A stretch of 64,000 bases of DNA, taken from assembly GCF_009469605.1 (NCBI RefSeq), contig NZ_SSXU01000010.1, positions 1 to 64,000 on the forward strand, in the 5' to 3' direction. Below the pieces are notes generated by a model. It saw only the letters and a list, made by a program, of their open reading frames with translations. It searched no databases and was not told where the DNA came from. Numbering within the stretch: position 1 is the stretch's first letter; each line of letters opens with the position of its first letter. Origin of the DNA: Zoogloea sp. 1C4. Its GTDB lineage: Bacteria > Pseudomonadota > Gammaproteobacteria > Burkholderiales > Rhodocyclaceae. This document shows, one piece after another, positions 1 through 64,000 of the stretch. The position numbers were made by a program, and so were the translations under genes.

Positions 1-2
1 CC

Positions 3-434
3 GAGCAGATCGAGCAGGCGACGATCCTGATGCAGGACGTCAAAGGCGCCCCGAAGCCCCACACCGCCATCGTCGATCTGGGCTATCGGGGTGTGGAGGT
101 GCCCGGGGTCGAGATCATCCACCGGGGTCGAATCAAGAACCTGAGTGCCAAGGCGCGTCGTCTGCTTAAACGGCGTCAAGCAGTCGAACCCGTAATCGGA
201 CACCTGAAGGACGACTGCGGGCTACGGCGGAACTGGCTGAAAGGATCTGAAGGAGATGTGCTGCACCCGGTGCTCTGTGCCGCGGGCTACAACTTGCGCT
301 GGCTACTGCGGGCGGTGGCTCGTTTGGGGCTGACGGCCCTTTTTGCGCTCGGCGTGCTGGTCGGGATGCTTGGGCGGGTGCTCAGTGGCAACGCAGCCTG
401 GCCGTCAGGCTGGCGGCTGCAAGCGGCGAATTGA
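3..434 (+). CDS. IS5-type transposase, C-terminal part (cut by window edge)
   Basis: C-terminal part of a DDE transposase that cuts and joins the ends of an insertion sequence. The frame is already open at base 3, so the N-terminus and left end of the element lie outside the window. The second catalytic Asp is seen in TAIVDLGYRG and the final catalytic Glu in QAVEPVIGHLKDD. These are followed by RNWLKG and AAGYNLRWLLR blocks typical of IS5-family enzymes. The stop leaves about 80 bases before the next gene. I could not recognise a terminal inverted repeat there, so the right end of the element is not placed. The IS5 assignment is from motif memory and the subgroup is uncertain. Confidence 0.8.
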   Translation, partial: EQIEQATILMQDVKGAPKPHTAIVDLGYRGVEVPGVEIIHRGRIKNLSAKARRLLKRRQAVEPVIGHLKDDCGLRRNWLKGSEGDVLHPVLCAAGYNLRWLLRAVARLGLTALFALGVLVGMLGRVLSGNAAWPSGWRLQAAN

Positions 435-513
435 ATATTTCAGGGCCGACTATGTCCGACTCTGGACCGCGGCAGATGCCGCCCGTTCAACGCACATCGA
501 GGGGTAATCGATC

Positions 514-1059
514 ATGTCGCTCAAGTTTCTGGGTATTGCCGGCAGTCTTCGCCAGAAGTCCACCAACAAGGGACTGCTGCGCGCGGCCCAGGCCAGCCTG
601 CCGTCCGGGGTGAGCATGGAGTTTGCCGATCTGTCGGATGTGCCCTTCTACAACGCCGACCTCACCGCCAAGCCGGCGGCCGTCGAGCGCGTGCTGGCGC
701 AGCTGGCCCAGGCCGACGCGCTGGTGCTGGCCGCCACCGAGTACAACTACTCGATGGCTCCGGCCCTCAAGAACATCCTCGACTGGGCTTCCCGCGAGCC
801 GGACAACGCGCTCCTGGCTGGCAAGCCGGCGGCGATCATGGGCGCCGGCGGCGGGATGGGCACTTCGCGCGCCCAGTATCACCTGCGCCAGGTTTGCGTG
901 TTCCTCGACCTGCATCCCCTCAACAAGCCGGAAGTCTTCGCCAACGCCTTTGCGGGCGCCTTCGACGGGGACGGAAACCTGACCGACGAGCGGCTGCAGA
1001 AGCTGGTCGCAGATCAGATGAAGGCCCTGGCCGACCAGACCCTGCGCAGCAAGGCCTGA
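514..1059 (+). CDS. NADPH-dependent FMN reductase family protein
   Basis: A 181-residue flavodoxin-like protein of the NADPH-dependent FMN reductase family (ChrR/YieF/azoreductase type), a cytoplasmic enzyme that reduces FMN, quinones or metal oxyanions with NAD(P)H. The phosphate-binding loop GIAGSLRQKSTNKG (residues 7-20) and the flavin-contacting segment TEYNYSMAPALKNILDW (75-91) followed by GAGGGMGTSRAQ are clear family marks. Start chosen at ATG 514 because a GAGGGG ribosome site lies a few bases upstream. It sits alone between the IS remnant and the convergent HDOD gene. The exact substrate cannot be read from sequence; quinone or chromate reduction are the usual possibilities. Confidence 0.9.
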   Translation: MSLKFLGIAGSLRQKSTNKGLLRAAQASLPSGVSMEFADLSDVPFYNADLTAKPAAVERVLAQLAQADALVLAATEYNYSMAPALKNILDWASREPDNALLAGKPAAIMGAGGGMGTSRAQYHLRQVCVFLDLHPLNKPEVFANAFAGAFDGDGNLTDERLQKLVADQMKALADQTLRSKA

Positions 1060-1081
1060 TCCGCGTCGGCCGGGCCGGCCG

Positions 1082-1957
1082 TCAGTCGATGCGCTTGATG
1101 AGCTCCGCGGCCGGCTCGACCAGCCCGGCCAGGGTTTCGTCGTCCAAGTCGAGCAGGCGCAGGCACGACGGGCCGAGCTTGTCCCATTCGCGGGTCTGGC
1201 TGCCGCCGGTGGCCTGCTGCACGAGCCGTTCGGCGGTCTGGGCGATGGCGATCAGGCGCCGCGAGGCCAGCGGCAGGCCAGAATCGAAGCGGTCGAGCAT
1301 CTCCGGGTCGTGGTGGCTGCGGATCGCTTGGGAGATGATCTCGGGCAGCCACCAGTTCTGGGCCAGCAGGCTGCCGACCACCGCGTGGTGGGTGGGCAGG
1401 GCGTCGAGTTCGTGGGCGGTGAACAGCCGCTCGCCGTCGCGGTTGGCCCGCATCAGGATGTCCCGATAGGTGCCGAAGCGGCGCAGCAGGATCACGATCC
1501 CGCAATCCCGGAACAGCCCGAAGGTGTAGGCGTCGTCGGCGCGCACGCAGGGCACCGCCAGGTGCTGGGCGAGCCAGCCCGACAGCGCGGCGATCTCGGC
1601 CGAGGTGTGCCAGAAGCGTTCGTAGTGGGCGCTGTTCGGAAAGGCCTTGTGCAGGCTGATCGCCGCGATGGCCCGGCTGGCGGCGTCGAGGCCGAGCATC
1701 ATCAACGCTTCGTTCACCGAGCGCACCCGCAGCGAGAAGCCGAAGTAGGGCGAGTTGGCGGTCTTGATGAGGCCGGCGGCGAGGCTCACGTCGCGGCTGA
1801 TCAGCCGGCCGACCACGAACATGTTGGGCTCGTCCCGGTGCATCTCGTGGCGGATCCGGTCGATGATCTGCGGCCGCGGCGGGATGTCGATGTCGCGGAT
1901 CGAGCGCTCCAGCAGTTCATCGACCACCGGATGGGCAGGTTTCTGTTGGTTCGTCAT
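1082..1957 (-). CDS. HDOD domain protein
   Basis: A 291-residue protein made almost entirely of an HDOD domain, a non-catalytic relative of HD hydrolases used in bacterial signalling. The HDOD region covers about residues 20-220, from IPPRPQIIDRIRHEM through LISRDVSLAAGLIKTANSPYFG and the LMMLGLDAASRAIAAISL helix. No enzymatic motif is visible. Its ATG overlaps the stop of the upstream GGDEF-EAL gene by four bases (ATGA), so the two are co-translated. This suggests that it acts in the same cyclic-di-GMP related pathway. Partner and output are unknown. Confidence 0.85.
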   Translation of the reverse strand: MTNQQKPAHPVVDELLERSIRDIDIPPRPQIIDRIRHEMHRDEPNMFVVGRLISRDVSLAAGLIKTANSPYFGFSLRVRSVNEALMMLGLDAASRAIAAISLHKAFPNSAHYERFWHTSAEIAALSGWLAQHLAVPCVRADDAYTFGLFRDCGIVILLRRFGTYRDILMRANRDGERLFTAHELDALPTHHAVVGSLLAQNWWLPEIISQAIRSHHDPEMLDRFDSGLPLASRRLIAIAQTAERLVQQATGGSQTREWDKLGPSCLRLLDLDDETLAGLVEPAAELIKRID

Positions 1958-3261
1958 GGTGTGTTCCTTTGCTCAAGCCAGCCCAGCAAGGCTTCTTCGT
2001 TCATCGGCCGGGCCCAGATGAAGCCCTGGATGGCCTCGACCTCCGCGTCGTGGAGCGCGGCGAGCTGCTCCGGCGTCTCGACGCCTTCGGCCACCATCAC
2101 CATGCCCAGCTCCCGGGCCAGCCGCGACATGGCGCGCACCACCGCGTAGGCGCGCCGGTCGTCGGGCAGCACCTGCACGAAGGAGCGGTCGAGCTTGAGC
2201 TTGGTGGCCGGCAGGTCCTTCAGGCACGACAGGCTCGAGTAGCCCGTCCCGAAGTCGTCAATGGCCAGGCCGACCCCGGTCTCCCGGGCGCGGCGGAGGT
2301 TCTGCTGGACGATCTCGGACTCGTCCATCACCAGCGATTCGGTCAGCTCCAGCTCGATCAGCGCCGGATCGACGTTGGCGCAGATCAGTGCCCCGTGCAG
2401 CGCCGGCAGGAAGGTCGGCGAGGTGAGCTGGGCCCGGGACACGTTGATCGCCACCTTGGTGGGCCGCCCGGCGTGGCACAGGCGGGCGGCGAAGCGGGTG
2501 CCCTGAAGCAGGCTCCATTCGCCCAGGCGCACGATCAGGCCGGTCTTCTCGGCCACCGGGATGAAGCGCCCCGGCGCCAGCAGGCGGTCGTGCACCCGGC
2601 AGCGCATCAGCCCCTCGACGGCTTCGATGCGGCCGTCGAAGGTGAGCACCGGCTGGAAGTCGAGGGACAGCCCGCCGGTCTCCAGCGCCAGATGCAGGTC
2701 GGATTCCACCGCCAGCTCCTCGCGGGCGAGCTGCACGCCGTGGCGGCCGCGGAAGGTCTCGCTGCCCGACACCACCAGCCGGTTGCCGCCCTGACGCTTG
2801 GCGTCGAGCATCGCCCGGTCGGCGCGCTCGAAGAAGGCGTGCAGGCTCTCTCCGGCAGCATGCTGGGCGAGCCCGATGCTGGCGGTGGGGTGGATCATCA
2901 TCCCGTCCAGTTCGAGCGGCTGTTCGAGGGCCTGGGCGAGCTGCTGCCCGAGAGCGCGGGCCTCGCCCAGGCTGGTGCCCGGCAGGAGGATCACGAACTC
3001 GTCGCTCCCCATCCGCATGCAGTGGGCCGTCACCGGCACGAGCCCCCGGATGAGGGTGGCGACATGGGCAATGATGCGGTCTCCACCGCGATGCCCGAAC
3101 GAGGCATTGACTTTGTGAAAACGGTCGAGATCCAGCCACAGCAAGGCCAGCGGCTGGTCCTTTGCGTTGACTGCGCCAATGACCCGACGGGCTAGGGACA
3201 GGCTCCCACCCCGGTTGAGGAAACCGGTGATGGGATCGACGGCGAACTTGTGGTTCGACAT
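1954..3261 (-). CDS. GGDEF-EAL protein, probable c-di-GMP phosphodiesterase
   Basis: A 435-residue soluble protein with a GGDEF domain (about 5-165) and an EAL domain (about 185-430), and no recognisable sensor or membrane segment. The GGDEF signature is changed to GSDEF (85-89), which suggests that cyclase activity is weak or lost. The EAL half keeps most phosphodiesterase residues: EGL in place of EAL (216-218), the Asn of NVSRAQL, ELTES, DDFGTGYSSL, KLDRSF, AEGVET and QGF. It therefore more likely degrades than makes c-di-GMP. ATG 3261 is preferred over an open upstream extension because the extension has no domain content and would cross the neighbouring regulatory gap. It is translationally coupled to the HDOD gene. 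Confidence 0.87.
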   Translation of the reverse strand: MSNHKFAVDPITGFLNRGGSLSLARRVIGAVNAKDQPLALLWLDLDRFHKVNASFGHRGGDRIIAHVATLIRGLVPVTAHCMRMGSDEFVILLPGTSLGEARALGQQLAQALEQPLELDGMMIHPTASIGLAQHAAGESLHAFFERADRAMLDAKRQGGNRLVVSGSETFRGRHGVQLAREELAVESDLHLALETGGLSLDFQPVLTFDGRIEAVEGLMRCRVHDRLLAPGRFIPVAEKTGLIVRLGEWSLLQGTRFAARLCHAGRPTKVAINVSRAQLTSPTFLPALHGALICANVDPALIELELTESLVMDESEIVQQNLRRARETGVGLAIDDFGTGYSSLSCLKDLPATKLKLDRSFVQVLPDDRRAYAVVRAMSRLARELGMVMVAEGVETPEQLAALHDAEVEAIQGFIWARPMNEEALLGWLEQRNTP

Positions 3262-3427
3262 GCTGGCTCCATCGTCAGGATTGCAGGCGCGATTGCTCGC
3301 GGGGTCCGGCGTGTGCGGAAAGCGTGACGCCTTACCCACAAGCGTATGAAAACAGCCCGTTATGGGCTTGACGATCCGCGCCTTTCGATTGACGATCTGC
3401 GCCACAAGAAAATTGGGGCGAGGACGC

Positions 3428-4444
3428 ATGGCAACGACCAGTTCGCCGGCCACGGTGTGGCTGATGATGATCCGGATGTTCGAGCGGGAAGGGCTCGATC
3501 CGGCCGAGCTGCTGGCCGGGCTGGGCATTTCGGCCGAGCAGCTGGCGGAGCCCGGCAAACGCTTTCCGAGCCGCATCGCCGACATCGTCTTCGAGCGCGC
3601 CTGCCCGCGGCTGTCCGACCCGGCCTTCGCCCTGCACGCGGCGCGCTGCTGGCATCCGTCCAACCTGGGCACGATGGGCTACGCTTGGCTCTCCAGCAGC
3701 ACCCTGCGCACCGGGCTCAAGCGCCTGGAGCGCTACGCCCGCATCCTCGGCGAGCGCTTCCGCTACACGGTGCAGGAATCGGCTGACGGCCTGCGTTTTG
3801 TGTACGACCACGGGCGTGGCGACAAGGCGATCGGGCCGTTCATGACCGACTTCTCGCTGTCGATCATCATCGACATGTGCCGCACCAACTTCGGCGACAC
3901 CTTCACCCCGCTGCAGGTGCGTCTGCGTCGGGCGCTCCCCGCGCGGCGCGAGGCCTGGGACGCGTTCTTCGGCTGCCGCGTCGATTTCGGCGCTCCGGAA
4001 GACAGCTTCCTCCTCGCCCCCGCCGATGCCGACCGGCGCCTGCCCACCGCCTACCGGGACATGGCGGCCACCTTCGACCAGATCCTCACCGGGCAGCTGG
4101 CCGAGCTCACCCGGGACGATCTCGTCACCCGTTGCAAGGCCCATCTGCTTGAACATCTCACCTCCGGCGAGCCCACCGAGCGGGGCCTCGCCGAAGCCGT
4201 GGGCCTCAGCCGCCGCACCCTGCAGCGCCGGCTGGCGGAGCACGGCATCACCTACAAGCGGCTGGTGGACGAGACCCGCGAGGCGCTGGCCCGGCGCTAC
4301 CTGGAGAACCCCCAGCGCAGCCTCACCGAGATCACCTTCCTGCTCGGCTTTTCAGAGCAGAGCGCCTTCACCCGCGCCTTCCGCCGCTGGCACGGCGAAT
4401 CGCCGAGCGACTACCGCCGCCGCTGCGCTGCCGCGCCAGCCTGA
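3428..4444 (+). CDS. AraC-family transcriptional regulator
   Basis: A 338-residue regulator with an N-terminal effector-binding domain of the 'arabinose-binding domain of AraC' type (about 15-200), as in OruR/ArgR-like regulators, and a C-terminal double helix-turn-helix (about 245-335). The DNA-binding part shows GLAEAVGLSRRTLQRRLAEHG followed by the second helix pair ITFLLGFSEQSAFTRAFRRW and the closing GESPSDYRRR, the AraC signature. ATG 3428 is chosen over an earlier in-frame ATG at 3362 because GGGGCGAGG lies at good spacing before it. The gene is divergent from the GGDEF-EAL gene and convergent, four bases apart, with the photolyase operon. Effector and targets are unknown. Confidence 0.88.
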   Translation: MATTSSPATVWLMMIRMFEREGLDPAELLAGLGISAEQLAEPGKRFPSRIADIVFERACPRLSDPAFALHAARCWHPSNLGTMGYAWLSSSTLRTGLKRLERYARILGERFRYTVQESADGLRFVYDHGRGDKAIGPFMTDFSLSIIIDMCRTNFGDTFTPLQVRLRRALPARREAWDAFFGCRVDFGAPEDSFLLAPADADRRLPTAYRDMAATFDQILTGQLAELTRDDLVTRCKAHLLEHLTSGEPTERGLAEAVGLSRRTLQRRLAEHGITYKRLVDETREALARRYLENPQRSLTEITFLLGFSEQSAFTRAFRRWHGESPSDYRRRCAAAPA

Positions 4445-4448
4445 CCCG

Positions 4449-5975
4449 TTACAGGGCGTCCAGGTCGGCGCGCAAGGCCTCCGCCCGCTGGCGGATCGCC
4501 GTGCGGGCGGGCTCGTCGAAGCGTTCCAGCTGGCGGTACACCATGCCCAGCCGGTGGTTGGTGCCCAGCCGCTCGCGGTTGCGGTCGAAGAAATCCCAGT
4601 ACAGCGCGTTGAACGGGCAGGCGTCGTCGCCCGTGCGGGCCTTGGCCTTGTAAGCGCAGCCCTTGCAGTAGTCGCACATGCGGTCGATGTAGGCGGCGCT
4701 CGACACGTAGGGCTTGGTGGCCAGCAGGCCGCCGTCGGCAAACTGGCTCATGCCCAGGGTGTTGGGCAGCTCGACCCACTCGAAGGCGTCGATGTAGATG
4801 CCCAGGTACCAGCGATGCACCTCGGCCGGGGCGAGTCCGGCGAGGAGGGCGAAGTTGCCGATCACCATCAGGCGCTGGATGTGGTGGGCGTAGGCGTGCT
4901 CCAGCGACTGGCCGATGCTGTGGGCGAGGCAGCGCATCTTCGTCTTGCCCGTCCAGAACCACGTGGGCAAAGGCACGTGGTGGCCGAACACGTTGTGCTC
5001 CACGTAGCCCGGCATGTGCGCCCAATACACGCCGCGCACGTATTCGCGCCAGCCGATGACCTGGCGGATGAAACCCTCGGCCGCCGCCAGCGGCACCTGG
5101 CCGTCGGCGTGGGCCGCCTCGACCCGCCGGACGACCTCCCGCGGGCTGAGCATCTTGGTGTTGAGCGCGAAGGACAGCAGCGAGTGGAACAGCCGCCACG
5201 CCCGCGTGCTCATGGCGTCCTGGAAGTCGCCGAAGTGGGGCAGCGCCTCGGCGACGAAATCCTCCAGCTGGGCCAGCGCCTCGTCGCGGTTGAGCGGCCA
5301 GGCGAGGCGATCCGCCGCCGGGTTGCCGAAGTGCTTCACCCCCGCCGCCTCGATGCGCTGCCACAGGGCCGAGTGGTCGTGGCGGATGCGCGGGTCGGCG
5401 GGCTCGCGGGGCAGGCCGGGCCAGGGCTTGCGGTTGTCGTGGTCGAAGTTCCAGCGCCCGCCGATCGGCTTGCCGCCGGCCATCAGCACGTCGTGGCGGG
5501 TGCGCATGTGGCGGTAGAAGTGCTCCATCAGCCACTGCTTGCGGCCCTCGAAGAGGCGCGCGGCGTCGAGCCTGGCGGTGTAGAAATGCTCGCTGCCCAC
5601 CATGGTGGCGGGGATGGAAAGCTGCCGCGCCCAGGCGGCGAGCTGCCGGTCGAGCCGCCATTCGTCCGGCGCCTGGTATTCGACGCGGGCGGCGCCGTGG
5701 CGGGCGATCAGGGCGTCCAGATTGGCGGTGAGGGATTGGTGGTTGGCCGGGTCGTCGATGGCGAGGTATTCGATCCGGTGGCCGGCCTCGCCCAGCTGCC
5801 GGGCGAAGTCGCGCATCGCCGCGAAGATGGCGAGGATCTTCTGGGCGTGGTGGAGGACGTAGTCGGTCTCCTGGCGGATCTCCATCAGCACGTGGATCAC
5901 GTCCGGGCGGGGTTCGGCAAACCAGCTGTGCAGCGGGTTGAGCTGGTCGCCGAGGATCAGGCGCAGGGTGGTCAT
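4449..5975 (-). CDS. Iron-sulfur photolyase (FeS-BCP / PhrB-type, probable 6-4 photolyase)
   Basis: A 508-residue member of the iron-sulfur bacterial cryptochrome/photolyase class, which uses light and FAD to repair (6-4) pyrimidine photoproducts. The N-terminal antenna domain starts [12 protein letters not shown]. The C-terminal half carries YAHHIQRLMVIGNF, with the His-His pair needed for (6-4) repair. It also carries the cysteine set C-D-Y-C-K-G-C followed by CPFNALYWDF, which binds a [4Fe-4S] cluster. Length fits the family (about 500-520). It is the last gene of a five-gene minus-strand operon. Its ATG overlaps the stop of the DASH gene by four bases. The substrate is inferred from homologues such as PhrB and CryB. 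Confidence 0.92.
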   Translation of the reverse strand: MTTLRLILGDQLNPLHSWFAEPRPDVIHVLMEIRQETDYVLHHAQKILAIFAAMRDFARQLGEAGHRIEYLAIDDPANHQSLTANLDALIARHGAARVEYQAPDEWRLDRQLAAWARQLSIPATMVGSEHFYTARLDAARLFEGRKQWLMEHFYRHMRTRHDVLMAGGKPIGGRWNFDHDNRKPWPGLPREPADPRIRHDHSALWQRIEAAGVKHFGNPAADRLAWPLNRDEALAQLEDFVAEALPHFGDFQDAMSTRAWRLFHSLLSFALNTKMLSPREVVRRVEAAHADGQVPLAAAEGFIRQVIGWREYVRGVYWAHMPGYVEHNVFGHHVPLPTWFWTGKTKMRCLAHSIGQSLEHAYAHHIQRLMVIGNFALLAGLAPAEVHRWYLGIYIDAFEWVELPNTLGMSQFADGGLLATKPYVSSAAYIDRMCDYCKGCAYKAKARTGDDACPFNALYWDFFDRNRERLGTNHRLGMVYRQLERFDEPARTAIRQRAEALRADLDAL

Positions 5976-7252
5976 GGGGCACTCCAGCGGGTCTGGTAGG
6001 CGTCGTCCGGGTCGTGCTCGGCGGCCTGTTTGTCGGGGTTGAAGCGGCGCCCGCCGCGCGGGTCGGTGCCCCGGCCGGAAATGTAGAGCCAGTTGCCCTG
6101 GTTGCTGCACACGTCGAAATCCACCAGCTGGGCCTCGAACCACGCCGCGCCGGCACGCCAGTCGCAGGCGAGGTCATGGATGAGGTAGCTGGCGACGATC
6201 TGGCGCATGCGGTTGGAGAGATAGCCGGTAGCGGCGAGCTCGCGCATGCCGGCGTCGATCAGGCTGTGGCCGGTGCGGCCGGCCTGCCAGCGGGCGAAGG
6301 CATCGTCGTCGTGGGGCGGCGGCGGGGTGCTGTCCGACAGGCCGCCCGCCCGATACAGGCGCCGGCCGTGCTTGCGGTGGAGCAGACGGAAGTGATCGCG
6401 CCACAGCAGCTCGAACCACAGCCAGTACGTGCCGTCGCTGGCGCCGCGGCGGACCTCGAAATCCTTGAGGCCGGCGTGGATCTGCCGGGCCGACAGGGCG
6501 CCGATGGCGAGCCACGGCGAGAACTTGCTGGAGTCGTCGACGCCGGCGAGGCGGTTGCGGGTGGCTTTGTAGCTATGGGGCAGGCCGCGCGCCAGATACT
6601 GGGCGAGGTGGGCGCGCCCGGCGCTGGCGCCGCCGTGGAAGGCGGGCAGGGCGTAGGGGAAGGCCGAGCGCGGGTTGGCGGGCGGGGGCGGAGCGGGCGT
6701 CCGGGTGTCGCCCGGGGAAAGGCCGTCGGGCAGTGGCGGCAGGCGTGTCGGCGCGGGGATCGGCGCCGGTGGCTGGATGCCGGCGCCTTCGACCTTCTGG
6801 CGGAAGGCGGTGAAGACATCCGGCAGGTTTGCGTCGGAGAACGGTAGCGTGGAAGGATCGAGCAGCGTGGATTGCCAGTGCGTCTCGACGCTGATGCCGG
6901 CGGCGCGAAGCTGGGCGAGCTGGGTTTCCTCCTCGGGCGCCGGGATCGCCTCGCAGACGATGCCCGTGGCGCCGGTGTGGCGGACGAGATCGGCGAGGCG
7001 CTCGACCGGGTCTCCATGCAGCTCGACGAGACCGCTACCGGCGGCCCGCAACTGCGCATCCAGATCGGCGAGGGCGGTGGCGAGGAAATGCCGGCGATGG
7101 GGTCCGACGCGCTCGAAACCCCACGCGGTGCGCTGGGCTGGCGGGTGGATGAAGACGGGGATGAGCCGGTCGGCGGCGTGGGCGGCGCGGGTGAGGGCCG
7201 CGTTGTCGGTGAGCCGCAGGTCGGCGCGGAACCAGTGGATGACAGTGTTCAT
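5972..7252 (-). CDS. DASH-family cryptochrome/photolyase
   Basis: A 426-residue photolyase-superfamily protein with an antenna domain beginning [17 protein letters not shown] and a C-terminal FAD domain. The stretch [19 protein letters not shown] followed by [15 protein letters not shown] and Y-x-x-x-W matches the cryptochrome-DASH signature. That family repairs CPDs in single-stranded or looped DNA, or serves as a light sensor. The flavin-site Asn and following Trp (SNQGNW) are kept. The annotated start at 7252 overlaps the preceding DUF2256 stop by four bases. A longer open frame upstream merely reads through that small gene. Whether it repairs DNA or signals cannot be decided from sequence. 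Confidence 0.88.
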
Positions 7253-7401
7253 GGCGTGGCTTTGGTCGGCCGCGTGCGGCGGCAGCGCTCGGAGCAGTAC
7301 TTCACTTCGTCCCACACCCGCGCCCACTTCTTGCGCCACGCGAAGGGGCGGCCGCAGCAGGGGCAGGTCTTGGTGGGGAGGTGGGGCTTGGCGTGGGCCA
7401 T
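7249..7401 (-). CDS. DUF2256 small zinc-binding-like protein
   Basis: A 50-residue protein, MAHAKPHLP at the N-terminus, with two cysteine pairs: [10 protein letters not shown] and YCSERCRR. The pattern and the W-R-K-K-W centre match DUF2256, a small family often found beside photolyase/cryptochrome genes in Proteobacteria. The Cys-x2-Cys pairs suggest one bound zinc. Start and stop are locked into the operon: its ATG shares a base with the upstream photolyase stop (TGATG), and its TGA overlaps the DASH start (ATGA). It is probably made at a fixed ratio with both neighbours. A structural or chaperone role for the photolyases is possible but not shown. Confidence 0.85.
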
Positions 7402-8924
7402 CACAGGTCCAGTTTCAGTTGAGCCTTGTCGGCGGCTTGCCGGGCACGCGGGCTGGCGCTGGGGCTGCGCTTGCGCGAGCCGTGGCGGGCCACGATGGCG
7501 GCCTTGGCGGCGCGGACCTCGGGCTGGGCGCGCAGGGCAAACAGGCGGGCCTTGGCGCTGCGGGTGGCGGCGTCCAGATCCACGCAGGGTTCGGGAATGT
7601 CGCCAGGGCCCAGCCCGTGGGCGGCCTGCAGTGCGGCGGGCATTCGCCAGGGCTCGAACAGCCAGCTGTCGGGCACCTTGCGCAGGGCGGGCAGCCAGCG
7701 CCGCACGAAGTGGCCCTTCGGGTCGTGGTCGCGGGCCTGCTTGATGGGGTTGTAGACGCGCGGCAGGTTGATGCCGGTGGTGCCGGACTGCATCTGCATC
7801 TGACTCCAGTGGATGCCCGGCTCGTAGTCGAGGAACTGCCGCGCCAGCCACTGCCCGACCGGCCGCCAGTGCAGCCACAGCGGGTAGGCCGCCACCGAGA
7901 CGAGCATCGCGCGCATCCGGAAGTTGATCCAGCCGGTCTCGCGCAGCATGGCCACGCAGGCGTCCACCAGCGGCCAGCCGGTGCGCCCGGCGGCGAGGGC
8001 GGCAAAGTGGTCCGGGTTCCAGTCGGCCTCGCGCAGGCCGTCGTAGCCCCGGTGGAGATTGCGAAACTCCAGCGCGGGCTCACTCTCGAGCTTCTGGATG
8101 AAGTGGCAGTGCCAGTAGAGCCGGCTGATGAACGCGGTAAGGCCGTTGCGCTGGGCGCCGGCGGGCAGGTTGGCGACGGCGTGCCGGGTGGCATGGACGA
8201 TCTCACGCAGGCTGAGGCAACCGAAGGCGAGGTAGGGCGACAGGCGCGAGCAGGCGGTGGGGGCGGAGAGCGGCGACGAGATGCCGCCCCGGTACTGCCG
8301 GCTGCGCTCGGTGAGGAAGTCGTCCAGCACCGCGAGGCCGGCCGTACGACCACCTCGCTGGCGTCCCGGCGGATCGTCGTCACCGAGGCCCAGCGCGGTG
8401 GCGTCGGGCGGCGGGACGTCGGGCCAGGGCAGTGGGGCGAAGCGTAGCGTCGGCGGTACGGGCAGGCAGGGCTGGCTGACGAAGGCTTCCCAGCGGGCCT
8501 GCCAGGTGTCCCGGTCGGCGAGGCGGCGCACCACGCCGAACTGGGGAAACTCCTGCCAGCGCACGCCGTGTTCGCGGCACCAGCGGGCCACCGCGATGTC
8601 GCGCTGGTAGGTGAGGCCGTTGCCGGTCTCCTCGTGGGAATACAACGCGCCGAAGGGCGCCGCGGCGTGGAGGCGGCCCAGCACCTCGGCCACTTCGCCG
8701 GTGACGAGGTGGATGCAGCCGCCCAGCTTCCGCAGCGCGCGGTACAGGTCGCGCAGGCTTTCGAGGATGAAGGCGTAGTGCTGGCGGGCGGCGTCGGGCT
8801 CGGCCCACAGGGAGGGCTCGACCACGTACAGGCACAGCACCGGGCCCCGCAGCGCGGCGGCGTGCAGCGCTGCGTGATCGTGGAGCCGCAGATCGCGCTT
8901 GAACCAGACGACGCTGTAGTCCAT
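7401..8924 (-). CDS. Photolyase/cryptochrome superfamily protein with divergent flavin-site motif
   Basis: A 507-residue protein with the N-terminal antenna fold ([20 protein letters not shown]) and a C-terminal FAD-binding domain. The FAD domain includes [35 protein letters not shown] and [20 protein letters not shown]. Between these, class I enzymes have a block of the type NNGGWQW; here it reads [16 protein letters not shown], so the residues around the flavin N5 and the last tryptophan of the electron chain appear altered. The C-terminal 40 residues are Arg/Ala-rich and probably disordered. It is second in the operon, 12 bases after the flavoprotein gene. Repair enzyme or light sensor are both possible. 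Confidence 0.85.
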
Positions 8925-8936
8925 GGCCGCGGCCGG

Positions 8937-9929
8937 TCAGGGCCTGCCGAAGTGCTGCAGGACGTCTTGGGCGAGGCTGCGGCCGCTGAGCCACGCGCCT
9001 TCCACCTTGCCGCCGTTCAGCCAGTCGCCGCACAGGCCGATGCGCCGGTCCACGTCCCACACATGGCAGGCATCGAGGGGCGGCTCGGTGTCGGCGTAGC
9101 GCCAGCGGTGGGCGGTCCAGGCCTCGGGCGGCGGGGCGCCCAGTTCGGCGAAGGCGCGGAGCAGGTCGTCGGCGACGGCTTCGGGCGTGGCCTCGATGTG
9201 GGCCTCGCTCCATTCGGCGGTGGCGTGGAGCAGCCAGGTCTCGCCGCGGGGGCGGCCGGGCTTGCTGCTGTCGCGGGCAATCCAGCGCAGTGGGCCGCTG
9301 TTCACGAAGGCGGCGTCGAAGGGAAGCGCGACGGGGGCGTCGTAGCGCAGCATCAGCGCCCAGCTGCCGCGCATGTTGGCGCGGGAGGAGAGGTTCGCCA
9401 GCCCCGGCGCGGTCGTGCGCAGCAAGGGCACGGCCTGGGGCGCGGGCACCGCCAGCAGGACCGCGTCGAAGCGCGTGGGGTGCAGGCCGTGCTCCGCCGA
9501 AACGAGCCACCAGCCGTCGGGGCTGGGGCGGATCTCGGTGACGGTGGTCTGTACCGTGAGGGGCAGCGCGTCGGCCAGAAAGCGGGCGGGAGCGGTCATG
9601 CGCGGCACGCCGACGAAGCGTTCGAGGGCGAAGTCGGCGCCGTGCTCGCCCGCTTCGCCCGGTACGGCAATGCGGGCGCGCCACAGATCGGCGACACCGG
9701 CGTGCTGCCAGCGGGCGACTTCGGCACGGAAGGCTGGATCGCGGGCGGTGAAGTACTGGGCGCCGTGGTCGCACTGCCAGTCGTCGCCGCGGCGGGTGCT
9801 CATCCGCCCCGCGGGGCCGCGGCTCTTGTCGAGGAGGGTGAGGTCGATACCCGCTGCCTTGAGGGATGTTGCGCAGGACAAACCGGCGATGCCTGCACCG
9901 ATGACGGCGATTTTTGGGTTTGATTTCAA
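8937..9929 (-). CDS. Renalase-like FAD/NAD(P)-dependent oxidoreductase
   Basis: A 330-residue flavoprotein with an N-terminal Rossmann motif KIAVIGAGIAGLSCA, the GRMSTRR segment and a C-terminal FAD-contact block GLCGDWLNGGKVEGAWLSG. This matches bacterial renalase-like amine oxidase-family oxidoreductases, which often accompany photolyase genes. The only start that keeps the dinucleotide loop is a TTG at 9927-9929. It is preceded at suitable distance by AGGA, and the ribosome site lies inside a palindrome at 9930-9948. This is the first gene of the light-related operon. Its substrate is unknown: supply of reduced flavin or nicotinamide repair are conceivable, neither proven. Confidence 0.85.
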   Translation of the reverse strand: MKSNPKIAVIGAGIAGLSCATSLKAAGIDLTLLDKSRGPAGRMSTRRGDDWQCDHGAQYFTARDPAFRAEVARWQHAGVADLWRARIAVPGEAGEHGADFALERFVGVPRMTAPARFLADALPLTVQTTVTEIRPSPDGWWLVSAEHGLHPTRFDAVLLAVPAPQAVPLLRTTAPGLANLSSRANMRGSWALMLRYDAPVALPFDAAFVNSGPLRWIARDSSKPGRPRGETWLLHATAEWSEAHIEATPEAVADDLLRAFAELGAPPPEAWTAHRWRYADTEPPLDACHVWDVDRRIGLCGDWLNGGKVEGAWLSGRSLAQDVLQHFGRP

Positions 9930-9989
9930 TTTTTGTCCTAGACAAAAAAGGAGGGTGCCCCATAATACAGCGCATCAGGAGCCGTTCAA
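9930..9989. promoter_or_regulatory. Divergent promoter region with palindrome between photolyase operon and SDR gene
   Basis: An inverted repeat has arms TTTTTGTC (9930-9937) and GACAAAAA (9941-9948) separated by CTA. On the minus strand, TTGAAC (9984-9989) and TATTAT (9962-9967), 16 bases apart, make a fair sigma-70 promoter for the photolyase operon. On the plus strand, TAGACA (9939-9944) and CATAAT (9961-9966), also 16 apart, would serve the SDR gene. The palindrome thus overlaps the plus -35 and, on the other side, covers the ribosome site next to the TTG start of the flavoprotein gene. One bound regulator could shut both directions. Photolyase clusters are often under light-responsive MerR (LitR/CarH) control, but no such gene is in the window. 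Confidence 0.55.
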
Positions 9990-10026
9990 AGCCGATTAAG
10001 AGCGGCCACGTGCCGAGGGAGTTGTC

Positions 10027-10767
10027 ATGGACAGAATTGCACTTGTCACCGGTGCCGCCGGTGGGTTGGGGCGGGCAGTGGCCGCCGGGTTGGCTACCGA
10101 TGGCTGGCGGCTGATCGTCGTGAGCCGCGACGCCGCACGGCTGGCCGCAGCCTTTGGCGACCAGCATCTGCAGATCGAGGCCGACTGCAGCACGGTGGCC
10201 GGGGTGCGGCTGGTCTTCGAGCAGGCTGCCGCGGTGGGCTTGCTGCCCACGGCGCTGGCCCACTGCGTCGGCAACATCCGGCTGGGTTCGGTGCATCGCA
10301 TGTCCGAGGCGGATTTCGACGACTGCCTGCGCGCCAATCTGGTGAGCGCCTTTCACACCCTGGGTGGTTTCATCGGCGCCCTGCGCGAAGCGCGCAGCCC
10401 GGGCGCGGCGGTGCTGGTGTCGTCAGCCGCGGCGCAGATCGGCACGCCCAACCACGAAGCGGTGGCGGCGGCCAAGGCGGGGGTGGAAGGGCTCGTCCGC
10501 GGTGCTGCGGCGAGCCACGCGGCAGCGGGCATCCGGGTGAATGGCGTGGCGCCGGGCATCATGGATACGCCAGCCACCTCGGCCATCCTCGGCAGCGCCG
10601 CCGGGCGGGATGCGGCCGCGCGGCAATATCCGCTGCCGGGCATCGGATCGGCGGATGAGTTGGCGCAGCTGATGGTCTGGCTGCTGTCGGAGCACGCAGC
10701 GCGGGTGACGGGGCAGGTGTGGGCGATGGACGCCGGCTTCACGCGGATTCGCCCGCTGGTGAAGTGA
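10027..10767 (+). CDS. SDR-family protein lacking the catalytic tyrosine
   Basis: A 246-residue Rossmann protein of the short-chain dehydrogenase/reductase family. TGAAGGLG (residues 8-15) is the nucleotide loop, VSSAAAQIG holds the usual catalytic Ser (132-133) and GIRVNGVAPGIMDT is the standard C-terminal landmark. The active site normally reads Tyr-x3-Lys; here the codons give VAAAK (146-150), so Lys is present but Tyr is Val. It probably binds NAD(P)H, but classical dehydrogenase chemistry is doubtful. The gene diverges from the photolyase operon and shares its control region, so it is likely co-regulated with it. It ends at a strong bidirectional terminator. Confidence 0.88.
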   Translation: MDRIALVTGAAGGLGRAVAAGLATDGWRLIVVSRDAARLAAAFGDQHLQIEADCSTVAGVRLVFEQAAAVGLLPTALAHCVGNIRLGSVHRMSEADFDDCLRANLVSAFHTLGGFIGALREARSPGAAVLVSSAAAQIGTPNHEAVAAAKAGVEGLVRGAAASHAAAGIRVNGVAPGIMDTPATSAILGSAAGRDAAARQYPLPGIGSADELAQLMVWLLSEHAARVTGQVWAMDAGFTRIRPLVK

Positions 10768-10820
10768 TCGCGCCCGGATTGGCGGCAGGATGCCTTCGGG
10801 CGTGACGCGAGCTCAAAAAC

Positions 10821-10851
10821 AAAAAGGCCAGTCCCGGAGGACTGGCCTTTT
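10821..10851. terminator. Bidirectional terminator
   Basis: A perfect 9-bp stem, GGCCAGTCC (10826-10834) and GGACTGGCC (10839-10847), with loop CGGA is flanked by five A on the left and four T on the right. It works in both directions: after the SDR gene on the plus strand and after the tRNA-Lys pair on the minus strand. Confidence 0.9.
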
Positions 10852-10858
10852 CTGAATC

Positions 10859-10934
10859 TGGTGGGTTGTGAGTGGCTCGAACACTCGACCTACGGATTAA
10901 GAGTCCGCTGCTCTACCAACTGAGCTAACAACCC
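10859..10934 (-). tRNA. tRNA-Lys (anticodon CTT)
   Basis: Read on the minus strand this is a 76-nt cloverleaf including an encoded CCA end. The acceptor arm begins GGGTTGT and ends ACAACCC-A-CCA, the D-arm is GCTCAGTTGGTAGAGC, the anticodon loop is CTCTTAA (anticodon CTT) and the T-loop is GTTCGAG. It is the second of two lysine tRNAs transcribed together, with the terminator at 10821-10851 directly downstream. Confidence 0.95.
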
Positions 10935-10973
10935 ATTCTTGCGGGAGCCTGTATTATAGCCCACCTTTTTTAA

Positions 10974-11049
10974 TGGTGGGTCGGGCGAGATTCGAACTCG
11001 CGACCAACGGATTAAAAGTCCGCTGCTCTACCGACTGAGCTACCGACCC
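10974..11049 (-). tRNA. tRNA-Lys (anticodon TTT)
   Basis: A 76-nt minus-strand tRNA with encoded CCA. The acceptor arm is GGGTCGG/CCGACCC, the D-arm GCTCAGTCGGTAGAGC, the anticodon loop CTTTTAA (anticodon TTT) and the T-arm GCGAGTTCGAATCTCGC. It lies 39 bases before the tRNA-Lys(CTT) gene. A TATAAT-like box in the gap (near 10953-10958) might allow separate initiation of the second tRNA. Confidence 0.96.
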
Positions 11050-11065
11050 CCCGGAAGAGACGCGC

Positions 11066-11093
11066 ATTATAGCCCCTCCACAGAATACGTCAA
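11066..11093 (-). promoter_or_regulatory. Sigma-70 promoter of the tRNA-Lys pair
   Basis: On the minus strand TTGACG (11088-11093) and a perfect TATAAT (11066-11071) are separated by 16 bases, placing transcription start just before the tRNA-Lys(TTT) 5' end at 11049. The -35 box overlaps the stop codon of the upstream YeeE/YedE gene. Confidence 0.8.
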
Positions 11094-12193
11094 CTGTTTC
11101 GTAGCTGAATTTTTATCGACACCGTTGCCCCGGCGATGATGGCCCCAACGGTGAGGATGGCGCCGACCGAAAGGGTGGAGAGCCCGGAGAGGCCCTGACC
11201 GATGGTGCAGCCCAGCGCAGTGACGCCGCCGAAGCCCATCAGGATGGCGCCGGCGATGTGGCGAACGAGGTCCGGCGTGTCGCGGAAGCCTTCGATGCGG
11301 AAGCTGCGGCTTGTGATCGCGCCCAGCAGCGCGCCGGCGACGACGCCGAGGGTGGTGGCGATGCCGATGGTGACGATGCGGCTCTTGTCGGTCCACAGCA
11401 TCAGCAGGTCGAGGCTGTAGGCGTAGGGTGCGACGAAGCTGAGGGATTCCATCTTCCCGCTGTTGGTGGCGAGAAAGGCCGGGGCGAGGGTTTCGGGATC
11501 TTCGGCAAGCCACGCCAGGTGGCCGCTGAGATACCAGCCGGCGACGATGCACGCGCCGATGGCGATGCTGCCGAGCAGTGGGCCGGGCCGCCAGTTGTCG
11601 CGGCTCGAGAGCGCGAACAGGGCCAGGCTGCCGGCGCCGACAGTGGCGCAGGCCAGCCACGCGCTGCGGGCGTCGAGCTGGAAGCGGGCGGCGAGCAGTG
11701 TCGGCAGATCCTGCGGTGTGGCGAGCTGCAGGGCGACGGGGTCGAGCCATTCGACGCGCCAGCCGCCGAAGAGCCCGCGCAGGGTCATCGCGGCCGAGAG
11801 GCCGAGGAAGACGAACACCACCAGCGACTTGAGGTTGCCGCCGCCGAGCCGCACAAGTGTTTTAGCGCCGCAGCCGGACGCGAGGGTCATGCCGACGCCG
11901 AACAGCGCGCCGCCAACGAGATGGGACAGCCACGGCAGGCGGCTGCCGGTGTAGATCGAGTTGTGCACGTCCACCAGCCCGGCCACCTGCAGGCCGGTGG
12001 TGCCGGCGATGGCCACTGCTGCGGCCAGCGCCCACATGCGCAGGCGCGTCCAGTCGCCCATCAGCAGGATGTCGGCGATGGCGCCCATGGTGCAGAAGTT
12101 GCTGCGCTGGGCCGCCAGCCCGAACACTGTGCCGATTGCGAAGGCGGCCCAGGCGATGGCCGACAGGGAGAGGGGCTGGCTGGCGGCGTCCAT
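11090..12193 (-). CDS. YeeE/YedE-family sulfur (thiosulfate-type) transporter
   Basis: A 367-residue inner-membrane protein of the YeeE/YedE (sulf_transp) family, whose characterised member TsuA imports thiosulfate. The three cysteine motifs that pass the substrate along are visible: RSNFCTMGA near residue 30, LASGCGAKTLVRLGGGN near 90 and LGCTIGQGLSG in the last third. About nine or ten hydrophobic segments are present. ATG 12193 is chosen; the open extension upstream overlaps queC in another frame and has no membrane pattern. It lies 7 bases after queC at the end of the long tol-que transcript. The substrate (thiosulfate or another sulfur or selenium species) is inferred. Confidence 0.85.
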   Translation of the reverse strand: MDAASQPLSLSAIAWAAFAIGTVFGLAAQRSNFCTMGAIADILLMGDWTRLRMWALAAAVAIAGTTGLQVAGLVDVHNSIYTGSRLPWLSHLVGGALFGVGMTLASGCGAKTLVRLGGGNLKSLVVFVFLGLSAAMTLRGLFGGWRVEWLDPVALQLATPQDLPTLLAARFQLDARSAWLACATVGAGSLALFALSSRDNWRPGPLLGSIAIGACIVAGWYLSGHLAWLAEDPETLAPAFLATNSGKMESLSFVAPYAYSLDLLMLWTDKSRIVTIGIATTLGVVAGALLGAITSRSFRIEGFRDTPDLVRHIAGAILMGFGGVTALGCTIGQGLSGLSTLSVGAILTVGAIIAGATVSIKIQLRNS

Positions 12194-12200
12194 GGCGCGG

Positions 12201-12878
12201 TCAGGCGTAGGGGGTGGGGTCGGGCAGGCCGGCGGCTTCGAAGCCGGCCTTGCGCAGCCGGCAGGCGTCGCACAGGCCGCAGGCGCGGCCGTCGTCGTCG
12301 GCCTGGTAGCACGACACGGTGAGGCTGTAATCGACGCCAAGCTCGGTGCCGCGGCGGATGATGTCGGCCTTGGAGAGGTCGATCAACGGCGCGTGGATGG
12401 CCAGGTGGTGGCCTTCGACGCCGGCCTTGGTGGCGAGGTTGGCCATCTTCTCGAAGGCTTCGATGAAGGCCGGGCGGCAGTCGGGGTAGCCGGAATAATC
12501 CACCGCATTGACGCCCACGTAGATGTGGTCGGCGCCCAGCACCTCGGCCCAGGCCATGGCGATGGACAACATGATGGTGTTGCGGGCCGGCACGTAGGTG
12601 ATCGGGATGCCGGCGCCGACGCCGTCGGTGGGCACGGCGAGGGCCGGGTCGGTGAGGGCCGAGCCGCCAAACTGGCCGAGATCCACGTGGGCAACCCGGT
12701 GGGTGACGGCGCCGAGGGCGGCGGCCACGCGGCGGGCGGCGGCGAGCTCGGCCGCATGGCGCTGGCCGTATTCGACGGACAGGGCGTAGGTCTCGAAGCC
12801 TTCGGCGCGGGCGATGGCGAGGCAGGTGGCGGAATCGAGGCCGCCGGACAGCAGGACGAGGGCGCGGGGCGTGCTCAT
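12201..12878 (-). CDS. queC: 7-cyano-7-deazaguanine synthase QueC
   Basis: A 225-residue ATP-dependent enzyme converting 7-carboxy-7-deazaguanine to preQ0 in queuosine synthesis. The PP-loop [15 protein letters not shown] (6-20) binds ATP. Near the C-terminus four cysteines ([17 protein letters not shown]) form the zinc site. ATG 12878 is taken over an in-frame TTG four codons upstream because the conserved core begins directly after it. It follows queE, the enzyme of the preceding step, on the same strand. The 79-base gap between them shows no riboswitch-like structure. Confidence 0.95.
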
Positions 12879-12957
12879 GCTTACATCCAATACAAAAAAA
12901 TGGATCCAGGCAAGGGGTGATCCGGTGCCGGGGCCTGGCCCGGCGTGGTTTGACCGC

Positions 12958-13629
12958 TTACCGACCGGGTTCGTTGCCCCAGATGACCTTGTGCAGCTGA
13001 ACCTGCATCCGCACCGGCAGCCGGTCGCGGAGGATCCACGCGGCGAGGTCGGCCGGCTTGAGCTGGCCCTGGACCGGGGCGAGGAGCACTGGGCAGCGTT
13101 CGGTGAGATGGTATTCGGCGATCTGCGCCTTGGCCCACTCGTAGTCGGCCTCGCTGGCGAGCACCAGTTTCACCTCGTCGCGCAGGTTGAGCAGCGGGAT
13201 GTTGGTGAGCAGGTTGCGCGCGACTTCGCCGGAGCCCGGCGCCTTGAGGTCGACGATGCGCGAGACGCGCGGGTCGACGCCGGCGATGTCGAGGGCGCCG
13301 CTGGTCTCGAGGGACACCGAGTAGCCGGCGTCGCACAGGGCGGTGAGCAGGGGCAGGCAGTTCTTCTGGGACAGCGGTTCGCCGCCGGTGACGCAGATGG
13401 TCGGGCAGTGGTAGCCGGCCACTTCGGCGAGGATGTCGTCGAGGGTGCGGGTGGTGCCGCCGGTGAAGGAGTATTCGGTGTCGCACCAGCTGCAGCGCAG
13501 CGGACAGCCGGTGAGGCGGATGAACACCGTCGGCAGGCCGGCGCGCGAGGTTTCACCCTGGAGCGAGTGGAAGATCTCGGTGATGCGCAGGGTGGCGGCG
13601 CGGGGGGCGGGGCTGGCGGTTGTGGGCAT
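12958..13629 (-). CDS. queE: 7-carboxy-7-deazaguanine synthase QueE
   Basis: A 223-residue radical SAM enzyme that rearranges 6-carboxy-tetrahydropterin to 7-carboxy-7-deazaguanine in queuosine synthesis. The cluster-binding cysteines lie in [10 protein letters not shown] (C42, C46, C49), the Cys-x3-Cys-x2-Cys radical SAM pattern. The substrate segment [20 protein letters not shown] and the SAM-binding CVTGGEPL are also clear. It follows cpoB by 37 bases and precedes queC, an arrangement common in Beta- and Gammaproteobacteria. Confidence 0.95.
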
Positions 13630-13666
13630 GGGAAAAAAAGCGCGCCTGGTGTCGGGCGCGGCGGGC

Positions 13667-14413
13667 TTACTTCTTGAGGCGCTGGCGGGCGATGGTTGCC
13701 GCCGAACTGCTTGGGTACTTGGCGACCAGCCGTTCGAGGGTCTTGGTGGCCCCCGCGGTGTCGTTGCGGGCGGCCTGGGTGCTGGACAAGCCGAGCAGGG
13801 CGTCCGGCGCGCGGGTGTCGTCCGGCCACTGGCTGGCGACCTTGGCGTAGTGCTCGGCGGCGCCGACGTTGTCCTTCAGCTGATAGAGCGCGCTGGCGGC
13901 CCAGAAGTGGGCGTTGGGCTGGAAGCTGCTGTTCGGGTAGGCCTTGGTGAAGGCGACGAAGCCGGTGGCGGCTTCGCGGAACTTGCCGGCCCGCAGCTGG
14001 GTGAGGGCGGCTTCGTAGTCGCGGCTTTCGCTGGCTGGATCGGCTACCACAGGGGCTGCCGGCGCTGCAGGGGCCTCGGCAGCCGTCTGGGGCTCGACCT
14101 TGCGCAGGCGGTTGTCGAGGTCGACGTAAAAGTCCTTCTGCCGCTTGTTTGCGTTGGCCAGATCGTTGCTGAGGACTTCGTTCTCGCCGCGCAGGCGGGC
14201 GATCTCGGCCTTCAGGTTCTCGATCTGGTCGGCCAGTTCGAGCTGGGCGCGGGAACTGGCTTCGAGCTTGTCCAGACGGGCGGAGAACTCGGTGCGCATC
14301 TGATTGATGCGCATCCGGGCTTCCTCGTCGTCAAACAGGCCGGCCTGGGCCTGGCTGGCCAGCAGGCCAGCCAGCAGCCCGGCCAACAGGCGGGGCAGAA
14401 GGCGCGGGAACAT
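13667..14413 (-). CDS. cpoB: Cell division coordinator CpoB (YbgF), periplasmic
   Basis: A 248-residue periplasmic protein of the Tol-Pal cluster that links outer-membrane constriction to septal peptidoglycan synthesis in homologues. It has a signal peptide (about 1-24, ending SQAQA), a coiled-coil segment (about 30-105, rich in Leu/Glu/Lys heptads), a Pro/Ala linker and a C-terminal block of three TPR units (about 130-245, starting DYEAALTQLRAGKFREAATGF). Its ATG shares one base with the pal stop (TGATG), so the two are coupled. Confidence 0.93.
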   Translation of the reverse strand: MFPRLLPRLLAGLLAGLLASQAQAGLFDDEEARMRINQMRTEFSARLDKLEASSRAQLELADQIENLKAEIARLRGENEVLSNDLANANKRQKDFYVDLDNRLRKVEPQTAAEAPAAPAAPVVADPASESRDYEAALTQLRAGKFREAATGFVAFTKAYPNSSFQPNAHFWAASALYQLKDNVGAAEHYAKVASQWPDDTRAPDALLGLSSTQAARNDTAGATKTLERLVAKYPSSSAATIARQRLKK

Positions 14414-14964
14414 CAGAATTCACCCGAATAGAGCATGTCGCCACGACGGTTGGCGGACCAGCAGGACTCGGAGGCGTCGGTGCAGCTGGGCTTTTCTTCG
14501 CCGAGGCTGACGGATTCGAGCTGGCTTTCGGCCACGCCCAGCAGGCCCAGGGCCTTCTTGACGGCGTCGGCACGCTTCTGGCCGAGGGCCAGGTTGTATT
14601 CGCGGCTGCCACGTTCGTCGGTGTTGCCCTGGATCATCATCTTGACCTTGGGGTGGGCGACCAGGAACTTGGCGTGGGCTTCGACGAGCGGACGGTACTG
14701 ATCCTTGACGACGTAGCTGTCGTAGTCGAACAGCACGCTGCGCTTGGACAGGATGTTCTTCGGATCGCGCAGCTCGGGGTAGGCGGAGCCGTTGGCGCCG
14801 TCGTTGGCGTTGACGGTGGTGACGCGGTTGCCGTCGACACCGCTGCTGGCGGCGCCGCTGCTGCGGTCTTCGACGGCTGCACCCTGGTTCTGGTTGGGGG
14901 CCGAGCTACAAGCGGCCAGCAGGCCGGCAGCGATCAGGGACAGGGTGAGGTGCTGGAACTTCAT
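14413..14964 (-). CDS. pal: Peptidoglycan-associated lipoprotein Pal
   Basis: A 183-residue outer-membrane lipoprotein that anchors the outer membrane to peptidoglycan and binds TolB. A short signal peptide ends in the lipobox LLAAC with the lipidated Cys at residue 19. A Ser/Gly/Asn-rich linker follows, then an OmpA-like domain (about 70-180) with VLFDYDSYVV and GNTDERGSREYNLALGQKRA, the diaminopimelate-binding signature. ATG 14964 is chosen over one seven codons upstream because ACGGAG sits at correct spacing before it. Confidence 0.96.
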   Translation of the reverse strand: MKFQHLTLSLIAAGLLAACSSAPNQNQGAAVEDRSSGAASSGVDGNRVTTVNANDGANGSAYPELRDPKNILSKRSVLFDYDSYVVKDQYRPLVEAHAKFLVAHPKVKMMIQGNTDERGSREYNLALGQKRADAVKKALGLLGVAESQLESVSLGEEKPSCTDASESCWSANRRGDMLYSGEF

Positions 14965-15039
14965 GGTGTGGACTCCGTGGGGCATCCGTGCAAGGGCTGG
15001 ATGAATGCGTGGTGATGCGTCGGGTTTCGCGCGAGCGGG

Positions 15040-16326
15040 TCAGTTTCGGGGCTGGGGCCCCCAGGCGGGTTCGCGCACGTCGCCTGATTGTACCGATAGA
15101 CGTTGTTTCACACGACCGTCGGCGGACACGGCGGCGAGCACGCCACGGCCGCCGATCTCGGTGGCGTAGAGCACCATGCGGCCGTTGGGGGCGAAGCTCG
15201 GGGATTCGTCCTTGGAGGAGTCGGTGAGGATTTGCGTCTGGCGGGATGCGAGATCCAGCATCGTGACCTGGAAACGGCCGCCGTTGCGGGATACGTAGAC
15301 GAGGCTCTTGCCGTCGGGCGAGGGGCGCGGGCTGACGTTGTAGCCGCCCTCGAAGGTGACCCGCTGGGCGTCGCCGCCGCCGGCCGGCACGCGGTAGATC
15401 TGCGGGCTGCCGCCGCGGTCGGAGGTGAAGTAGATCATGCCGTCGGGCGACCAGGCCGGCTCGGTGTCGATGCCGGAAGATGACGCCAGGCGCTGCACGC
15501 CGGAGCCGTCGGCATTGACCGAGTAGAGCTGGGACTGGCCGTCCTTGGTGAGCACCACCGCCAGCCGGCGGCCGTCCGGCGACCAGGCGGGGGCGGAGTT
15601 GGAACCCTTGAAGTTGGCGGCTACGTTGCGCTGGCCGGTGGCGAGGTTGTGCACGTAAACCACTGGCTTCTTGGCCTCGAACGACACGTAGGCGAGGCGC
15701 GAGCCGTCCGGCGACCAGGCCGGGGAGATGATCGGCTCTTTCGAAGCCAGCGCGGTCTGGGCGTTGCTGCCGTCGGCGTCGGCGATCTGCAGCTCGTAGC
15801 GGGGGCCGGACTTGAGCACGTAGGCGATGCGGGTCGAGAACACGCCGGGCTCACCAGTGAGCTTCTCGTAGATGAAGTCGGCGATGCGGTGGCCGGTGGC
15901 GCGGTACTGGTTGGGCGACATCACCATCGCCTGGCTGCCCAGGCCGAGCTGCTTGGCGGCGTCGTGGAGGCGCACTTCGATCTGGAAGCGGCCGGCCCCG
16001 TTGGGGCTGACGGTGCCCACGGCGACGGCGTCGGCACCGCGGGAGCGGACGCGGGCGTAATCCACCGGGCCGCTGGCGCCCATCGGGCTCGGGCCGAGTT
16101 CGATCATCTTGAACAGGCCGCTGCGTTCGAGGTCGGCTCGGACGACATCGGTGACGGCGCGAGGCAGGGCGTTCTCACCCTCGAAGCTGGCGACGGCCAC
16201 CGGCATGCGGTTGGCACCGGCGCCGGTGATCTCGATGGCGAGCTGGGCCTGGGCCAGGGAGGACGCAAGCACCAGCGCGCAGGCCGGAATGGCGCTGCGC
16301 AGGAGGGACAGGAGGCGTGAGGTCAT
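15040..16326 (-). CDS. tolB: Tol-Pal system protein TolB
   Basis: A 428-residue periplasmic protein with a signal peptide (about 1-27, ending SLAQA), an N-terminal alpha/beta domain and a C-terminal six-bladed beta-propeller. The propeller is made of repeated blocks such as ISPAWSPDGSRLAYVSFE, APAWSPDGRRLAVVLT and EPAWSPDGMIYFTSD. It docks Pal and is pulled by TolA to complete outer-membrane constriction at division. Length is typical. It lies 18 bases after tolA and 75 bases before pal in the operon. Confidence 0.96.
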   Translation of the reverse strand: MTSRLLSLLRSAIPACALVLASSLAQAQLAIEITGAGANRMPVAVASFEGENALPRAVTDVVRADLERSGLFKMIELGPSPMGASGPVDYARVRSRGADAVAVGTVSPNGAGRFQIEVRLHDAAKQLGLGSQAMVMSPNQYRATGHRIADFIYEKLTGEPGVFSTRIAYVLKSGPRYELQIADADGSNAQTALASKEPIISPAWSPDGSRLAYVSFEAKKPVVYVHNLATGQRNVAANFKGSNSAPAWSPDGRRLAVVLTKDGQSQLYSVNADGSGVQRLASSSGIDTEPAWSPDGMIYFTSDRGGSPQIYRVPAGGGDAQRVTFEGGYNVSPRPSPDGKSLVYVSRNGGRFQVTMLDLASRQTQILTDSSKDESPSFAPNGRMVLYATEIGGRGVLAAVSADGRVKQRLSVQSGDVREPAWGPQPRN

Positions 16327-16344
16327 GGGCGGAGGACTCTCGGT

Positions 16345-17316
16345 TTAGTCGCGGAGCGGGTAGAACTTCAGCTCCAGCGTGCGGTTGAACAGTTCCGGCT
16401 TGTCGGGGCGCGGCAGCGGGCTCGACTTCTGGATGGCGCGTTCGATGGCGCCGTCGAGCTGGGCGTTGCCGGTGGAGCGCTTGAGGCGCACCTCGATCAC
16501 CGAGCCGTCGGGGAGCTGATCCACGTAGAACAGCGCGAAGGGGTCGCCGCTGACGCCCGGCGGCAGCACGATGTTGCCCTTCACCTTGGCGCGGATCTTC
16601 TCGATGTAGGCCTCGATGGCCTTGTTGCGGGCGGCGCTGGCTTTGGCGCCGGCGACCCGGGCGAGTTCTTCCTGGATCTGGCGGGACTGGCTGGCGTTCT
16701 CGCTGTCATGGGCCATCAGCTCACGCATCCGGCGGTCTTCGAGTTCGCGGGCGCGGGCGGCGGAGGCCTTGGCTTCCTTGTCGGCCTTGGCCTGGTCGAT
16801 GCGGGCCTGCTCGGCGCGGGCTTTGGCTTCGGCCTTCGGATCGGGTTTGGGCTCAGGCTTGGGCTCGGGTTTCTTCGGCTCGGGCTTGGGTTCCGGCTTT
16901 TTGGGTTCCGGTTTCGGCTCGGGCTTCTTGGGCTCAGGCTTGGGTTCGGGCTTCTTCGGCTCGGGCTTGACGATTTCCTTCACCGGCTTGGGCGGTGGCG
17001 GCTTCTTGGGCTCGGGCGCCTTGATGGCGATATCCGGCTGCTTGCGCGGCGGCGGGGTGGGCGCGGGTTCGTCTTCGGGCTCGGGCGGAGGCGGCGGCGC
17101 CGGGCGGGATTCGGCCGGCGGGGCGGGGGGCGGAGGCGGGGCGACGCGGGCGGCCGGCGGCGGCGCGCTCACCAGTTCGACCTCGACGGCGTCGGGCAGG
17201 CGGTTCTGCCAGCGCACGCCATAGAACAGGAACAGACCGAGCAGGACGTGGACAAGCGCAGCCAGCGCTGCCGACGACCACTTGCCCCGGTCATTACCGG
17301 ACAGCAAAGGTCTCAT
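16345..17316 (-). CDS. tolA: TolA energy-transducing protein
   Basis: A 323-residue protein spanning from inner membrane to outer membrane that couples the TolQR motor to TolB/Pal. One membrane helix lies at about 15-35. A long proline-rich region (50-165) includes Pro/Lys/Glu repeats at about 117-160, followed by a charged Ala-rich helix (165-215). A compact C-terminal domain (about 225-323) contains NIVLPPGVSGDPFALFYVDQLPDGSV-like sequence, the TolA_C/TonB-like domain. In E. coli the spacer is mostly Ala/Lys helix; here much of it is predicted polyproline. Its ATG overlaps tolR by four bases. Confidence 0.92.
   Translation of the reverse strand: MRPLLSGNDRGKWSSAALAALVHVLLGLFLFYGVRWQNRLPDAVEVELVSAPPPAARVAPPPPPAPPAESRPAPPPPPEPEDEPAPTPPPRKQPDIAIKAPEPKKPPPPKPVKEIVKPEPKKPEPKPEPKKPEPKPEPKKPEPKPEPKKPEPKPEPKPDPKAEAKARAEQARIDQAKADKEAKASAARARELEDRRMRELMAHDSENASQSRQIQEELARVAGAKASAARNKAIEAYIEKIRAKVKGNIVLPPGVSGDPFALFYVDQLPDGSVIEVRLKRSTGNAQLDGAIERAIQKSSPLPRPDKPELFNRTLELKFYPLRD
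16837..16971 (-). repeat. In-gene 30-bp-type repeat coding Pro-Glu-Pro-Lys units in tolA
   Basis: Tandem, slightly degenerate repeats inside tolA encode alternating PEPKK and PEPKP pentapeptides (residues about 117-160). The stretch would form a stiff polyproline-type rod across the periplasm. Such low-complexity repeats can change copy number by slippage. Confidence 0.75.
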
Positions 17317-17726
17317 CGGCTGGCTTTGCCGATCTGCGTCTGCAGGCCGACCTTGTTGACGCCTGCGTTACGCAGGTCGTTGAGGACATCCATGACCAGC
17401 TCGTACTTCACTTCCTTGTCGGCGGCGATCACCACCGGCTGGCCGGGGTTGGCCGACACGGCGTCCTGCACCGCGCCGATCAGGTCGCGGCGGTTGTAGG
17501 ACTTGGGCTGGGCCTGGCTGGTCTGGCTGAGGGTGAGCTCGCCCTGGGGCTTGACGGTGACGATCATGGCGTCGGTGGGCGGCGCGGGGACCTTGTCGAC
17601 GCTGGGCAGATTCACCGAGCCGGACTGGATCATCGGCGCGGTGACCATGAAGATGACGAGGAGCACCAGCATCACGTCGATGTAAGGCACGACGTTGATC
17701 TGGTTCATCAGGCGACGTTGACGCAT
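17313..17726 (-). CDS. tolR: TolR, ExbD-family motor subunit
   Basis: A 137-residue inner-membrane protein of the ExbD/TolR family. A single N-terminal helix, INVVPYIDVMLVLLVIFMV, contains the proton-carrying Asp of PYIDVMLVL. A periplasmic domain follows, ending LRNAGVNKVGLQT. With TolQ it forms the proton-driven motor acting on TolA. The stop overlaps the tolA start (ATGA), and its own start is 16 bases from the tolQ stop. Confidence 0.95.
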   Translation of the reverse strand: MRQRRLMNQINVVPYIDVMLVLLVIFMVTAPMIQSGSVNLPSVDKVPAPPTDAMIVTVKPQGELTLSQTSQAQPKSYNRRDLIGAVQDAVSANPGQPVVIAADKEVKYELVMDVLNDLRNAGVNKVGLQTQIGKASR

Positions 17727-17742
17727 TGCAGCTAGGCTCCGG

Positions 17743-18417
17743 TCAACGCAGCTGGCGCTGGAGGATGTTCAGGAATTCTTCGGTGAAGCTCTCGAAGCGG
17801 ATCGCGATGCGGTCGATGTCGTGGGCGAAGCGGTTGTAGGCGACGACCGCCGGAATCGCCGCGAACAGGCCGATGGCGGTGGCGACCAGCGCTTCGGCGA
17901 TGCCCGGCGCCACGTGGGCGAGGGTGGCCGAGCCGACGTTGGACAGGCCGCGGAAGGCGTTCATGATCCCCCACACGGTACCGAACAGGCCGACGTAAGG
18001 CGACACCGAACCCACCGAGGCGAGGAAGGCCAGGTGGGCTTCGAGATCATCGACCTCGCGCTGGTAGGTGGCACGCATGGCCCGGCGGGCGCCGTCCATG
18101 ATGGCACCGTGATCGAGGTTCTTGCCGCGCAGCTTGGCGAATTCGCGGTAGCCGGCTTCGAAGATGCGCTCCATGCCGGCGGCCTCGTGGCGGCCGGTGG
18201 CGGCGCTCTGGTACAGGGCGTTGAGGTCGCCGCCGCTCCAGAAGTCGCGTTCGAAGAGATCGGTCTTGCGCTTGGCGTCGCGGATCTGGAACCACTTGCG
18301 GAAGATCCAGTACCAGGACATGAAGGAGACGGTGCCGAGCAGCGCCATCACGAGCTTGACGAGGACGCTCGCGTTGGCGATCAGGGACAGGATTGAGAGG
18401 TCTTCGGTGACGTTCAT
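17743..18417 (-). CDS. tolQ: TolQ, ExbB/MotA-family motor subunit
   Basis: A 224-residue inner-membrane protein with three membrane segments (about 13-35, 130-155 and 165-195). The conserved block ASVGSVSPYVGLFGTVWGIMNAF and the last segment VATAIGLFAAIPAVVAYNRFA define the TolQ/ExbB family. It forms the proton channel with TolR. It follows ybgC by four bases, and all tol genes read in the same direction with little or no spacing. Confidence 0.95.
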   Translation of the reverse strand: MNVTEDLSILSLIANASVLVKLVMALLGTVSFMSWYWIFRKWFQIRDAKRKTDLFERDFWSGGDLNALYQSAATGRHEAAGMERIFEAGYREFAKLRGKNLDHGAIMDGARRAMRATYQREVDDLEAHLAFLASVGSVSPYVGLFGTVWGIMNAFRGLSNVGSATLAHVAPGIAEALVATAIGLFAAIPAVVAYNRFAHDIDRIAIRFESFTEEFLNILQRQLR

Positions 18418-18421
18418 CGGT

Positions 18422-18862
18422 TTAAACCAGGGTGGCGAACTGGTCGCGTACGGCAGGAGGGATCGGAATGGCGCGCTTGGCGGTGCTGTCGATGCAGGCG
18501 ATGGTGATCTGGGCGTCGAAAATGGGCTGGCCTTCGCGCTGGATCTGCTGGTCGAAGATCAGACTGGCGCGGCCGAGCCGGGAGACCCGGCTGACGACGT
18601 CCAGCATGTCGTCGAGGACGGCGGGCTGGCGGTAGTCGGCCTTCACGGAGCGCACCACGAAGACGACGCCTTGCTCGGCGGCGAGCCGGCCCTGCTCAAA
18701 ACCAATAGCCCGCAACCAGTCGGTGCGGGCTCTTTCGCAGAACTTCAGGTAGTTGGCGTAGTAAACCACACCACCGGCGTCGGTGTCTTCGTAGTAAACC
18801 CGCACCGGCAGCGTGAAGGACGCCTTCTCCGCGGCAGGAGCGGGATCGTTCGTGAAATGCAT
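18422..18862 (-). CDS. ybgC: Tol-Pal associated acyl-CoA thioesterase YbgC
   Basis: A 146-residue hot-dog fold 4-hydroxybenzoyl-CoA-thioesterase-family enzyme that hydrolyses short acyl-CoA or acyl-ACP and is tied to phospholipid metabolism in homologues. The family signature VRVYYEDTDAGGVVYYANYLKFCERARTDWL (about 21-51) contains the catalytic Asp of YEDTD. It is the first gene of the tol-pal operon and diverges from dksA across a 250-base gap. Confidence 0.95.
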   Translation of the reverse strand: MHFTNDPAPAAEKASFTLPVRVYYEDTDAGGVVYYANYLKFCERARTDWLRAIGFEQGRLAAEQGVVFVVRSVKADYRQPAVLDDMLDVVSRVSRLGRASLIFDQQIQREGQPIFDAQITIACIDSTAKRAIPIPPAVRDQFATLV

Positions 18863-18960
18863 CGCAACATTTTACCGCACGACTCGCCCTGATCCGAAGC
18901 AACGCGGTAGATTCAGTGTTTCAGAATGTAGGTGAGCGCGGGCCGATTGCGCTGGCCGCA

Positions 18961-18990
18961 TTGTAATTGCAGCAATCCTGTGCCTAGAAT
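18961..18990 (+). promoter_or_regulatory. Putative sigma-70 promoter of dksA
   Basis: TTGTAA (18961-18966) and TAGAAT (18985-18990), 18 bases apart, are the best promoter match in the ybgC-dksA gap and would give a leader of about 115 nt. A GGAGGAATAAG ribosome site directly precedes the dksA ATG. Confidence 0.5.
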
Positions 18991-19112
18991 CGCGCTCTTG
19001 GAGACAGGCTGGTGCGATTCGTGCATTGGCCAGCGAGTCGCAGATGGGCGATGTCGCGGCGCGGATGTCGCGGGATCCCGGCCCGACAGTCGATTCATGG
19101 GAGGAATAAGAG

Positions 19113-19544
19113 ATGGTTGCAACTACCAGCAAAGACAAGACGCTGACCGAGGCCGAGATTCTGGCCATGCCGGAAGATGACTACATGAATCCGGCGCAGC
19201 TCGAGTTCTTCCGCTTGCGCTTGTCGAAGATGCGTGAAGAGCTGCTCGAGAATGCCGCCAGCACCGGCGCGAACCTGCGCGAGAACGAGATCGTCGCCGA
19301 TCCGGCCGACCGGGCCACGGTCGAGGAAGAGCACGCCCTCGAGCTGCGCGTGCGCGATCGCGAACGCAAGCTGATCAAGAAGATCGAGGAAGCCCTCGAG
19401 CGCATCGCCGAAGGTGAATACGGCTGGTGCGAGGAAACCGGCGACCCGATCGGGATCGGCCGCCTGCTCGCCCGCCCGACCGCCACCCTGTCGATCGACG
19501 CCCAGGAGCGTCGCGAGCGCACCCAGAAGCTCTACGGGGAATAA
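19113..19544 (+). CDS. dksA: RNA polymerase-binding factor DksA (cysteine-poor form)
   Basis: A 143-residue DksA/TraR-family protein that enters the RNA polymerase secondary channel and works with ppGpp in the stringent response. The coiled coil carries the tip motif DPADRATVEEE and the C-terminal globular part reads WCEETGDPIGIGRLLARP. Only one of the four zinc cysteines of E. coli DksA remains: positions two to four are Thr, Ser and Ala. The fold must therefore hold without zinc, as reported for other Cys-poor DksA proteins. It precedes a CobW-type GTPase and zinc-uptake genes. Confidence 0.95.
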   Translation: MVATTSKDKTLTEAEILAMPEDDYMNPAQLEFFRLRLSKMREELLENAASTGANLRENEIVADPADRATVEEEHALELRVRDRERKLIKKIEEALERIAEGEYGWCEETGDPIGIGRLLARPTATLSIDAQERRERTQKLYGE

Positions 19545-19600
19545 TCCCCCCGTTCCCGCTTCCTGCTTCACCCTGTTTCGCCGGATCGGCCAGGCCCACC

Positions 19601-20665
19601 ATGACCGCTCCGGCGAACCGCATTCCTGTCACCCTGCTCACCGGGTTCCTCGGTTCGGGCAAGACCACCCTGCTCAATCACCTGCTGCGCCAGCCCGAGC
19701 TGGCCGGGACGGTGGTGCTCGTCAACGAATTTGGCGCCGTGCCGCTGGATCACCTGCTTGTCGAGAAGATCGACGAGGACGTGGTGCTGCTCGAATCCGG
19801 CTGCATCTGCTGCTCGGTGCGGGGTGATCTGTCGCGGGCGCTTAAGGATGTCTTCATGCGCCGCCTGCGTCGGGAGCTTCCCGCGCTGACCCGGGTGGTC
19901 ATCGAGACCACCGGCCTCGCCGATCCGGCGCCGGTGATCTTCACCCTGATGCAGGATTTCTTCATCGCCGAACGCTACCGCCTCGACGGCGTGGTGACGG
20001 CGGTGGATGCGGTGTTCGGCGCCGGGCAGCTCGCCCGCCAACCCGAGGCCGTCAAGCAGGCCGCGATGGCCGACCGGCTCATCATCACCAAGTGCGACCA
20101 GGCGCCACCCGACGCCGTGGATGCGCTGGCGGAGGCGCTCGCCGGGCTCAATCCGGGTGCGGCCCAGTTTCGCGTTGAAGGCGGCGTGGTCGAGCCCTCT
20201 GCGGTGCTCGATTGCGGCCTGTGGAACCCGGCCACCAAATCCGCCGACGTGGCGCGCTGGCTCGCCGACGAAGCCGTCGCCGCCCGGGCTGCCCGCAATC
20301 CTTACGCGCCCGCCGGCCGCAGTGCCCGCGCCGCCGACCCGAACCGGCACGACGCCAGCACCCATGCCTTCGTGGTGCGCATCGACCAGCCCGTGGGCTG
20401 GGGCGATTTCTCCACGGCCCTCGACATGCTCCAGGGCCTCAAGGGCGATCACCTGCTGCGGGTGAAAGGCATCGTGAACGTGCGGGGCGAGGCCGCGCCG
20501 CGGGTCATCCAGTGCGTCCATCACCTGCGCTACCCGGATGCCGCGCTGCCGGCCTGGCCGGATGACGACCGGTCCACCCGGCTGGTGTTCATCGTCCGCG
20601 ATCTCGACCGCGCCATTGTCGACCACGCGTTTGCCTGCTTCTGCGCGTCGGAGGCAGCGGCGTGA
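19601..20665 (+). CDS. CobW/COG0523 family GTPase (metal chaperone type)
   Basis: A 354-residue G3E-family GTPase. The P-loop GFLGSGKTT (15-23), the metal-binding motif CICC (68-71), the Glu of VNEFG and TKCD for guanine specificity are all present, followed by a CobW C-terminal domain (about 250-345). COG0523 proteins deliver zinc or other metals to client enzymes under limitation. ATG 19601 fits the conserved N-terminus; a longer open frame crossing the end of dksA is rejected. Neighbours (zinc-type ABC importer) support a zinc role. The Cys-poor DksA next door would be one factor not needing zinc. Confidence 0.9.
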   Translation: MTAPANRIPVTLLTGFLGSGKTTLLNHLLRQPELAGTVVLVNEFGAVPLDHLLVEKIDEDVVLLESGCICCSVRGDLSRALKDVFMRRLRRELPALTRVVIETTGLADPAPVIFTLMQDFFIAERYRLDGVVTAVDAVFGAGQLARQPEAVKQAAMADRLIITKCDQAPPDAVDALAEALAGLNPGAAQFRVEGGVVEPSAVLDCGLWNPATKSADVARWLADEAVAARAARNPYAPAGRSARAADPNRHDASTHAFVVRIDQPVGWGDFSTALDMLQGLKGDHLLRVKGIVNVRGEAAPRVIQCVHHLRYPDAALPAWPDDDRSTRLVFIVRDLDRAIVDHAFACFCASEAAA

Positions 20666-21060
20666 GGCACATCGCGCTGCCTTTCCGCCTGCCGCGCCGG
20701 GCCTCGCCGCTGTTTCGCAGCGTGCTGGCGCTGGTGCTGGTGTGCGCCCAGCTGTTCGCTGCCGCCCACGCCCTCAGCCACGTGGGCGACGGGCTGGCGG
20801 AGCGCCGCGGTGCGGGCATGCTTGCCGCGACGCCGGCGACCACCGGCGAGACTGGCCCCGGCGGCCTGCCCGCGGCGGAGCGTCACGAGCGCTGCCTGCT
20901 GTGCCTGGCCGCGGCCGATCTGGCTTTTGTCCTCCCGCCCTCGCCGGCCGTGCTGGTCGTCGAGACGCTCCCGCCCGCGCAGCTTGCCGAACCCGCCGTG
21001 GTGCTGGTGGCCCGGCGCGCGCCCTGCCCACCCTGTCGCGGGCCGCCCGCTTCCGTCTGA
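20662..21060 (+). CDS. DUF2946-like small membrane/periplasmic protein
   Basis: A 132-residue protein starting with GTG that overlaps the cobW stop by four bases (GTGA). One N-terminal hydrophobic segment (about 16-40, LFRSVLALVLVCAQLFAAAHA) is followed by a region with HSLV-like spacing: HALSHVGDG, ERHERCLLCLAAADLA and a C-terminal CPPC. The His/Cys layout resembles DUF2946/CopL-like proteins that occur with metal transport genes. Family membership is a resemblance only. Coupling to cobW and the zinc importer suggests a role in metal handling at the cell envelope. Confidence 0.6.
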   Translation: MRHIALPFRLPRRASPLFRSVLALVLVCAQLFAAAHALSHVGDGLAERRGAGMLAATPATTGETGPGGLPAAERHERCLLCLAAADLAFVLPPSPAVLVVETLPPAQLAEPAVVLVARRAPCPPCRGPPASV

Positions 21061-21159
21061 TCCCGTTCCCGAACCGCTGACCGGCGTCCGTCGCTGCCCG
21101 AGGGCAAGACGCGCGCCGGCCGGCTGCTTTATCCGAACTGATCCGACGGAGCACTCTCC

Positions 21160-22569
21160 ATGAAATTCGTACGACCCGCCGCCCTCTGCGCGGCGCTCGC
21201 GGCGTTGCCGCATGCCGCCCTGGCGGCCCCCGACGCGGCTTCCGAAGCCGACCTGAAACAGCTCCGCAACCAGCTGCGCGAACTCCGCGAAACCTACCAG
21301 CAGCGCATCGACGCCCTCGAGCGCCGGCTTGCCGACGCAGAGGCCCGTAGCGCCTCCGCGGTGGCCGTGGCGGCCGAGGCCGACCGCACGGCCGCTCGCG
21401 CCGAGAGCGTGGCCAAGGCCAGTGCCGAGCCCGCGCCCCAGCGCCCGGCGGGCGAGTCCGCCTTCAACCCGGCGGTGTCGCTGATCATCGACAGCAAGTT
21501 CACCCGCCTGCAGCGCGACCCGTCCACCTACCGCATCGACGGCTTCATCCCGTCTGGCGGCGAGGTCGGGCCACCGAAGAAGGGCTTCTCCCTGGGCGAA
21601 TCCGAGCTGGCCTTCTCCGCCAATATCGACCACCTGTTCCGCGGCAACGCGCGTTTCTCGCTGGCCGAGGACGACGGCGCCGGCGTCGTCGAGGTGGAAG
21701 AGGTGAACGTGGAAAGTCTGGCCCTGCCGGCCGGCCTCAAGATGAAGGCCGGGCGCTTCCTGTCCGGCGTCGGCTACATCAACCAGCAGCATCCCCACGA
21801 GTGGGATTTCACCGACGCGCCGCTGGCCTACAAGGCCTTCTTCGGCTATCGCCTGCAGAACGACGGCGTGCAGTTGCGCTGGGTGGCGCCGACCGCGTTG
21901 TTCATGGAGTTTGGCGCCGAAGCGGCCAATGGCGGCAAGTTCCCCGGGGCCGAGCGCCACACCAACGGCGCCGGGCTGTGGACGGCCTTCGCCCACGTGG
22001 GCGGCGACATCGGCGAGTCGTCGGCGTGGCAGGCGGGCCTGTCCCACGTGCGCACCCATCCCCAGGAGCGGGCCTTCGAGGATGGCGGCTTCACCAACGC
22101 CTTCTCGGGGCGCAGCCAGACGTGGATCGCCGATTTCATCTACAAGTGGGCGCCGGGTGGCAACAGCCGCGACACCTATTTCAAGCTTCAGGGCGAATAC
22201 CTGCGCCGCACCGAATCGGGTTCGATCAACTACGGCGGCGACGGCAACGACTACGCGGCGCGGCTGCGCCAGTCGGGCGCCTACCTGCAGGCGGTGTATC
22301 AGTTCATGCCGCGCTGGCGGGTGGGCGTGCGCGGTGACTGGCTGCGCTCGGGCAACGTCGATCTGGGCGGTCTGACCAGCGCCGAGCTGCCGATCCTGGC
22401 CGGCTACGACCCGACCCGTCAGTCGGCGATGGTGGATTGGTCGCCGTCGGAGTTCTCGCGCCTGCGTCTGCAGGTGGCGCGGGACAAGTCGCGCAGCGGC
22501 GAGTCCGACAACCAGGTGTGGCTGCAGTACGTGATGAGCCTTGGCGCCCACGGTGCTCACAAGTTCTGA
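21160..22569 (+). CDS. Outer-membrane beta-barrel protein of zinc-uptake locus
   Basis: A 469-residue exported protein with a signal peptide (about 1-23, ending ALAA), a short coiled coil (25-70, LKQLRNQLRELRETYQQRI) and a long beta-rich region. Alternating aromatic strands such as YRLQNDGVQLRWV and QLQYVMSLGAHGAHKF-like ends are typical of a porin barrel. The N-terminal coiled coil followed by a barrel is seen in trimeric porins. It lies between the CobW/DUF2946 genes and a zinc-type ABC importer. It may let metal or a metal complex through the outer membrane. Substrate is inferred from neighbours only. Confidence 0.7.
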   Translation: MKFVRPAALCAALAALPHAALAAPDAASEADLKQLRNQLRELRETYQQRIDALERRLADAEARSASAVAVAAEADRTAARAESVAKASAEPAPQRPAGESAFNPAVSLIIDSKFTRLQRDPSTYRIDGFIPSGGEVGPPKKGFSLGESELAFSANIDHLFRGNARFSLAEDDGAGVVEVEEVNVESLALPAGLKMKAGRFLSGVGYINQQHPHEWDFTDAPLAYKAFFGYRLQNDGVQLRWVAPTALFMEFGAEAANGGKFPGAERHTNGAGLWTAFAHVGGDIGESSAWQAGLSHVRTHPQERAFEDGGFTNAFSGRSQTWIADFIYKWAPGGNSRDTYFKLQGEYLRRTESGSINYGGDGNDYAARLRQSGAYLQAVYQFMPRWRVGVRGDWLRSGNVDLGGLTSAELPILAGYDPTRQSAMVDWSPSEFSRLRLQVARDKSRSGESDNQVWLQYVMSLGAHGAHKF

Positions 22570-22580
22570 GGAGCCGGAAG

Positions 22581-23492
22581 ATGATCGACAAGTTGATCCT
22601 GCGCGTCGTCGCGCTGCTGAGCGTGCTGCTGCCGGCCCTGCCGGCCACGGCGTCTGTCAATGTGTTTGCCACGGTGCCAGAGTGGGCGGCGCTGGCGAAG
22701 GAGATCGGGGGCGACAAGGTCAATGTGCTGGCCGCCACCACCGCCCTTCAGGACCCGCACCGCATCGAGGCGCGTCCGTCGCTGATCGCCCGGGCGCGGA
22801 GCAGCCAGCTGGTGGTGGCCACCGGCGCCGACCTGGAGATCGGCTGGTTGCCGCTGGTGCTGCGGGAGTCCGGCAATCCGGCGATCCAGCCGGGGCAGCC
22901 GGGCTACTTCGAGGCGACCTCGGCGGTGCGCCTGCTGGAAGTGCCAGCCCGCCTCGACCGGGCGGACGGCGACGTGCATCCCGGTGGCAACCCCCACATC
23001 CAGCTCGATCCGCGCAACATCCTGGCGGTGGGCGAGGCGCTGACGGCCCGGCTGGCCCAGGTGGACCCGGCCAACGCCGCCGCCTACAAGGCGGGCCTCG
23101 CGCGCTTCGCCGAGCGCTGGAAGGCGGCGATGGGGCGCTGGGAGCAGGCCGCCGCGCCGCTTCGGGGCGTGCCGGTGTGGGTGCAGCACAAGGGCTTTCC
23201 GTATCTGTCGGCCTGGCTGGGCCTGAAGGAGCTGGGCGCGCTGGAGCCCAAGCCGGGCGTCGAGGCGGGCAGCGCCCAGCTCGCTGGCCTGCTGGAGCGC
23301 CAGAAGGCCACGCCGGCCAGGATGATCCTGCGCCCGGCCTACGCCCGGCCCACGTCGTCGGACTGGATGGCCGAGCGGGCGAAGATCCCGGTGGTCGTGC
23401 TGCCCTACACCGTGGGCGGCTCAAGTGAGGCGTCCGACCTGTTCGGGCTGTTCGACGACACCCTCCGGCGCCTGCTCGTCGGCGCGAAGTAG
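22581..23492 (+). CDS. Zinc/manganese ABC importer substrate-binding protein (ZnuA-like)
   Basis: A 303-residue periplasmic metal-binding protein of the cluster A-I (ZnuA/TroA) family. Signal peptide about 1-24 (ending PATA). Candidate metal ligands are His60 in LQDPHRIEARPS, His139 in GGNPHIQLDP and His203 in VQHKGFPYL, plus an acidic residue near the C-terminus. The His-rich loop found in many ZnuA proteins is short or absent, so zinc versus manganese is not decided by sequence. ATG 22581 follows a GGAG site and comes 11 bases after the porin stop; it is cotranscribed with the ATPase and permease. Confidence 0.88.
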   Translation: MIDKLILRVVALLSVLLPALPATASVNVFATVPEWAALAKEIGGDKVNVLAATTALQDPHRIEARPSLIARARSSQLVVATGADLEIGWLPLVLRESGNPAIQPGQPGYFEATSAVRLLEVPARLDRADGDVHPGGNPHIQLDPRNILAVGEALTARLAQVDPANAAAYKAGLARFAERWKAAMGRWEQAAAPLRGVPVWVQHKGFPYLSAWLGLKELGALEPKPGVEAGSAQLAGLLERQKATPARMILRPAYARPTSSDWMAERAKIPVVVLPYTVGGSSEASDLFGLFDDTLRRLLVGAK

Positions 23493-23505
23493 GGAGGGGC
23501 GCGGC

Positions 23506-24084
23506 ATGGACGGATTCCTGATCCGCGCCCGCGGTCTGGTGGCCGGCTATGCCGCGCCGGTGGCCGGCCCGCTGGATTTCGAGCTGCGCCGGGGCGAGAT
23601 CCTCGGCCTCGCGGGGCCCAACGGCGCCGGCAAGTCAACGCTGCTCAAGGCCCTGTGGGGTGGCGTGCGGGTGTTTGGCGGCACGGTGGAGAAGGCGCCG
23701 GGGCTGGCGATCTCCCATCAGGCCCAGGGCTTTGACGACCTGCGTGGCATTCCGCTCACCGGACGCGAGTTGCTGCGCCTCACCGGCGCCACGACCGACG
23801 GCCTGCCGGCGTGGCTGTCGGGCCGGCTCGACGAGCGCCTCGACCGGCTCTCCGGCGGGCAGCTGCAGTTCCTGCGTCTGTGGGCCTGCCTCGCCGCGCC
23901 GGCCGACCTGATCCTGCTCGACGAGCCCACCAACAACCTCGACAAGGCCGGCGTGGCTTTCCTGTCGGACTGGCTCGGCCACGCCCACGCGGCGCAGGGC
24001 ATCGTGATCGTCTCCCATGACCACAGTTTCATCGACCAGGTGTGCACCCGGGTGGTGAACGTGGGCGAGGAGTCGCCCGCATGA
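23506..24084 (+). CDS. Metal ABC importer ATPase (short ZnuC-like)
   Basis: A 192-residue ABC ATPase that powers the metal importer. Walker A GPNGAGKST (37-45), signature LSGGQLQFLRLW (about 117-128), Walker B LILLDEPTNNLD and the switch His in VSHDHSF are intact. It is shorter than typical ZnuC (about 230-250): the C-terminal tail after the H-loop is minimal, and the helical region is compact. ATG 23506 is preferred because AGGGAGGGG lies upstream. Its stop overlaps the permease ATG (ATGA). Confidence 0.9.
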   Translation: MDGFLIRARGLVAGYAAPVAGPLDFELRRGEILGLAGPNGAGKSTLLKALWGGVRVFGGTVEKAPGLAISHQAQGFDDLRGIPLTGRELLRLTGATTDGLPAWLSGRLDERLDRLSGGQLQFLRLWACLAAPADLILLDEPTNNLDKAGVAFLSDWLGHAHAAQGIVIVSHDHSFIDQVCTRVVNVGEESPA

Positions 24085-24872
24085 GCTTCGATCTGCTCTT
24101 CGATCCGCTGTTCCGGGTGCCGTTCTTCACCGGCCTGCTGCTGGCTGGCCTGCTGCCGCTGGTGGGCATGTACCTGCGCCTGCGGGACGAATGGCTGGCG
24201 GCGCTGGCCTTTGCCCAGATGGCGTCGGCCGGGGCGCTGCTGGCGATGGTGGCCGACTGGCCGATGATCGCCGGCGGCCTGCTGGCGGCCGTGGTGGCGG
24301 CGCTGGTGAAAGGCGTCGCCGCGCGAGCGGGGGCCGGCGCCTACGTGCTGATGATGCTCCTCGCCTGGGGCGCCGGGGTGCTGCTGGTGGCCAATCATCC
24401 GCTGGCCGAACAGGCCGGCCACGCACTCTTCGACGGTCAGCTATATTTCACTGGTGAAGGCCACCTGGTGGCCGCTGCGCTGGCCGTGGCGGTAATCGTG
24501 CCGCTGCTGGCCTGGCTGTCCCGGCCCTTGCTGCTGGCGCGCTTCTTTCCGGAGTTCTACCGGGCCCGGGGGCGCAACGAGCGGCCGCGGCTGATGCTCT
24601 TCGATCTGCTGGCCAGCCTTGCGGTGGCGCTGGCGACGGTCAGCCTGGGGGTGATGGCGGCCTTCGCGCTGGTCTTCGTGCCGCCGCTCCTGGCCTGCCG
24701 TTTTGGCCGCGGCTGGCGATCGGGCCTGGTGCTCTCGGCTGTCATCGGAATGGCGGGGTACTGCGTTGCGTTTGCGGTGTCGCTGGGTTTCGACCAGCCT
24801 TTCGGGCCGGTTTGTGCGGTGCTTTTCGTGGTGCTCGTTTTGGTGATGGGCGTGAAATCCGACAGGATGTAA
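24081..24872 (+). CDS. Metal ABC importer permease (ZnuB-like, ABC-3 family)
   Basis: A 263-residue inner-membrane permease of the ABC-3 family that forms the channel for zinc or manganese. About eight hydrophobic segments, from FFTGLLLAGLLPLVGMYL to VCAVLFVVLVLVMGV, match the family. The segment RLRDEWLAALAFAQMASAGALLA corresponds to the family's conserved region near the ATPase contact. It begins four bases before the ATPase stop and is the last gene of the metal-uptake operon. Confidence 0.88.
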   Translation: MSFDLLFDPLFRVPFFTGLLLAGLLPLVGMYLRLRDEWLAALAFAQMASAGALLAMVADWPMIAGGLLAAVVAALVKGVAARAGAGAYVLMMLLAWGAGVLLVANHPLAEQAGHALFDGQLYFTGEGHLVAAALAVAVIVPLLAWLSRPLLLARFFPEFYRARGRNERPRLMLFDLLASLAVALATVSLGVMAAFALVFVPPLLACRFGRGWRSGLVLSAVIGMAGYCVAFAVSLGFDQPFGPVCAVLFVVLVLVMGVKSDRM

Positions 24873-24942
24873 ATCACGGAGCCCGTGCTTTGTAGAGTGA
24901 TATCCTAGTCAATCGTAAAAAAGTAACTTGGAGGGTATGGGA

Positions 24943-26148
24943 GTGGTGCTACCTTTTTTCGGCAAGAAGCCTGCACCTGCCGGAACTACTGCACCCCGTT
25001 CCCGGAGCGCTTCCAGCTCCGGCAGCGCCCAGTTGTCATTGAACGGTCTGCCGCGTGGCGGCAACGTCCGCAGCGAGAGCACGACCCTCGATTTCACCAT
25101 CGCCGGCGGTGATCTCAAGCGCATCCTCGCCCAGTGTGCCGACAAGGTGCACGTGGAAGAGGGCGTCGACGAGATGGCTCCGCCGGCCGAAGAAGCCGCC
25201 ATCCTGTTTGCCCACGGCGGCGATGACGAAGCCCGCAGCGTGCTCGAGCACGCGCTAGAGGGCACCATCAACGCCGATGCCCGCTTCAACCTCTGGCAGA
25301 TGCTCCTTGACCTGATGCGCCTTACCGGCCAGCGGGAGCGTTTCGAGGCCCTCAGCCTCGGGTTTGCCACCGAATTCGAGCGCTCGCCCCCGGCCTGGCG
25401 CGATCTGTCTTCCCCGTCGGCCCGGGTCAGTAACGAGCCAAAGGTACAAACGATCAACCTGTCCGGCCATCTCGGCGGTCAGGCTGCCGCCCAGTTTGCC
25501 CAGTTGATCCAGATCGCGATGCGCGCCGGTGCCCTGCGCATCGATCTTGCCCGCCTCAGCGGTGTCGATGACGCCGGTGCCGAGCTGTTGCTGCGCGCGG
25601 TGCGCGGCCTGCGCCGGGCCAAGGTCCGGCTGTCGCTGGGTGGCGCGATCCATCTCGTCAATCTGCTGAGCGGTTTGGTGACTTCCGGCAAGCGCGCCAA
25701 CCAGTCCCTGTGGCTGCTCCTGCTCGAAGTGCTGCAATACACCGATCAGCAGGATCGCTTCGAGGAGCTCGCCGTGGATTACGCGATGACCTTCGAAGAG
25801 TCGCCGCCGTCCTGGGAGCCGCCCCTGACGGTCACCGCCAGCCAGACCGGCGCCGAGCCCCTCGCCACCGCTGCCCGCACCTATGTGCTCGAAGGCGAGA
25901 TCATCGGCCCCAACACCGACACGCTGCGCAAGATCACCGGTTTCGCCGCCGACAAGACCATGGTCGAGGTGGATTGCAGCCGGCTGCGGCGGATGGATTT
26001 CGTCTCTGCCGGCATGCTGTTCAATATCATCTCCCAGCTCCACAACCAGGGGCGGCTGATCGTGCTGACCGGCGTCAATTCGATGGTCGCGGCGCTGATG
26101 CAGGTGATGGGCCTTCATCAGGTGGCCCGGATCGAGCTTCACAGCTGA
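24943..26148 (+). CDS. Duplicated STAS-domain protein
   Basis: About 402 residues, containing two copies of one module. Each copy has a helical piece (LWQMLLDLMRLTGQRERFEA and LWLLLLEVLQYTDQQDRFEE) ending in SPPAW or SPPSW, followed by a STAS-like alpha/beta domain (about 165-245 and 295-400). STAS domains bind nucleotides or partner regulators, as in anti-sigma antagonists. No enzyme motif is seen. GTG 24943 is chosen because TTGGAGGG ends seven bases before it; ATG 24937 is only one base from that site. The protein lies just upstream of hslVU. The partner is unknown. Confidence 0.75.
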   Translation: MVLPFFGKKPAPAGTTAPRSRSASSSGSAQLSLNGLPRGGNVRSESTTLDFTIAGGDLKRILAQCADKVHVEEGVDEMAPPAEEAAILFAHGGDDEARSVLEHALEGTINADARFNLWQMLLDLMRLTGQRERFEALSLGFATEFERSPPAWRDLSSPSARVSNEPKVQTINLSGHLGGQAAAQFAQLIQIAMRAGALRIDLARLSGVDDAGAELLLRAVRGLRRAKVRLSLGGAIHLVNLLSGLVTSGKRANQSLWLLLLEVLQYTDQQDRFEELAVDYAMTFEESPPSWEPPLTVTASQTGAEPLATAARTYVLEGEIIGPNTDTLRKITGFAADKTMVEVDCSRLRRMDFVSAGMLFNIISQLHNQGRLIVLTGVNSMVAALMQVMGLHQVARIELHS

Positions 26149-26250
26149 GCCTTCCGGCCTCGTCCGCAGCGTTTTTTCGGCTGATTCCGTTCCACTCCCA
26201 GGCGTCGTGACGCCGCCAGATCACGCTGTTTCCGCCGCGGGCGGAGTGGG

Positions 26251-26278
26251 CTTGTAATCCGTTTTTTCGTCCCCACAT
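26251..26278 (+). promoter_or_regulatory. Putative heat-shock (sigma-32) promoter of hslVU
   Basis: CTTGTA (26251-26256) and CCCCACAT (26271-26278) are separated by 14 bases, close to the sigma-32 pattern CTTGAA-N13-15-CCCCATnT. Transcription would start around 26285, next to the hslV ATG at 26286, and no Shine-Dalgarno sequence is visible in between, so the transcript may be nearly leaderless. Confidence 0.65.
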
Positions 26279-26285
26279 CCGTGCG

Positions 26286-26825
26286 ATGGAACAATATCAC
26301 GGCACCACCATCCTCTCGGTCCGGCGCGGCCGGCACGTAGCCCTCGGCGGCGACGGCCAGGTCACGCTCGGCAACATCGTCATCAAGGCCAGCGCCCGCA
26401 AGGTGCGCAAGCTCTATCAGGATCGCATCCTGGCCGGTTTTGCCGGCGGCACGGCCGACGCCTTTACCCTTTTCGAACGCTTCGAGGCCAAACTCGAAAA
26501 GCACCAGGGCAACCTCGTGCGCAGTGCCGTCGAGCTCGCCAAGGACTGGCGCACCGACCGCGCCCTGCGCCGGCTCGAAGCCATGCTGGCGGTGGCCGAT
26601 CTCGACAACTCGCTGATCATCACCGGCAACGGCGATGTGCTGGAGCCCGAGCAGGGCATCGTGGCGATCGGCTCTGGCGGCGCCTACGCCCAGTCGGCGG
26701 CCCGTGCGCTCATCGAGAACACCGAGCTCGCCCCCGAAGAGGTGATCAAGAAGTCCCTCACCATCGCCGGCGACCTGTGCATCTACACCAACCAGTGCCA
26801 CACCATCGAAATCCTCAAGCCATGA
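26286..26825 (+). CDS. hslV: ATP-dependent protease peptidase subunit HslV
   Basis: A 179-residue threonine protease that forms the double-ring core of the HslUV heat-shock protease. The pro-sequence MEQYHG precedes TTILSVRRG, and the first Thr becomes the catalytic N-terminus after processing. [10 protein letters not shown] and the [22 protein letters not shown] blocks are standard. Its stop overlaps the hslU start by four bases. It lacks an obvious ribosome-binding site and sits behind a sigma-32-like promoter. Confidence 0.97.
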
Positions 26826-28159
26826 CCCAGATGACTCCCCCGGAGATCGTCTCCGAACTCGACAAGCACATCGTCGGCCAGGGCAAGGCCAAGAAGGCCG
26901 TGGCCGTGGCGCTGCGCAACCGCTGGCGGCGCGCCCAGGTGGCCGAGCCGCTGAAGAGCGAGATCACCCCCAAGAACATCCTGATGATCGGCCCGACCGG
27001 CGTCGGCAAGACCGAGATCGCCCGCCGTCTGGCGCGGCTCGCCAACGCGCCCTTCATCAAGATCGAGGCGACCAAGTTCACCGAGGTGGGCTATGTGGGC
27101 CGCGATGTGGACACGATCATCCGCGATCTGGTGGAAATCGCCATCAAGAGCCACCGCGAGCAGGCCATGAAGAAATGCCGCGATCGCGCGATGGACGCCG
27201 CCGAAGACCGCGTGCTCGACATCCTCTTGCCGCCGGCTCGGCCGACGGTGGGCTTCGGCGCCGAGCCGGCCACGCCGGAAGATAACGCCACCCGCCAGAA
27301 ATTCCGCAAGAAACTGCGCGAGGGCGAGCTCGACGACAAGGAAGTCGAGATCGAGGTGGCGGTGCCCGGCATGAGCGCCGAGATCCTCGCGCCTCCGGGC
27401 ATGGAAGAGCTCACCGGCCAGCTCCAGAGCATGTTCCAGAACATCGGCGGCGGGAAGAAGAAATCCCGCAAGCTGAAGATCAGCGAGGCCATGAAGCTGC
27501 TCGCCGACGAGGAAGCCGCCAAGCTGGTGAACGACGAGGAGCTCAAGCTCGAAGCGCTGCGTATGGTCGAGCAGAACGGCATCGTGTTCCTCGACGAGAT
27601 CGACAAGATCGCCACCCGCTCCGACAGCCACGGTGCTGATGTGTCCCGTCAGGGCGTGCAGCGCGACCTGCTGCCGCTCGTCGAAGGCACGACGATCAGC
27701 ACCAAGTATGGGATGGTGAAGACCGACCACATTCTGTTCATCGCCAGCGGCGCCTTCCATCTGTCGCGCCCGAGCGACCTGATTCCCGAGCTGCAGGGCC
27801 GGTTCCCGATCCGCGTGGAGCTGGAATCCCTCTCCGTCGAGGATTTCGAGCGCATCCTGACCCAGACCGACGCCTGCCTGACGCGTCAGTACGAAGCGCT
27901 GCTTGCCACCGATGGCGTGACGCTGCAGTTTGCGCCGGACGGCATCCGCCGGCTCGCCGAGATCGCCTTCCAGGTCAATGAGAAGACCGAGAACATCGGC
28001 GCCCGCCGGCTGTACACCGTGATGGAAAAGCTGCTGGAAGAGCTGGCCTTCGAGGCCGGCAAGGCAGGCGAGCAGACCGTCACCATCGATGCCGCCTATG
28101 TGGACGGGCGCCTCGAGGTGCTGGCCCAGCGGGAAGACCTGGCGCGCTACGTGCTGTAA
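26822..28159 (+). CDS. hslU: HslU unfoldase ATPase subunit
   Basis: A 445-residue AAA+ unfoldase that feeds substrates into HslV. Walker A GPTGVGKT (57-64), the pore loop of the type GYVG, Walker [13 protein letters not shown], the I-domain (about 110-235, Lys/Glu-rich) and the C-terminal tail ending DLARYVL, which docks into HslV, are all present. ATG 26822 gives the ATGA overlap with hslV and the expected N-terminus [17 protein letters not shown] strong terminator follows. Confidence 0.97.
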
Positions 28160-28190
28160 GGCTGCGCCGGGCTCATCCGGATGCTGTCGA

Positions 28191-28222
28191 ATGAGGGGCT
28201 ACCGGGGTAGCCCCTCATTTAT
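28191..28222 (+). terminator. Terminator after hslVU
   Basis: The arms ATGAGGGGCTACC (28191-28203) and GGTAGCCCCTCAT (28206-28218) form a near-perfect hairpin followed by TTATTTC. It ends the hslVU transcript about 30 bases past the stop. Confidence 0.85.
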
Positions 28223-28308
28223 TTCATGGGTCGGATGGCGTATACCGTCGGGCGAGCGTCGCCGGAGAGTGGCGCCGATTCCTCCCCAGAACTCGTCACC
28301 TGCACGCC

Positions 28309-29181
28309 ATGCTCCTGCGCATCGTCTCCATCCTCTTTCCGCTCTTTGCCATCACCGCGGTGGGCTTTCTGGTTGGCCGGCGGGCGAAGCCGGATCTGTC
28401 CCAGGCCAACAAGCTCAACATGGATGTGTTCGTGCCGGCGCTGGTGTTCGGCGCGCTGGCCAACAAGTCCTTCCACATCATGCAGTTCCTGCCGCTGCTG
28501 GGGGCGACCACGGTGGCGGTGGTGGGCTCGGGGCTGGTCGGCTGGGGCGTGGCGCGGATGATCGGCGTGGCGCCGCGCACTTTCGTGCCGCCGATGATGT
28601 TCAACAACTGCGGCAACCTGGGCCTGCCCCTGGCGGTGCTGGCCTTCGGCGAGGAGGCGCTGGCGCCGGCGGTGGTGATGTTCATGGTGTCGAACCTCAT
28701 CCACTTCACCTTTGGCGCCTGGTATCTCGATCACCACGCGCGCCTGGCGAGCGTGTGGCGCGTGCCCTCGGTGCTGGCCACGCTGGCGGGGCTGGCGGTG
28801 GGCATCGCCGGCATCGAGGTGTGGCAGCCGGCGATGCTGGCGATCAAGATGCTCGGCGACATCTCGATTCCGCTGATGCTGTTTGCACTGGGGGTGCGGA
28901 TCAGCGAGTCGCGCATCTCGGCGATCCGGCTCGGGATGACCGGCGCGGTGGCGCGGCCGGCGATCGGCATGGCGCTGTCGGTGGTGCTGATCTGGCTGGT
29001 GCCGCTGCCCGAGCGCGAGCGGGCGCTGCTGCTGGTGTTCGGCGCGCTGCCGCCGGCGGTGCTCAACTACATGTTTGCCGAGCGCTACCACCAGGAGCCG
29101 GAGAAGGTGGCGTCGATGGTGCTGATCGGCAACGTGCTGGCGGTGGCCTTCCTGCCGCTGGCGCTGGCGATGGCCTTGTGA
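28309..29181 (+). CDS. AEC-family transporter (auxin efflux carrier fold)
   Basis: A 290-residue inner-membrane protein with about ten hydrophobic segments, of the auxin efflux carrier (AEC) family; bacterial members export or exchange organic anions such as malate or malonate. The conserved N-terminal PLFAITAVGFLVGRR and the mid-protein NNCGNLGLPLAVLAFGEEAL, a family hallmark, are visible. It stands alone after the hslVU terminator and converges on the hsp15 gene with a 6-base gap. No strong ribosome site precedes the ATG. Substrate unknown. Confidence 0.85.
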   Translation: MLLRIVSILFPLFAITAVGFLVGRRAKPDLSQANKLNMDVFVPALVFGALANKSFHIMQFLPLLGATTVAVVGSGLVGWGVARMIGVAPRTFVPPMMFNNCGNLGLPLAVLAFGEEALAPAVVMFMVSNLIHFTFGAWYLDHHARLASVWRVPSVLATLAGLAVGIAGIEVWQPAMLAIKMLGDISIPLMLFALGVRISESRISAIRLGMTGAVARPAIGMALSVVLIWLVPLPERERALLLVFGALPPAVLNYMFAERYHQEPEKVASMVLIGNVLAVAFLPLALAMAL

Positions 29182-29187
29182 CGGGGC

Positions 29188-29589
29188 TCAGCCGCCGCTG
29201 TTGAAGCGCCCGATCAGCCGGCGGTCGCGCTTGGTGGGGCGGCCGTGAAGGTCGGCGCCGGGCGTGGCGGCGAACTTGCGTTCTTCCCGCGCCGTTTCGC
29301 GGGCGGCGATGCTTTCAGGCGTTTCGGCGTAGAGCGTCTGGGCCACAGTGGCGCTGCCGCGCTTCTCGGCGATGCCTGTGACGATCAGCGTAAATCGGGC
29401 TTCGGCTAGCTGGATCTCTACCCGATCGCCGATCTTGACGTCTTTTGCGGGTTTGACGCGGATGCCGTTGAGCTGCACCTTGCCGCCTTCGACGGCGTCG
29501 GTGGCGAGGGTGCGATGCTTGAAGAAGCGGGCCGCCCACAGCCATTTGTCGAGGCGGGTGCGGTCGGTGGAGTCGTGGCTGTCTTTCAT
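29188..29589 (-). CDS. Heat-shock protein 15 (S4 RNA-binding domain)
   Basis: A 133-residue Hsp15/HslR-type protein that binds 50S subunits still carrying peptidyl-tRNA and helps recycle stalled ribosomes. The S4 domain occupies about residues 12-75: TRLDKWLWAARFFKHRTLA, GGKVQLNGIRVKPAKDVKIGD. The basic tail KRDRRLIGRFNSGG is typical. Its ATG overlaps the regA stop (ATGA), so it is co-translated with the RegBA redox regulators rather than standing in a heat-shock unit. Confidence 0.9.
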   Translation of the reverse strand: MKDSHDSTDRTRLDKWLWAARFFKHRTLATDAVEGGKVQLNGIRVKPAKDVKIGDRVEIQLAEARFTLIVTGIAEKRGSATVAQTLYAETPESIAARETAREERKFAATPGADLHGRPTKRDRRLIGRFNSGG

Positions 29590-30128
29590 TCCTTGACCGG
29601 CCGTTTGGCCAGTTTCCGTTGCAGGGTGCGTCGGTGCATTTTAAGCGCACGCGCCGTGGCGGAGATGTTTCCGTCGTTTTCGCTGAGCACCCGCTGGATG
29701 TGCTCCCACTCCAGCCGGTCCACCGACATCGGCGCCGCCGACGGCGTGTCGTCGATGACCACCTCGGTGGCCGAGAGCGCCTTCAGGATCGCATCCACGT
29801 CGGCTGGCTTGGCGAGGTACTGGGTGGCGCCCAGCTTGATCGCGTCGACGGTGGTGGCGATGCTGGCGTAGCCGGTCAGCACCAGGATGCGGCAGTCGGG
29901 ATTGACCGCCAGCAGCGGCTCGATGAGGCGCAGGCCGGAGCTGCCGGCGATGTTGAGGTCGAGGACTACGTATTCGGGCTCGTGCTCGCGGGCGAGGCCG
30001 AGGGCGCTCTCGGGATCGGCGGCGCCGAACACCGTGAAGCCGCGCTGGCCGAGGGCGCGGGTGAGCACGCGGTTGAAGACGGGGTCGTCGTCGATGACGA
30101 GGATGTGGGGGGCGTCCTGGGAGCTCAT
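29586..30128 (-). CDS. regA: RegA/PrrA-type redox response regulator
   Basis: A 180-residue response regulator of the RegA/PrrA/ActR family. The receiver domain (about 8-120) has the phosphorylated Asp at 57 in VVLDLNIAGSSGL. After a short proline-containing linker the C-terminal Fis-type helix-turn-helix (about 140-175) reads GNISATARALKMHRRTLQRKL, the near-invariant RegA DNA-binding helix. Family members control respiration, carbon fixation, nitrogen fixation and photosynthesis genes by redox state. It overlaps the regB stop by four bases and is followed by hsp15. Confidence 0.93.
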   Translation of the reverse strand: MSSQDAPHILVIDDDPVFNRVLTRALGQRGFTVFGAADPESALGLAREHEPEYVVLDLNIAGSSGLRLIEPLLAVNPDCRILVLTGYASIATTVDAIKLGATQYLAKPADVDAILKALSATEVVIDDTPSAAPMSVDRLEWEHIQRVLSENDGNISATARALKMHRRTLQRKLAKRPVKE

Positions 30129-31354
30129 GGCTGAATCGAGGCAAGAGGAAGGCTGAGGGTGGCGATGGTGCCGCCGCCGGGGCGGGGCGCGAAGCGGATG
30201 CCGCCGCCGCAGCGCTCGGCGGCGCTGCCGGCCAGCAGCAGGCCGATGCCCAGGCCCTGGCCAGGGCTGCGCGGCGCGGCTTCGTCGACGGGCATGCCGG
30301 GGCCGCGGTCGAGCACCCGGATGACGAGCTCGGCGCCGTCGATGCCGGCTTCGCATTCGATGCCCGCCGGATCGGCGTCGGCGGCGTTGTTGATGAGGTT
30401 GTGGATGGCCTGTTCGAGGGTTGTGTCGGCCACCAGCGTGGGGGCGGGATTGCCGCAGTCGATGCGGGTGGCCAGCGGTACGTGGGGCCGCTGGCTGCGC
30501 CAGCGCTCGATGATGCCGGCGAGCCAGGCATCGGCGGCCATCGTGGAGCCGCCTTCGGCGCGCAGGCTGCCGGCGCGCAGGGTGAGCCCGCCGAGGATCG
30601 TCTTGCAGTGGGCGATCTGGGTGAGGAGGATCTCGGCGTCGGCCCGGGTGTCGTCGTCGAGGCCCGGGTTGCGGGCGAGTTCGCCGGCGACGATGGCCAT
30701 CGTGCCCAGCGGCGTGCCGAGCTCGTGAGCGGCGCCGGCGGCGAGGTTGCCCAGGGCGACGATGCGCTCGCTGCGCAGGCTGGACTCGCGGGCTTCGGCC
30801 AGCGCCTGGTCGCGGCGACGGATGGCGGCGGTCATGCGCACCACGTACCACACGATCACCCCCGCCGAGAGGGCGAAGGTGAGCCACATGCCGGCCAGGT
30901 GCCAATGCACGGCGAGGCCCGAGTCGTAGATGTCGAGCTGCTCGTTGAAATCCCACAGCACCGAATAGGCCACCACGGCCAGCACCGCCAGCGGCCAGGC
31001 CCACCGTCCGGGGAGGATCGCCGCGCCGATCGCGACCAGCGGCAACAGCAGCGAAATCAACGGGTTGGTGGCGCCGCCGGTGAAGTACAGGAACACGCTC
31101 CAGGCGCCCAGCTCGATGCACAGCTGGGCGAACAGCTCGGCCGGGCGGATGGCGCTGATGCGGGCGGCGCGCAGCATCGACAGCCCGTTGATGACGATCA
31201 GCGTGACCGCCACCGGGAGCAGGGCGGCGCCGGGGAGGGGAATGTCGAGGAGCCAGGGCACGAAGAGCAGCACGCCCAGCATCGTCCCGATGGACAGCCA
31301 GCGCAGACCGATCAGGCGGCGCAGGGCATCGGTGGGGCTGGCGGGTGAGGGCAT
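30125..31354 (-). CDS. regB: RegB/PrrB-type redox sensor histidine kinase
   Basis: A 409-residue inner-membrane histidine kinase with about six N-terminal membrane segments (10-175). Marks of the RegB family are the quinone-sensing motif GGATNPL (93-99), the H-box AAGAAHELGTPLGT with phosphorylated His210, and Cys250 (IAHCKTIL) at the position of the redox-active cysteine. N box (NLINNAADA) and G boxes follow. ATG 31354 is taken; the open frame upstream is not membrane-like. With RegA it passes the state of the ubiquinone pool and oxygen to gene expression. Confidence 0.93.
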   Translation of the reverse strand: MPSPASPTDALRRLIGLRWLSIGTMLGVLLFVPWLLDIPLPGAALLPVAVTLIVINGLSMLRAARISAIRPAELFAQLCIELGAWSVFLYFTGGATNPLISLLLPLVAIGAAILPGRWAWPLAVLAVVAYSVLWDFNEQLDIYDSGLAVHWHLAGMWLTFALSAGVIVWYVVRMTAAIRRRDQALAEARESSLRSERIVALGNLAAGAAHELGTPLGTMAIVAGELARNPGLDDDTRADAEILLTQIAHCKTILGGLTLRAGSLRAEGGSTMAADAWLAGIIERWRSQRPHVPLATRIDCGNPAPTLVADTTLEQAIHNLINNAADADPAGIECEAGIDGAELVIRVLDRGPGMPVDEAAPRSPGQGLGIGLLLAGSAAERCGGGIRFAPRPGGGTIATLSLPLASIQP

Positions 31355-31689
31355 TGCGGTGTGCCTGGGAGGAGGAAAACGGGTCGGCGGATTATCGCCG
31401 AAGCGGGCGCCAGGCCTCGCGCTGAAGGCATCGGAGAGGCTGCGGTGGATTGTCGCAGCCCGCCTTTTTGACATTTTTTCGGGCTTTCGGGCATGTTTTC
31501 GAAAATAGTGTTTGCATTAGTGGCCGATACAGTGCACAGTCCGACCTCGCGATCTTCAAGTAGTGTTGTTGTTGTCTGGTTCAGTACCCGCAGCCCTGCG
31601 GCAGTCTTTCCTTCATCACCCCGCCGTCTTGAGTTTCGCCCTTCCCAGGGGGAAAACCCTGTTTTAACGTTTTTTCAAGGATATTCATC
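31355..31689. other. Divergent regB / cold-shock gene intergenic region
   Basis: 335 bases without a gene. It holds the start regions of regB (minus) and of the cold-shock gene (plus). The part nearest the cold-shock gene (about 31490-31689) is probably a long 5' leader, as is usual for csp mRNAs, and ends in a T-rich stretch before the ATG. I could not place promoters with confidence. Confidence 0.5.
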
Positions 31690-31896
31690 ATGGCAGCAGG
31701 TACCGTGAAGTGGTTCAACGATTCCAAGGGCTTCGGTTTCATCACCCCGGAAAACGGCGGTGACGATCTGTTCGCTCACTTCTCCGCCATCCAGTCCAAG
31801 GGTTTCAAGACCCTGACTGAAGGCCAGCGCGTGACCTTCGACGTGGTCACCGGCCCGAAGGGCCAGCAGGCCGCCAACATCGTTCCGGTGGCCTAA
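31690..31896 (+). CDS. Cold-shock domain protein (CspA family)
   Basis: A 68-residue single cold-shock domain, an RNA/DNA chaperone. RNP1 (KGFGFI) and RNP2 (LFAHF) nucleic-acid-binding motifs and the N-terminal GTVKWFND are intact. Start at ATG 31690. The leader is long, and the gene ends before two GC-rich hairpins (31911-31932 and 31968-31992). Whether it is cold-induced or constitutive cannot be told from the sequence. Confidence 0.97.
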
Positions 31897-31910
31897 GTTC
31901 CGGTCGATAC

Positions 31911-31992
31911 CAGCCCGGCGGGAGCCGGGCTGCGGAACGCGGCAACGCTGTTCCGGACGCATCCCAGAAGCCCGGCCCATGCCGGGCTTTTT
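31911..31992 (+). terminator. Double hairpin terminator after the cold-shock gene
   Basis: First hairpin: CAGCCCGGC (31911-31919) and GCCGGGCTG (31924-31932), no T run. Second: AAGCCCGGC (31968-31976) and GCCGGGCTT (31981-31989) with a T run to 31992. The second is the intrinsic terminator; the two share almost the same stem sequence. Confidence 0.85.
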
Positions 31993-32008
31993 GCTGTCCA
32001 CGCGCCAG

Positions 32009-32050
32009 ATCCCCGCCCCGCGAAATCCGCCCGGCGGGGATTTTCTTTTT
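32009..32050 (+). terminator. Third terminator-like hairpin
   Basis: ATCCCCGCC (32009-32017) and GGCGGGGAT (32033-32041) with a 15-base loop, followed by TTTCTTTTT. It would stop any read-through from the cold-shock gene before the symporter operon. Confidence 0.65.
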
Positions 32051-32090
32051 CTGTGCGTGCTTCTTGCTCCTTGTTAAGGCGATTTCTCAG

Positions 32091-32132
32091 CTGTAAGCGA
32101 ACGTAAGTTCACCGTAAGTCTGCGCCGGTAAC
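32091..32132 (+). promoter_or_regulatory. GTAAG direct repeats upstream of the DUF485-actP operon
   Basis: GTAAG occurs at 32093, 32103 and 32114, with GTAA again at 32128. Spacing of the first three is 10-11 bases, one helical turn, as expected for a factor binding in tandem on one face of DNA. They lie about 70-105 bases before the first gene of the operon. Confidence 0.4.
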
Positions 32133-32197
32133 TTGCGATCACCCTTAGGGCGCCCCACGGTGCCCAGCAAGGTTAATTCGAAGAGGAGGAGAAAGAC

Positions 32198-32506
32198 ATG
32201 AGAGACGACCTCGGCGACCGCATCCGGGCAAATCCGAAGTACCAGGAGCTGGTCTCGAAACGCAATTCATACGGCTGGATCATGACTGCGTTGATGATGA
32301 TTGTTTACTACGGCTACATCCTGCTGGTGGCCTTCAACAAGGAGTTCCTCGCCCAGAAGACCGGCGCGGGCGTGATGTCGATTGGTATTCCCATCGGCGT
32401 TGGCGTGATCCTGTTCACCATCATCATTACCGGCATTTACATCCGTCGTGCCAATACCGAATTCGACGATCTGAAGGCTCAGGTCATCAAGGAGGCAACC
32501 AAGTGA
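32198..32506 (+). CDS. DUF485 small membrane protein (YjcH-like)
   Basis: A 102-residue inner-membrane protein with two helices (about 25-47 and 60-85: [37 protein letters not shown]) and the DUF485 end [10 protein letters not shown]. This family is always found directly before ActP-type acetate symporters and is thought to assist them. An AGAGGAGGAG ribosome site precedes the ATG. Its stop overlaps the symporter start. Confidence 0.93.
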
Positions 32507-34275
32507 TGCGTACTTCCAAACTTATCCTTGGCCTCCTGGCGGTGCTGGCTTCCGGTGCCGCCCTGGCTGCCGGTGCCGACCTCGGTCAGGCCGAAAAGCA
32601 GGCCACCAACTGGACCGCGATCATCATGTTCGGCATCTTCGTTGCCGGCACGATGTTCATCACCAAGTGGGCCGCTTCCAAGACCAAGTCGGCTGCCGAC
32701 TTCTACACTGCCGGCGGTGGCATCACCGGCTTCCAGAACGGCCTGGCGATCGCCGGTGACTACATGTCCGCCGCGTCCTTCCTGGGTATTTCCGCCGCGG
32801 TGATGGCCAACGGCTACGACGGCCTGATCTTTGCGATCGGCTTCCTCGTGGGCTGGCCGGTCATCACCTTCCTGATGGCAGAGCGTCTGCGCAACCTCGG
32901 CAAATTCACCTTCGCCGACGTGGCCGGTTACCGCTTCCAGCAGACCCCGATCCGTGCCTTTGCTGCTTCCGGCACGCTGGTCGTGGTGGCCTTCTACCTC
33001 ATCGCCCAGATGGTCGGTGCCGGTCAGCTGATCAAGCTGCTCTTCGGCCTCGAGTACTGGATGGCTGTGGTGATCGTTGGCGCGCTGATGATGGTTTATG
33101 TGCTCTTCGGTGGCATGACCGCCACCACCTGGGTGCAGATCATCAAGGCCGTGCTGCTGCTGGCCGGTGCGTCGTTCATGGCGTTCATGGTGCTCGTCAA
33201 GTTCGGCTTCAGCCCGGAAGCGATGTTCGCCAAGGCTGTCGAGATCAAGACCGCCCTCGCCGCCAAGGACGCCAAGCTGATCGCCGATGCCGCGACCGCT
33301 GCTGCCGCCTCCGGCAAGGATGTGGCCGAAGTGACCGCCGCGATGGCCGCCAAGAAGGGCGACTCCATCATGGGCCCGGGCTCCTTCGTGAAGGATCCGA
33401 TCTCCGCCATCTCCTTCGGTATGGCGCTGATGTTCGGTACCGCTGGTCTCCCGCACATCCTGATGCGTTTCTTCACCGTGCCGGATGCCAAGGAAGCCCG
33501 TAAGTCCGTGGGCTGGGCGACTGTCTGGATCGGCTACTTCTACATCCTGACCTTCGTGATCGGCTTTGGCGCCATCTGCTTCGTGCTGACCGACCCGACC
33601 TTCCTGGATGCCAAGGGTGTCTTGAAGGGCGGCGGCAACATGGCGGCCATCCACCTGGCCAACGCCGTTGGCGGCAACATCTTCCTCGGCTTCATCTCCG
33701 CGGTTGCGTTCGCCACCATCCTGGCCGTGGTTGCCGGTCTGACCCTGTCCGGTGCTTCCGCCGTGTCGCACGACTTGTACGCCACCGTGTTCAAGAAGGG
33801 CAATGCCGACTCCGCCGCCGAACTGCGTGTCTCCCGTATCACCACCATCGTCCTGGGTGTGATCGCGGTTGTCCTGGGTATCGCCTTCGAAAAGCAGAAC
33901 ATCGCCTTCATGGTGTCCCTGGCCTTCGCCATCGCCGCTTCGGCCAACTTCCCGGTGCTCTTCATGAGCGTGCTGTGGAAGGACTGCACCACCAAGGGTG
34001 CGGTGATCGGTGGTTTCCTCGGCCTGCTCAGCGCCGTGGTGATGACCGTCCTGTCCGACTCGGTGTGGGTTGCCACCCTGGGTAACCCGAAGGGTTCCGC
34101 TCCGTTCCCCTACACCTCGCCGGCCCTGTTCTCCATGACCATCGGCTTCGTGGGTATCTGGATCTTCTCGCTGCTCGACCGCAGCCCGAACGCCCAGCAG
34201 GAACGTGCTGACTTTGCTGCCCAGCTGATCCGTTCCGAAACCGGTATCGGTGCTGCTGGTGCCTCTGGTCACTAA
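32506..34275 (+). CDS. actP: ActP-type cation/organic acid symporter, long form
   Basis: A 589-residue solute:sodium symporter family protein, most similar in layout to acetate permease ActP. Signal-like N-terminus, then about 13 membrane segments; hallmark blocks are [25 protein letters not shown] and [24 protein letters not shown]. It differs from the second copy in this window by an insertion of about 34 residues (near 245-285) rich in Ala, Lys and Asp, between two membrane segments. ATG 32506 shares a base with the upstream stop; GTG 32503 is an alternative. Acetate or a related short acid is the likely substrate. Confidence 0.9.
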
Positions 34276-34322
34276 GCCCTGAATCCACCGGCCGGATCGC
34301 TGATCCGGTCGGCCCGGAAATG

Positions 34323-34360
34323 ACAAACCCCGGTTCGCCGCAAGGCGACCGGGGTTTGTT
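34323..34360 (+). terminator. Terminator after first actP
   Basis: A long hairpin: ACAAACCCCGG (34323-34333) with CGCC, loop GCAA (34340-34343), then GGCGA and CCGGGGTTTGT ending 34359, with one bulged T. It closes the plus-strand symporter operon. Confidence 0.75.
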
Positions 34361-34564
34361 GCGTCTACCGGGCGTGGTTTTGCGTGCCTGTCCGGGTTGC
34401 GTGGGCGCGGCTGCATGTCACTTCAACCGCCCCTCCGCGTGGTGGCCGGGGGCCGATGGCGTCCTGCTGCTCCGCGGGCTGCGCCAATCGGCCTCGCTGG
34501 ACAGGCGGCGACGTGTGCGCGCCTGCACTTCGACCGTGTTTGCCGACGATCTCGGTCGCGATGC

Positions 34565-34795
34565 GGCTCATATCGGTCTGGGCGTAGTGATCACTCGCCC
34601 CTGCGTATTCAATATCGACGTCGGTGTATTGATCGCGCGGACGTCGACATCGATGTCTGGTGCCGGCGTGATGAAATGTCGCGCGGTGATATTGATATCC
34701 GGTGCCGGTGCGAAGACCACGCTGCAGGTGGCGTTGATATCTGTCACCCGCGTATTCAATGTCGATGCCGGTGTATTGACCACGCGGGCGCCGAC
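34565..34795. repeat. Degenerate 21-bp tandem array A
   Basis: Eleven successive 21-base windows starting at 34565 keep a shared pattern, best seen in the unit at 34691: ATTGATATCCGG then TGCCGGTGC. The units at 34649 and 34691 match at 16 of 21 positions, 34607 and 34754 at 18 of 21, and 34628 and 34775 at 17 of 21; in these pairs every difference is a transition. Because 21 is divisible by three, open frames here read as seven-residue repeats, for example NTPAS/LNTRVT/DINATCS-type units on the minus strand. Function unknown. Confidence 0.6.
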
Positions 34796-35005
34796 GCCAT
34801 GTTCTCCCGTGTGAGCAAGGTGATTTTTTAGCCTGCGCAATGATTGCGCGGCGGCAGACTGAGGCGAGCGTCCGGCGCAGTGAAAGTCGGCGCCGACGTG
34901 GCGACTGCACCAGCGGCAGGATCGAGGGCCGGCCTTGGAGCGCAGGGTTGGCCGCTGCGCAAACCTTGCTGCGCCGTCTGGCCAGCTCAGGCTGGCGGCG
35001 GTGGA

Positions 35006-35035
35006 CAAAAAAACGGCGCCCTTGCGGGGCGCCGT
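35006..35035 (-). terminator. Terminator of second actP operon
   Basis: Read on the minus strand: stem ACGGCGCCC / GGGCGCCGT (35013-35021 and 35027-35035) followed by a run of T (A at 35006-35013 on the plus strand). It ends the long minus-strand ETF-actP transcript. Confidence 0.85.
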
Positions 35036-35075
35036 GAAAATCTCCTGGGAGGGAGAAGAGAAGACACGCTGTGTA

Positions 35076-35097
35076 GTCGGGCGCCGGAGCGCCCGAC
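35076..35097. repeat. GTCGGGC palindrome, copy 1
   Basis: GTCGGGCGC (35076-35084), loop CGGA, GCGCCCGAC (35089-35097). One of four GTCGGGC-N-GCCCGAC palindromes in gaps of the 35-41 kb region; this one lies five bases past the actP stop. Confidence 0.7.
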
Positions 35098-35102
35098 CGT
35101 GT

Positions 35103-36773
35103 TCAGTGGGAGCTCGCCGAAGCGGCACCGATACCGGTCTGGGAACGGACGTACTGGTCGTCGTAACCCGCCTTGTCGATCTTGGAGCGGGCGCTGGTGT
35201 CGGTCACCGAGAACAGCCAGGTGAAGAAGAAAGCCAGCGGCATCGAGAACAGGGCCGGTTGTTCGTACGGGAAGATCGGCGTGGCATTGCCCAGCACCAC
35301 CACCCACACGGCCTTGGACAGCACCACGAAGCTCACCGCCGAGATCAGGCCGATGAGGCCGCCAAGGAGTGCGCCGCGGGTGGTCAGGCCCCGCCAGTAC
35401 ATCGACAGGATCAGGATCGGGAAGTTGGTCGAGGCGGCAATGCCGAAGGTCAGGCCGACGAGGAAGGCGATGTTCTGCTTCTCGAACATGATGCCCAGCA
35501 GCACGGCAACCACGCCCAGGGCGATGGTGGACAGCTTGGAGACACGCATCTCTTCGGCTTCGCTGGCGGTGCCCTTGCGGATCACACGAGCGTAGATGTC
35601 GTGGGCGATGGAGGAGGCGCCGGCCAGAGCCAGACCGGAAACCACGGCCAGGATGGTGGCGAACGCGACCGCCGACATGAAGCCCAGGAACAGGTTGCCG
35701 CCAACGGCCTTGGACAGGTGCATCACCGGCATGTTGCCGCCGCCGATCAGCTTGCCGCCGATGTTGCCGCCTTCGTAGAAGTCGGGGTTCTGGCCGACGA
35801 TCACGATGGCCATCAGGCCCAGGGCGCACACCACCATGAAGAAGTAGCCGATGCAGCCGCTGGCCACGAACACGCTCTTGCGGGCTTCCTTGGCGTTCGG
35901 CACGGTGAAGAAGCGCATCATGATGTGGGGCAGGCCGGCGGTGCCGAACACGAGACCCAGCGACAGGGACACGGCGGTGATCGGGTCGGCCATCAGCGAG
36001 CCGGTGCCCATGATCTTGATGCCGTCCTTGTGTACTTCAACCGCCTTCTGGGCCGCAGTTTCGAGGCTGAAGCCGAACTGGCTGAGGGACAGGAAGAGCA
36101 GCACGGTGCCGCCGAAGAGCATCAGGCAGGCCTTGATGATCTGCACCCAGGTGGTGGCGATCATGCCGCCGAAGGTGACGTAGATCACCATCAGCACGCC
36201 CACCACGACCACCGCGGTGGCGTAGTCGAGGCCGAACAGCAGCTTGATGAGCTGGCCGGCGCCGACCATCTGCACGATCAGGTAGAAGCACACCACGGTG
36301 AGCGAACCGAAGGCCGCGAAAGTGCGGATGGTGCCCTGCTCGAGGCGGTAGGAGGCGATGTCGGCGAAGGTGAACTTGCCCAGGTTGCGCAGGCGCTCGG
36401 CCATCAGGAACAGGATCACCGGCCAGCCGACGAAGAAGCCGATGGCGTAGATGAAGCCGTCGAGGCCCTTGGCGAAGGTCATCGCCGAGAGGCCCAGCAG
36501 GGTGGCGGCGGACATGTAGTCGCCGGCAATCGCGAGGCCGTTCTGGAAGCCGGTGATGCCGCCGCCGGCGGTGTAGAAGTCGGCGGTGGATTTGGTCCGG
36601 CTGGCGGCCCAGTAGGTGATGCCCATGGTGGCCACCACGAAGATGAAGAACATCCCGATGGCGGTCAGGTTGAGGGGCTGCTTCTGGGCTGCGCCCATGG
36701 CGTCGGCGGCCAGCGCTGCGCCACCGACGAGGGTGGCCGCGAGGGCGGCGAGGAGGTGTTTGCGCTGGATCAC
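35103..36773 (-). CDS. actP: ActP-type cation/organic acid symporter, short form
   Basis: A 556-residue paralogue of the symporter at 32506-34275, with the same hallmark [25 protein letters not shown] and [25 protein letters not shown] but without the Ala-rich insertion. Signal-like N-terminus ending ALAADA, then about 13 membrane segments. The start is GTG at 36771-36773, overlapping the DUF485 stop (GTGA). It is downstream of etfBA, acyl-CoA dehydrogenase and ETF-QO genes on the same strand, which suggests that it imports a short organic acid for that pathway. Confidence 0.9.
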
Positions 36774-37081
36774 TTGGTGGCCTCCCGGACGATCTCGTTG
36801 TTGATGGTGTCGAACTCGCCGTTGGAGCGGTTGACGAACCAGCCGGTCAGCAGCCAGGAGCCGATGATGATGGCGGCGCCGATGGGCACGCCGATGGTCA
36901 GGGTCGAGCCGGTCGAGATGGGGGTGCGCATGACCTCGGGCGCGAAGGCGACGATCATCATCATCCCGTAGTAGCTGGCCATCACGATGGCGGTGAGGAG
37001 CAGCGCAAAACGACTGCGCTTTCCTTCGAGTTCGGCGAACTTGGGGTTCGCACGGACCTTCTTGTAGATGTCTGCCGACAT
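36770..37081 (-). CDS. DUF485 small membrane protein (second copy)
   Basis: A 103-residue two-helix inner-membrane protein paired with the short ActP. Helices at about 28-48 ([20 protein letters not shown]) and 63-83; family end [14 protein letters not shown]. It is the partner of the symporter, as with the pair at 32 kb, and the two paralogue pairs lie tail to tail. A GGAGGAAT ribosome site precedes the ATG. The gap to the upstream ETF-QO gene is 90 bases with no terminator seen. Confidence 0.92.
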
Positions 37082-37171
37082 GATTCCTCCTTGAATTCGG
37101 CGGGTTTTTCAGGTTGTGGTTGTTGTTACGGGGTGAGTGCTGTTCTCCCCCGGTCTTGCCGTGGTTATTGC

Positions 37172-38803
37172 TTACATGTTCGGGTAGTTGGGCCCGCCGC
37201 CACCTTCAGGCACGGCCCAGTTGATGTTCTGGGTCGGGTCCTTGATGTCGCAGGTCTTGCAGTGCAGGCAGTTCTGGGCGTTGATCTGCATGCGCGGGCC
37301 GCTCGGGTCTTCGACGATTTCGTACACACCGGCCGGGCAGTAGCGGGTCTCGGGTGCGGCGTAGAGGGCGAGGTTCACGCTCACCGGCACCGAGGCGTCC
37401 TTCAGGCGCAGGTGGCAGGGCTGCTCTTCCACGTGGTTGGTGGCCGAGATGAACACCGACGAGAGGCGGTCGAAGCTGATCTTGCCGTCAGGCTTGGGAT
37501 AGACGATCGGCTGGCAGTCGGCGGCCTTCTTGAGCTGGGTGTGGTCGTCGTGGTGACGCAGCGTCCACGGGGCGCGGCCCTTGAGCAGGAAGGTGTCGAT
37601 GGCGCTGTAGGCGATGCCGCCCCACAGGCCCCAGCGGAAGCTCGGGCGGATGTTGCGCACGGTGTACAGCTCGTCCCACAGCCAGCTCTGCTTGAGCTGT
37701 TCGGGGTAGGCGATGCACTCGGTGCCGGTCTGGCCCTCGAAGGTGAGGTGGGCGAACAGGGCGTCGGCGGCCACGATGCCGGACTTCATCGCCATGTGGG
37801 TGCCCTTGACCTTGGGCACGTTGAGGAAGCCGGCGGTGTCACCGATCAGCACGCCACCCGGGAAGGACAGCTTGGGCAGCGACTGGAAGCCGCCTTCGTT
37901 GAGCGCCCGCGCGCCGTAGGCGATGCGCCGCCCGCCTTCGAAGACCTTGCGGACCTCCGGGTGGGTCTTGAAGCGCTGGAACTCCTCGTAGGGCGACAGG
38001 TAGGGATTGCTGTAATCCAGGCCGACCACGAAGCCGACGGCTACCTGATTGTTCTCCAGGTGATACAGGAAGGAGCCGCCGTAAACGTCGGTGGACACCG
38101 GCCAGCCCACGGTGTGCATGGTGAGGCCGGGCTTGTGCACCTCGGGGCGCACTTCCCACAGTTCCTTGATGCCGATGCCGTAGGTCTGCGGATCGGCGCC
38201 GTCGCGCAGGCGGAAGCGCTCGAACAGGCCCTTGGTGAGGGAGCCACGGCAGCCTTCGGAGAAGACGGTCTGGCGGGCGTGGAGCTCGATGCCCTGCTGG
38301 TAGTTGGGGCCGGGTTCGCCGTTGCGCTCGACGCCCATGTCGCCGGTGGCGATACCCTTCACCGAGCCGTCGTCGTGGTACAGCACCTCGGCGGCGGCAA
38401 AGCCCGGGTAGATCTCGACGCCGAGTTCTTCGGCCTGCTGGCCCAGCCAGCGCACCACGTTGCCCAGGCTGACGATGTAGTTGCCCTCGTTGTGCATCTG
38501 GGGCGGCGTGGGCAGCTTGTAGGCCTTCTCGGTGGACAGGAAGTAGAAGTGATCTTCGGTGACCGGGGTGTTGAGGGGCGCGCCGCGCTCCTTCCAGTCG
38601 GGGAACAGCTCGGCCAGCGCGCGAGGCTCGATGACGGCACCGGAGAGGATGTGCGCGCCCACTTCGGAGCCCTTTTCGACGACGCACACCGAAAGCTCCT
38701 TGCCGGCCTTCTCGGCCTGCTGCTTCAGGCGGATCGCGGCGGCCAGGCCAGAGGGGCCGGCGCCGACGATCACCACGTCGTATTCCATCGCTTCACGCGT
38801 CAT
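37172..38803 (-). CDS. Electron transfer flavoprotein-ubiquinone oxidoreductase
   Basis: A 543-residue membrane-associated flavoprotein that takes electrons from ETF and reduces ubiquinone. The N-terminal FAD loop is [19 protein letters not shown]. The C-terminal [4Fe-4S] ferredoxin-like part has YCPAGVYEI and [19 protein letters not shown]. Length is typical (about 540-560). An ATG five codons downstream (38788) is an alternative start. It lies between the acyl-CoA dehydrogenase and the DUF485-actP pair, completing the path from acyl-CoA to quinone. Confidence 0.96.
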
Positions 38804-38831
38804 TACAGCTCTCCGGAGGGTTCGCTTGCTG

Positions 38832-38849
38832 GTCGGGCGTCAGCCCGAC
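38832..38849. repeat. GTCGGGC palindrome, copy 2
   Basis: GTCGGGC (38832-38838), loop GTCA, GCCCGAC (38843-38849), in the gap between ETF-QO and acyl-CoA dehydrogenase. A second GC-rich hairpin, CCGGGCCGCG (38868-38877) with CGCGGCCCGG (38886-38895), follows directly. Confidence 0.7.
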
Positions 38850-38908
38850 AAAAGGATGTCTGGGGTGCCGGGCCGCGACGTGCGCCGCGGCCCGGTACCG
38901 GTTGGGGC

Positions 38909-40699
<1,791 letters not shown>

Positions 40700-40746
40700 G
40701 GTTGTTCCTTGCGAATTCGGTTGAGTGCGGCGTCGGCGTGGCGCAG

Positions 40747-40764
40747 GTCGGGCCTTCGCCCGAC
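40747..40764. repeat. GTCGGGC palindrome, copy 3
   Basis: GTCGGGC (40747-40753), loop CTTC, GCCCGAC (40758-40764), in the etfA-acyl-CoA dehydrogenase gap. Confidence 0.7.
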
Positions 40765-40791
40765 GCCGTTGCTTCGATCAGATTCCGGGGT

Positions 40792-40809
40792 GTCGGGCAA
40801 ACGCCCGAC
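40792..40809. repeat. GTCGGGC palindrome, copy 4
   Basis: GTCGGGC (40792-40798), loop AAAC, GCCCGAC (40803-40809), 28 bases from copy 3 and just past the etfA stop. Two copies in one gap may act together as an RNA-stabilising or transcription-attenuating structure. Confidence 0.7.
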
Positions 40810-40815
40810 GCACGA

Positions 40816-41751
40816 TCAGAGGGCGGAAACCAGCTGCGGCACGGTCTCGAACAGATCGGCCACGAGCCCGTAGTCGGCCACCTGGAAGATCGGTGCTTCG
40901 GGGTCCTTGTTGATCGCCACGATCACCTTGGAATCCTTCATGCCCGCCAGGTGCTGGATGGCGCCGGAGATGCCGACCGCCACGTACAGCTGCGGGGCGA
41001 CGATCTTGCCGGTCTGGCCGACCTGGTAATCGTTGGGCACGAAGCCCGCATCCACCGCGGCGCGGGAGGCGCCCATGGCGGCGCCGAGCTTGTCGGCGAG
41101 AGGTTCGAGCACGGCGCGGTAGTTGTCGCCGCTGCCGAGGCCCCGGCCGCCCGAGACGATGATCTTGGCGGCGCCCAGCTCGGGGCGGGCCGACTTGGTG
41201 AGCTCGCGGCCGACCAGCTTGCTCTGGGCCAGATCCGGGCCGGCGGCGATGGCTTCGACCGTCGCACTGCCACCGGTGCCGACGGCGTCGAAGGCGGTGG
41301 TGCGCACGGTGATGACCTTCACCGGATCGGCCGACTTGACGGTGGCCCGCGCGTTGCCGGCGTAGATCGGACGCACGAAAGTGTCGGCCGATTCGACGGC
41401 GGTGATGTCGGAAATCTGGGCGACATCCAGCAGCGCGGCGACGCGCGGCAGGACGTTTTTGCCGAAGGTGGTGGCGGGGGCGAGCACGTGGCTGTAGCCA
41501 CCGGCCTTGACCACGTCGACCAGCAGCGCGGCGAGATTCTCGGCGCCTTGTTCGGCGTAGGCGGCGGCATCGGCCACCTTGACCTTGGCGACACCGGTGA
41601 GCTTGGCGGCGGCTTCGGCGGCGGCGCCGCAGTTGCTGCCGGCAACCAGCACTTCGATGTCGGCGCCCAGTTTGGCGGCGGCGGAAACGGTGTTGAGGGT
41701 GGCGGCCTTCAGGCCGACGTTGTCGTGTTCGGCGATGACGAGGATGGGCAT
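40816..41751 (-). CDS. etfA: Electron transfer flavoprotein alpha subunit
   Basis: A 311-residue subunit of the FAD/AMP-containing ETF heterodimer that accepts electrons from acyl-CoA dehydrogenases. The C-terminal FAD domain shows [15 protein letters not shown] and [35 protein letters not shown], the family signature, and closes with [12 protein letters not shown]. It follows etfB by 28 bases. Confidence 0.97.
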
Positions 41752-41779
41752 GTTCTTTGTCTCCGTGTTCTTCAGGCGC

Positions 41780-42529
41780 TTACAGCACCTTGGCTTCGTT
41801 CTTGAGCTTGTCGACCAGCTGGGCCACGTCGGCCACCTTGATGCCGGCGCTGCGGGCGGCGGGCTCGACCACCTTGAGGGTGGTGAGGCGCGGGGTCACA
41901 TCCACGCCCAGATCGGCCGGCTTGACGGTGTCGAGCGGCTTCTTCTTGGCCTTCATGATGTTGGGCAGCGTGGCGTAGCGCGGCTCGTTCAGGCGCAGGT
42001 CGGTGGTGACGACGGCGGGCAGGGGGAGGGAGAGGGTTTCAAGCCCGCCGTCGATCTCGCGGGTGACGCGCACGCCGTCGCCGGCTACTTCGACCTTGGA
42101 GGCGAAGGTGGCCTGGGGCCAGCCCAGGAGCGCGGCGAGCATCTGGCCGGTCTGGTTGGAGTCGTCGTCAATGGCCTGCTTGCCAAGGATTACCAGCGTG
42201 GGCTGTTCCTTGTCGACGAGGGCCTTGAGCAGCTTGGCCACGGCCAGGGGCTGCAGGTCGGCGTCGGATTCGACGAGGATGCCCCGGTCGGCGCCGATGG
42301 CCATGGCGGTGCGCAGGGTTTCCTGGCACTGGGTGACACCGGCGGAGACGGCCACCACTTCGGTGGCAGTGCCGGCTTCCTTCAGGCGCACGGCTTCTTC
42401 AACGGCGATCTCGTCGAAGGGATTCATGGCCATCTTGACGTTGGCCAGCTCGACGCCGCTCTGGTCGGCCTTGACGCGGATCTTGACGTTGTAATCGACG
42501 ACCCGCTTGATGGGTACGAGAATCTTCAT
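41780..42529 (-). CDS. etfB: Electron transfer flavoprotein beta subunit
   Basis: A 249-residue ETF beta subunit. [19 protein letters not shown], the N-terminal family start, sets the start codon at 42529. [21 protein letters not shown] and [31 protein letters not shown] are the AMP/FAD-binding blocks. An open extension upstream is not used because homologues start here. First gene of the etfB-etfA-acd-etfQO-DUF485-actP series. Confidence 0.97.
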
Positions 42530-42615
42530 GGGAACCTGTCTCCGTTCTTGTGCTTGCGCGCTCGCGCTGAATCTCCTGGCCGGACTGCCGAGGATCGGAC
42601 GGAAGGTTCGCAAAC

Positions 42616-42632
42616 AAACTTGTCGGAAGTTT
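42616..42632. promoter_or_regulatory. Inverted repeat upstream of etfB
   Basis: AAACTT (42616-42621) and AAGTTT (42627-42632) are perfect inverted arms around GTCGG, about 90 bases upstream of the etfB ATG and in the gap shared with the divergent kinase gene. It is a possible operator; I cannot assign a regulator. Confidence 0.35.
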
Positions 42633-42718
42633 CGTGAAAATGTACTCAATCATGTCTGGTGCTTCGGGGCGGCCGGACGCTGGCTAGAATCAGTGAAAGT
42701 GATTGAAGTGGAGCAGCG

Positions 42719-44779
42719 ATGAGCGGGCAGCAGATGGATGGGGGAAACGATCGGGGCGCCGACACGCCGCCGTCCTTCGACCGGCGTTACCGGGAGATGC
42801 TGGGCGCGGGGCTGGATCTCCTCGACCAGGGCGTCACGGTGTTCGACGAGGAGTTGCGGATGGTCGCGTGGAACACGACCTTCCTGCGCCTGCTCGACTT
42901 TCCCGAGTCGCTGGCGAAGCCCGGCGTCAATTTCGAGGATTTCATCCGCTACAACGCCGAGCGCGGCGACTACGGCCCGGGCGATCCGGCGGCTCAGGTG
43001 GCCGAGCGGGTGGCCCGCGCCCGCAGCTTCCAGCCCCACGTCACCGAACGGGTGCGGCCCAACGGGCAGATCCTGTCGATCCGCGGCTTTCCGCTGCCCC
43101 ACCAGGGCTTCATCACCGTCTATACCGACATCACCGGCCAGCGCCACAGCCAGGAGCAGATCGCCCGCCACCAGGCCGAGCTGGAAGAGCACATCCGCCT
43201 GCGCACCGACGCGCTGACCCGCGCCAACGCCGAGCTCACCGCGGCCATCGAATCCAACAAGGCGATCACCGGCGCGCTGCGCCGCAGCGAGCAGCGCCTG
43301 CGCGAGATCACCGACGCGATCCCGGCGGCGGTGGCGTATTTCGACCACGACTGGACCTACCGCTACGCCAACAAGGGCTACGCCGAATGGTTCGGCTGGT
43401 CGGCCAGCGAGGTCGAGGGTCGGCAGATCCGCGACGTGGTCGGGCAGGAGGTCTTCGCCATCGTCTCGCCCTATGTATCCCGGGCGCTGGCGGGCGAGCG
43501 GGTGTCGTACGAATACACCCTCACCGGCCGCGACGGCACGCCGGCCCAGGCCCGCAGCACCCTGGTGCCCGACATCGCCGACGGCGAGGTGATCGGCTGC
43601 TACGTGCATTCGGTGGATGTCACCGAGAGCCGCCGCACCCAGGCGGCGCTGGCCCAGGCCCAGAAGATGGAAGCCATCGGCCAGCTCACTGGCGGCCTCG
43701 CCCACGACTTCAACAACATGCTGACGGTGGTGATCGGCAACCTGGTGGCCCTGAAGGAAAACCACCCCAACGACCCGCTCACCGAGAACTTCGTCGAGCC
43801 CGCGATGCAGGCCGCCAACCGGGGCGCCGAGCTGATCCGCCGGCTGCTGGGTTTTGCCCGCCGCCAGCCGCTGGAGCCGCGCCCGGTGGAGGTGAACGAG
43901 CTGATCCTGGGCATGTCGAAGCTGATCCGCCGCTCTCTGCCGGGCACCATCGCAGTGAGCACCGCGAGCCGCGAGCCGTGCCTGGTGGCGATGGTCGATG
44001 CCCACCAGCTCGAAAACGCGCTCCTCAACCTCGCCCTCAACGCCCGCGACGCGATGCCCAACGGTGGCGAGCTGCGCATCGAATCCTCGCTGGAGCACCT
44101 CAACGTGCACGCCGCGGCGGATCTCGAAGTGCCTCCCGGCGACTACGTGCAGATCGCCGTCACCGACAACGGCATGGGCATGGACGGCAGCACCCTGGCG
44201 CGGGTCTTCGAGCCCTTCTTCACCACCAAGCAGTTCGGCATGGGCAGCGGGCTTGGGATGTCGATGGTGTATGGCTTCGTCAAGCAGTCGGGCGGCGGGG
44301 TGCGCATCCGCAGCCGGCAGGCGCGGGGCACCACGGTGGCGCTTCTGCTGCCGCGGCTGGCCGAGGCCGAGGAGGTCGAAGCCCTGCCGGTGGGGCATGA
44401 GGTGGCCGAGACCGATCTCGCCGGCAAGCTGGTGCTGCTCGCCGAGGACGACGTGGACGTGCGCACCGTGGTGCGCATGCAGCTCTCGGAGCTGGGCTGC
44501 GCGGTGGTCGAGGCCGAGAACGGCGCCGAGGCCGCCGACATGGTCGAGAACATCCCGGCCATCGCGCTGGTGATCTCCGACGTGGTGATGCCCGGCGCGA
44601 TGGATGGCCGGGCGCTGGCGCGTTTCGTGCGGCGTTTCCGGCCCGATCTGCCGGTGGTGCTGATGAGCGGCTTCGCCGAATCCCAGCACGAGCTGGGCAT
44701 GGACGGTGATCTGCCGCTCCTCGCCAAGCCTTTCTCGCGGGACAAGCTGCTGGCTGCCTTGCGTCCGCTCGCGGCTTGA
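42719..44779 (+). CDS. Hybrid sensor histidine kinase with two PAS domains and a receiver
   Basis: A 686-residue soluble kinase. PAS-7-type domain (about 25-140), coiled coil (145-185), second PAS (about 190-305), HisKA with phosphorylated His329 in GGLAHDFNNMLT, ATPase domain with N box LNLALNARDAMPNGG and G boxes VTDNGMGMD and GMGSGLGMSM, then a receiver domain (about 560-684) with ISDVVMPG. No membrane segment, so the signal is cytoplasmic. The receiver makes it a hybrid kinase. It is followed 16 bases later by an OmpR-type regulator, probably its output partner. Confidence 0.93.
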   Translation: MSGQQMDGGNDRGADTPPSFDRRYREMLGAGLDLLDQGVTVFDEELRMVAWNTTFLRLLDFPESLAKPGVNFEDFIRYNAERGDYGPGDPAAQVAERVARARSFQPHVTERVRPNGQILSIRGFPLPHQGFITVYTDITGQRHSQEQIARHQAELEEHIRLRTDALTRANAELTAAIESNKAITGALRRSEQRLREITDAIPAAVAYFDHDWTYRYANKGYAEWFGWSASEVEGRQIRDVVGQEVFAIVSPYVSRALAGERVSYEYTLTGRDGTPAQARSTLVPDIADGEVIGCYVHSVDVTESRRTQAALAQAQKMEAIGQLTGGLAHDFNNMLTVVIGNLVALKENHPNDPLTENFVEPAMQAANRGAELIRRLLGFARRQPLEPRPVEVNELILGMSKLIRRSLPGTIAVSTASREPCLVAMVDAHQLENALLNLALNARDAMPNGGELRIESSLEHLNVHAAADLEVPPGDYVQIAVTDNGMGMDGSTLARVFEPFFTTKQFGMGSGLGMSMVYGFVKQSGGGVRIRSRQARGTTVALLLPRLAEAEEVEALPVGHEVAETDLAGKLVLLAEDDVDVRTVVRMQLSELGCAVVEAENGAEAADMVENIPAIALVISDVVMPGAMDGRALARFVRRFRPDLPVVLMSGFAESQHELGMDGDLPLLAKPFSRDKLLAALRPLAA

Positions 44780-44795
44780 GCCAAGCTTCGCTGCC

Positions 44796-45515
44796 ATGGC
44801 CCAGACCCGCAAACCCGAGCTGATCTACGTCGTCGAGGATGAGGCGGCCATCGCGCGCCTGATCGCCGACACCCTCGAGAAGTTCAGCTACCGCACCGAG
44901 CTGTTCCGCACCGCGGAGGCCTTCTTCCACGGGCTGCGCCATCAGGTGCCGGATCTGGTGGTGCTCGATCTGGGCCTGCCCGACATGGACGGCATGGCGG
45001 TGCTCCAGCAGCTGCGCCGCAAGCACACCTGTGGCCTGCTGGTGGTCACCGGCCGGGCCGACACCCATGACCGGGTAATGGGGCTGGAGCTCGGCGCCGA
45101 CGACTACGTGGTCAAGCCCTTCGAGCCCCGCGAGCTGATCGCCCGGGTGCGCTCGATCCTGCGCCGCTATCCGGGGCAGGTCACCCTGCCGGCCGATCCG
45201 GCCCAGCGGATCGCCGAGTTTGCCGGCTGGCGTTTCGAGCCGGGCAGCAACACCCTGGTCAGCCCCGGCGGCCAGCAGGAAACCCTCAGCACCGCCGAGG
45301 CCCAGCTGCTCGGCGTGCTGCTGGCCCATCCCAACCACATCCTGACCCGCGAGCAGCTGCTCGAAGGGCGCGACGTGTCGGCGCTGGATCGCAGCATCGA
45401 TCTGCGCATCTCGCGCCTGCGTCGGCGTTTCGAGGAAAACCCCCAGCACGCCAAGCTCATCAAGACGGTGTACGGCGCCGGCTACCTGCTGGCGGCCACG
45501 GTCACCTGGACTTAG
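44796..45515 (+). CDS. OmpR-family response regulator
   Basis: A 239-residue response regulator: receiver domain (about 8-122) with Asp58 in VVLDLGLPDMDG and the conserved Lys of YVVKPFEPREL, then a winged-helix DNA-binding domain (about 140-236) ending ISRLRRRFEENPQHAKLIKTVYGAGYLLAA. It is cotranscribed with the hybrid kinase. Target genes unknown. Confidence 0.95.
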   Translation: MAQTRKPELIYVVEDEAAIARLIADTLEKFSYRTELFRTAEAFFHGLRHQVPDLVVLDLGLPDMDGMAVLQQLRRKHTCGLLVVTGRADTHDRVMGLELGADDYVVKPFEPRELIARVRSILRRYPGQVTLPADPAQRIAEFAGWRFEPGSNTLVSPGGQQETLSTAEAQLLGVLLAHPNHILTREQLLEGRDVSALDRSIDLRISRLRRRFEENPQHAKLIKTVYGAGYLLAATVTWT

Positions 45516-45564
45516 GCGCACAACGGGCCGGATCGCCTCGCGGCAGATCCGGCCCGTTGTGCGC
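45516..45564. terminator. Long perfect hairpin after the response regulator
   Basis: A 19-bp perfect stem, with arms at 45516-45534 (GCGCACAACGGGCCGGATC) and 45546-45564, and an 11-base loop. There is no T tract on either side. It sits between two convergent genes and probably ends both transcripts by structure alone or blocks exonucleases. Confidence 0.6.
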
Positions 45565-45572
45565 GCCGGGAT

Positions 45573-45872
45573 TCAGCGCCGCTGGGGCACTACGTCGATG
45601 GTGCGCTTGTCGTCGGCAAAACCGCGCTTCAGCTCGGCCGGCAGGCGGCTCACCAGCCAGGCGATCACCAGCGGGATCAGCACGAAGTCATCCACCAGCC
45701 CGATCACCGGCAGCACGTCGGGGATCAGGTCGATCGGCGACAGCAGGTACAGCCCGATCAGCGCCACCGAGGGCACCAGCCAGGCCGGCCGCGCCGGGTG
45801 GCGCAGGGCGTACCACAGGATGCGCGCGTCCTTGCGGATGAGGGCATACAGGGCGGTGAGCTTCTTGAACAT
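45573..45872 (-). CDS. YkvA/DUF1232 family membrane protein
   Basis: A 99-residue protein with a central hydrophobic region (about 30-72) carrying the DUF1232 signature YLLSPIDLIPDVLPVIGLVDDFVLI-like core. A basic N-terminus (MFKKLTALYALIRKDARI) and charged tail complete it. ATG 45872 follows a GGAACCCCC spacing; longer open frame upstream is not conserved-looking. Function of the family is unknown. Confidence 0.85.
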   Translation of the reverse strand: MFKKLTALYALIRKDARILWYALRHPARPAWLVPSVALIGLYLLSPIDLIPDVLPVIGLVDDFVLIPLVIAWLVSRLPAELKRGFADDKRTIDVVPQRR

Positions 45873-46070
45873 GGCGGGGGTTCCTTCGTGGTGGATGGCG
45901 CTTTCTATGATCGTCGGTCTGCCACCGGGTTGCCGGTGGTGTTGTAAGCGGATGTGATTTCGGCCCCGGGCGGACACATCCCGAAAGATCCGTGCGGCAA
46001 ATGGTCGCATTCCCGGCCCGTCGGCCGCCGCCCGCGTTAAGCTCGCGGCGTTCATTTCAAGGAGTCTCCC

Positions 46071-46556
46071 GTGAAGCTTTCCGCCCTGATCGCCCGTTCC
46101 GTTGCTGTCACCCTGGCCGGCCTGTGTGCCACCGCCGCCTTTGCCGCGGATATCGAGGTCGCCAACCCGTGGGTGCGCGGCACCGTCGCGGCCCAGAAGG
46201 CCACCGGCGCCTTCATGCAGCTCTCCAGCAAGGGCGGCGTGAGCCTGGTGGGCGTCGAGAGCCCGGCCGCCAACATCGTCGAACTGCACGAGATGGTGAT
46301 GGCCGACAACGTGATGAAGATGCGCGCCCTGCCGCGCCTCGACATCAAGCCCGGCCAGCCGGTGGAGCTCAAGCCTGGCAGCTACCACGTGATGCTGATC
46401 GACCTGAAGAAGCCCCTCGCCAAGGGCGATGTGGTGCCCATCACCCTCAAGGTCGAGGGCAAGGACCAGAAGGTCGAGCGCGTCGAGGTGAAGGCCGAGG
46501 TGCGCGACCTGACCGCCGCCGCGCCGATGCCGATGGACCACAATCACCACCACTGA
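46071..46556 (+). CDS. PCu(A)C periplasmic copper chaperone
   Basis: A 161-residue exported copper chaperone that helps deliver copper to cytochrome oxidase in related bacteria. Signal peptide about 1-25 (ending AFAA). The exact motif H-x10-M-x21-H-x-M is seen: His73, Met84, His106, Met108. The C-terminal MDHNHHH tail could bind more metal. Start is GTG 46071 with AAGGAG before it. It heads a set with a permease and a small thioredoxin-like protein. Confidence 0.93.
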   Translation: MKLSALIARSVAVTLAGLCATAAFAADIEVANPWVRGTVAAQKATGAFMQLSSKGGVSLVGVESPAANIVELHEMVMADNVMKMRALPRLDIKPGQPVELKPGSYHVMLIDLKKPLAKGDVVPITLKVEGKDQKVERVEVKAEVRDLTAAAPMPMDHNHHH

Positions 46557-46644
46557 GCGGCGCTTGCGGCGTATCAAAGCGCCGGCGGCGGATTAGGTCT
46601 AGAGTGGTTTCATCACGTTCCGCCCTGATGGGGCCGGAGGCCGT

Positions 46645-48105
46645 ATGGATGTGCTCTCAGAATGGCTGCTGCCGGTGTTGCGCGGTGGTGCCGGCAATCT
46701 GGCCGCCTACCTCGCCGCCCATGTGCTGCTGTGCCTGCTGCCGGCCTTCTTCATCGCCGGCGCCATGTCGGCGCTGATCCCCCAGCAGACGATCACCCGA
46801 TTTCTCGGGCGCAATTCTCCCCGTCATGTTTCCTATCCCGCAGCCGCGGCCGCCGGCTCGCTGCTGGCGGTGTGCTCGTGCACCATCGTTCCGCTGTTTG
46901 CCGGCATCTATAAAAAGGGCGCCGGGCTGGGGCCGGCGATCACCTTCCTGTTCTTTGCGCCGGCGGCCAACATCCTGGCGCTGGTGTACACCGGCGGGGT
47001 GATCGGGGTCGATCTGGCCGGGGCGCGCTTCGTGTTGTCGCTGATCTTCGGGATCGGCATCGGGCTCATCATGGCCCTGCTGTTCCGGGCCGACGATGCC
47101 GCCCACGAGCAGGCCGGCAGCGCGATGTTCGCCGCGGGCAGCGAGGGCGTCGGGCCCGTGGCGGGGTGGTTCCTCGGGCTGTGGGTGGCGCTGTTGCTGG
47201 CGGGCACCCTCAAGCTCGGCTTTCTCACCGGCACCTGGTTCCATCTGGATCTGCCGCTGCCGGTGGCGTCGGGCTGGCAGGCCTGGCTCGACCGGCTGGT
47301 GCCTTTCGACGCCAGCCGCGGCGAGGAGGGCGTGTCGGTGCAGGGCGTGATGCTGATCGCCTTGCTCGGCGCCATCGGCTTCACCGCCTGGCGCGGGCTG
47401 GAGAACATCCAGGATGGCGTGACCGGCTGGACCCGGGCCAGCCTCGGGCTGGTGTGGGCCACGCTGCTGCTGGCGGCGCTGGCGATCCGGCCCGCCGAGG
47501 GCGTGCTGCAGATCGGCTTCACCGGCAAGTTCTTCGGCGTGGCGGCGTGCCTCGCGGCGATCCACGTGCTGGCCTGGCGCCGGCTCGAGCGGCAGGCGCT
47601 GCAGGACTGGCTGTGGGAGTCCTGGCGTTTCGTGAAGCAGATCTTTCCGCTGCTGGTGGTGGGCGTGTTCATCGTCGGCATGGTGCGGGTGGTGGTGCGG
47701 CCCGAGTGGATCGAGGCGGTGGCGGGCAGCAACTCGGTGCTCGGCAACCTGGCCGGGGTGGCTTTCGGGGTGTTCATGTATTTCCCGACCCTCGTCGAGG
47801 TGCCCATCGCCCGGATGTTCCTCGACCTGGGGATGCACCGCGGGCCGTTGCTGGCCTACCTGATGTCCGATCCGGAGCTGTCGCTGCAGAGCATCCTCAT
47901 CATCTCGGCGATCATCGGCCGGACCAAGACCGCGGCCTATGTGGGGCTGGTGGCGCTGTTCAGCGCGGTGGCCGGCTTCACCTACGGGGCGTGGGTGGAT
48001 GGCCTGCCGCTGGGCCTGATCGTGCTGGGGCTGGCGGCCTTCATCGGCCTGCTAGCCATCCTCCTGGCGGTGGCGAACCGCCGTAACGTGCTGAAAGGAG
48101 CCTGA
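46645..48105 (+). CDS. ArsP/SO_0444-type permease
   Basis: A 486-residue inner-membrane permease (DUF318/ArsP_1 family) with about ten or more membrane segments. The block AGSLLAVCSCTIVPLFAGIYKKGAGLGPAITFLFFAPAANI-like region holds Cys77 and Cys79 (CSC), and a second half-repeat FMYFPTLVEVPIARMFLDLGM follows. Related proteins export organoarsenicals or copper/zinc. It lies 88 bases after the PCuAC gene and two bases before a CxxC thioredoxin-like gene, as in metal-export sets. Substrate not known. Confidence 0.85.
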   Translation: MDVLSEWLLPVLRGGAGNLAAYLAAHVLLCLLPAFFIAGAMSALIPQQTITRFLGRNSPRHVSYPAAAAAGSLLAVCSCTIVPLFAGIYKKGAGLGPAITFLFFAPAANILALVYTGGVIGVDLAGARFVLSLIFGIGIGLIMALLFRADDAAHEQAGSAMFAAGSEGVGPVAGWFLGLWVALLLAGTLKLGFLTGTWFHLDLPLPVASGWQAWLDRLVPFDASRGEEGVSVQGVMLIALLGAIGFTAWRGLENIQDGVTGWTRASLGLVWATLLLAALAIRPAEGVLQIGFTGKFFGVAACLAAIHVLAWRRLERQALQDWLWESWRFVKQIFPLLVVGVFIVGMVRVVVRPEWIEAVAGSNSVLGNLAGVAFGVFMYFPTLVEVPIARMFLDLGMHRGPLLAYLMSDPELSLQSILIISAIIGRTKTAAYVGLVALFSAVAGFTYGAWVDGLPLGLIVLGLAAFIGLLAILLAVANRRNVLKGA

Positions 48106-48107
48106 TC

Positions 48108-48353
48108 GTGCTGGATATCAAGGTGCTGGGGCCGGGCTGTGCCAACTGCCGCAAGCTGGAGGAGATCGCCCGGGCGGCGGTGGCCGAGCTGGGCGCGGAA
48201 GCGCAGATCGAGAAGATCACCGACACCGAGGCGATCCTCGCCTGGGATGTGCTGAAGACGCCGGGGCTGGTGGTCAATGGCAAGCTGGTGTCGTCCGGGC
48301 GCATTCCGGCGCCGGGCAGCGTGCTCGACTGGCTGCGCGAGGCCCAGGGCTGA
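48108..48353 (+). CDS. Small thioredoxin-fold protein (redox-active disulfide type)
   Basis: An 81-residue thioredoxin-fold protein of the 'redox-active disulfide protein 2' type. Active pair CANC (11-14) lies after strand LDIKVLGPG; cis-Pro region LKTPGLVVNGKLVSSGR follows. It starts at GTG 48108 behind a GAAAGGAG site, right after the permease, and probably keeps the permease's cysteines reduced or hands metal to them. That role is inferred from neighbours. Confidence 0.9.
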   Translation: MLDIKVLGPGCANCRKLEEIARAAVAELGAEAQIEKITDTEAILAWDVLKTPGLVVNGKLVSSGRIPAPGSVLDWLREAQG

Positions 48354-48437
48354 CACCCGCCGCCGCCGGGCCCTGATCGCCTGCCGGGCGGGTGGCGCGC
48401 TACACTCTGCGGCCGTTTTCTTCCTGCCGCCGCCCCC

Positions 48438-49355
48438 ATGAATCACCCCGGCGATCGTCTCGGGCTCCTGTTCGCCGTGCTCGGCGCGGTGGGCTTCTCG
48501 TTCAAGGCCATCCTCATCAAGCTGGCCTACCCTTACGGCGTCGACGCCGTGACCCTGCTTGCCCTGCGCATGGGGCTGTCGCTGCCCTTCTTCCTGGCCC
48601 TGGGCTTTGCCGACGGCCGGCGCCGCCAGCACGCGAAGCTGTCGGGGCGGGATCTGGCGTTGATGGCCGGGCTGGGCTTTACCGGCTACTACATGGCCAG
48701 TTATCTGGATTTCCTCGGGCTGCAGTACATCTCGGCGGCGCTGGAGCGGCTGATCCTGTTTGCCTACCCCACCCTGGTGGTGGTGTTCTCGGCGCTGTTC
48801 CTGGGCAAGCCGATCACCCGCCGGGCGCTGGCCTGCATCGGGCTGTGCTACGCGGGCATCGCGCTGGCGGTGGCCCATGATCTCCACATCGCCGGCAGCG
48901 CCAGGGACGTGTGGATCGGCGGCGGGCTGGTGTTCGGCAGCGCGGTGTCGTATGCGCTGTACCTGATGGGCAACGGCCAGGCGGTGGTGCGCCTGGGCGC
49001 GGCGCGGGTGACCGCCTGGGCGAGCGCCATCGCCTGTGTGCTGTGCCTCGGCCACTTTGCCGCCACCCGGCCCCTGGGCCTGCTGCTGGTTCAGCCGGCG
49101 CCGGTGATGGGGCTGGCGGTGGCGATGGCGCTGTTCTCCACGGTGCTGCCGGTGTGGATGGTGTCGGAGGCGATCCGTCGCCTGGGCGCCGGGCCGGTGT
49201 CGCTGATCGGCACCCTCGGCCCGGTGGTGACGCTCTTCCTGGGCTGGCTGATCCTCGCCGAGCCGATCGGGCTGTTCCAGATCCTGGGCGGGGCGCTGGT
49301 GGTGTCGGGGGTGGTGCTGGTGGGTCGCAAGGGGCCGCGTTCATCTCGGGCTTGA
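48438..49355 (+). CDS. EamA/DMT-family transporter
   Basis: A 305-residue inner-membrane protein with ten predicted helices in two EamA halves (about 10-145 and 155-295), a drug/metabolite transporter family member. Landmarks: GAVGFSFKAILIKLAY, YISAALERLILFAYPTLVVVF and the second-half LGPVVTLFLGWLILAEPIGLFQILGGALVVSGVVL. The last six codons (RSSRA and stop) are part of a unit of the neighbouring 21-bp repeat array, so the C-terminus has been altered or supplied by the repeat. Substrate unknown. Confidence 0.9.
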   Translation: MNHPGDRLGLLFAVLGAVGFSFKAILIKLAYPYGVDAVTLLALRMGLSLPFFLALGFADGRRRQHAKLSGRDLALMAGLGFTGYYMASYLDFLGLQYISAALERLILFAYPTLVVVFSALFLGKPITRRALACIGLCYAGIALAVAHDLHIAGSARDVWIGGGLVFGSAVSYALYLMGNGQAVVRLGAARVTAWASAIACVLCLGHFAATRPLGLLLVQPAPVMGLAVAMALFSTVLPVWMVSEAIRRLGAGPVSLIGTLGPVVTLFLGWLILAEPIGLFQILGGALVVSGVVLVGRKGPRSSRA

Positions 49356-49735
49356 ACTGGGCTCCCTTCAGGGGGAGTGTACTCCGCCCGGAGATGAACA
49401 AGTTCAGGTCGGAGGGAAACCGGTTCAGGTTCGAGATGAACTTGTTCATCTTCGGGTTGAACCAGTTCAAGTTGGCGTTGAACTTCTTCATCTTTGACTT
49501 GAAGCGGTTCAAGTTTCGGATGAACCCGTTCAAGTCCAGGATGAACGAGTTCAAGTTTGAGATGAACCGGTTTAAGTCCGGGATGAACTCGTTCAAGTCC
49601 GAGGCGAACAAGTTCAGGTTGGAGGTGAACCCGTTCATCTCAAAGCTGAACTCGCTCCGCTTTCACCCCAACCCGCCTCGGGGCGCGGGTTTTCCGTAGC
49701 TGCGGCGGGTAGCCGCGGCATGCGATGCTTGGGCC
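49356..49735. other. Gene-free region between eamA and dedA, mostly repeat array
   Basis: 380 bases. Apart from a short spacer (49358-49390), most of it is the tandem array at 49391-49651. After the array comes about 85 bases with a short G+C-rich inverted stretch near 49672-49690 and then the dedA start. No ribosome site or promoter of note. Confidence 0.6.
49391..49651. repeat. 21-bp tandem palindromic array B
   Basis: Twelve contiguous 21-base units (49400-49651) preceded by a half unit (49391-49399). The consensus is GTTCAAGTCCGGGATGAAC plus two variable bases. GTTCA and TGAAC arms make every unit a near-palindrome, so both strands look alike, and units join as GAAC-NN-GTTC. Because 21 is a multiple of three the array is open on both strands and reads as seven-residue units: M-N-x-F-K-S-E type on the plus strand (an ATG at 49394 opens 101 codons to 49699) and L-N-x-F-I-S-N type on the minus strand. 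No clear ribosome site serves either frame. A further unit lies at 49337-49357 over the eamA stop. Confidence 0.9.
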
Positions 49736-50668
49736 ATGGACATCGCCCAGCTCCGCCAGACCCTCGAACACGATGCGGTCGCCCTCGTCTTCATGAACGT
49801 GCTGCTCCAGCAGATCGGCCTGCCGGTGCCGGCGGTGCCGACGCTGCTGGTGGCCGGCAGCCTGGCGGCCAGCCCGTGGGCGCTGGGCAAGGTGCTGGCG
49901 GCGGCGATCCTCGCCTCGGTGATTGCGGATGCGATCTGGTATGCCGCGGGGCGGCGCTTTGGCTACCGGGTGCTGGCCGGGCTGTGCCGGTTGTCGATCA
50001 ACCCGGCCTCGTGCGTGAGCCAGACGGAGGCGCGCTTCGTGCGCTGGGGGCTGTCGTCGCTGGTGGTGGCGAAGTTCGTGCCGGGTTTTTCGACCGTGGC
50101 GCCGCCGATCGCCGGGGCGCTGCGCATGGCGCGGATGGGTTTTCTGGTGGCGGCGGCGGTGGGCGCGGGTTTGTGGGCCGGGCTGGCGCTGGGCGCCGGG
50201 TGGTTGATGAAGGACACGGTGCAGGCCGTGATCGACGGGCTGGAGACCCACGCCGGCCGGGCGGTGGGGGTGGCGCTGGGGCTGGCGGCGCTCTGGCTGG
50301 GCTGGAAGCTGTGGCAGAAATACCGCTTCCGCCGCCTGCAGGTGCCGATGGTGACGCCGGCGGACCTGCTGGCCCAGATCGACGCCGGGGTGCGTCCGCT
50401 GATCCTCGATCTGCGCGGCGCCTCGATGGTGGCCGAGCTGGGCCCCGTCCCCGGCGCGTGGGTGGCCGAGCACGACAGGCTGGCGGATGTCCTCGGTGAC
50501 TGGCCGAAGGACGCGCCCATCGTCACCCTGTGCGCCTGCCCCGAGGACGCCGGGGCTATCCAGGCGGCGCGGCGCCTGCTGGGCGAGGGTTATCTGTCGG
50601 TACGGGTGCTGGCCGGGGGTTATGAAGCCTGGCTCGCCGCCGGCGGGCTGGATCAGCCCGAACGCTAA
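49736..50668 (+). CDS. DedA-family membrane protein fused to a rhodanese domain
   Basis: A 310-residue protein. N-terminal DedA/VTT region (about 15-200) with five or six membrane segments, including the conserved VPGFSTVAPPIAGALRMARMGF. A C-terminal rhodanese-like domain (about 205-305) follows, with LILDLRGASMVAELGPVPGA and the active-site loop CACPEDAGA carrying the catalytic Cys. DedA proteins help lipid or proton movement; the rhodanese part may handle sulfur. Its last four bases overlap the convergent pirin gene. ATG 49736 follows the array. Confidence 0.88.
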   Translation: MDIAQLRQTLEHDAVALVFMNVLLQQIGLPVPAVPTLLVAGSLAASPWALGKVLAAAILASVIADAIWYAAGRRFGYRVLAGLCRLSINPASCVSQTEARFVRWGLSSLVVAKFVPGFSTVAPPIAGALRMARMGFLVAAAVGAGLWAGLALGAGWLMKDTVQAVIDGLETHAGRAVGVALGLAALWLGWKLWQKYRFRRLQVPMVTPADLLAQIDAGVRPLILDLRGASMVAELGPVPGAWVAEHDRLADVLGDWPKDAPIVTLCACPEDAGAIQAARRLLGEGYLSVRVLAGGYEAWLAAGGLDQPER

Positions 50669-51555
50669 ACCGTCCAGGGCAGGGGCGGCGCGACGAGGCG
50701 CCGGGCTTCGCCGCCCTTTACCGGCCCGAAACGGGCGCTGTCCGCGTCTGCTCCACCTTCCCAATCCCGCTGGGCGCGGGCGATGGCGGCCTTGTCGTGG
50801 CCGACGAAATTCCACCACATGGTTACCGGCTCGCCGAAGGGCTCGCCGCCCACCAGCAGGATGCGGCTGCCGGCGGCGAGATCGAGGGTGATCCGCTCCC
50901 GCCCCGGCGGGATGTAGGCGAATTCGTCGGTGGCGAAGTGCTGGCCGCCGATGTCCATGCCACCTTCCATCGGCAGCAGGCCGTATTCGAAGCTCGGGTC
51001 GAGGGGCAGGGCGAGCTGCGCATCCTGGCTGGCGAGGAGGTCCATGCCCACCAGCGGGGTGTGGATGCGCGCGGGGGATTCGCGGCCGCCGAAGCGCCCG
51101 GCCAGCAGGGTGAGGGTGCAGCCGGCGTCCTGCCAGCGGGGCAGGTCCGGGTAGTGCTCGAAGGCCGGCGGGCAGTCGGCCAGCTCGGGCGGCAGGGCGA
51201 TCCATAGCTGGGCGGCGTGGAGCCGACGGGCGCCGGGGGCGCTGTCTTCGGTGTGCACGATGCCGTGGCCGGCGGTCATCAGGTTGACCTGGCCGGGGCG
51301 GATCCACTGCTCGTGGCCCAGGCTGTCCCGGTGCAGCACTTCCCCGTCGATGAGCCAGGTGAAGGTCTGCAGGCAGGTGTGGGGATGGGCGCCCACGTGC
51401 ATGCCGCCGCCGGGGGCAAAGTCCACCGGCCCGGCGTGGTCCAGAAAGCACCAGGCGCCCACCATGCGGCGCTGGCGGGTGGGCAGGGCGCGGCGGACGA
51501 TCATGCCTTCGCCCAGGTCGGCGGCGCGGGGGAGGATCAGTTCGATCGGGCTCAT
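50665..51555 (-). CDS. Pirin family protein
   Basis: A 296-residue bicupin of the pirin family, usually a metal-dependent quercetinase or regulator. The N-terminal cupin holds the metal ligands in GAHPHTCLQTFTWLIDGEVLHRDSLG and AGHGIVHTEDS (three His and one Glu). The second cupin (about 170-290) has lost its ligands, as in most pirins. Start ATG 51555. Convergent overlap of four bases with the DedA-rhodanese gene. Confidence 0.92.
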   Translation of the reverse strand: MSPIELILPRAADLGEGMIVRRALPTRQRRMVGAWCFLDHAGPVDFAPGGGMHVGAHPHTCLQTFTWLIDGEVLHRDSLGHEQWIRPGQVNLMTAGHGIVHTEDSAPGARRLHAAQLWIALPPELADCPPAFEHYPDLPRWQDAGCTLTLLAGRFGGRESPARIHTPLVGMDLLASQDAQLALPLDPSFEYGLLPMEGGMDIGGQHFATDEFAYIPPGRERITLDLAAGSRILLVGGEPFGEPVTMWWNFVGHDKAAIARAQRDWEGGADADSARFGPVKGGEARRLVAPPLPWTV

Positions 51556-51570
51556 GACGGCGCTCCGGGT

Positions 51571-51978
51571 TCAGGCAAGGGTGGTCTGCACGCGCACTTC
51601 GCCGGTCAGCAGCTTGTGCATCGGGCAGGCGTTGGCGATCTTCAGCAGCTGGGCACGCTGCTCGTCGGTGAGCTCGCCTTCGAGGAAGATCTGCCGGGTG
51701 ATGTCGTTGCCGGCTTCGGGCTTGCCGTCGGGGTTGAGGGCGAGTTCGACGCGCACGCCGGTGAGGGGAATCTGCTTGCGGCTGGCCACCATGCGGATGG
51801 TGATCGCGGTGCACGCGCCGAGGCCGGAGAGGATCAGGCGGTCGGGGGGCGGGGCCGCGTTGCCGCCGCCCACGTCGGGTGGCTCGTCGGCCTGCCAGGT
51901 GTGGCCGAGGTCGTCGGTGAAGCTGACGAGGTAGGGTGTGTCGTGGAGAGTGGCGGTGACGGCGGGCGTTCCGGACAT
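51571..51978 (-). CDS. OsmC-family peroxiredoxin-like protein
   Basis: A 135-residue OsmC/Ohr-fold protein that reduces organic peroxides with two cysteines. They lie in SGLGACTAITIRM (about 58-63) and IANACPMHKLLTGEV (about 118-123). Short form of the family. ATG 51978 is chosen; an open frame upstream overlaps the TRIC gene and is not used. It is preceded by pirin on the same strand 15 bases away, suggesting joint transcription. Confidence 0.9.
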   Translation of the reverse strand: MSGTPAVTATLHDTPYLVSFTDDLGHTWQADEPPDVGGGNAAPPPDRLILSGLGACTAITIRMVASRKQIPLTGVRVELALNPDGKPEAGNDITRQIFLEGELTDEQRAQLLKIANACPMHKLLTGEVRVQTTLA

Positions 51979-52049
51979 GGTGGCTCCCAGGTTGGCAGCC
52001 CGCCGGATGGGGGCCGTGTCCACTCCGACCGGCGCCGCCGGGCCGAGGT

Positions 52050-52691
52050 TCAGTCGGCGTCCAGCAGTGGGCGGGTGCGCCAGTCGAAGCGGATGGTGAG
52101 CATGCGGGCGACGAAGGCGATGCCGATGGTCGTCCAGGCGGCGACCTCGGCGGCCAGCCCGGCGGCGAGGGTGAGCCCCAGGAAGACGGCGCAGGCGAGC
52201 AGCACGATCAGCGCCGAGAACTGCCCCGGCTGCAGGATGAAGGGCACTTCGCGCACGATCATGTCGCGCAGCACGCCGCCGCCCACGCCACTCACGGCGC
52301 CCACCAGCACCACGCCGGGCAGCGGGATGGCGGCGCCGAGGGCGAGCTGCATGCCGACCACCGCGAAGGCCGGCGTGCCGAAGGCGTCGATGGTGTCCAC
52401 CAGGCGGCTCACCACCGGCAGGTGGGCGATGCGCCGGCGCAGCAGTGCCACCAGCAGGGTGGCGGTGAGGATCAGCGGCAGGTAGACCTGATCGGTGAGC
52501 ACCGGGGGCGTGCGCTGCAGGAAGACGCCGTCGCGCAGGATGCTGCCGCCCATGGAGGTGAGCAGCGCCAGCACGAACACCCCGACGATGTCCTGGCGTT
52601 TGCGCAAGGCCACCACAGCGCCCGACAGCGCCCACGCGAAGGTGGCGAGATAGTCGAAATAGACCGGGATCTGGAAGGCGCTGGCGGACAT
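52050..52691 (-). CDS. TRIC-like cation channel family protein (UPF0126/YadS)
   Basis: A 213-residue membrane protein with seven hydrophobic segments in two repeats of UPF0126, the bacterial homologue of trimeric intracellular cation channels. The repeated signature is seen as LTSMGGSILRDGVFL and SGVGGGVLRDMIVREVP, each with a Gly-rich kink followed by Arg-Asp. Eukaryotic TRIC proteins form potassium-permeable channels; the bacterial role is unclear. Minus strand, 11 bases from the CHASE-GGDEF gene. Confidence 0.9.
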   Translation of the reverse strand: MSASAFQIPVYFDYLATFAWALSGAVVALRKRQDIVGVFVLALLTSMGGSILRDGVFLQRTPPVLTDQVYLPLILTATLLVALLRRRIAHLPVVSRLVDTIDAFGTPAFAVVGMQLALGAAIPLPGVVLVGAVSGVGGGVLRDMIVREVPFILQPGQFSALIVLLACAVFLGLTLAAGLAAEVAAWTTIGIAFVARMLTIRFDWRTRPLLDAD

Positions 52692-52702
52692 GGGGGCGAA
52701 GC

Positions 52703-54190
52703 TTACCCGGCAAAGACGAGCTGGTCGCGGCCGATGTCCTTGGCGCGGTACATGGCGTCGTCGGCGCTCTTCATGAGGCTCACGTCGTCGGCACCGTGCT
52801 CGGGGAAGATGCCGATGCCGATGGAGGCGGAGATGGAGAGCTCGCGGCCGTCGATGGCGAAAGGCTGGGCCAGAGCGGCGCGGATGCGGCCGGCCACCAG
52901 CTCGGCGTCGGTGCGGTCGTCGATGTGAGGGAGCAGCACCACGAACTCGTCGCCGCCGATGCGCGCCAGGGTGTCGGATTCGCGCAGGCAGTCGCGCATC
53001 CGGGCCGAGGCGGCCACCAGCAGCTGGTCGCCCACGGCGTGGCCGCAGGCGTCATTGACGTCCTTGAAATGGTCGAGATCCACAAACATCAGGCCGGCGC
53101 TGCCGCGGTCGCGCCGGGCGCGGGCGAGGGCGGCGCGCAGGCGGTCGGAGAACAGGGCGCGGTTGGGCAGCTGGGTGAGCGGGTCGTGCTGGGCCATGTG
53201 GCGCATGCGATCCTCGCTCTCGCGCAGTTCGCGGGTCATGGCCTGGGCGCGGGCGTGGGCGCGGGCCCGCCCGGTGACCAGCAGCCAGGTGAACAGCCCG
53301 AGCAGCACGCTGCCACATACCCCGGCCACCGCGATGATGTGCTCGGAGCGGCGGCTGTGGCGCTCCTCGAAGGTGGGCGTGGTGCGGATCTGCAGCGTCC
53401 AGCTGTGCTGGGGGAAGCTGATGTATTCGGTGGTGCTGAAGCGCGGCGGCGGCAGCTGGTCGGCACCCGGGTGGGATTCGAAAAGGAGGTTGTCGGGGGT
53501 GGCAACGGCGCCGTCGTGGATGCGGATCGCCACGCCAGGGATGCCTTCGCCGTAGAGGCTGGCCATCAGGTCGCGGATGCGGAAGGCGGTGTGCACCCAG
53601 CCGCGCAGCGCGGCCTGGCGGGCAGCGGGGCCATCCACGGGTAGGTTGCGGTCGTACACGGCCAGATAGATGGCCACGGCGGCGGGGCCGTCGGGCTGGT
53701 CGGTGAGCAGCTTGACCCGGGGGGTGATGGCGATCTCGCCGGAATCCCGGGCCTGCAGCATGGCTGCGCGGCGGGGCGGGTTGTCGAGGAGGTTGTAGCC
53801 GAGGATCGGGCGGTTGTCGGCGCTGTCCGGGGACACGTAGAGGATCGGCGCGGCTTTGCCCTCGCCCTGCCAGCGGGTGAACATGAAGGCCTGCAGGCCC
53901 GCGAACTCGGCACCCTGGGTGAGGGCATCCACGAAGGCGCTGAAGTTGTCGCGGCTCACGTGGTCGGAGGCGTCGAACAGCCCGCGGGCGGCGCGCAGCA
54001 TCTGCTCGTAGTTGGCAACGCGCTGTTCGATGCGGGTGCTGGCGAGGCGCACGCTGAAGTCGAAGTCGGCACGCAGGTTGGCGTCGAGGCTCTGCCGCTC
54101 GTGCCACCACAGCCAGCCGACCACCGTCAGGGTGAACAACCCGACGGCGATGGGCAGCAGCAGATCGCGGAGTTGGCCGAGGGTCTTCAA
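52703..54190 (-). CDS. CHASE-domain diguanylate cyclase
   Basis: A 495-residue membrane enzyme that makes c-di-GMP. One N-terminal helix (about 12-30), a periplasmic CHASE domain (about 40-275, typical opening RLASTRIEQRVANYEQMLRAARGLF), a second helix (about 290-310) and a cytoplasmic GGDEF domain (about 335-490). The active site is intact (IGGDEFVVLL) and the inhibitory RxxD site is RESD, five residues upstream. The start is TTG 54190, overlapping the binding-protein stop (TTGA); no better start keeps the first helix. Coupling suggests that the binding protein feeds the CHASE domain. Confidence 0.88.
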   Translation of the reverse strand: MKTLGQLRDLLLPIAVGLFTLTVVGWLWWHERQSLDANLRADFDFSVRLASTRIEQRVANYEQMLRAARGLFDASDHVSRDNFSAFVDALTQGAEFAGLQAFMFTRWQGEGKAAPILYVSPDSADNRPILGYNLLDNPPRRAAMLQARDSGEIAITPRVKLLTDQPDGPAAVAIYLAVYDRNLPVDGPAARQAALRGWVHTAFRIRDLMASLYGEGIPGVAIRIHDGAVATPDNLLFESHPGADQLPPPRFSTTEYISFPQHSWTLQIRTTPTFEERHSRRSEHIIAVAGVCGSVLLGLFTWLLVTGRARAHARAQAMTRELRESEDRMRHMAQHDPLTQLPNRALFSDRLRAALARARRDRGSAGLMFVDLDHFKDVNDACGHAVGDQLLVAASARMRDCLRESDTLARIGGDEFVVLLPHIDDRTDAELVAGRIRAALAQPFAIDGRELSISASIGIGIFPEHGADDVSLMKSADDAMYRAKDIGRDQLVFAG

Positions 54191-55008
54191 AATCGTGTCA
54201 TCTCCCGGGCGAGCTCGGGTTTGAAGTACTGGGCGAAGATCCGCTCGACGGTGCCGTCCTCGCGCATCTGGTCGATCAGCGCGCGCCAGCGGGCCTGATC
54301 GGCGGCCGGCACGGCCTGGCGCGACATGATCAGACCGTGGGGCACCGGCGGGTCGTCGAACTCGAGGATGGTGGTCTGCTCGCGCAGGCTGGCGCTCTCT
54401 ACGGCGGGGTAGTCGAAGGGCTCGATGATCATGCCGTGGATCTGGCCGGCCAGCAGGTTCTCGTAGAGCGGGGCGAGCCCGGTGGCGTAGCTCACCCGCA
54501 GGCTGGCGTCGAGCGCGTCCACCAGCCGGTTGGCGCCGGGGTTATAGCGGAAACTGCGGATCGCGCCCAGGCGTAGCTGGGGGTTGCGGGGAAAGTCGGT
54601 GACCCGCTGGATGCCGGAATCTCGACGCACCAGCAGGTAATACTTGTTGGAGAAATACCAGGCAAAACCGGCAAAGCTGTCGCGGGTGGGATTGGAAATG
54701 CCCGACAGGCTGAAATCCAGCCCGCCGGATTCGATGAGCTGCCAGATGCGGGCGCGGGGCAGCACCACGACGTTGATCCGGCAGCCGCTGCGGCGGATGA
54801 GCTCGTCCGCGATGTCCTTGTCGATGCCCTTGCCGGTCTGGCGCGAATACAGCAGGCCGTGCTCGTGCAGGGCCAGCGTGTAGGCGCGGGAACAGTCGGG
54901 TCGGGTCGGGTCGCCGGCGAAGGCGTGCGGGCTGCTTGCCCCCGCCACGGCCAGCAAGGCCATCATGGCCAGCGGGGCAAAATGGCGCAGCAGGCTCTCG
55001 ATTCTCAC
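54187..55008 (-). CDS. Periplasmic SBP_bac_3-type binding protein
   Basis: A 273-residue exported protein of the family 3 solute-binding fold. Signal peptide about 1-30 (ending HAFA). The segments RIWQLIESGGLDFSLSGISNP, LRLGAIRSFRYNPG and a final RWRALIDQMREDGTVERIFAQYF are typical of amino-acid-type binding proteins. No permease or ATPase is nearby; instead it is co-translated with a CHASE-GGDEF enzyme, so it is probably a sensor rather than a transporter part. Ligand unknown. Confidence 0.88.
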   Translation of the reverse strand: MRIESLLRHFAPLAMMALLAVAGASSPHAFAGDPTRPDCSRAYTLALHEHGLLYSRQTGKGIDKDIADELIRRSGCRINVVVLPRARIWQLIESGGLDFSLSGISNPTRDSFAGFAWYFSNKYYLLVRRDSGIQRVTDFPRNPQLRLGAIRSFRYNPGANRLVDALDASLRVSYATGLAPLYENLLAGQIHGMIIEPFDYPAVESASLREQTTILEFDDPPVPHGLIMSRQAVPAADQARWRALIDQMREDGTVERIFAQYFKPELAREMTRF

Positions 55009-55162
55009 GGATCGCTCTCCGGGGGGTGAGTTCTTGTTATTGCGGTGCGCTTTCTCCGAATTCTAGGCGCGATTGGGGCCGTGCGTCCCTCCTTTGTCAC
55101 AGGCCGAGTGCGACGATGGCCGGCGTGCTAAGTTCGGCGCTTTCCATGCACCAGGAGAGGGC

Positions 55163-55867
55163 ATGTCTCCGAGTTTTCGCGCCGGGGCGCGGGTGGGTTT
55201 CCGGGCCTGTCTGCCGGTTTCGGTGGGGTTGGTTCCGTGGGCGCTGGTCACCGGGCTGGCGATGGTCGGCGCCGGTTTTTCCACCGCGCAGGCGATGGGC
55301 ATGAGCCTGATCGTCTTTGGCGCCACCGCGCAGTTGGGCACCCTGCCGCTGATCGTGGCGGGGGCGCCCCTGTGGCTGATCGTGGCCACCGCGCTGGTGG
55401 TGAATCTGCGCTTCCTGATCTTCAGCGCGGCGCTGGCGCGGCCGCTGGCGGGTGGTCGCCCGGGCCTGCGCTGGCTGTGCGGTTATCTGCTCACCGACGG
55501 GGTGTTCGCCACCATGCTGGAGCGCCTGCGGACGGAGCCCGATCCGGCCTGGCGGCTGGGTGCCTATCTGGCGCCGTCCCTGTGGTGTGCGCTGGTGTGG
55601 CAGTCGTCCACCCTGGTGGGTGTGCTGGCGGCGGGGTCGATCCCGCGCAACTGGTCGCTGGAATTCATGGCCAGCATTGCATTGCTGGTGCTTCTGGTGC
55701 CGATGGCCCGGATGCGCCCGATGCTGGTCTCGGCGGCCACCGGCGGCGTGCTGGCGGTGGTGCTGCGGGGCATGCCCCTGAAGCTGGGGGTGATGGTGGC
55801 CATCGTGGGCGGCATCGCGGCGGGCTTTGCAGCGGAACACTGGCAGGGCCGGGAGGCGCGGCGATGA
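55163..55867 (+). CDS. AzlC-family amino-acid exporter, large subunit
   Basis: A 234-residue inner-membrane protein with about seven helices of the AzlC family, which with AzlD exports branched-chain amino acids. Family marks: FRAGARVGFRACLPVSVGLVPWALVTG and MGMSLIVFGATAQLGTLPLIV, then VVNLRFLIFSAALARPL. ATG 55163 is preceded by AGGAGAGG. Its stop overlaps the AzlD start (ATGA). Confidence 0.92.
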   Translation: MSPSFRAGARVGFRACLPVSVGLVPWALVTGLAMVGAGFSTAQAMGMSLIVFGATAQLGTLPLIVAGAPLWLIVATALVVNLRFLIFSAALARPLAGGRPGLRWLCGYLLTDGVFATMLERLRTEPDPAWRLGAYLAPSLWCALVWQSSTLVGVLAAGSIPRNWSLEFMASIALLVLLVPMARMRPMLVSAATGGVLAVVLRGMPLKLGVMVAIVGGIAAGFAAEHWQGREARR

Positions 55868-56187
55868 GCGACGACGCGGGCCTGTGGCTGATCTTCGTGC
55901 TGATCGGGCTGGCAACGACCTTGCCCCGGGCCAGCTTCATCGTGCTGGGCGAGCGGGCCAGTCTGCCCGACGTGGTGCAGCGGGCCCTGCGCTATGCGCC
56001 GGCGGCGGCGCTGGCGGCCATCGTGGTGCCCGACGTGGTGCTGGTGGCGGGGGCCGTGGAGGTGTTCAACCCCAAGCTGGGTGCGGCGATCGCTGCGGTG
56101 CTGGCAGCGCGCGCCTCGCGCAACCCGTGGCTGCCCTTTGTGGCGGGAATGGCGGCGTTGTGGGGGTTGCGCTGGGTGGCGGGCTGA
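55864..56187 (+). CDS. AzlD-family amino-acid exporter, small subunit
   Basis: A 107-residue four-helix membrane protein of the AzlD family. It opens with LWLIFVLIGLATTLPRASFIVLG and ends with the usual short hydrophobic tail. It is the partner of AzlC; coupling by ATGA fixes the start at 55864. It converges on lgt with a 6-base gap. Confidence 0.88.
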   Translation: MSDDAGLWLIFVLIGLATTLPRASFIVLGERASLPDVVQRALRYAPAAALAAIVVPDVVLVAGAVEVFNPKLGAAIAAVLAARASRNPWLPFVAGMAALWGLRWVAG

Positions 56188-56193
56188 GTGAGC

Positions 56194-56979
56194 TCAGTCG
56201 GCCTTGCGCCGGCTGGCCCACACCGCCATGCCGATGCCGGCGAGGATCATCGGGAGCGACAGCCACTGGCCCATGGACATGCCGAAGGTGAGCAGGCCGA
56301 GGAAGTCGTCCGGCTCGCGCCCGAATTCGGCAATGATGCGGAAGGCGCCGTAGCCGATCAGGAAGGCCGCCGACACCATGCCGCGGGGCCGCGGCTTGGC
56401 CGAGAACCACCAGAGGATGACGAACAGGGCGAGCCCTTCGAGGGCGAACTGGTAGAGCTGGGACGGGTGGCGGGGCAGGCCGTCCACCTGCGGGAAGATC
56501 ATCGCCCAGGGCACGTCGGTGACGCGGCCGACGAGCTCGCCGTTGATGAAGTTGCCCATCCGCCCGGCGGCCAGGCCCAGGGGCACCAGCGGGGCGATGA
56601 AGTCGGTGACGGCCAGCCACGAGCGCTCGGTGCGCCGCCCGAACAGCCACATGGCCACCAGCACGCCCAGGAAGCCCCCGTGGAAAGCCATGCCGCCCTG
56701 CCAGACGGCGAGAATCTCGGCCGGGTTGGCCAGATAGTAGGCCGGCTTGTAGAACAGCACGTAGCCCAGCCGCCCGCCGAGGATCACCCCCAGCACGCCG
56801 TAGAACAGCAGGTCGTCGATCTGCTGGGGCGTCCAGCCCAGCTCGGGCCGGCGCTGGGCGTGGATGCGCCCGAGGACCACGAAGAGGATGAAGGCGAGCA
56901 GGTACATCAGGCCGTACCAGCGGACGGCGAGGGGGCCGATGGCAATGGCGATGGGATCGAACTGGGGATGGACGAACAT
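56194..56979 (-). CDS. lgt: Prolipoprotein diacylglyceryl transferase Lgt
   Basis: A 261-residue inner-membrane enzyme that attaches diacylglycerol from phosphatidylglycerol to the lipobox Cys of prolipoproteins such as Pal. Seven membrane segments; [11 protein letters not shown] holds the essential His, and the Lgt signature [17 protein letters not shown] is exact. Length is typical. It stands alone on the minus strand between azlD and yceH. Confidence 0.97.
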
Positions 56980-57056
56980 GGGCTGGACTGGCTGCGGGTT
57001 GGATCAGGCGGTGAGAGCGCGCGGCGGCGGCGGGGTTCCCGCCACCGGGCCGGCAA

Positions 57057-57731
57057 TCACTGGAACTGCTTGCGGAAGGCTTCGAATTCGTTGGTGAGCC
57101 ATTCGAGCTGCTGGCGCAGGCGGCGGACTTCTTCTTCGAGTTCGCCCACTCGGCCGCCCCGGGGCGCCGCGCCGCCGGCCTCGGCGTCGAAGGCGTGCTG
57201 GGGGATCGCCGCTTCGCCCGACAGCAGGTGGGCGTAGCGGGCTTCCTTGGTGCCCGGGGCCTTGGGCAGCTGCATGGCGAGCTGCTTGTCGTCGAGGCGT
57301 TCGAGGATCTCCTCGACCTCGGTCGGGCTGCCGAAGGCGTGCATGCGTTCGCAGCGGGCGCGGATCTCGCCGACGGTCTGGGGGCCGCGCAGCATCAGGA
57401 TGGCCAGCACGGCCTGCATCGGCGGGGTGAGGGAGTGGCGCAGGCGGATCTGATGTTCCCACTTGGGAACGCGGGCGCCGGCCTGGTGGCGCTGGCTGAC
57501 GAGGCCGCGCTCGGTGAGGCGGTCGAGGGCCGCGAGCACGGCGGATTCGGAGAGGCTCATCACCGGTTCGCGGCCGGTGAGCTGGTTGCACCCGGTGACC
57601 AGCGCATTGACCGACAGGGGGTAGGTGTCGGGGGTGACGAAGGCCTTTTCGATGAGCACGGCGAGGACGCGGACTTCAAAGTCGTCGAGGTCGAAGCCGG
57701 CGGGGGTGTCGGAGGGGGCAGTGTCGGTCAT
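57057..57731 (-). CDS. yceH: YceH family protein (DUF480)
   Basis: A 224-residue two-winged-helix protein of the DUF480/YceH family. The conserved opening FDLDDFEVRVLAVLIEKAFVTPDTYPLSVNALVTGCNQLTGREPV (about 13-57) and the repeated second unit LTPPMQAVLAILMLRGPQTVGEIRARCERMH identify it. A C-terminal coiled coil (about 190-224) is Leu/Glu-rich. Function is unknown; DNA-binding is likely from the fold. Confidence 0.93.
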   Translation of the reverse strand: MTDTAPSDTPAGFDLDDFEVRVLAVLIEKAFVTPDTYPLSVNALVTGCNQLTGREPVMSLSESAVLAALDRLTERGLVSQRHQAGARVPKWEHQIRLRHSLTPPMQAVLAILMLRGPQTVGEIRARCERMHAFGSPTEVEEILERLDDKQLAMQLPKAPGTKEARYAHLLSGEAAIPQHAFDAEAGGAAPRGGRVGELEEEVRRLRQQLEWLTNEFEAFRKQFQ

Positions 57732-57812
57732 GGCGAGCTTCCGGGGGCGGACGAGGGCGCAATCATAGCCGACCGGTGTGGTCGGCCCGATGACAGCAGC
57801 CCGGGGTGGGGA

Positions 57813-58721
<909 letters not shown>

Positions 58722-58730
58722 GACGGACTT

Positions 58731-61556
<2,826 letters not shown>

Positions 61557-61622
61557 GGGGCGTTCGGGGTTTGGGCAACCTGTTAATATACGCCTCTTGC
61601 CCCTCCCCACGCAGCACGTTTC

Positions 61623-62822
61623 ATGGCTTCCTCCGACAACGACAAGATGAGCCCGGCCGAACGCCGCGCCGGCCTTTCGCTGGCCGCGATCTTCGCGCTG
61701 CGCATGCTCGGCCTGTTCCTGATCCTGCCGGTGTTCGCGGTCCACGCCCACGGCATGCCCGGTGGCGACAACACCGCACTGGTCGGCATGGCCATCGGCG
61801 CCTACGGCCTCACCCAGGCCTTCCTGCAGATTCCCTTCGGCGCCGCCTCCGACCGCTTCGGCCGCAAGCCGGTGATCGTCGTCGGCCTGCTGCTGTTCGT
61901 GATCGGCAGCGTGGTCGCCGCCATGGCCCAGGACGTGCAGACGGTGGTCGTCGGTCGCGTGCTGCAGGGCGCCGGCGCGATCTCGGCGGCGGTCACCGCG
62001 CTGGCGGCCGACCTCACCCGCGACCAGCACCGCACCAAGGTGATGGCGATGATCGGCTCGTCGATCGGGCTGGTGTTTGCGGTGTCGATGGTGGCCGCGC
62101 CGCTCCTCTACGCGGTGATCGGCATGAGCGGGCTGTTCTGGCTCACCGCCGCGCTGGCCGTGGCGGCGATCTTCACCATCATCTTCATTGTGCCCGCCGC
62201 GCCGCCGGTGCCGCGGGCCGTGGGGCGCTTCAGCGAAGTGCTCGCCAATGGCCAGCTGATGCGCCTCAACTTCGGCGTGTTCGCCCTGCACCTGATGCAG
62301 ACCGCCATGTGGGTGCTGGTGCCGGCCGGGCTGGTGGCCGCCGGGCTGCCCATCGCCGAGCACTGGAAGGTCTACCTGCCGGCGGTGCTGCTGTCTTTCG
62401 TGGTGATGGTGCCGGCGATCATCGTGGCCGAGAAGCGCGGCAAGATGAAACAGGTTTTCAACGCCGCGATCGGCCTGCTGCTGGTGGTCCAGATCGGGCT
62501 TTACGTGGAAGGCAGCGCCGGGATGTGGCCGCTGGCGATCCTGCTGACGCTGTTCTTCGTGGCGTTCAACGTGCTGGAGGCCACCCAGCCGTCGTGGATT
62601 TCCAAGATCGCCCCGGCCCACGCCAAGGGTACGGCGCTGGGTGTGTACAACACGCTGCAGTCCGTCGGGCTGTTCGTCGGCGGCGCCCTGGGCGGCTGGC
62701 TGGCCCAGCACGTGGGCCCCGGCGCGGTGTCGCTGCTGGGCTGCGGGCTGGCCGTGGCGTGGCTGATCCTCGCCAGCGGCATGGCGCCGCCCCCGGCCCG
62801 TCGCGTGGCCGCCGCGGCCTGA
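61623..62822 (+). CDS. MFS transporter (YajR-like, without C-terminal domain)
   Basis: A 399-residue major facilitator with 12 membrane segments. Motif [15 protein letters not shown] lies after helix 2 and its companion motif C-like region [25 protein letters not shown] follows. Similar to the inner-membrane protein YajR of E. coli but lacking its C-terminal YAM domain. It diverges from uvrA across 66 bases. Substrate unknown. Confidence 0.88.
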
Positions 62823-62853
62823 CCGCCCCAACCGAATTTTTCAGGAGAGACAT

Positions 62854-63396
62854 ATGGCTTCGGTCAACAAGGTGATTCTTATCGGCAACCTGGGCAAGGA
62901 TCCCGAAACCCGCTACGCCCCGAGTGGCGACGCGATCTGCAACATCACGCTGGCCACCACCGACAACTGGCGCGACAAGGCCACCGGCGAGAAGCGCGAG
63001 GCCACCGAATGGCATCGCGTGGTGTTCTTCGGCAAGCTCGCCGAGATCGCCGGCCAGTACCTGCGCAAGGGGAGCCAGGTGTACGTGGAAGGCTCGCTGC
63101 GCACCCGCAAGTGGCAGGACAAGGACGGCCAGGATCGTTACACCACCGAGATCCGCGCCGACGAGATGAAGATGCTCGGCAGCCGTCAGGGCATGGGCGG
63201 CGGCGACGCACCGGCCCGCAATGAAGGCAGCTACGGCGGCGGTGGTGGTGGCAGCCGCGATGCGGGTGGTTATGGCGGTGGCGGCGGTGGTGGTGGTTAC
63301 GGTGGCGGGGCGCCCGCGCCGAGCGCACCCCCGGCCCCGAAGAAGCCGGCTGGCGGTGGTGGATTCGGCGATTTCGACGACGACATTCCGTTCTGA
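62854..63396 (+). CDS. ssb: Single-stranded DNA-binding protein Ssb
   Basis: A 180-residue tetrameric ssDNA-binding protein. The OB fold (about 1-112) begins [19 protein letters not shown] and contains [22 protein letters not shown] Gly-rich linker (about 120-155) leads to the acidic tip DDDIPF that docks repair and replication partners. An AGGAGAG site precedes the ATG. It is followed by a strong terminator. Confidence 0.98.
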
Positions 63397-63424
63397 TCCG
63401 GCGCCTGCCGGGCCGGTTTTCCCG

Positions 63425-63461
63425 ACAGCGTGGCATCACCTGCCACGCTGTTCTGTTTTTT
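63425..63461 (+). terminator. Terminator after ssb
   Basis: Stem ACAGCGTGGCA (63425-63435) and TGCCACGCTGT (63441-63451), loop TCACC, followed by TCTGTTTTTT. A clear intrinsic terminator about 30 bases past the ssb stop. Confidence 0.93.
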
Positions 63462-63840
63462 GGCGTCTGTGTTCACGCCCTGCCGGCGCCTAGCGGTCAT
63501 GCGGTTCTTGCCGTGTCGCCGGGCCAAGCTGCTACACTTTAGTTATAGATCAACCGCCGCCGGCCAGTTCCGCCTGTAGCGGGAGGCATTAGGTTTTATT
63601 GTTTTGTCCGGTGAACAATCTGGCTTGTAAAAGAGATTTTGTTTGCTATTGTTGTTCAATCCGGGGTGGTGATTTAGTGTAATTACTGATTTTGATAAAG
63701 AAGGGTGTTTGATTACACTCTTCGGGTCTCGTCAGCAGTCTGCCAGAATCGTTCCCCTGGGGTCGGATCCGGTAGCGAGCCCCGAATGACAAAACCGTTA
63801 CCATCCCTTGAATCGTTTGTTCTTTTCTCCCGATTGACTC
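63462..63840. other. AT-rich gene-free region before the HTH gene
   Basis: 379 bases with no gene. Between about 63540 and 63720 the sequence is clearly richer in A+T than the rest of the window. It contains an inverted repeat with arms AGTGTAAT (63676-63683) and ATTACACT (63712-63719), and TTGTTCA-type repeats near 63655. It is probably the promoter area of the HTH gene. No start site can be fixed. Confidence 0.55.
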
Positions 63841-64000
63841 ATGGCCGTCACGCCCGAAACGCCTGAAAAGGAATATTGCAGTACTTCCGAAGCCGCCCAG
63901 CGTCTTGGATTGTCTTTGGGTACCGTCCAGCAGATGGTCGAAAACGGCCAGCTGGAGGGTTGGAAGACGGCTGGCGGGCATCGGCGCATCCGTGTCAGCT
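63841..64000 (+). CDS. HTH (excisionase/MerR-like) domain protein, N-terminal part
   Basis: The first 53 codons of a gene that runs off the right edge. The visible part is an excisionase-type winged helix (HTH_17 family): YCSTSEAAQRLGLSLGTV followed by QQMVENGQLEGWKTAGGHRRIR. In related bacteria this domain often precedes a response-regulator receiver domain. The full domain content cannot be known here. ATG 63841 agrees with the conserved N-terminus. Confidence 0.8.
   Translation, partial: MAVTPETPEKEYCSTSEAAQRLGLSLGTVQQMVENGQLEGWKTAGGHRRIRVS

Follow-up and report, generated by a model that had tools for sequence, protein, structure and literature searches.

The window array and its neighbours

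Within the window, by which we mean the whole 64-kb stretch of Zoogloea DNA that was analysed, an array of 21-bp units lies between two genes read on the plus strand:

48438-49355, plus strand: EamA-family transporter gene (Pfam EamA, E 5.4e-32), which ends 28 bp before the array; a neighbour, outside the system
49340-49360, no strand: lone degenerate outlying unit, overlapping the EamA gene stop codon and one base off the array phase (found by eye, with no tool score)
49383-49675, no strand: orphan 21-bp array of about 14 units, each a core TGAACNNGTTCA plus a 9-bp linker, in a single phase end to end (TRF, cyclic profile and unit anatomy)
49736-50668, plus strand: VTT-domain/rhodanese gene (Pfam VTT_dom 4.4e-10, Rhodanese 8.6e-8), which starts 61 bp after the array; a neighbour, outside the system

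TRF places the array at 49391-49637, with period 21 and 11.8 copies. A cyclic 21-column profile, in which start, end and phase shift were all free and whose training set was partly the window array itself, returns one unbroken 293-bp segment (49383-49675) with zero phase shifts, and no second segment of at least 60 bp at 20 bits in the 64 kb. The clean tandem array with GTTCA and TGAAC arms reported in a first-pass annotation is thus real; in place of its twelve units at 49400-49651 we count about 14. Its dismissal of CRISPR also stands, as the array is built from a single 21-bp unit without unique spacers: the units are contiguous, degenerate and 21 bp long, which does not match the CRISPR layout of identical repeats and unique spacers.

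A two-unit pattern with up to three mismatches gave 37 forward matches in the window's own genome versus 1 with a reversed control, and the window array is more than chance would produce. Five arrays of the TGAAC type are present in this genome, at C9 (the window's), C118, C96, C58 and C129. In the Zoogloea genome G014 the orthologous locus carries an array at the same place, with part of its units altogether different. Elsewhere in the window, at 16834-16969, TRF also detects a degenerate tandem repeat of period 27/54 (score up to 171) that has nothing to do with the 21-bp array.

Coding potential

Could the array be a gene? The first-pass annotation had read both strands as open and had offered a repeat gene as one of three options, beside a phased protein-binding array and a structural DNA element. 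Three features speak for a coiled-coil protein: neither heptad frame is interrupted along most of the window array, hydrophobic residues recur at a/d spacing and every third base is G or C; the openness, however, follows from the 21-bp period being stop-poor, and it is lost in some homologues. Over 28 homologous arrays the heptad frames contain 17 stops on each strand, and 8 of the 28 arrays are interrupted in both frames; one of these eight is the window array's ortholog in G014. In addition, the most variable positions of the unit, the two central bases of the core (NN), are the first two bases of one codon in the heptad frame. A conserved repeat gene is ruled out by the arrays stopped in both frames, and we regard a coiled-coil protein encoded in a heptad frame as extremely improbable.

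Distribution of TGAAC-type arrays

With one mismatch allowed, the two-unit pattern matched 8 of 60 genomes, all of them Zoogloea and the window's own among them, and none of the 37 genomes outside the genus. A search for the 21-mer family in related genomes, as the first-pass annotation had proposed, was productive: a 63-position sequence profile detects a TGAAC-type array in 14 of 23 Zoogloea genomes. The same profile hit 2 of 369 genomes of a class sample (the window's own and one weak case) and 3 of 147 around a Chthoniobacteraceae MAG (that MAG included, one weak). An exact scan of GTDB contigs yielded 24 stretches; by eye, multi-unit intergenic arrays outside Zoogloea are L061, in the Chthoniobacteraceae MAG, and L067, in a Cyclobacteriaceae MAG, two others (L053, L068) are more uniform repeats, and most of the rest are isolated pairs. 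The presence of an array at a given locus varies between species, and orphan arrays occur in every orientation relative to their neighbours.

Some arrays have repeated surroundings. Several arrays in the Zoogloea genomes G019-G021 (L136, L139, L208 and L209) lie close to a dispersed repeat that is about 260-300 bp long and whose copies are 87-91% identical; L136 has two of them. At L127 and L210 (both in G019), with L135, L142 and L153, the array is present at two places in one genome together with some 150 bp of each flank, as if a larger element carried the array. In the Anaerolineae MAG MGR_bin408 three contigs (L048, L055, L056) share a short stretch, probably a repeated element, in which three TGAAC/GTTCA-like cores lie 21 bp apart.

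A partner gene family

When the genes nearest to the arrays were clustered, one family proved common to seven loci from three phyla (Zoogloea, the Verrucomicrobiota MAG and the Bacteroidota MAG), and in 7/7 loci the array lies 3' of the family gene, 45-136 bp away. The family protein has about 158 residues and is predicted to be all-helical; in single comparisons with the Zoogloea protein L155, those of L061 and L067 gave E-values of 2e-9 and 2e-13. Their arrays resemble the Zoogloea ones because the search used TGAAC. The first-pass annotation had stated that the array is not explained by its neighbours, which holds for the window copy; the 64-kb window contains no partner-family gene. At other loci, arrays of this kind share a constant neighbour.

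Significant matches to the family are absent from Pfam, NCBIfam, PHROGs, PADLOC and PDB sequences. An AlphaFold2 model of L155 built from 47 rows (pLDDT 86.8, pTM 0.67) is all-helical, with a long helix at residues 74-126 and a disordered tail; it has no significant match among solved or viral structures and matches no known DNA-binding protein fold. Across 59 proteins the mean net charge is +2.7 for the last 25 residues and -5.1 for the remainder, so that the C-terminal tail is basic. We found no description of such a protein or array in a literature search conducted mostly outside subscription journals. Neither of the two matches a known kind in the sequence libraries or literature searched.

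The family is multi-copy, with 9 matches in the window's own genome and 12 in G008, and 15 of the 23 Zoogloea genomes contain it. The gene and a TGAAC-type array are either both there (12 genomes) or both missing (6) in 18 of the 23, while 3 have the gene only and 2 the array only (Fisher p 0.023, kinship ignored). Another genome, G382, holds many family gene copies (L299, L303, L307, L310, L312, L314, L316, L320); several are partial matches, frame-split or with a stop, and most still have a 21-periodic array behind them.

Periodicity behind family genes

We also went in the reverse direction and scored the 21-periodicity of the DNA behind family genes irrespective of its sequence, using lags 12-39 and the 58 genes with at least 300 bp downstream; orthologues of related species are taken separately in these counts. 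Lag 21 was the best downstream of 50 of the 58 genes, upstream of 3 of 57 and in 12 of 104 600-bp tiles of the window. Without the eight genes found through arrays the downstream count is 42 of 50. The 50 include a Thiodictyon plasmid gene whose signal lies inside the next annotated gene; its periodicity score is 30 and its array unconvincing. A periodicity score of at least 45 was reached downstream in 44 of 57 cases (36 of 49 without the eight array-found genes), upstream in 2 of 56 and in 2 of 57 tiles, and 21 was the best period among 18-24 in 55 of 57. Fourteen of the 58 family genes fall below the score limit or are short of room (13 misses of 57). Most Zoogloea family genes tested are followed by palindromic units at a spacing of exactly 21 bp, as a rule 25-250 bp from the stop codon.

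The signal recurred in three gammaproteobacterial genomes outside this set, downstream at 10 of 14 loci, several of which are similar gene fragments of one genome, and upstream at 3 of 14; L317, which is the L299 gene, was not counted, and L319, the second half of the L303 gene, is not given. In Bacteroidota, where 30 of 44 places were sampled, the counts are 15 of 30 downstream (14 of 29 without one locus found through its array) and 4 of 30 upstream. From these two samples it follows that the gene-array link, weaker outside Zoogloea, spans several lineages but does not hold for every member. At L274 (G008:C52) the best lag behind the family gene is 22 rather than 21 (0.63), which may reflect a different period or a repeat that has no relation to the family arrays.

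Paralogue-specific palindromes

Different paralogues have different 12-bp palindromes behind the gene, set in the same 21-bp frame. Five of the seven testable genes in the window's own genome reach the score limit (C31, C71, C47, C61 and C75), and C51 and C107 lie below it; the C66 gene is too near a contig end, and a weak ninth match (C47:19065) is outside the tested genes. The palindromes are of the TGCA type at C31, TGCAnCGATGCA at C71, CTTGCGCGCAAG at C47 and GGCnnCGnnGCC at C61, while C75 has an AT-rich unit that reaches the score limit and fails the lag test.

Over 44 arrays, the correlation between array profiles has a median of 0.24-0.26 at 30-60% protein identity, which equals background, and of 0.87 at 90% identity or more, where 11/11 pairs exceed 0.6. 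Close proteins may also have unlike palindromes, as in L261/L252, whose proteins are 74% identical, and in L245/L246. The protein tree unites the Zoogloea genes that have TGAAC arrays, relatives with altered palindromes and the own-genome C66 protein in one clade (support 0.996), and the place of the C66 protein inside the TGAAC clade is weakly supported.

Unit anatomy and covariation

The anatomy of the TGAAC-class unit was derived from 242 units of 28 Zoogloea arrays, phased by hand; orthologues are included, so the units are not independent samples. The arms carry 0.8-1.3 bits per column, the 2-bp centre nearly zero and the linker a moderate amount, and the information content is mirror-symmetric about two dyads. 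The first-pass annotation had taken the nine-base centre as the palindrome axis, and this is one of the two; the second lies 10.5 bp or one helical turn away, at the two central bases of TGAACNNGTTCA. The 9-bp linker also has dyad symmetry of its own and is conserved, at 0.73 bits per column vs 0.97 in the arms (26 arrays). The central NN is not free: among the 242 units TA occurs once vs 13.1 expected, perhaps through avoidance of CTAG, and AA occurs 27 times vs 11.5 expected. Centre dinucleotides in excess are AA, TT and CG.

These features bear on whether the array might act as RNA, being transcribed behind the gene into a long imperfect hairpin, or into processed RNAs or guides as in TIGR-Tas, and bound by the protein. 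Folded as RNA, the window array has a z of -8.2, with 0 of 200 shuffles as stable, and our covariation test is blind to long-range pairing between units. On the other hand, once one genome's two altered-arm arrays are omitted, covariation between partner columns of the core dyad is not strong (largest z 2.6); a residual z of 3.6 persists, unexplained, for columns 10/24 across the other dyad. Adjacent columns inside one half-site are strongly linked. Weak covariation across the core dyad together with linked columns within half-sites broadly agrees with half-sites being recognised in double-stranded DNA, rather than with a locally paired stem. The symmetric, conserved linker is unlike a guide, and the orphan arrays' lack of a fixed orientation to their neighbours also speaks against a transcribed element. 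We consider an RNA function unlikely. Taking the covariation and folding analyses together, a structural DNA or RNA element, the former proposed in the first-pass annotation, is weakened.

Selection on the arrays

In all 11 gene-linked ortholog pairs computed, the differing sites number 133/1261 in arms, 166/1134 in linkers, 41/256 at NN and 390/2312 in flanks (arms vs flanks, p 2e-7; arms vs linker and NN, p 9e-4). Inside these arrays there are 21 gaps, 7 of them multiples of 21, compared with 114 in the flanks (1 multiple), a count that is inflated because the flank alignments are poor in places. Gene-linked arrays thus have rarer indels than their flanks, and more slowly changing arms.

A second, mainly orphan set comprises the 18 of 21 pairs with an array identity of at least 0.75; it includes two gene-linked pairs, and its pairs share sequences and are not independent. 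Here arms differ at 183/1513 sites (0.121), NN at 66/305 and flanks at 626/4367 (0.143), with p 0.03 for arms vs flanks. These rates indicate that constraint on orphan arrays, the window's among them, is weaker or less even, and individual ones, possibly including the window's, may be decaying. That the arrays are relics, as the first-pass annotation had allowed, is accordingly disfavoured for the gene-linked arrays and less so for orphan ones, which are less constrained.

A functionless minisatellite growing by slippage would account for the gaps between orthologous arrays, which over all 21 pairs are multiples of 21 in 11 of 41 cases inside and 3 of 102 in the flanks, and for the orphan arrays of some pairs that evolve almost at the flank rate. 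It does not account for the constant gene partner and side, for paralogue-specific palindromes or for the few indels and slow arms of gene-linked arrays, and we judge such neutral growth very unlikely.

Comparison with known systems

Four known systems are compared here through excerpts of the cited sources. The layout is closest to sopB-sopC of the F plasmid, where the gene for the binding protein is followed by twelve repeats of 43 bp, or about four turns, and every repeat contains a 16-bp inverted repeat (PMC9178275). As in ParBF-parSF (PMC9178275), an inverted-repeat array directly follows the gene, and binding as a dimer, known for F, is predicted here. The similarity is one of layout alone, seen in the 50 of 58 downstream regions with lag 21 best and in the palindromic cores. 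The period differs from that of sopABC (21, not 43), and so does the presence of many paralogues with different sites per chromosome. The family was rejected as ParB by a domain test despite the layout: at E 0.1, the 47 members scanned had no ParB family among their Pfam matches. No ParA-type ATPase is annotated at the single annotated family locus.

In pSM19035 omega-parS, a ribbon-helix-helix protein binds non-palindromic 7-bp sites that overlap promoters (PMC9499535). Contiguous short sites and a cooperative protein array, predicted in our case, are common to both, and 21 equals three heptads; our units, unlike those promoter sites, are palindromic, 21 bp long and located behind the gene.

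TIGR loci have 5-15 units with locus-specific repeats, up- or downstream of a protein gene, alternating with 9-nt spacers (PMC12045711). A short-repeat array beside a small protein gene, a locus-specific repeat and 9-base stretches in between are shared features, and this likeness adds to the case for RNA. TIGR-Tas differs in having a pair of repeats that alternate, spacers free of constraint, 36-nt RNAs and a Nop domain (PMC12045711). Alternating repeats with variable spacers and a unit of about 36 are absent from our arrays, in which the period is 21 (55 of 57), the single repeat symmetric and the linker conserved and symmetric. Nop has no Pfam match among 47 members and is not listed by structure; Nop domains of this kind diverge strongly.

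REPtrons combine a TnpA-REP (RAYT) gene with its own type of palindrome, the REP sequence, and dispersed intergenic copies (PMC8266576). Likewise, cognate palindromes occur beside our gene and elsewhere in Zoogloea, here for the TGAAC class. The arrays may belong to a selfish or formerly mobile module whose protein spreads or maintains palindromes, with orphan arrays as the dispersed products. The gene with cognate palindromes and gene-free copies, the variable presence of arrays between species, and a Verrucomicrobiota genome with two gene-plus-array copies (gene 88% identical in DNA, surroundings different) all suit such a module. However, REPs are tagged stem-loops that act as single strands with an HUH enzyme (PMC8266576), whereas our palindromes are symmetric, double-stranded and held in a strict 21-bp register. 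No transposase family, HUH (Y1) included, and no other catalytic domain was detected among the Pfam matches of 47 members, the protein is predicted to be all-helical, and a GTAG-type tag is absent from the consensus units. Selection on phase and arms suggests, moreover, that the arrays themselves are used. We consider a selfish module unlikely.

A predicted protein-DNA array system

The reading that we favour, with moderate confidence, is that the window array is a gene-free member of an array class belonging to the family of helical proteins of about 158 residues, and that each family protein would act as a dimer bound to the array of its own gene. Of the three options in the first-pass annotation it corresponds to the phased protein-binding array, which gains from the two-turn phase, the dyad-symmetric units, the partner family, arms that evolve more slowly than flanks and half-sites that vary largely independently; binding itself is a prediction. 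Together with the basic tail, the dyad symmetry, phasing and paralogue specificity of the arrays are best read as signs of sequence-specific DNA binding as a dimer.

We infer a mechanism in which the family protein would bind double-stranded DNA at the 12-bp core as a homodimer, with each half-site read separately. One dimer per two helical turns would place successive dimers on one face of the DNA and could build a cooperative nucleoprotein stretch. As paralogues diverge, protein and palindrome would change together. The partner of the window array likely lies on another contig: the C66 family protein, of the TGAAC clade, would bind the five TGAAC arrays of its genome in trans.

What might such stretches do? 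Core copies are not enriched before the family gene, and with the arrays lying behind it, the data do not point to a plain autorepressor. A centromere-like or chromosome-marking scaffold, with the layout of F-plasmid sopB-sopC, is favoured over simple autoregulation and is the least certain step of the proposal. More broadly, we lean slightly towards a widely scattered and so far undescribed class of gene-array modules, with one fold and many paralogues per genome, each paired with a 21-bp palindromic array orthogonal to the others, and with further, dispersed arrays that are recognised in trans.

If this is true, one genome may contain several mutually insulated protein-DNA address systems whose specificity can switch fast, as between L261 and L252. 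Because gene and array adjoin, natural protein-site pairs can be read off by sequence, and such a new recognition system, with its many natural pairs, would be a resource for learning a protein-DNA recognition code and for building orthogonal DNA-binding tools. A class of intergenic repeats that seem orphaned would gain an explanation, and it would become a testable matter why one chromosome keeps several insulated array systems.
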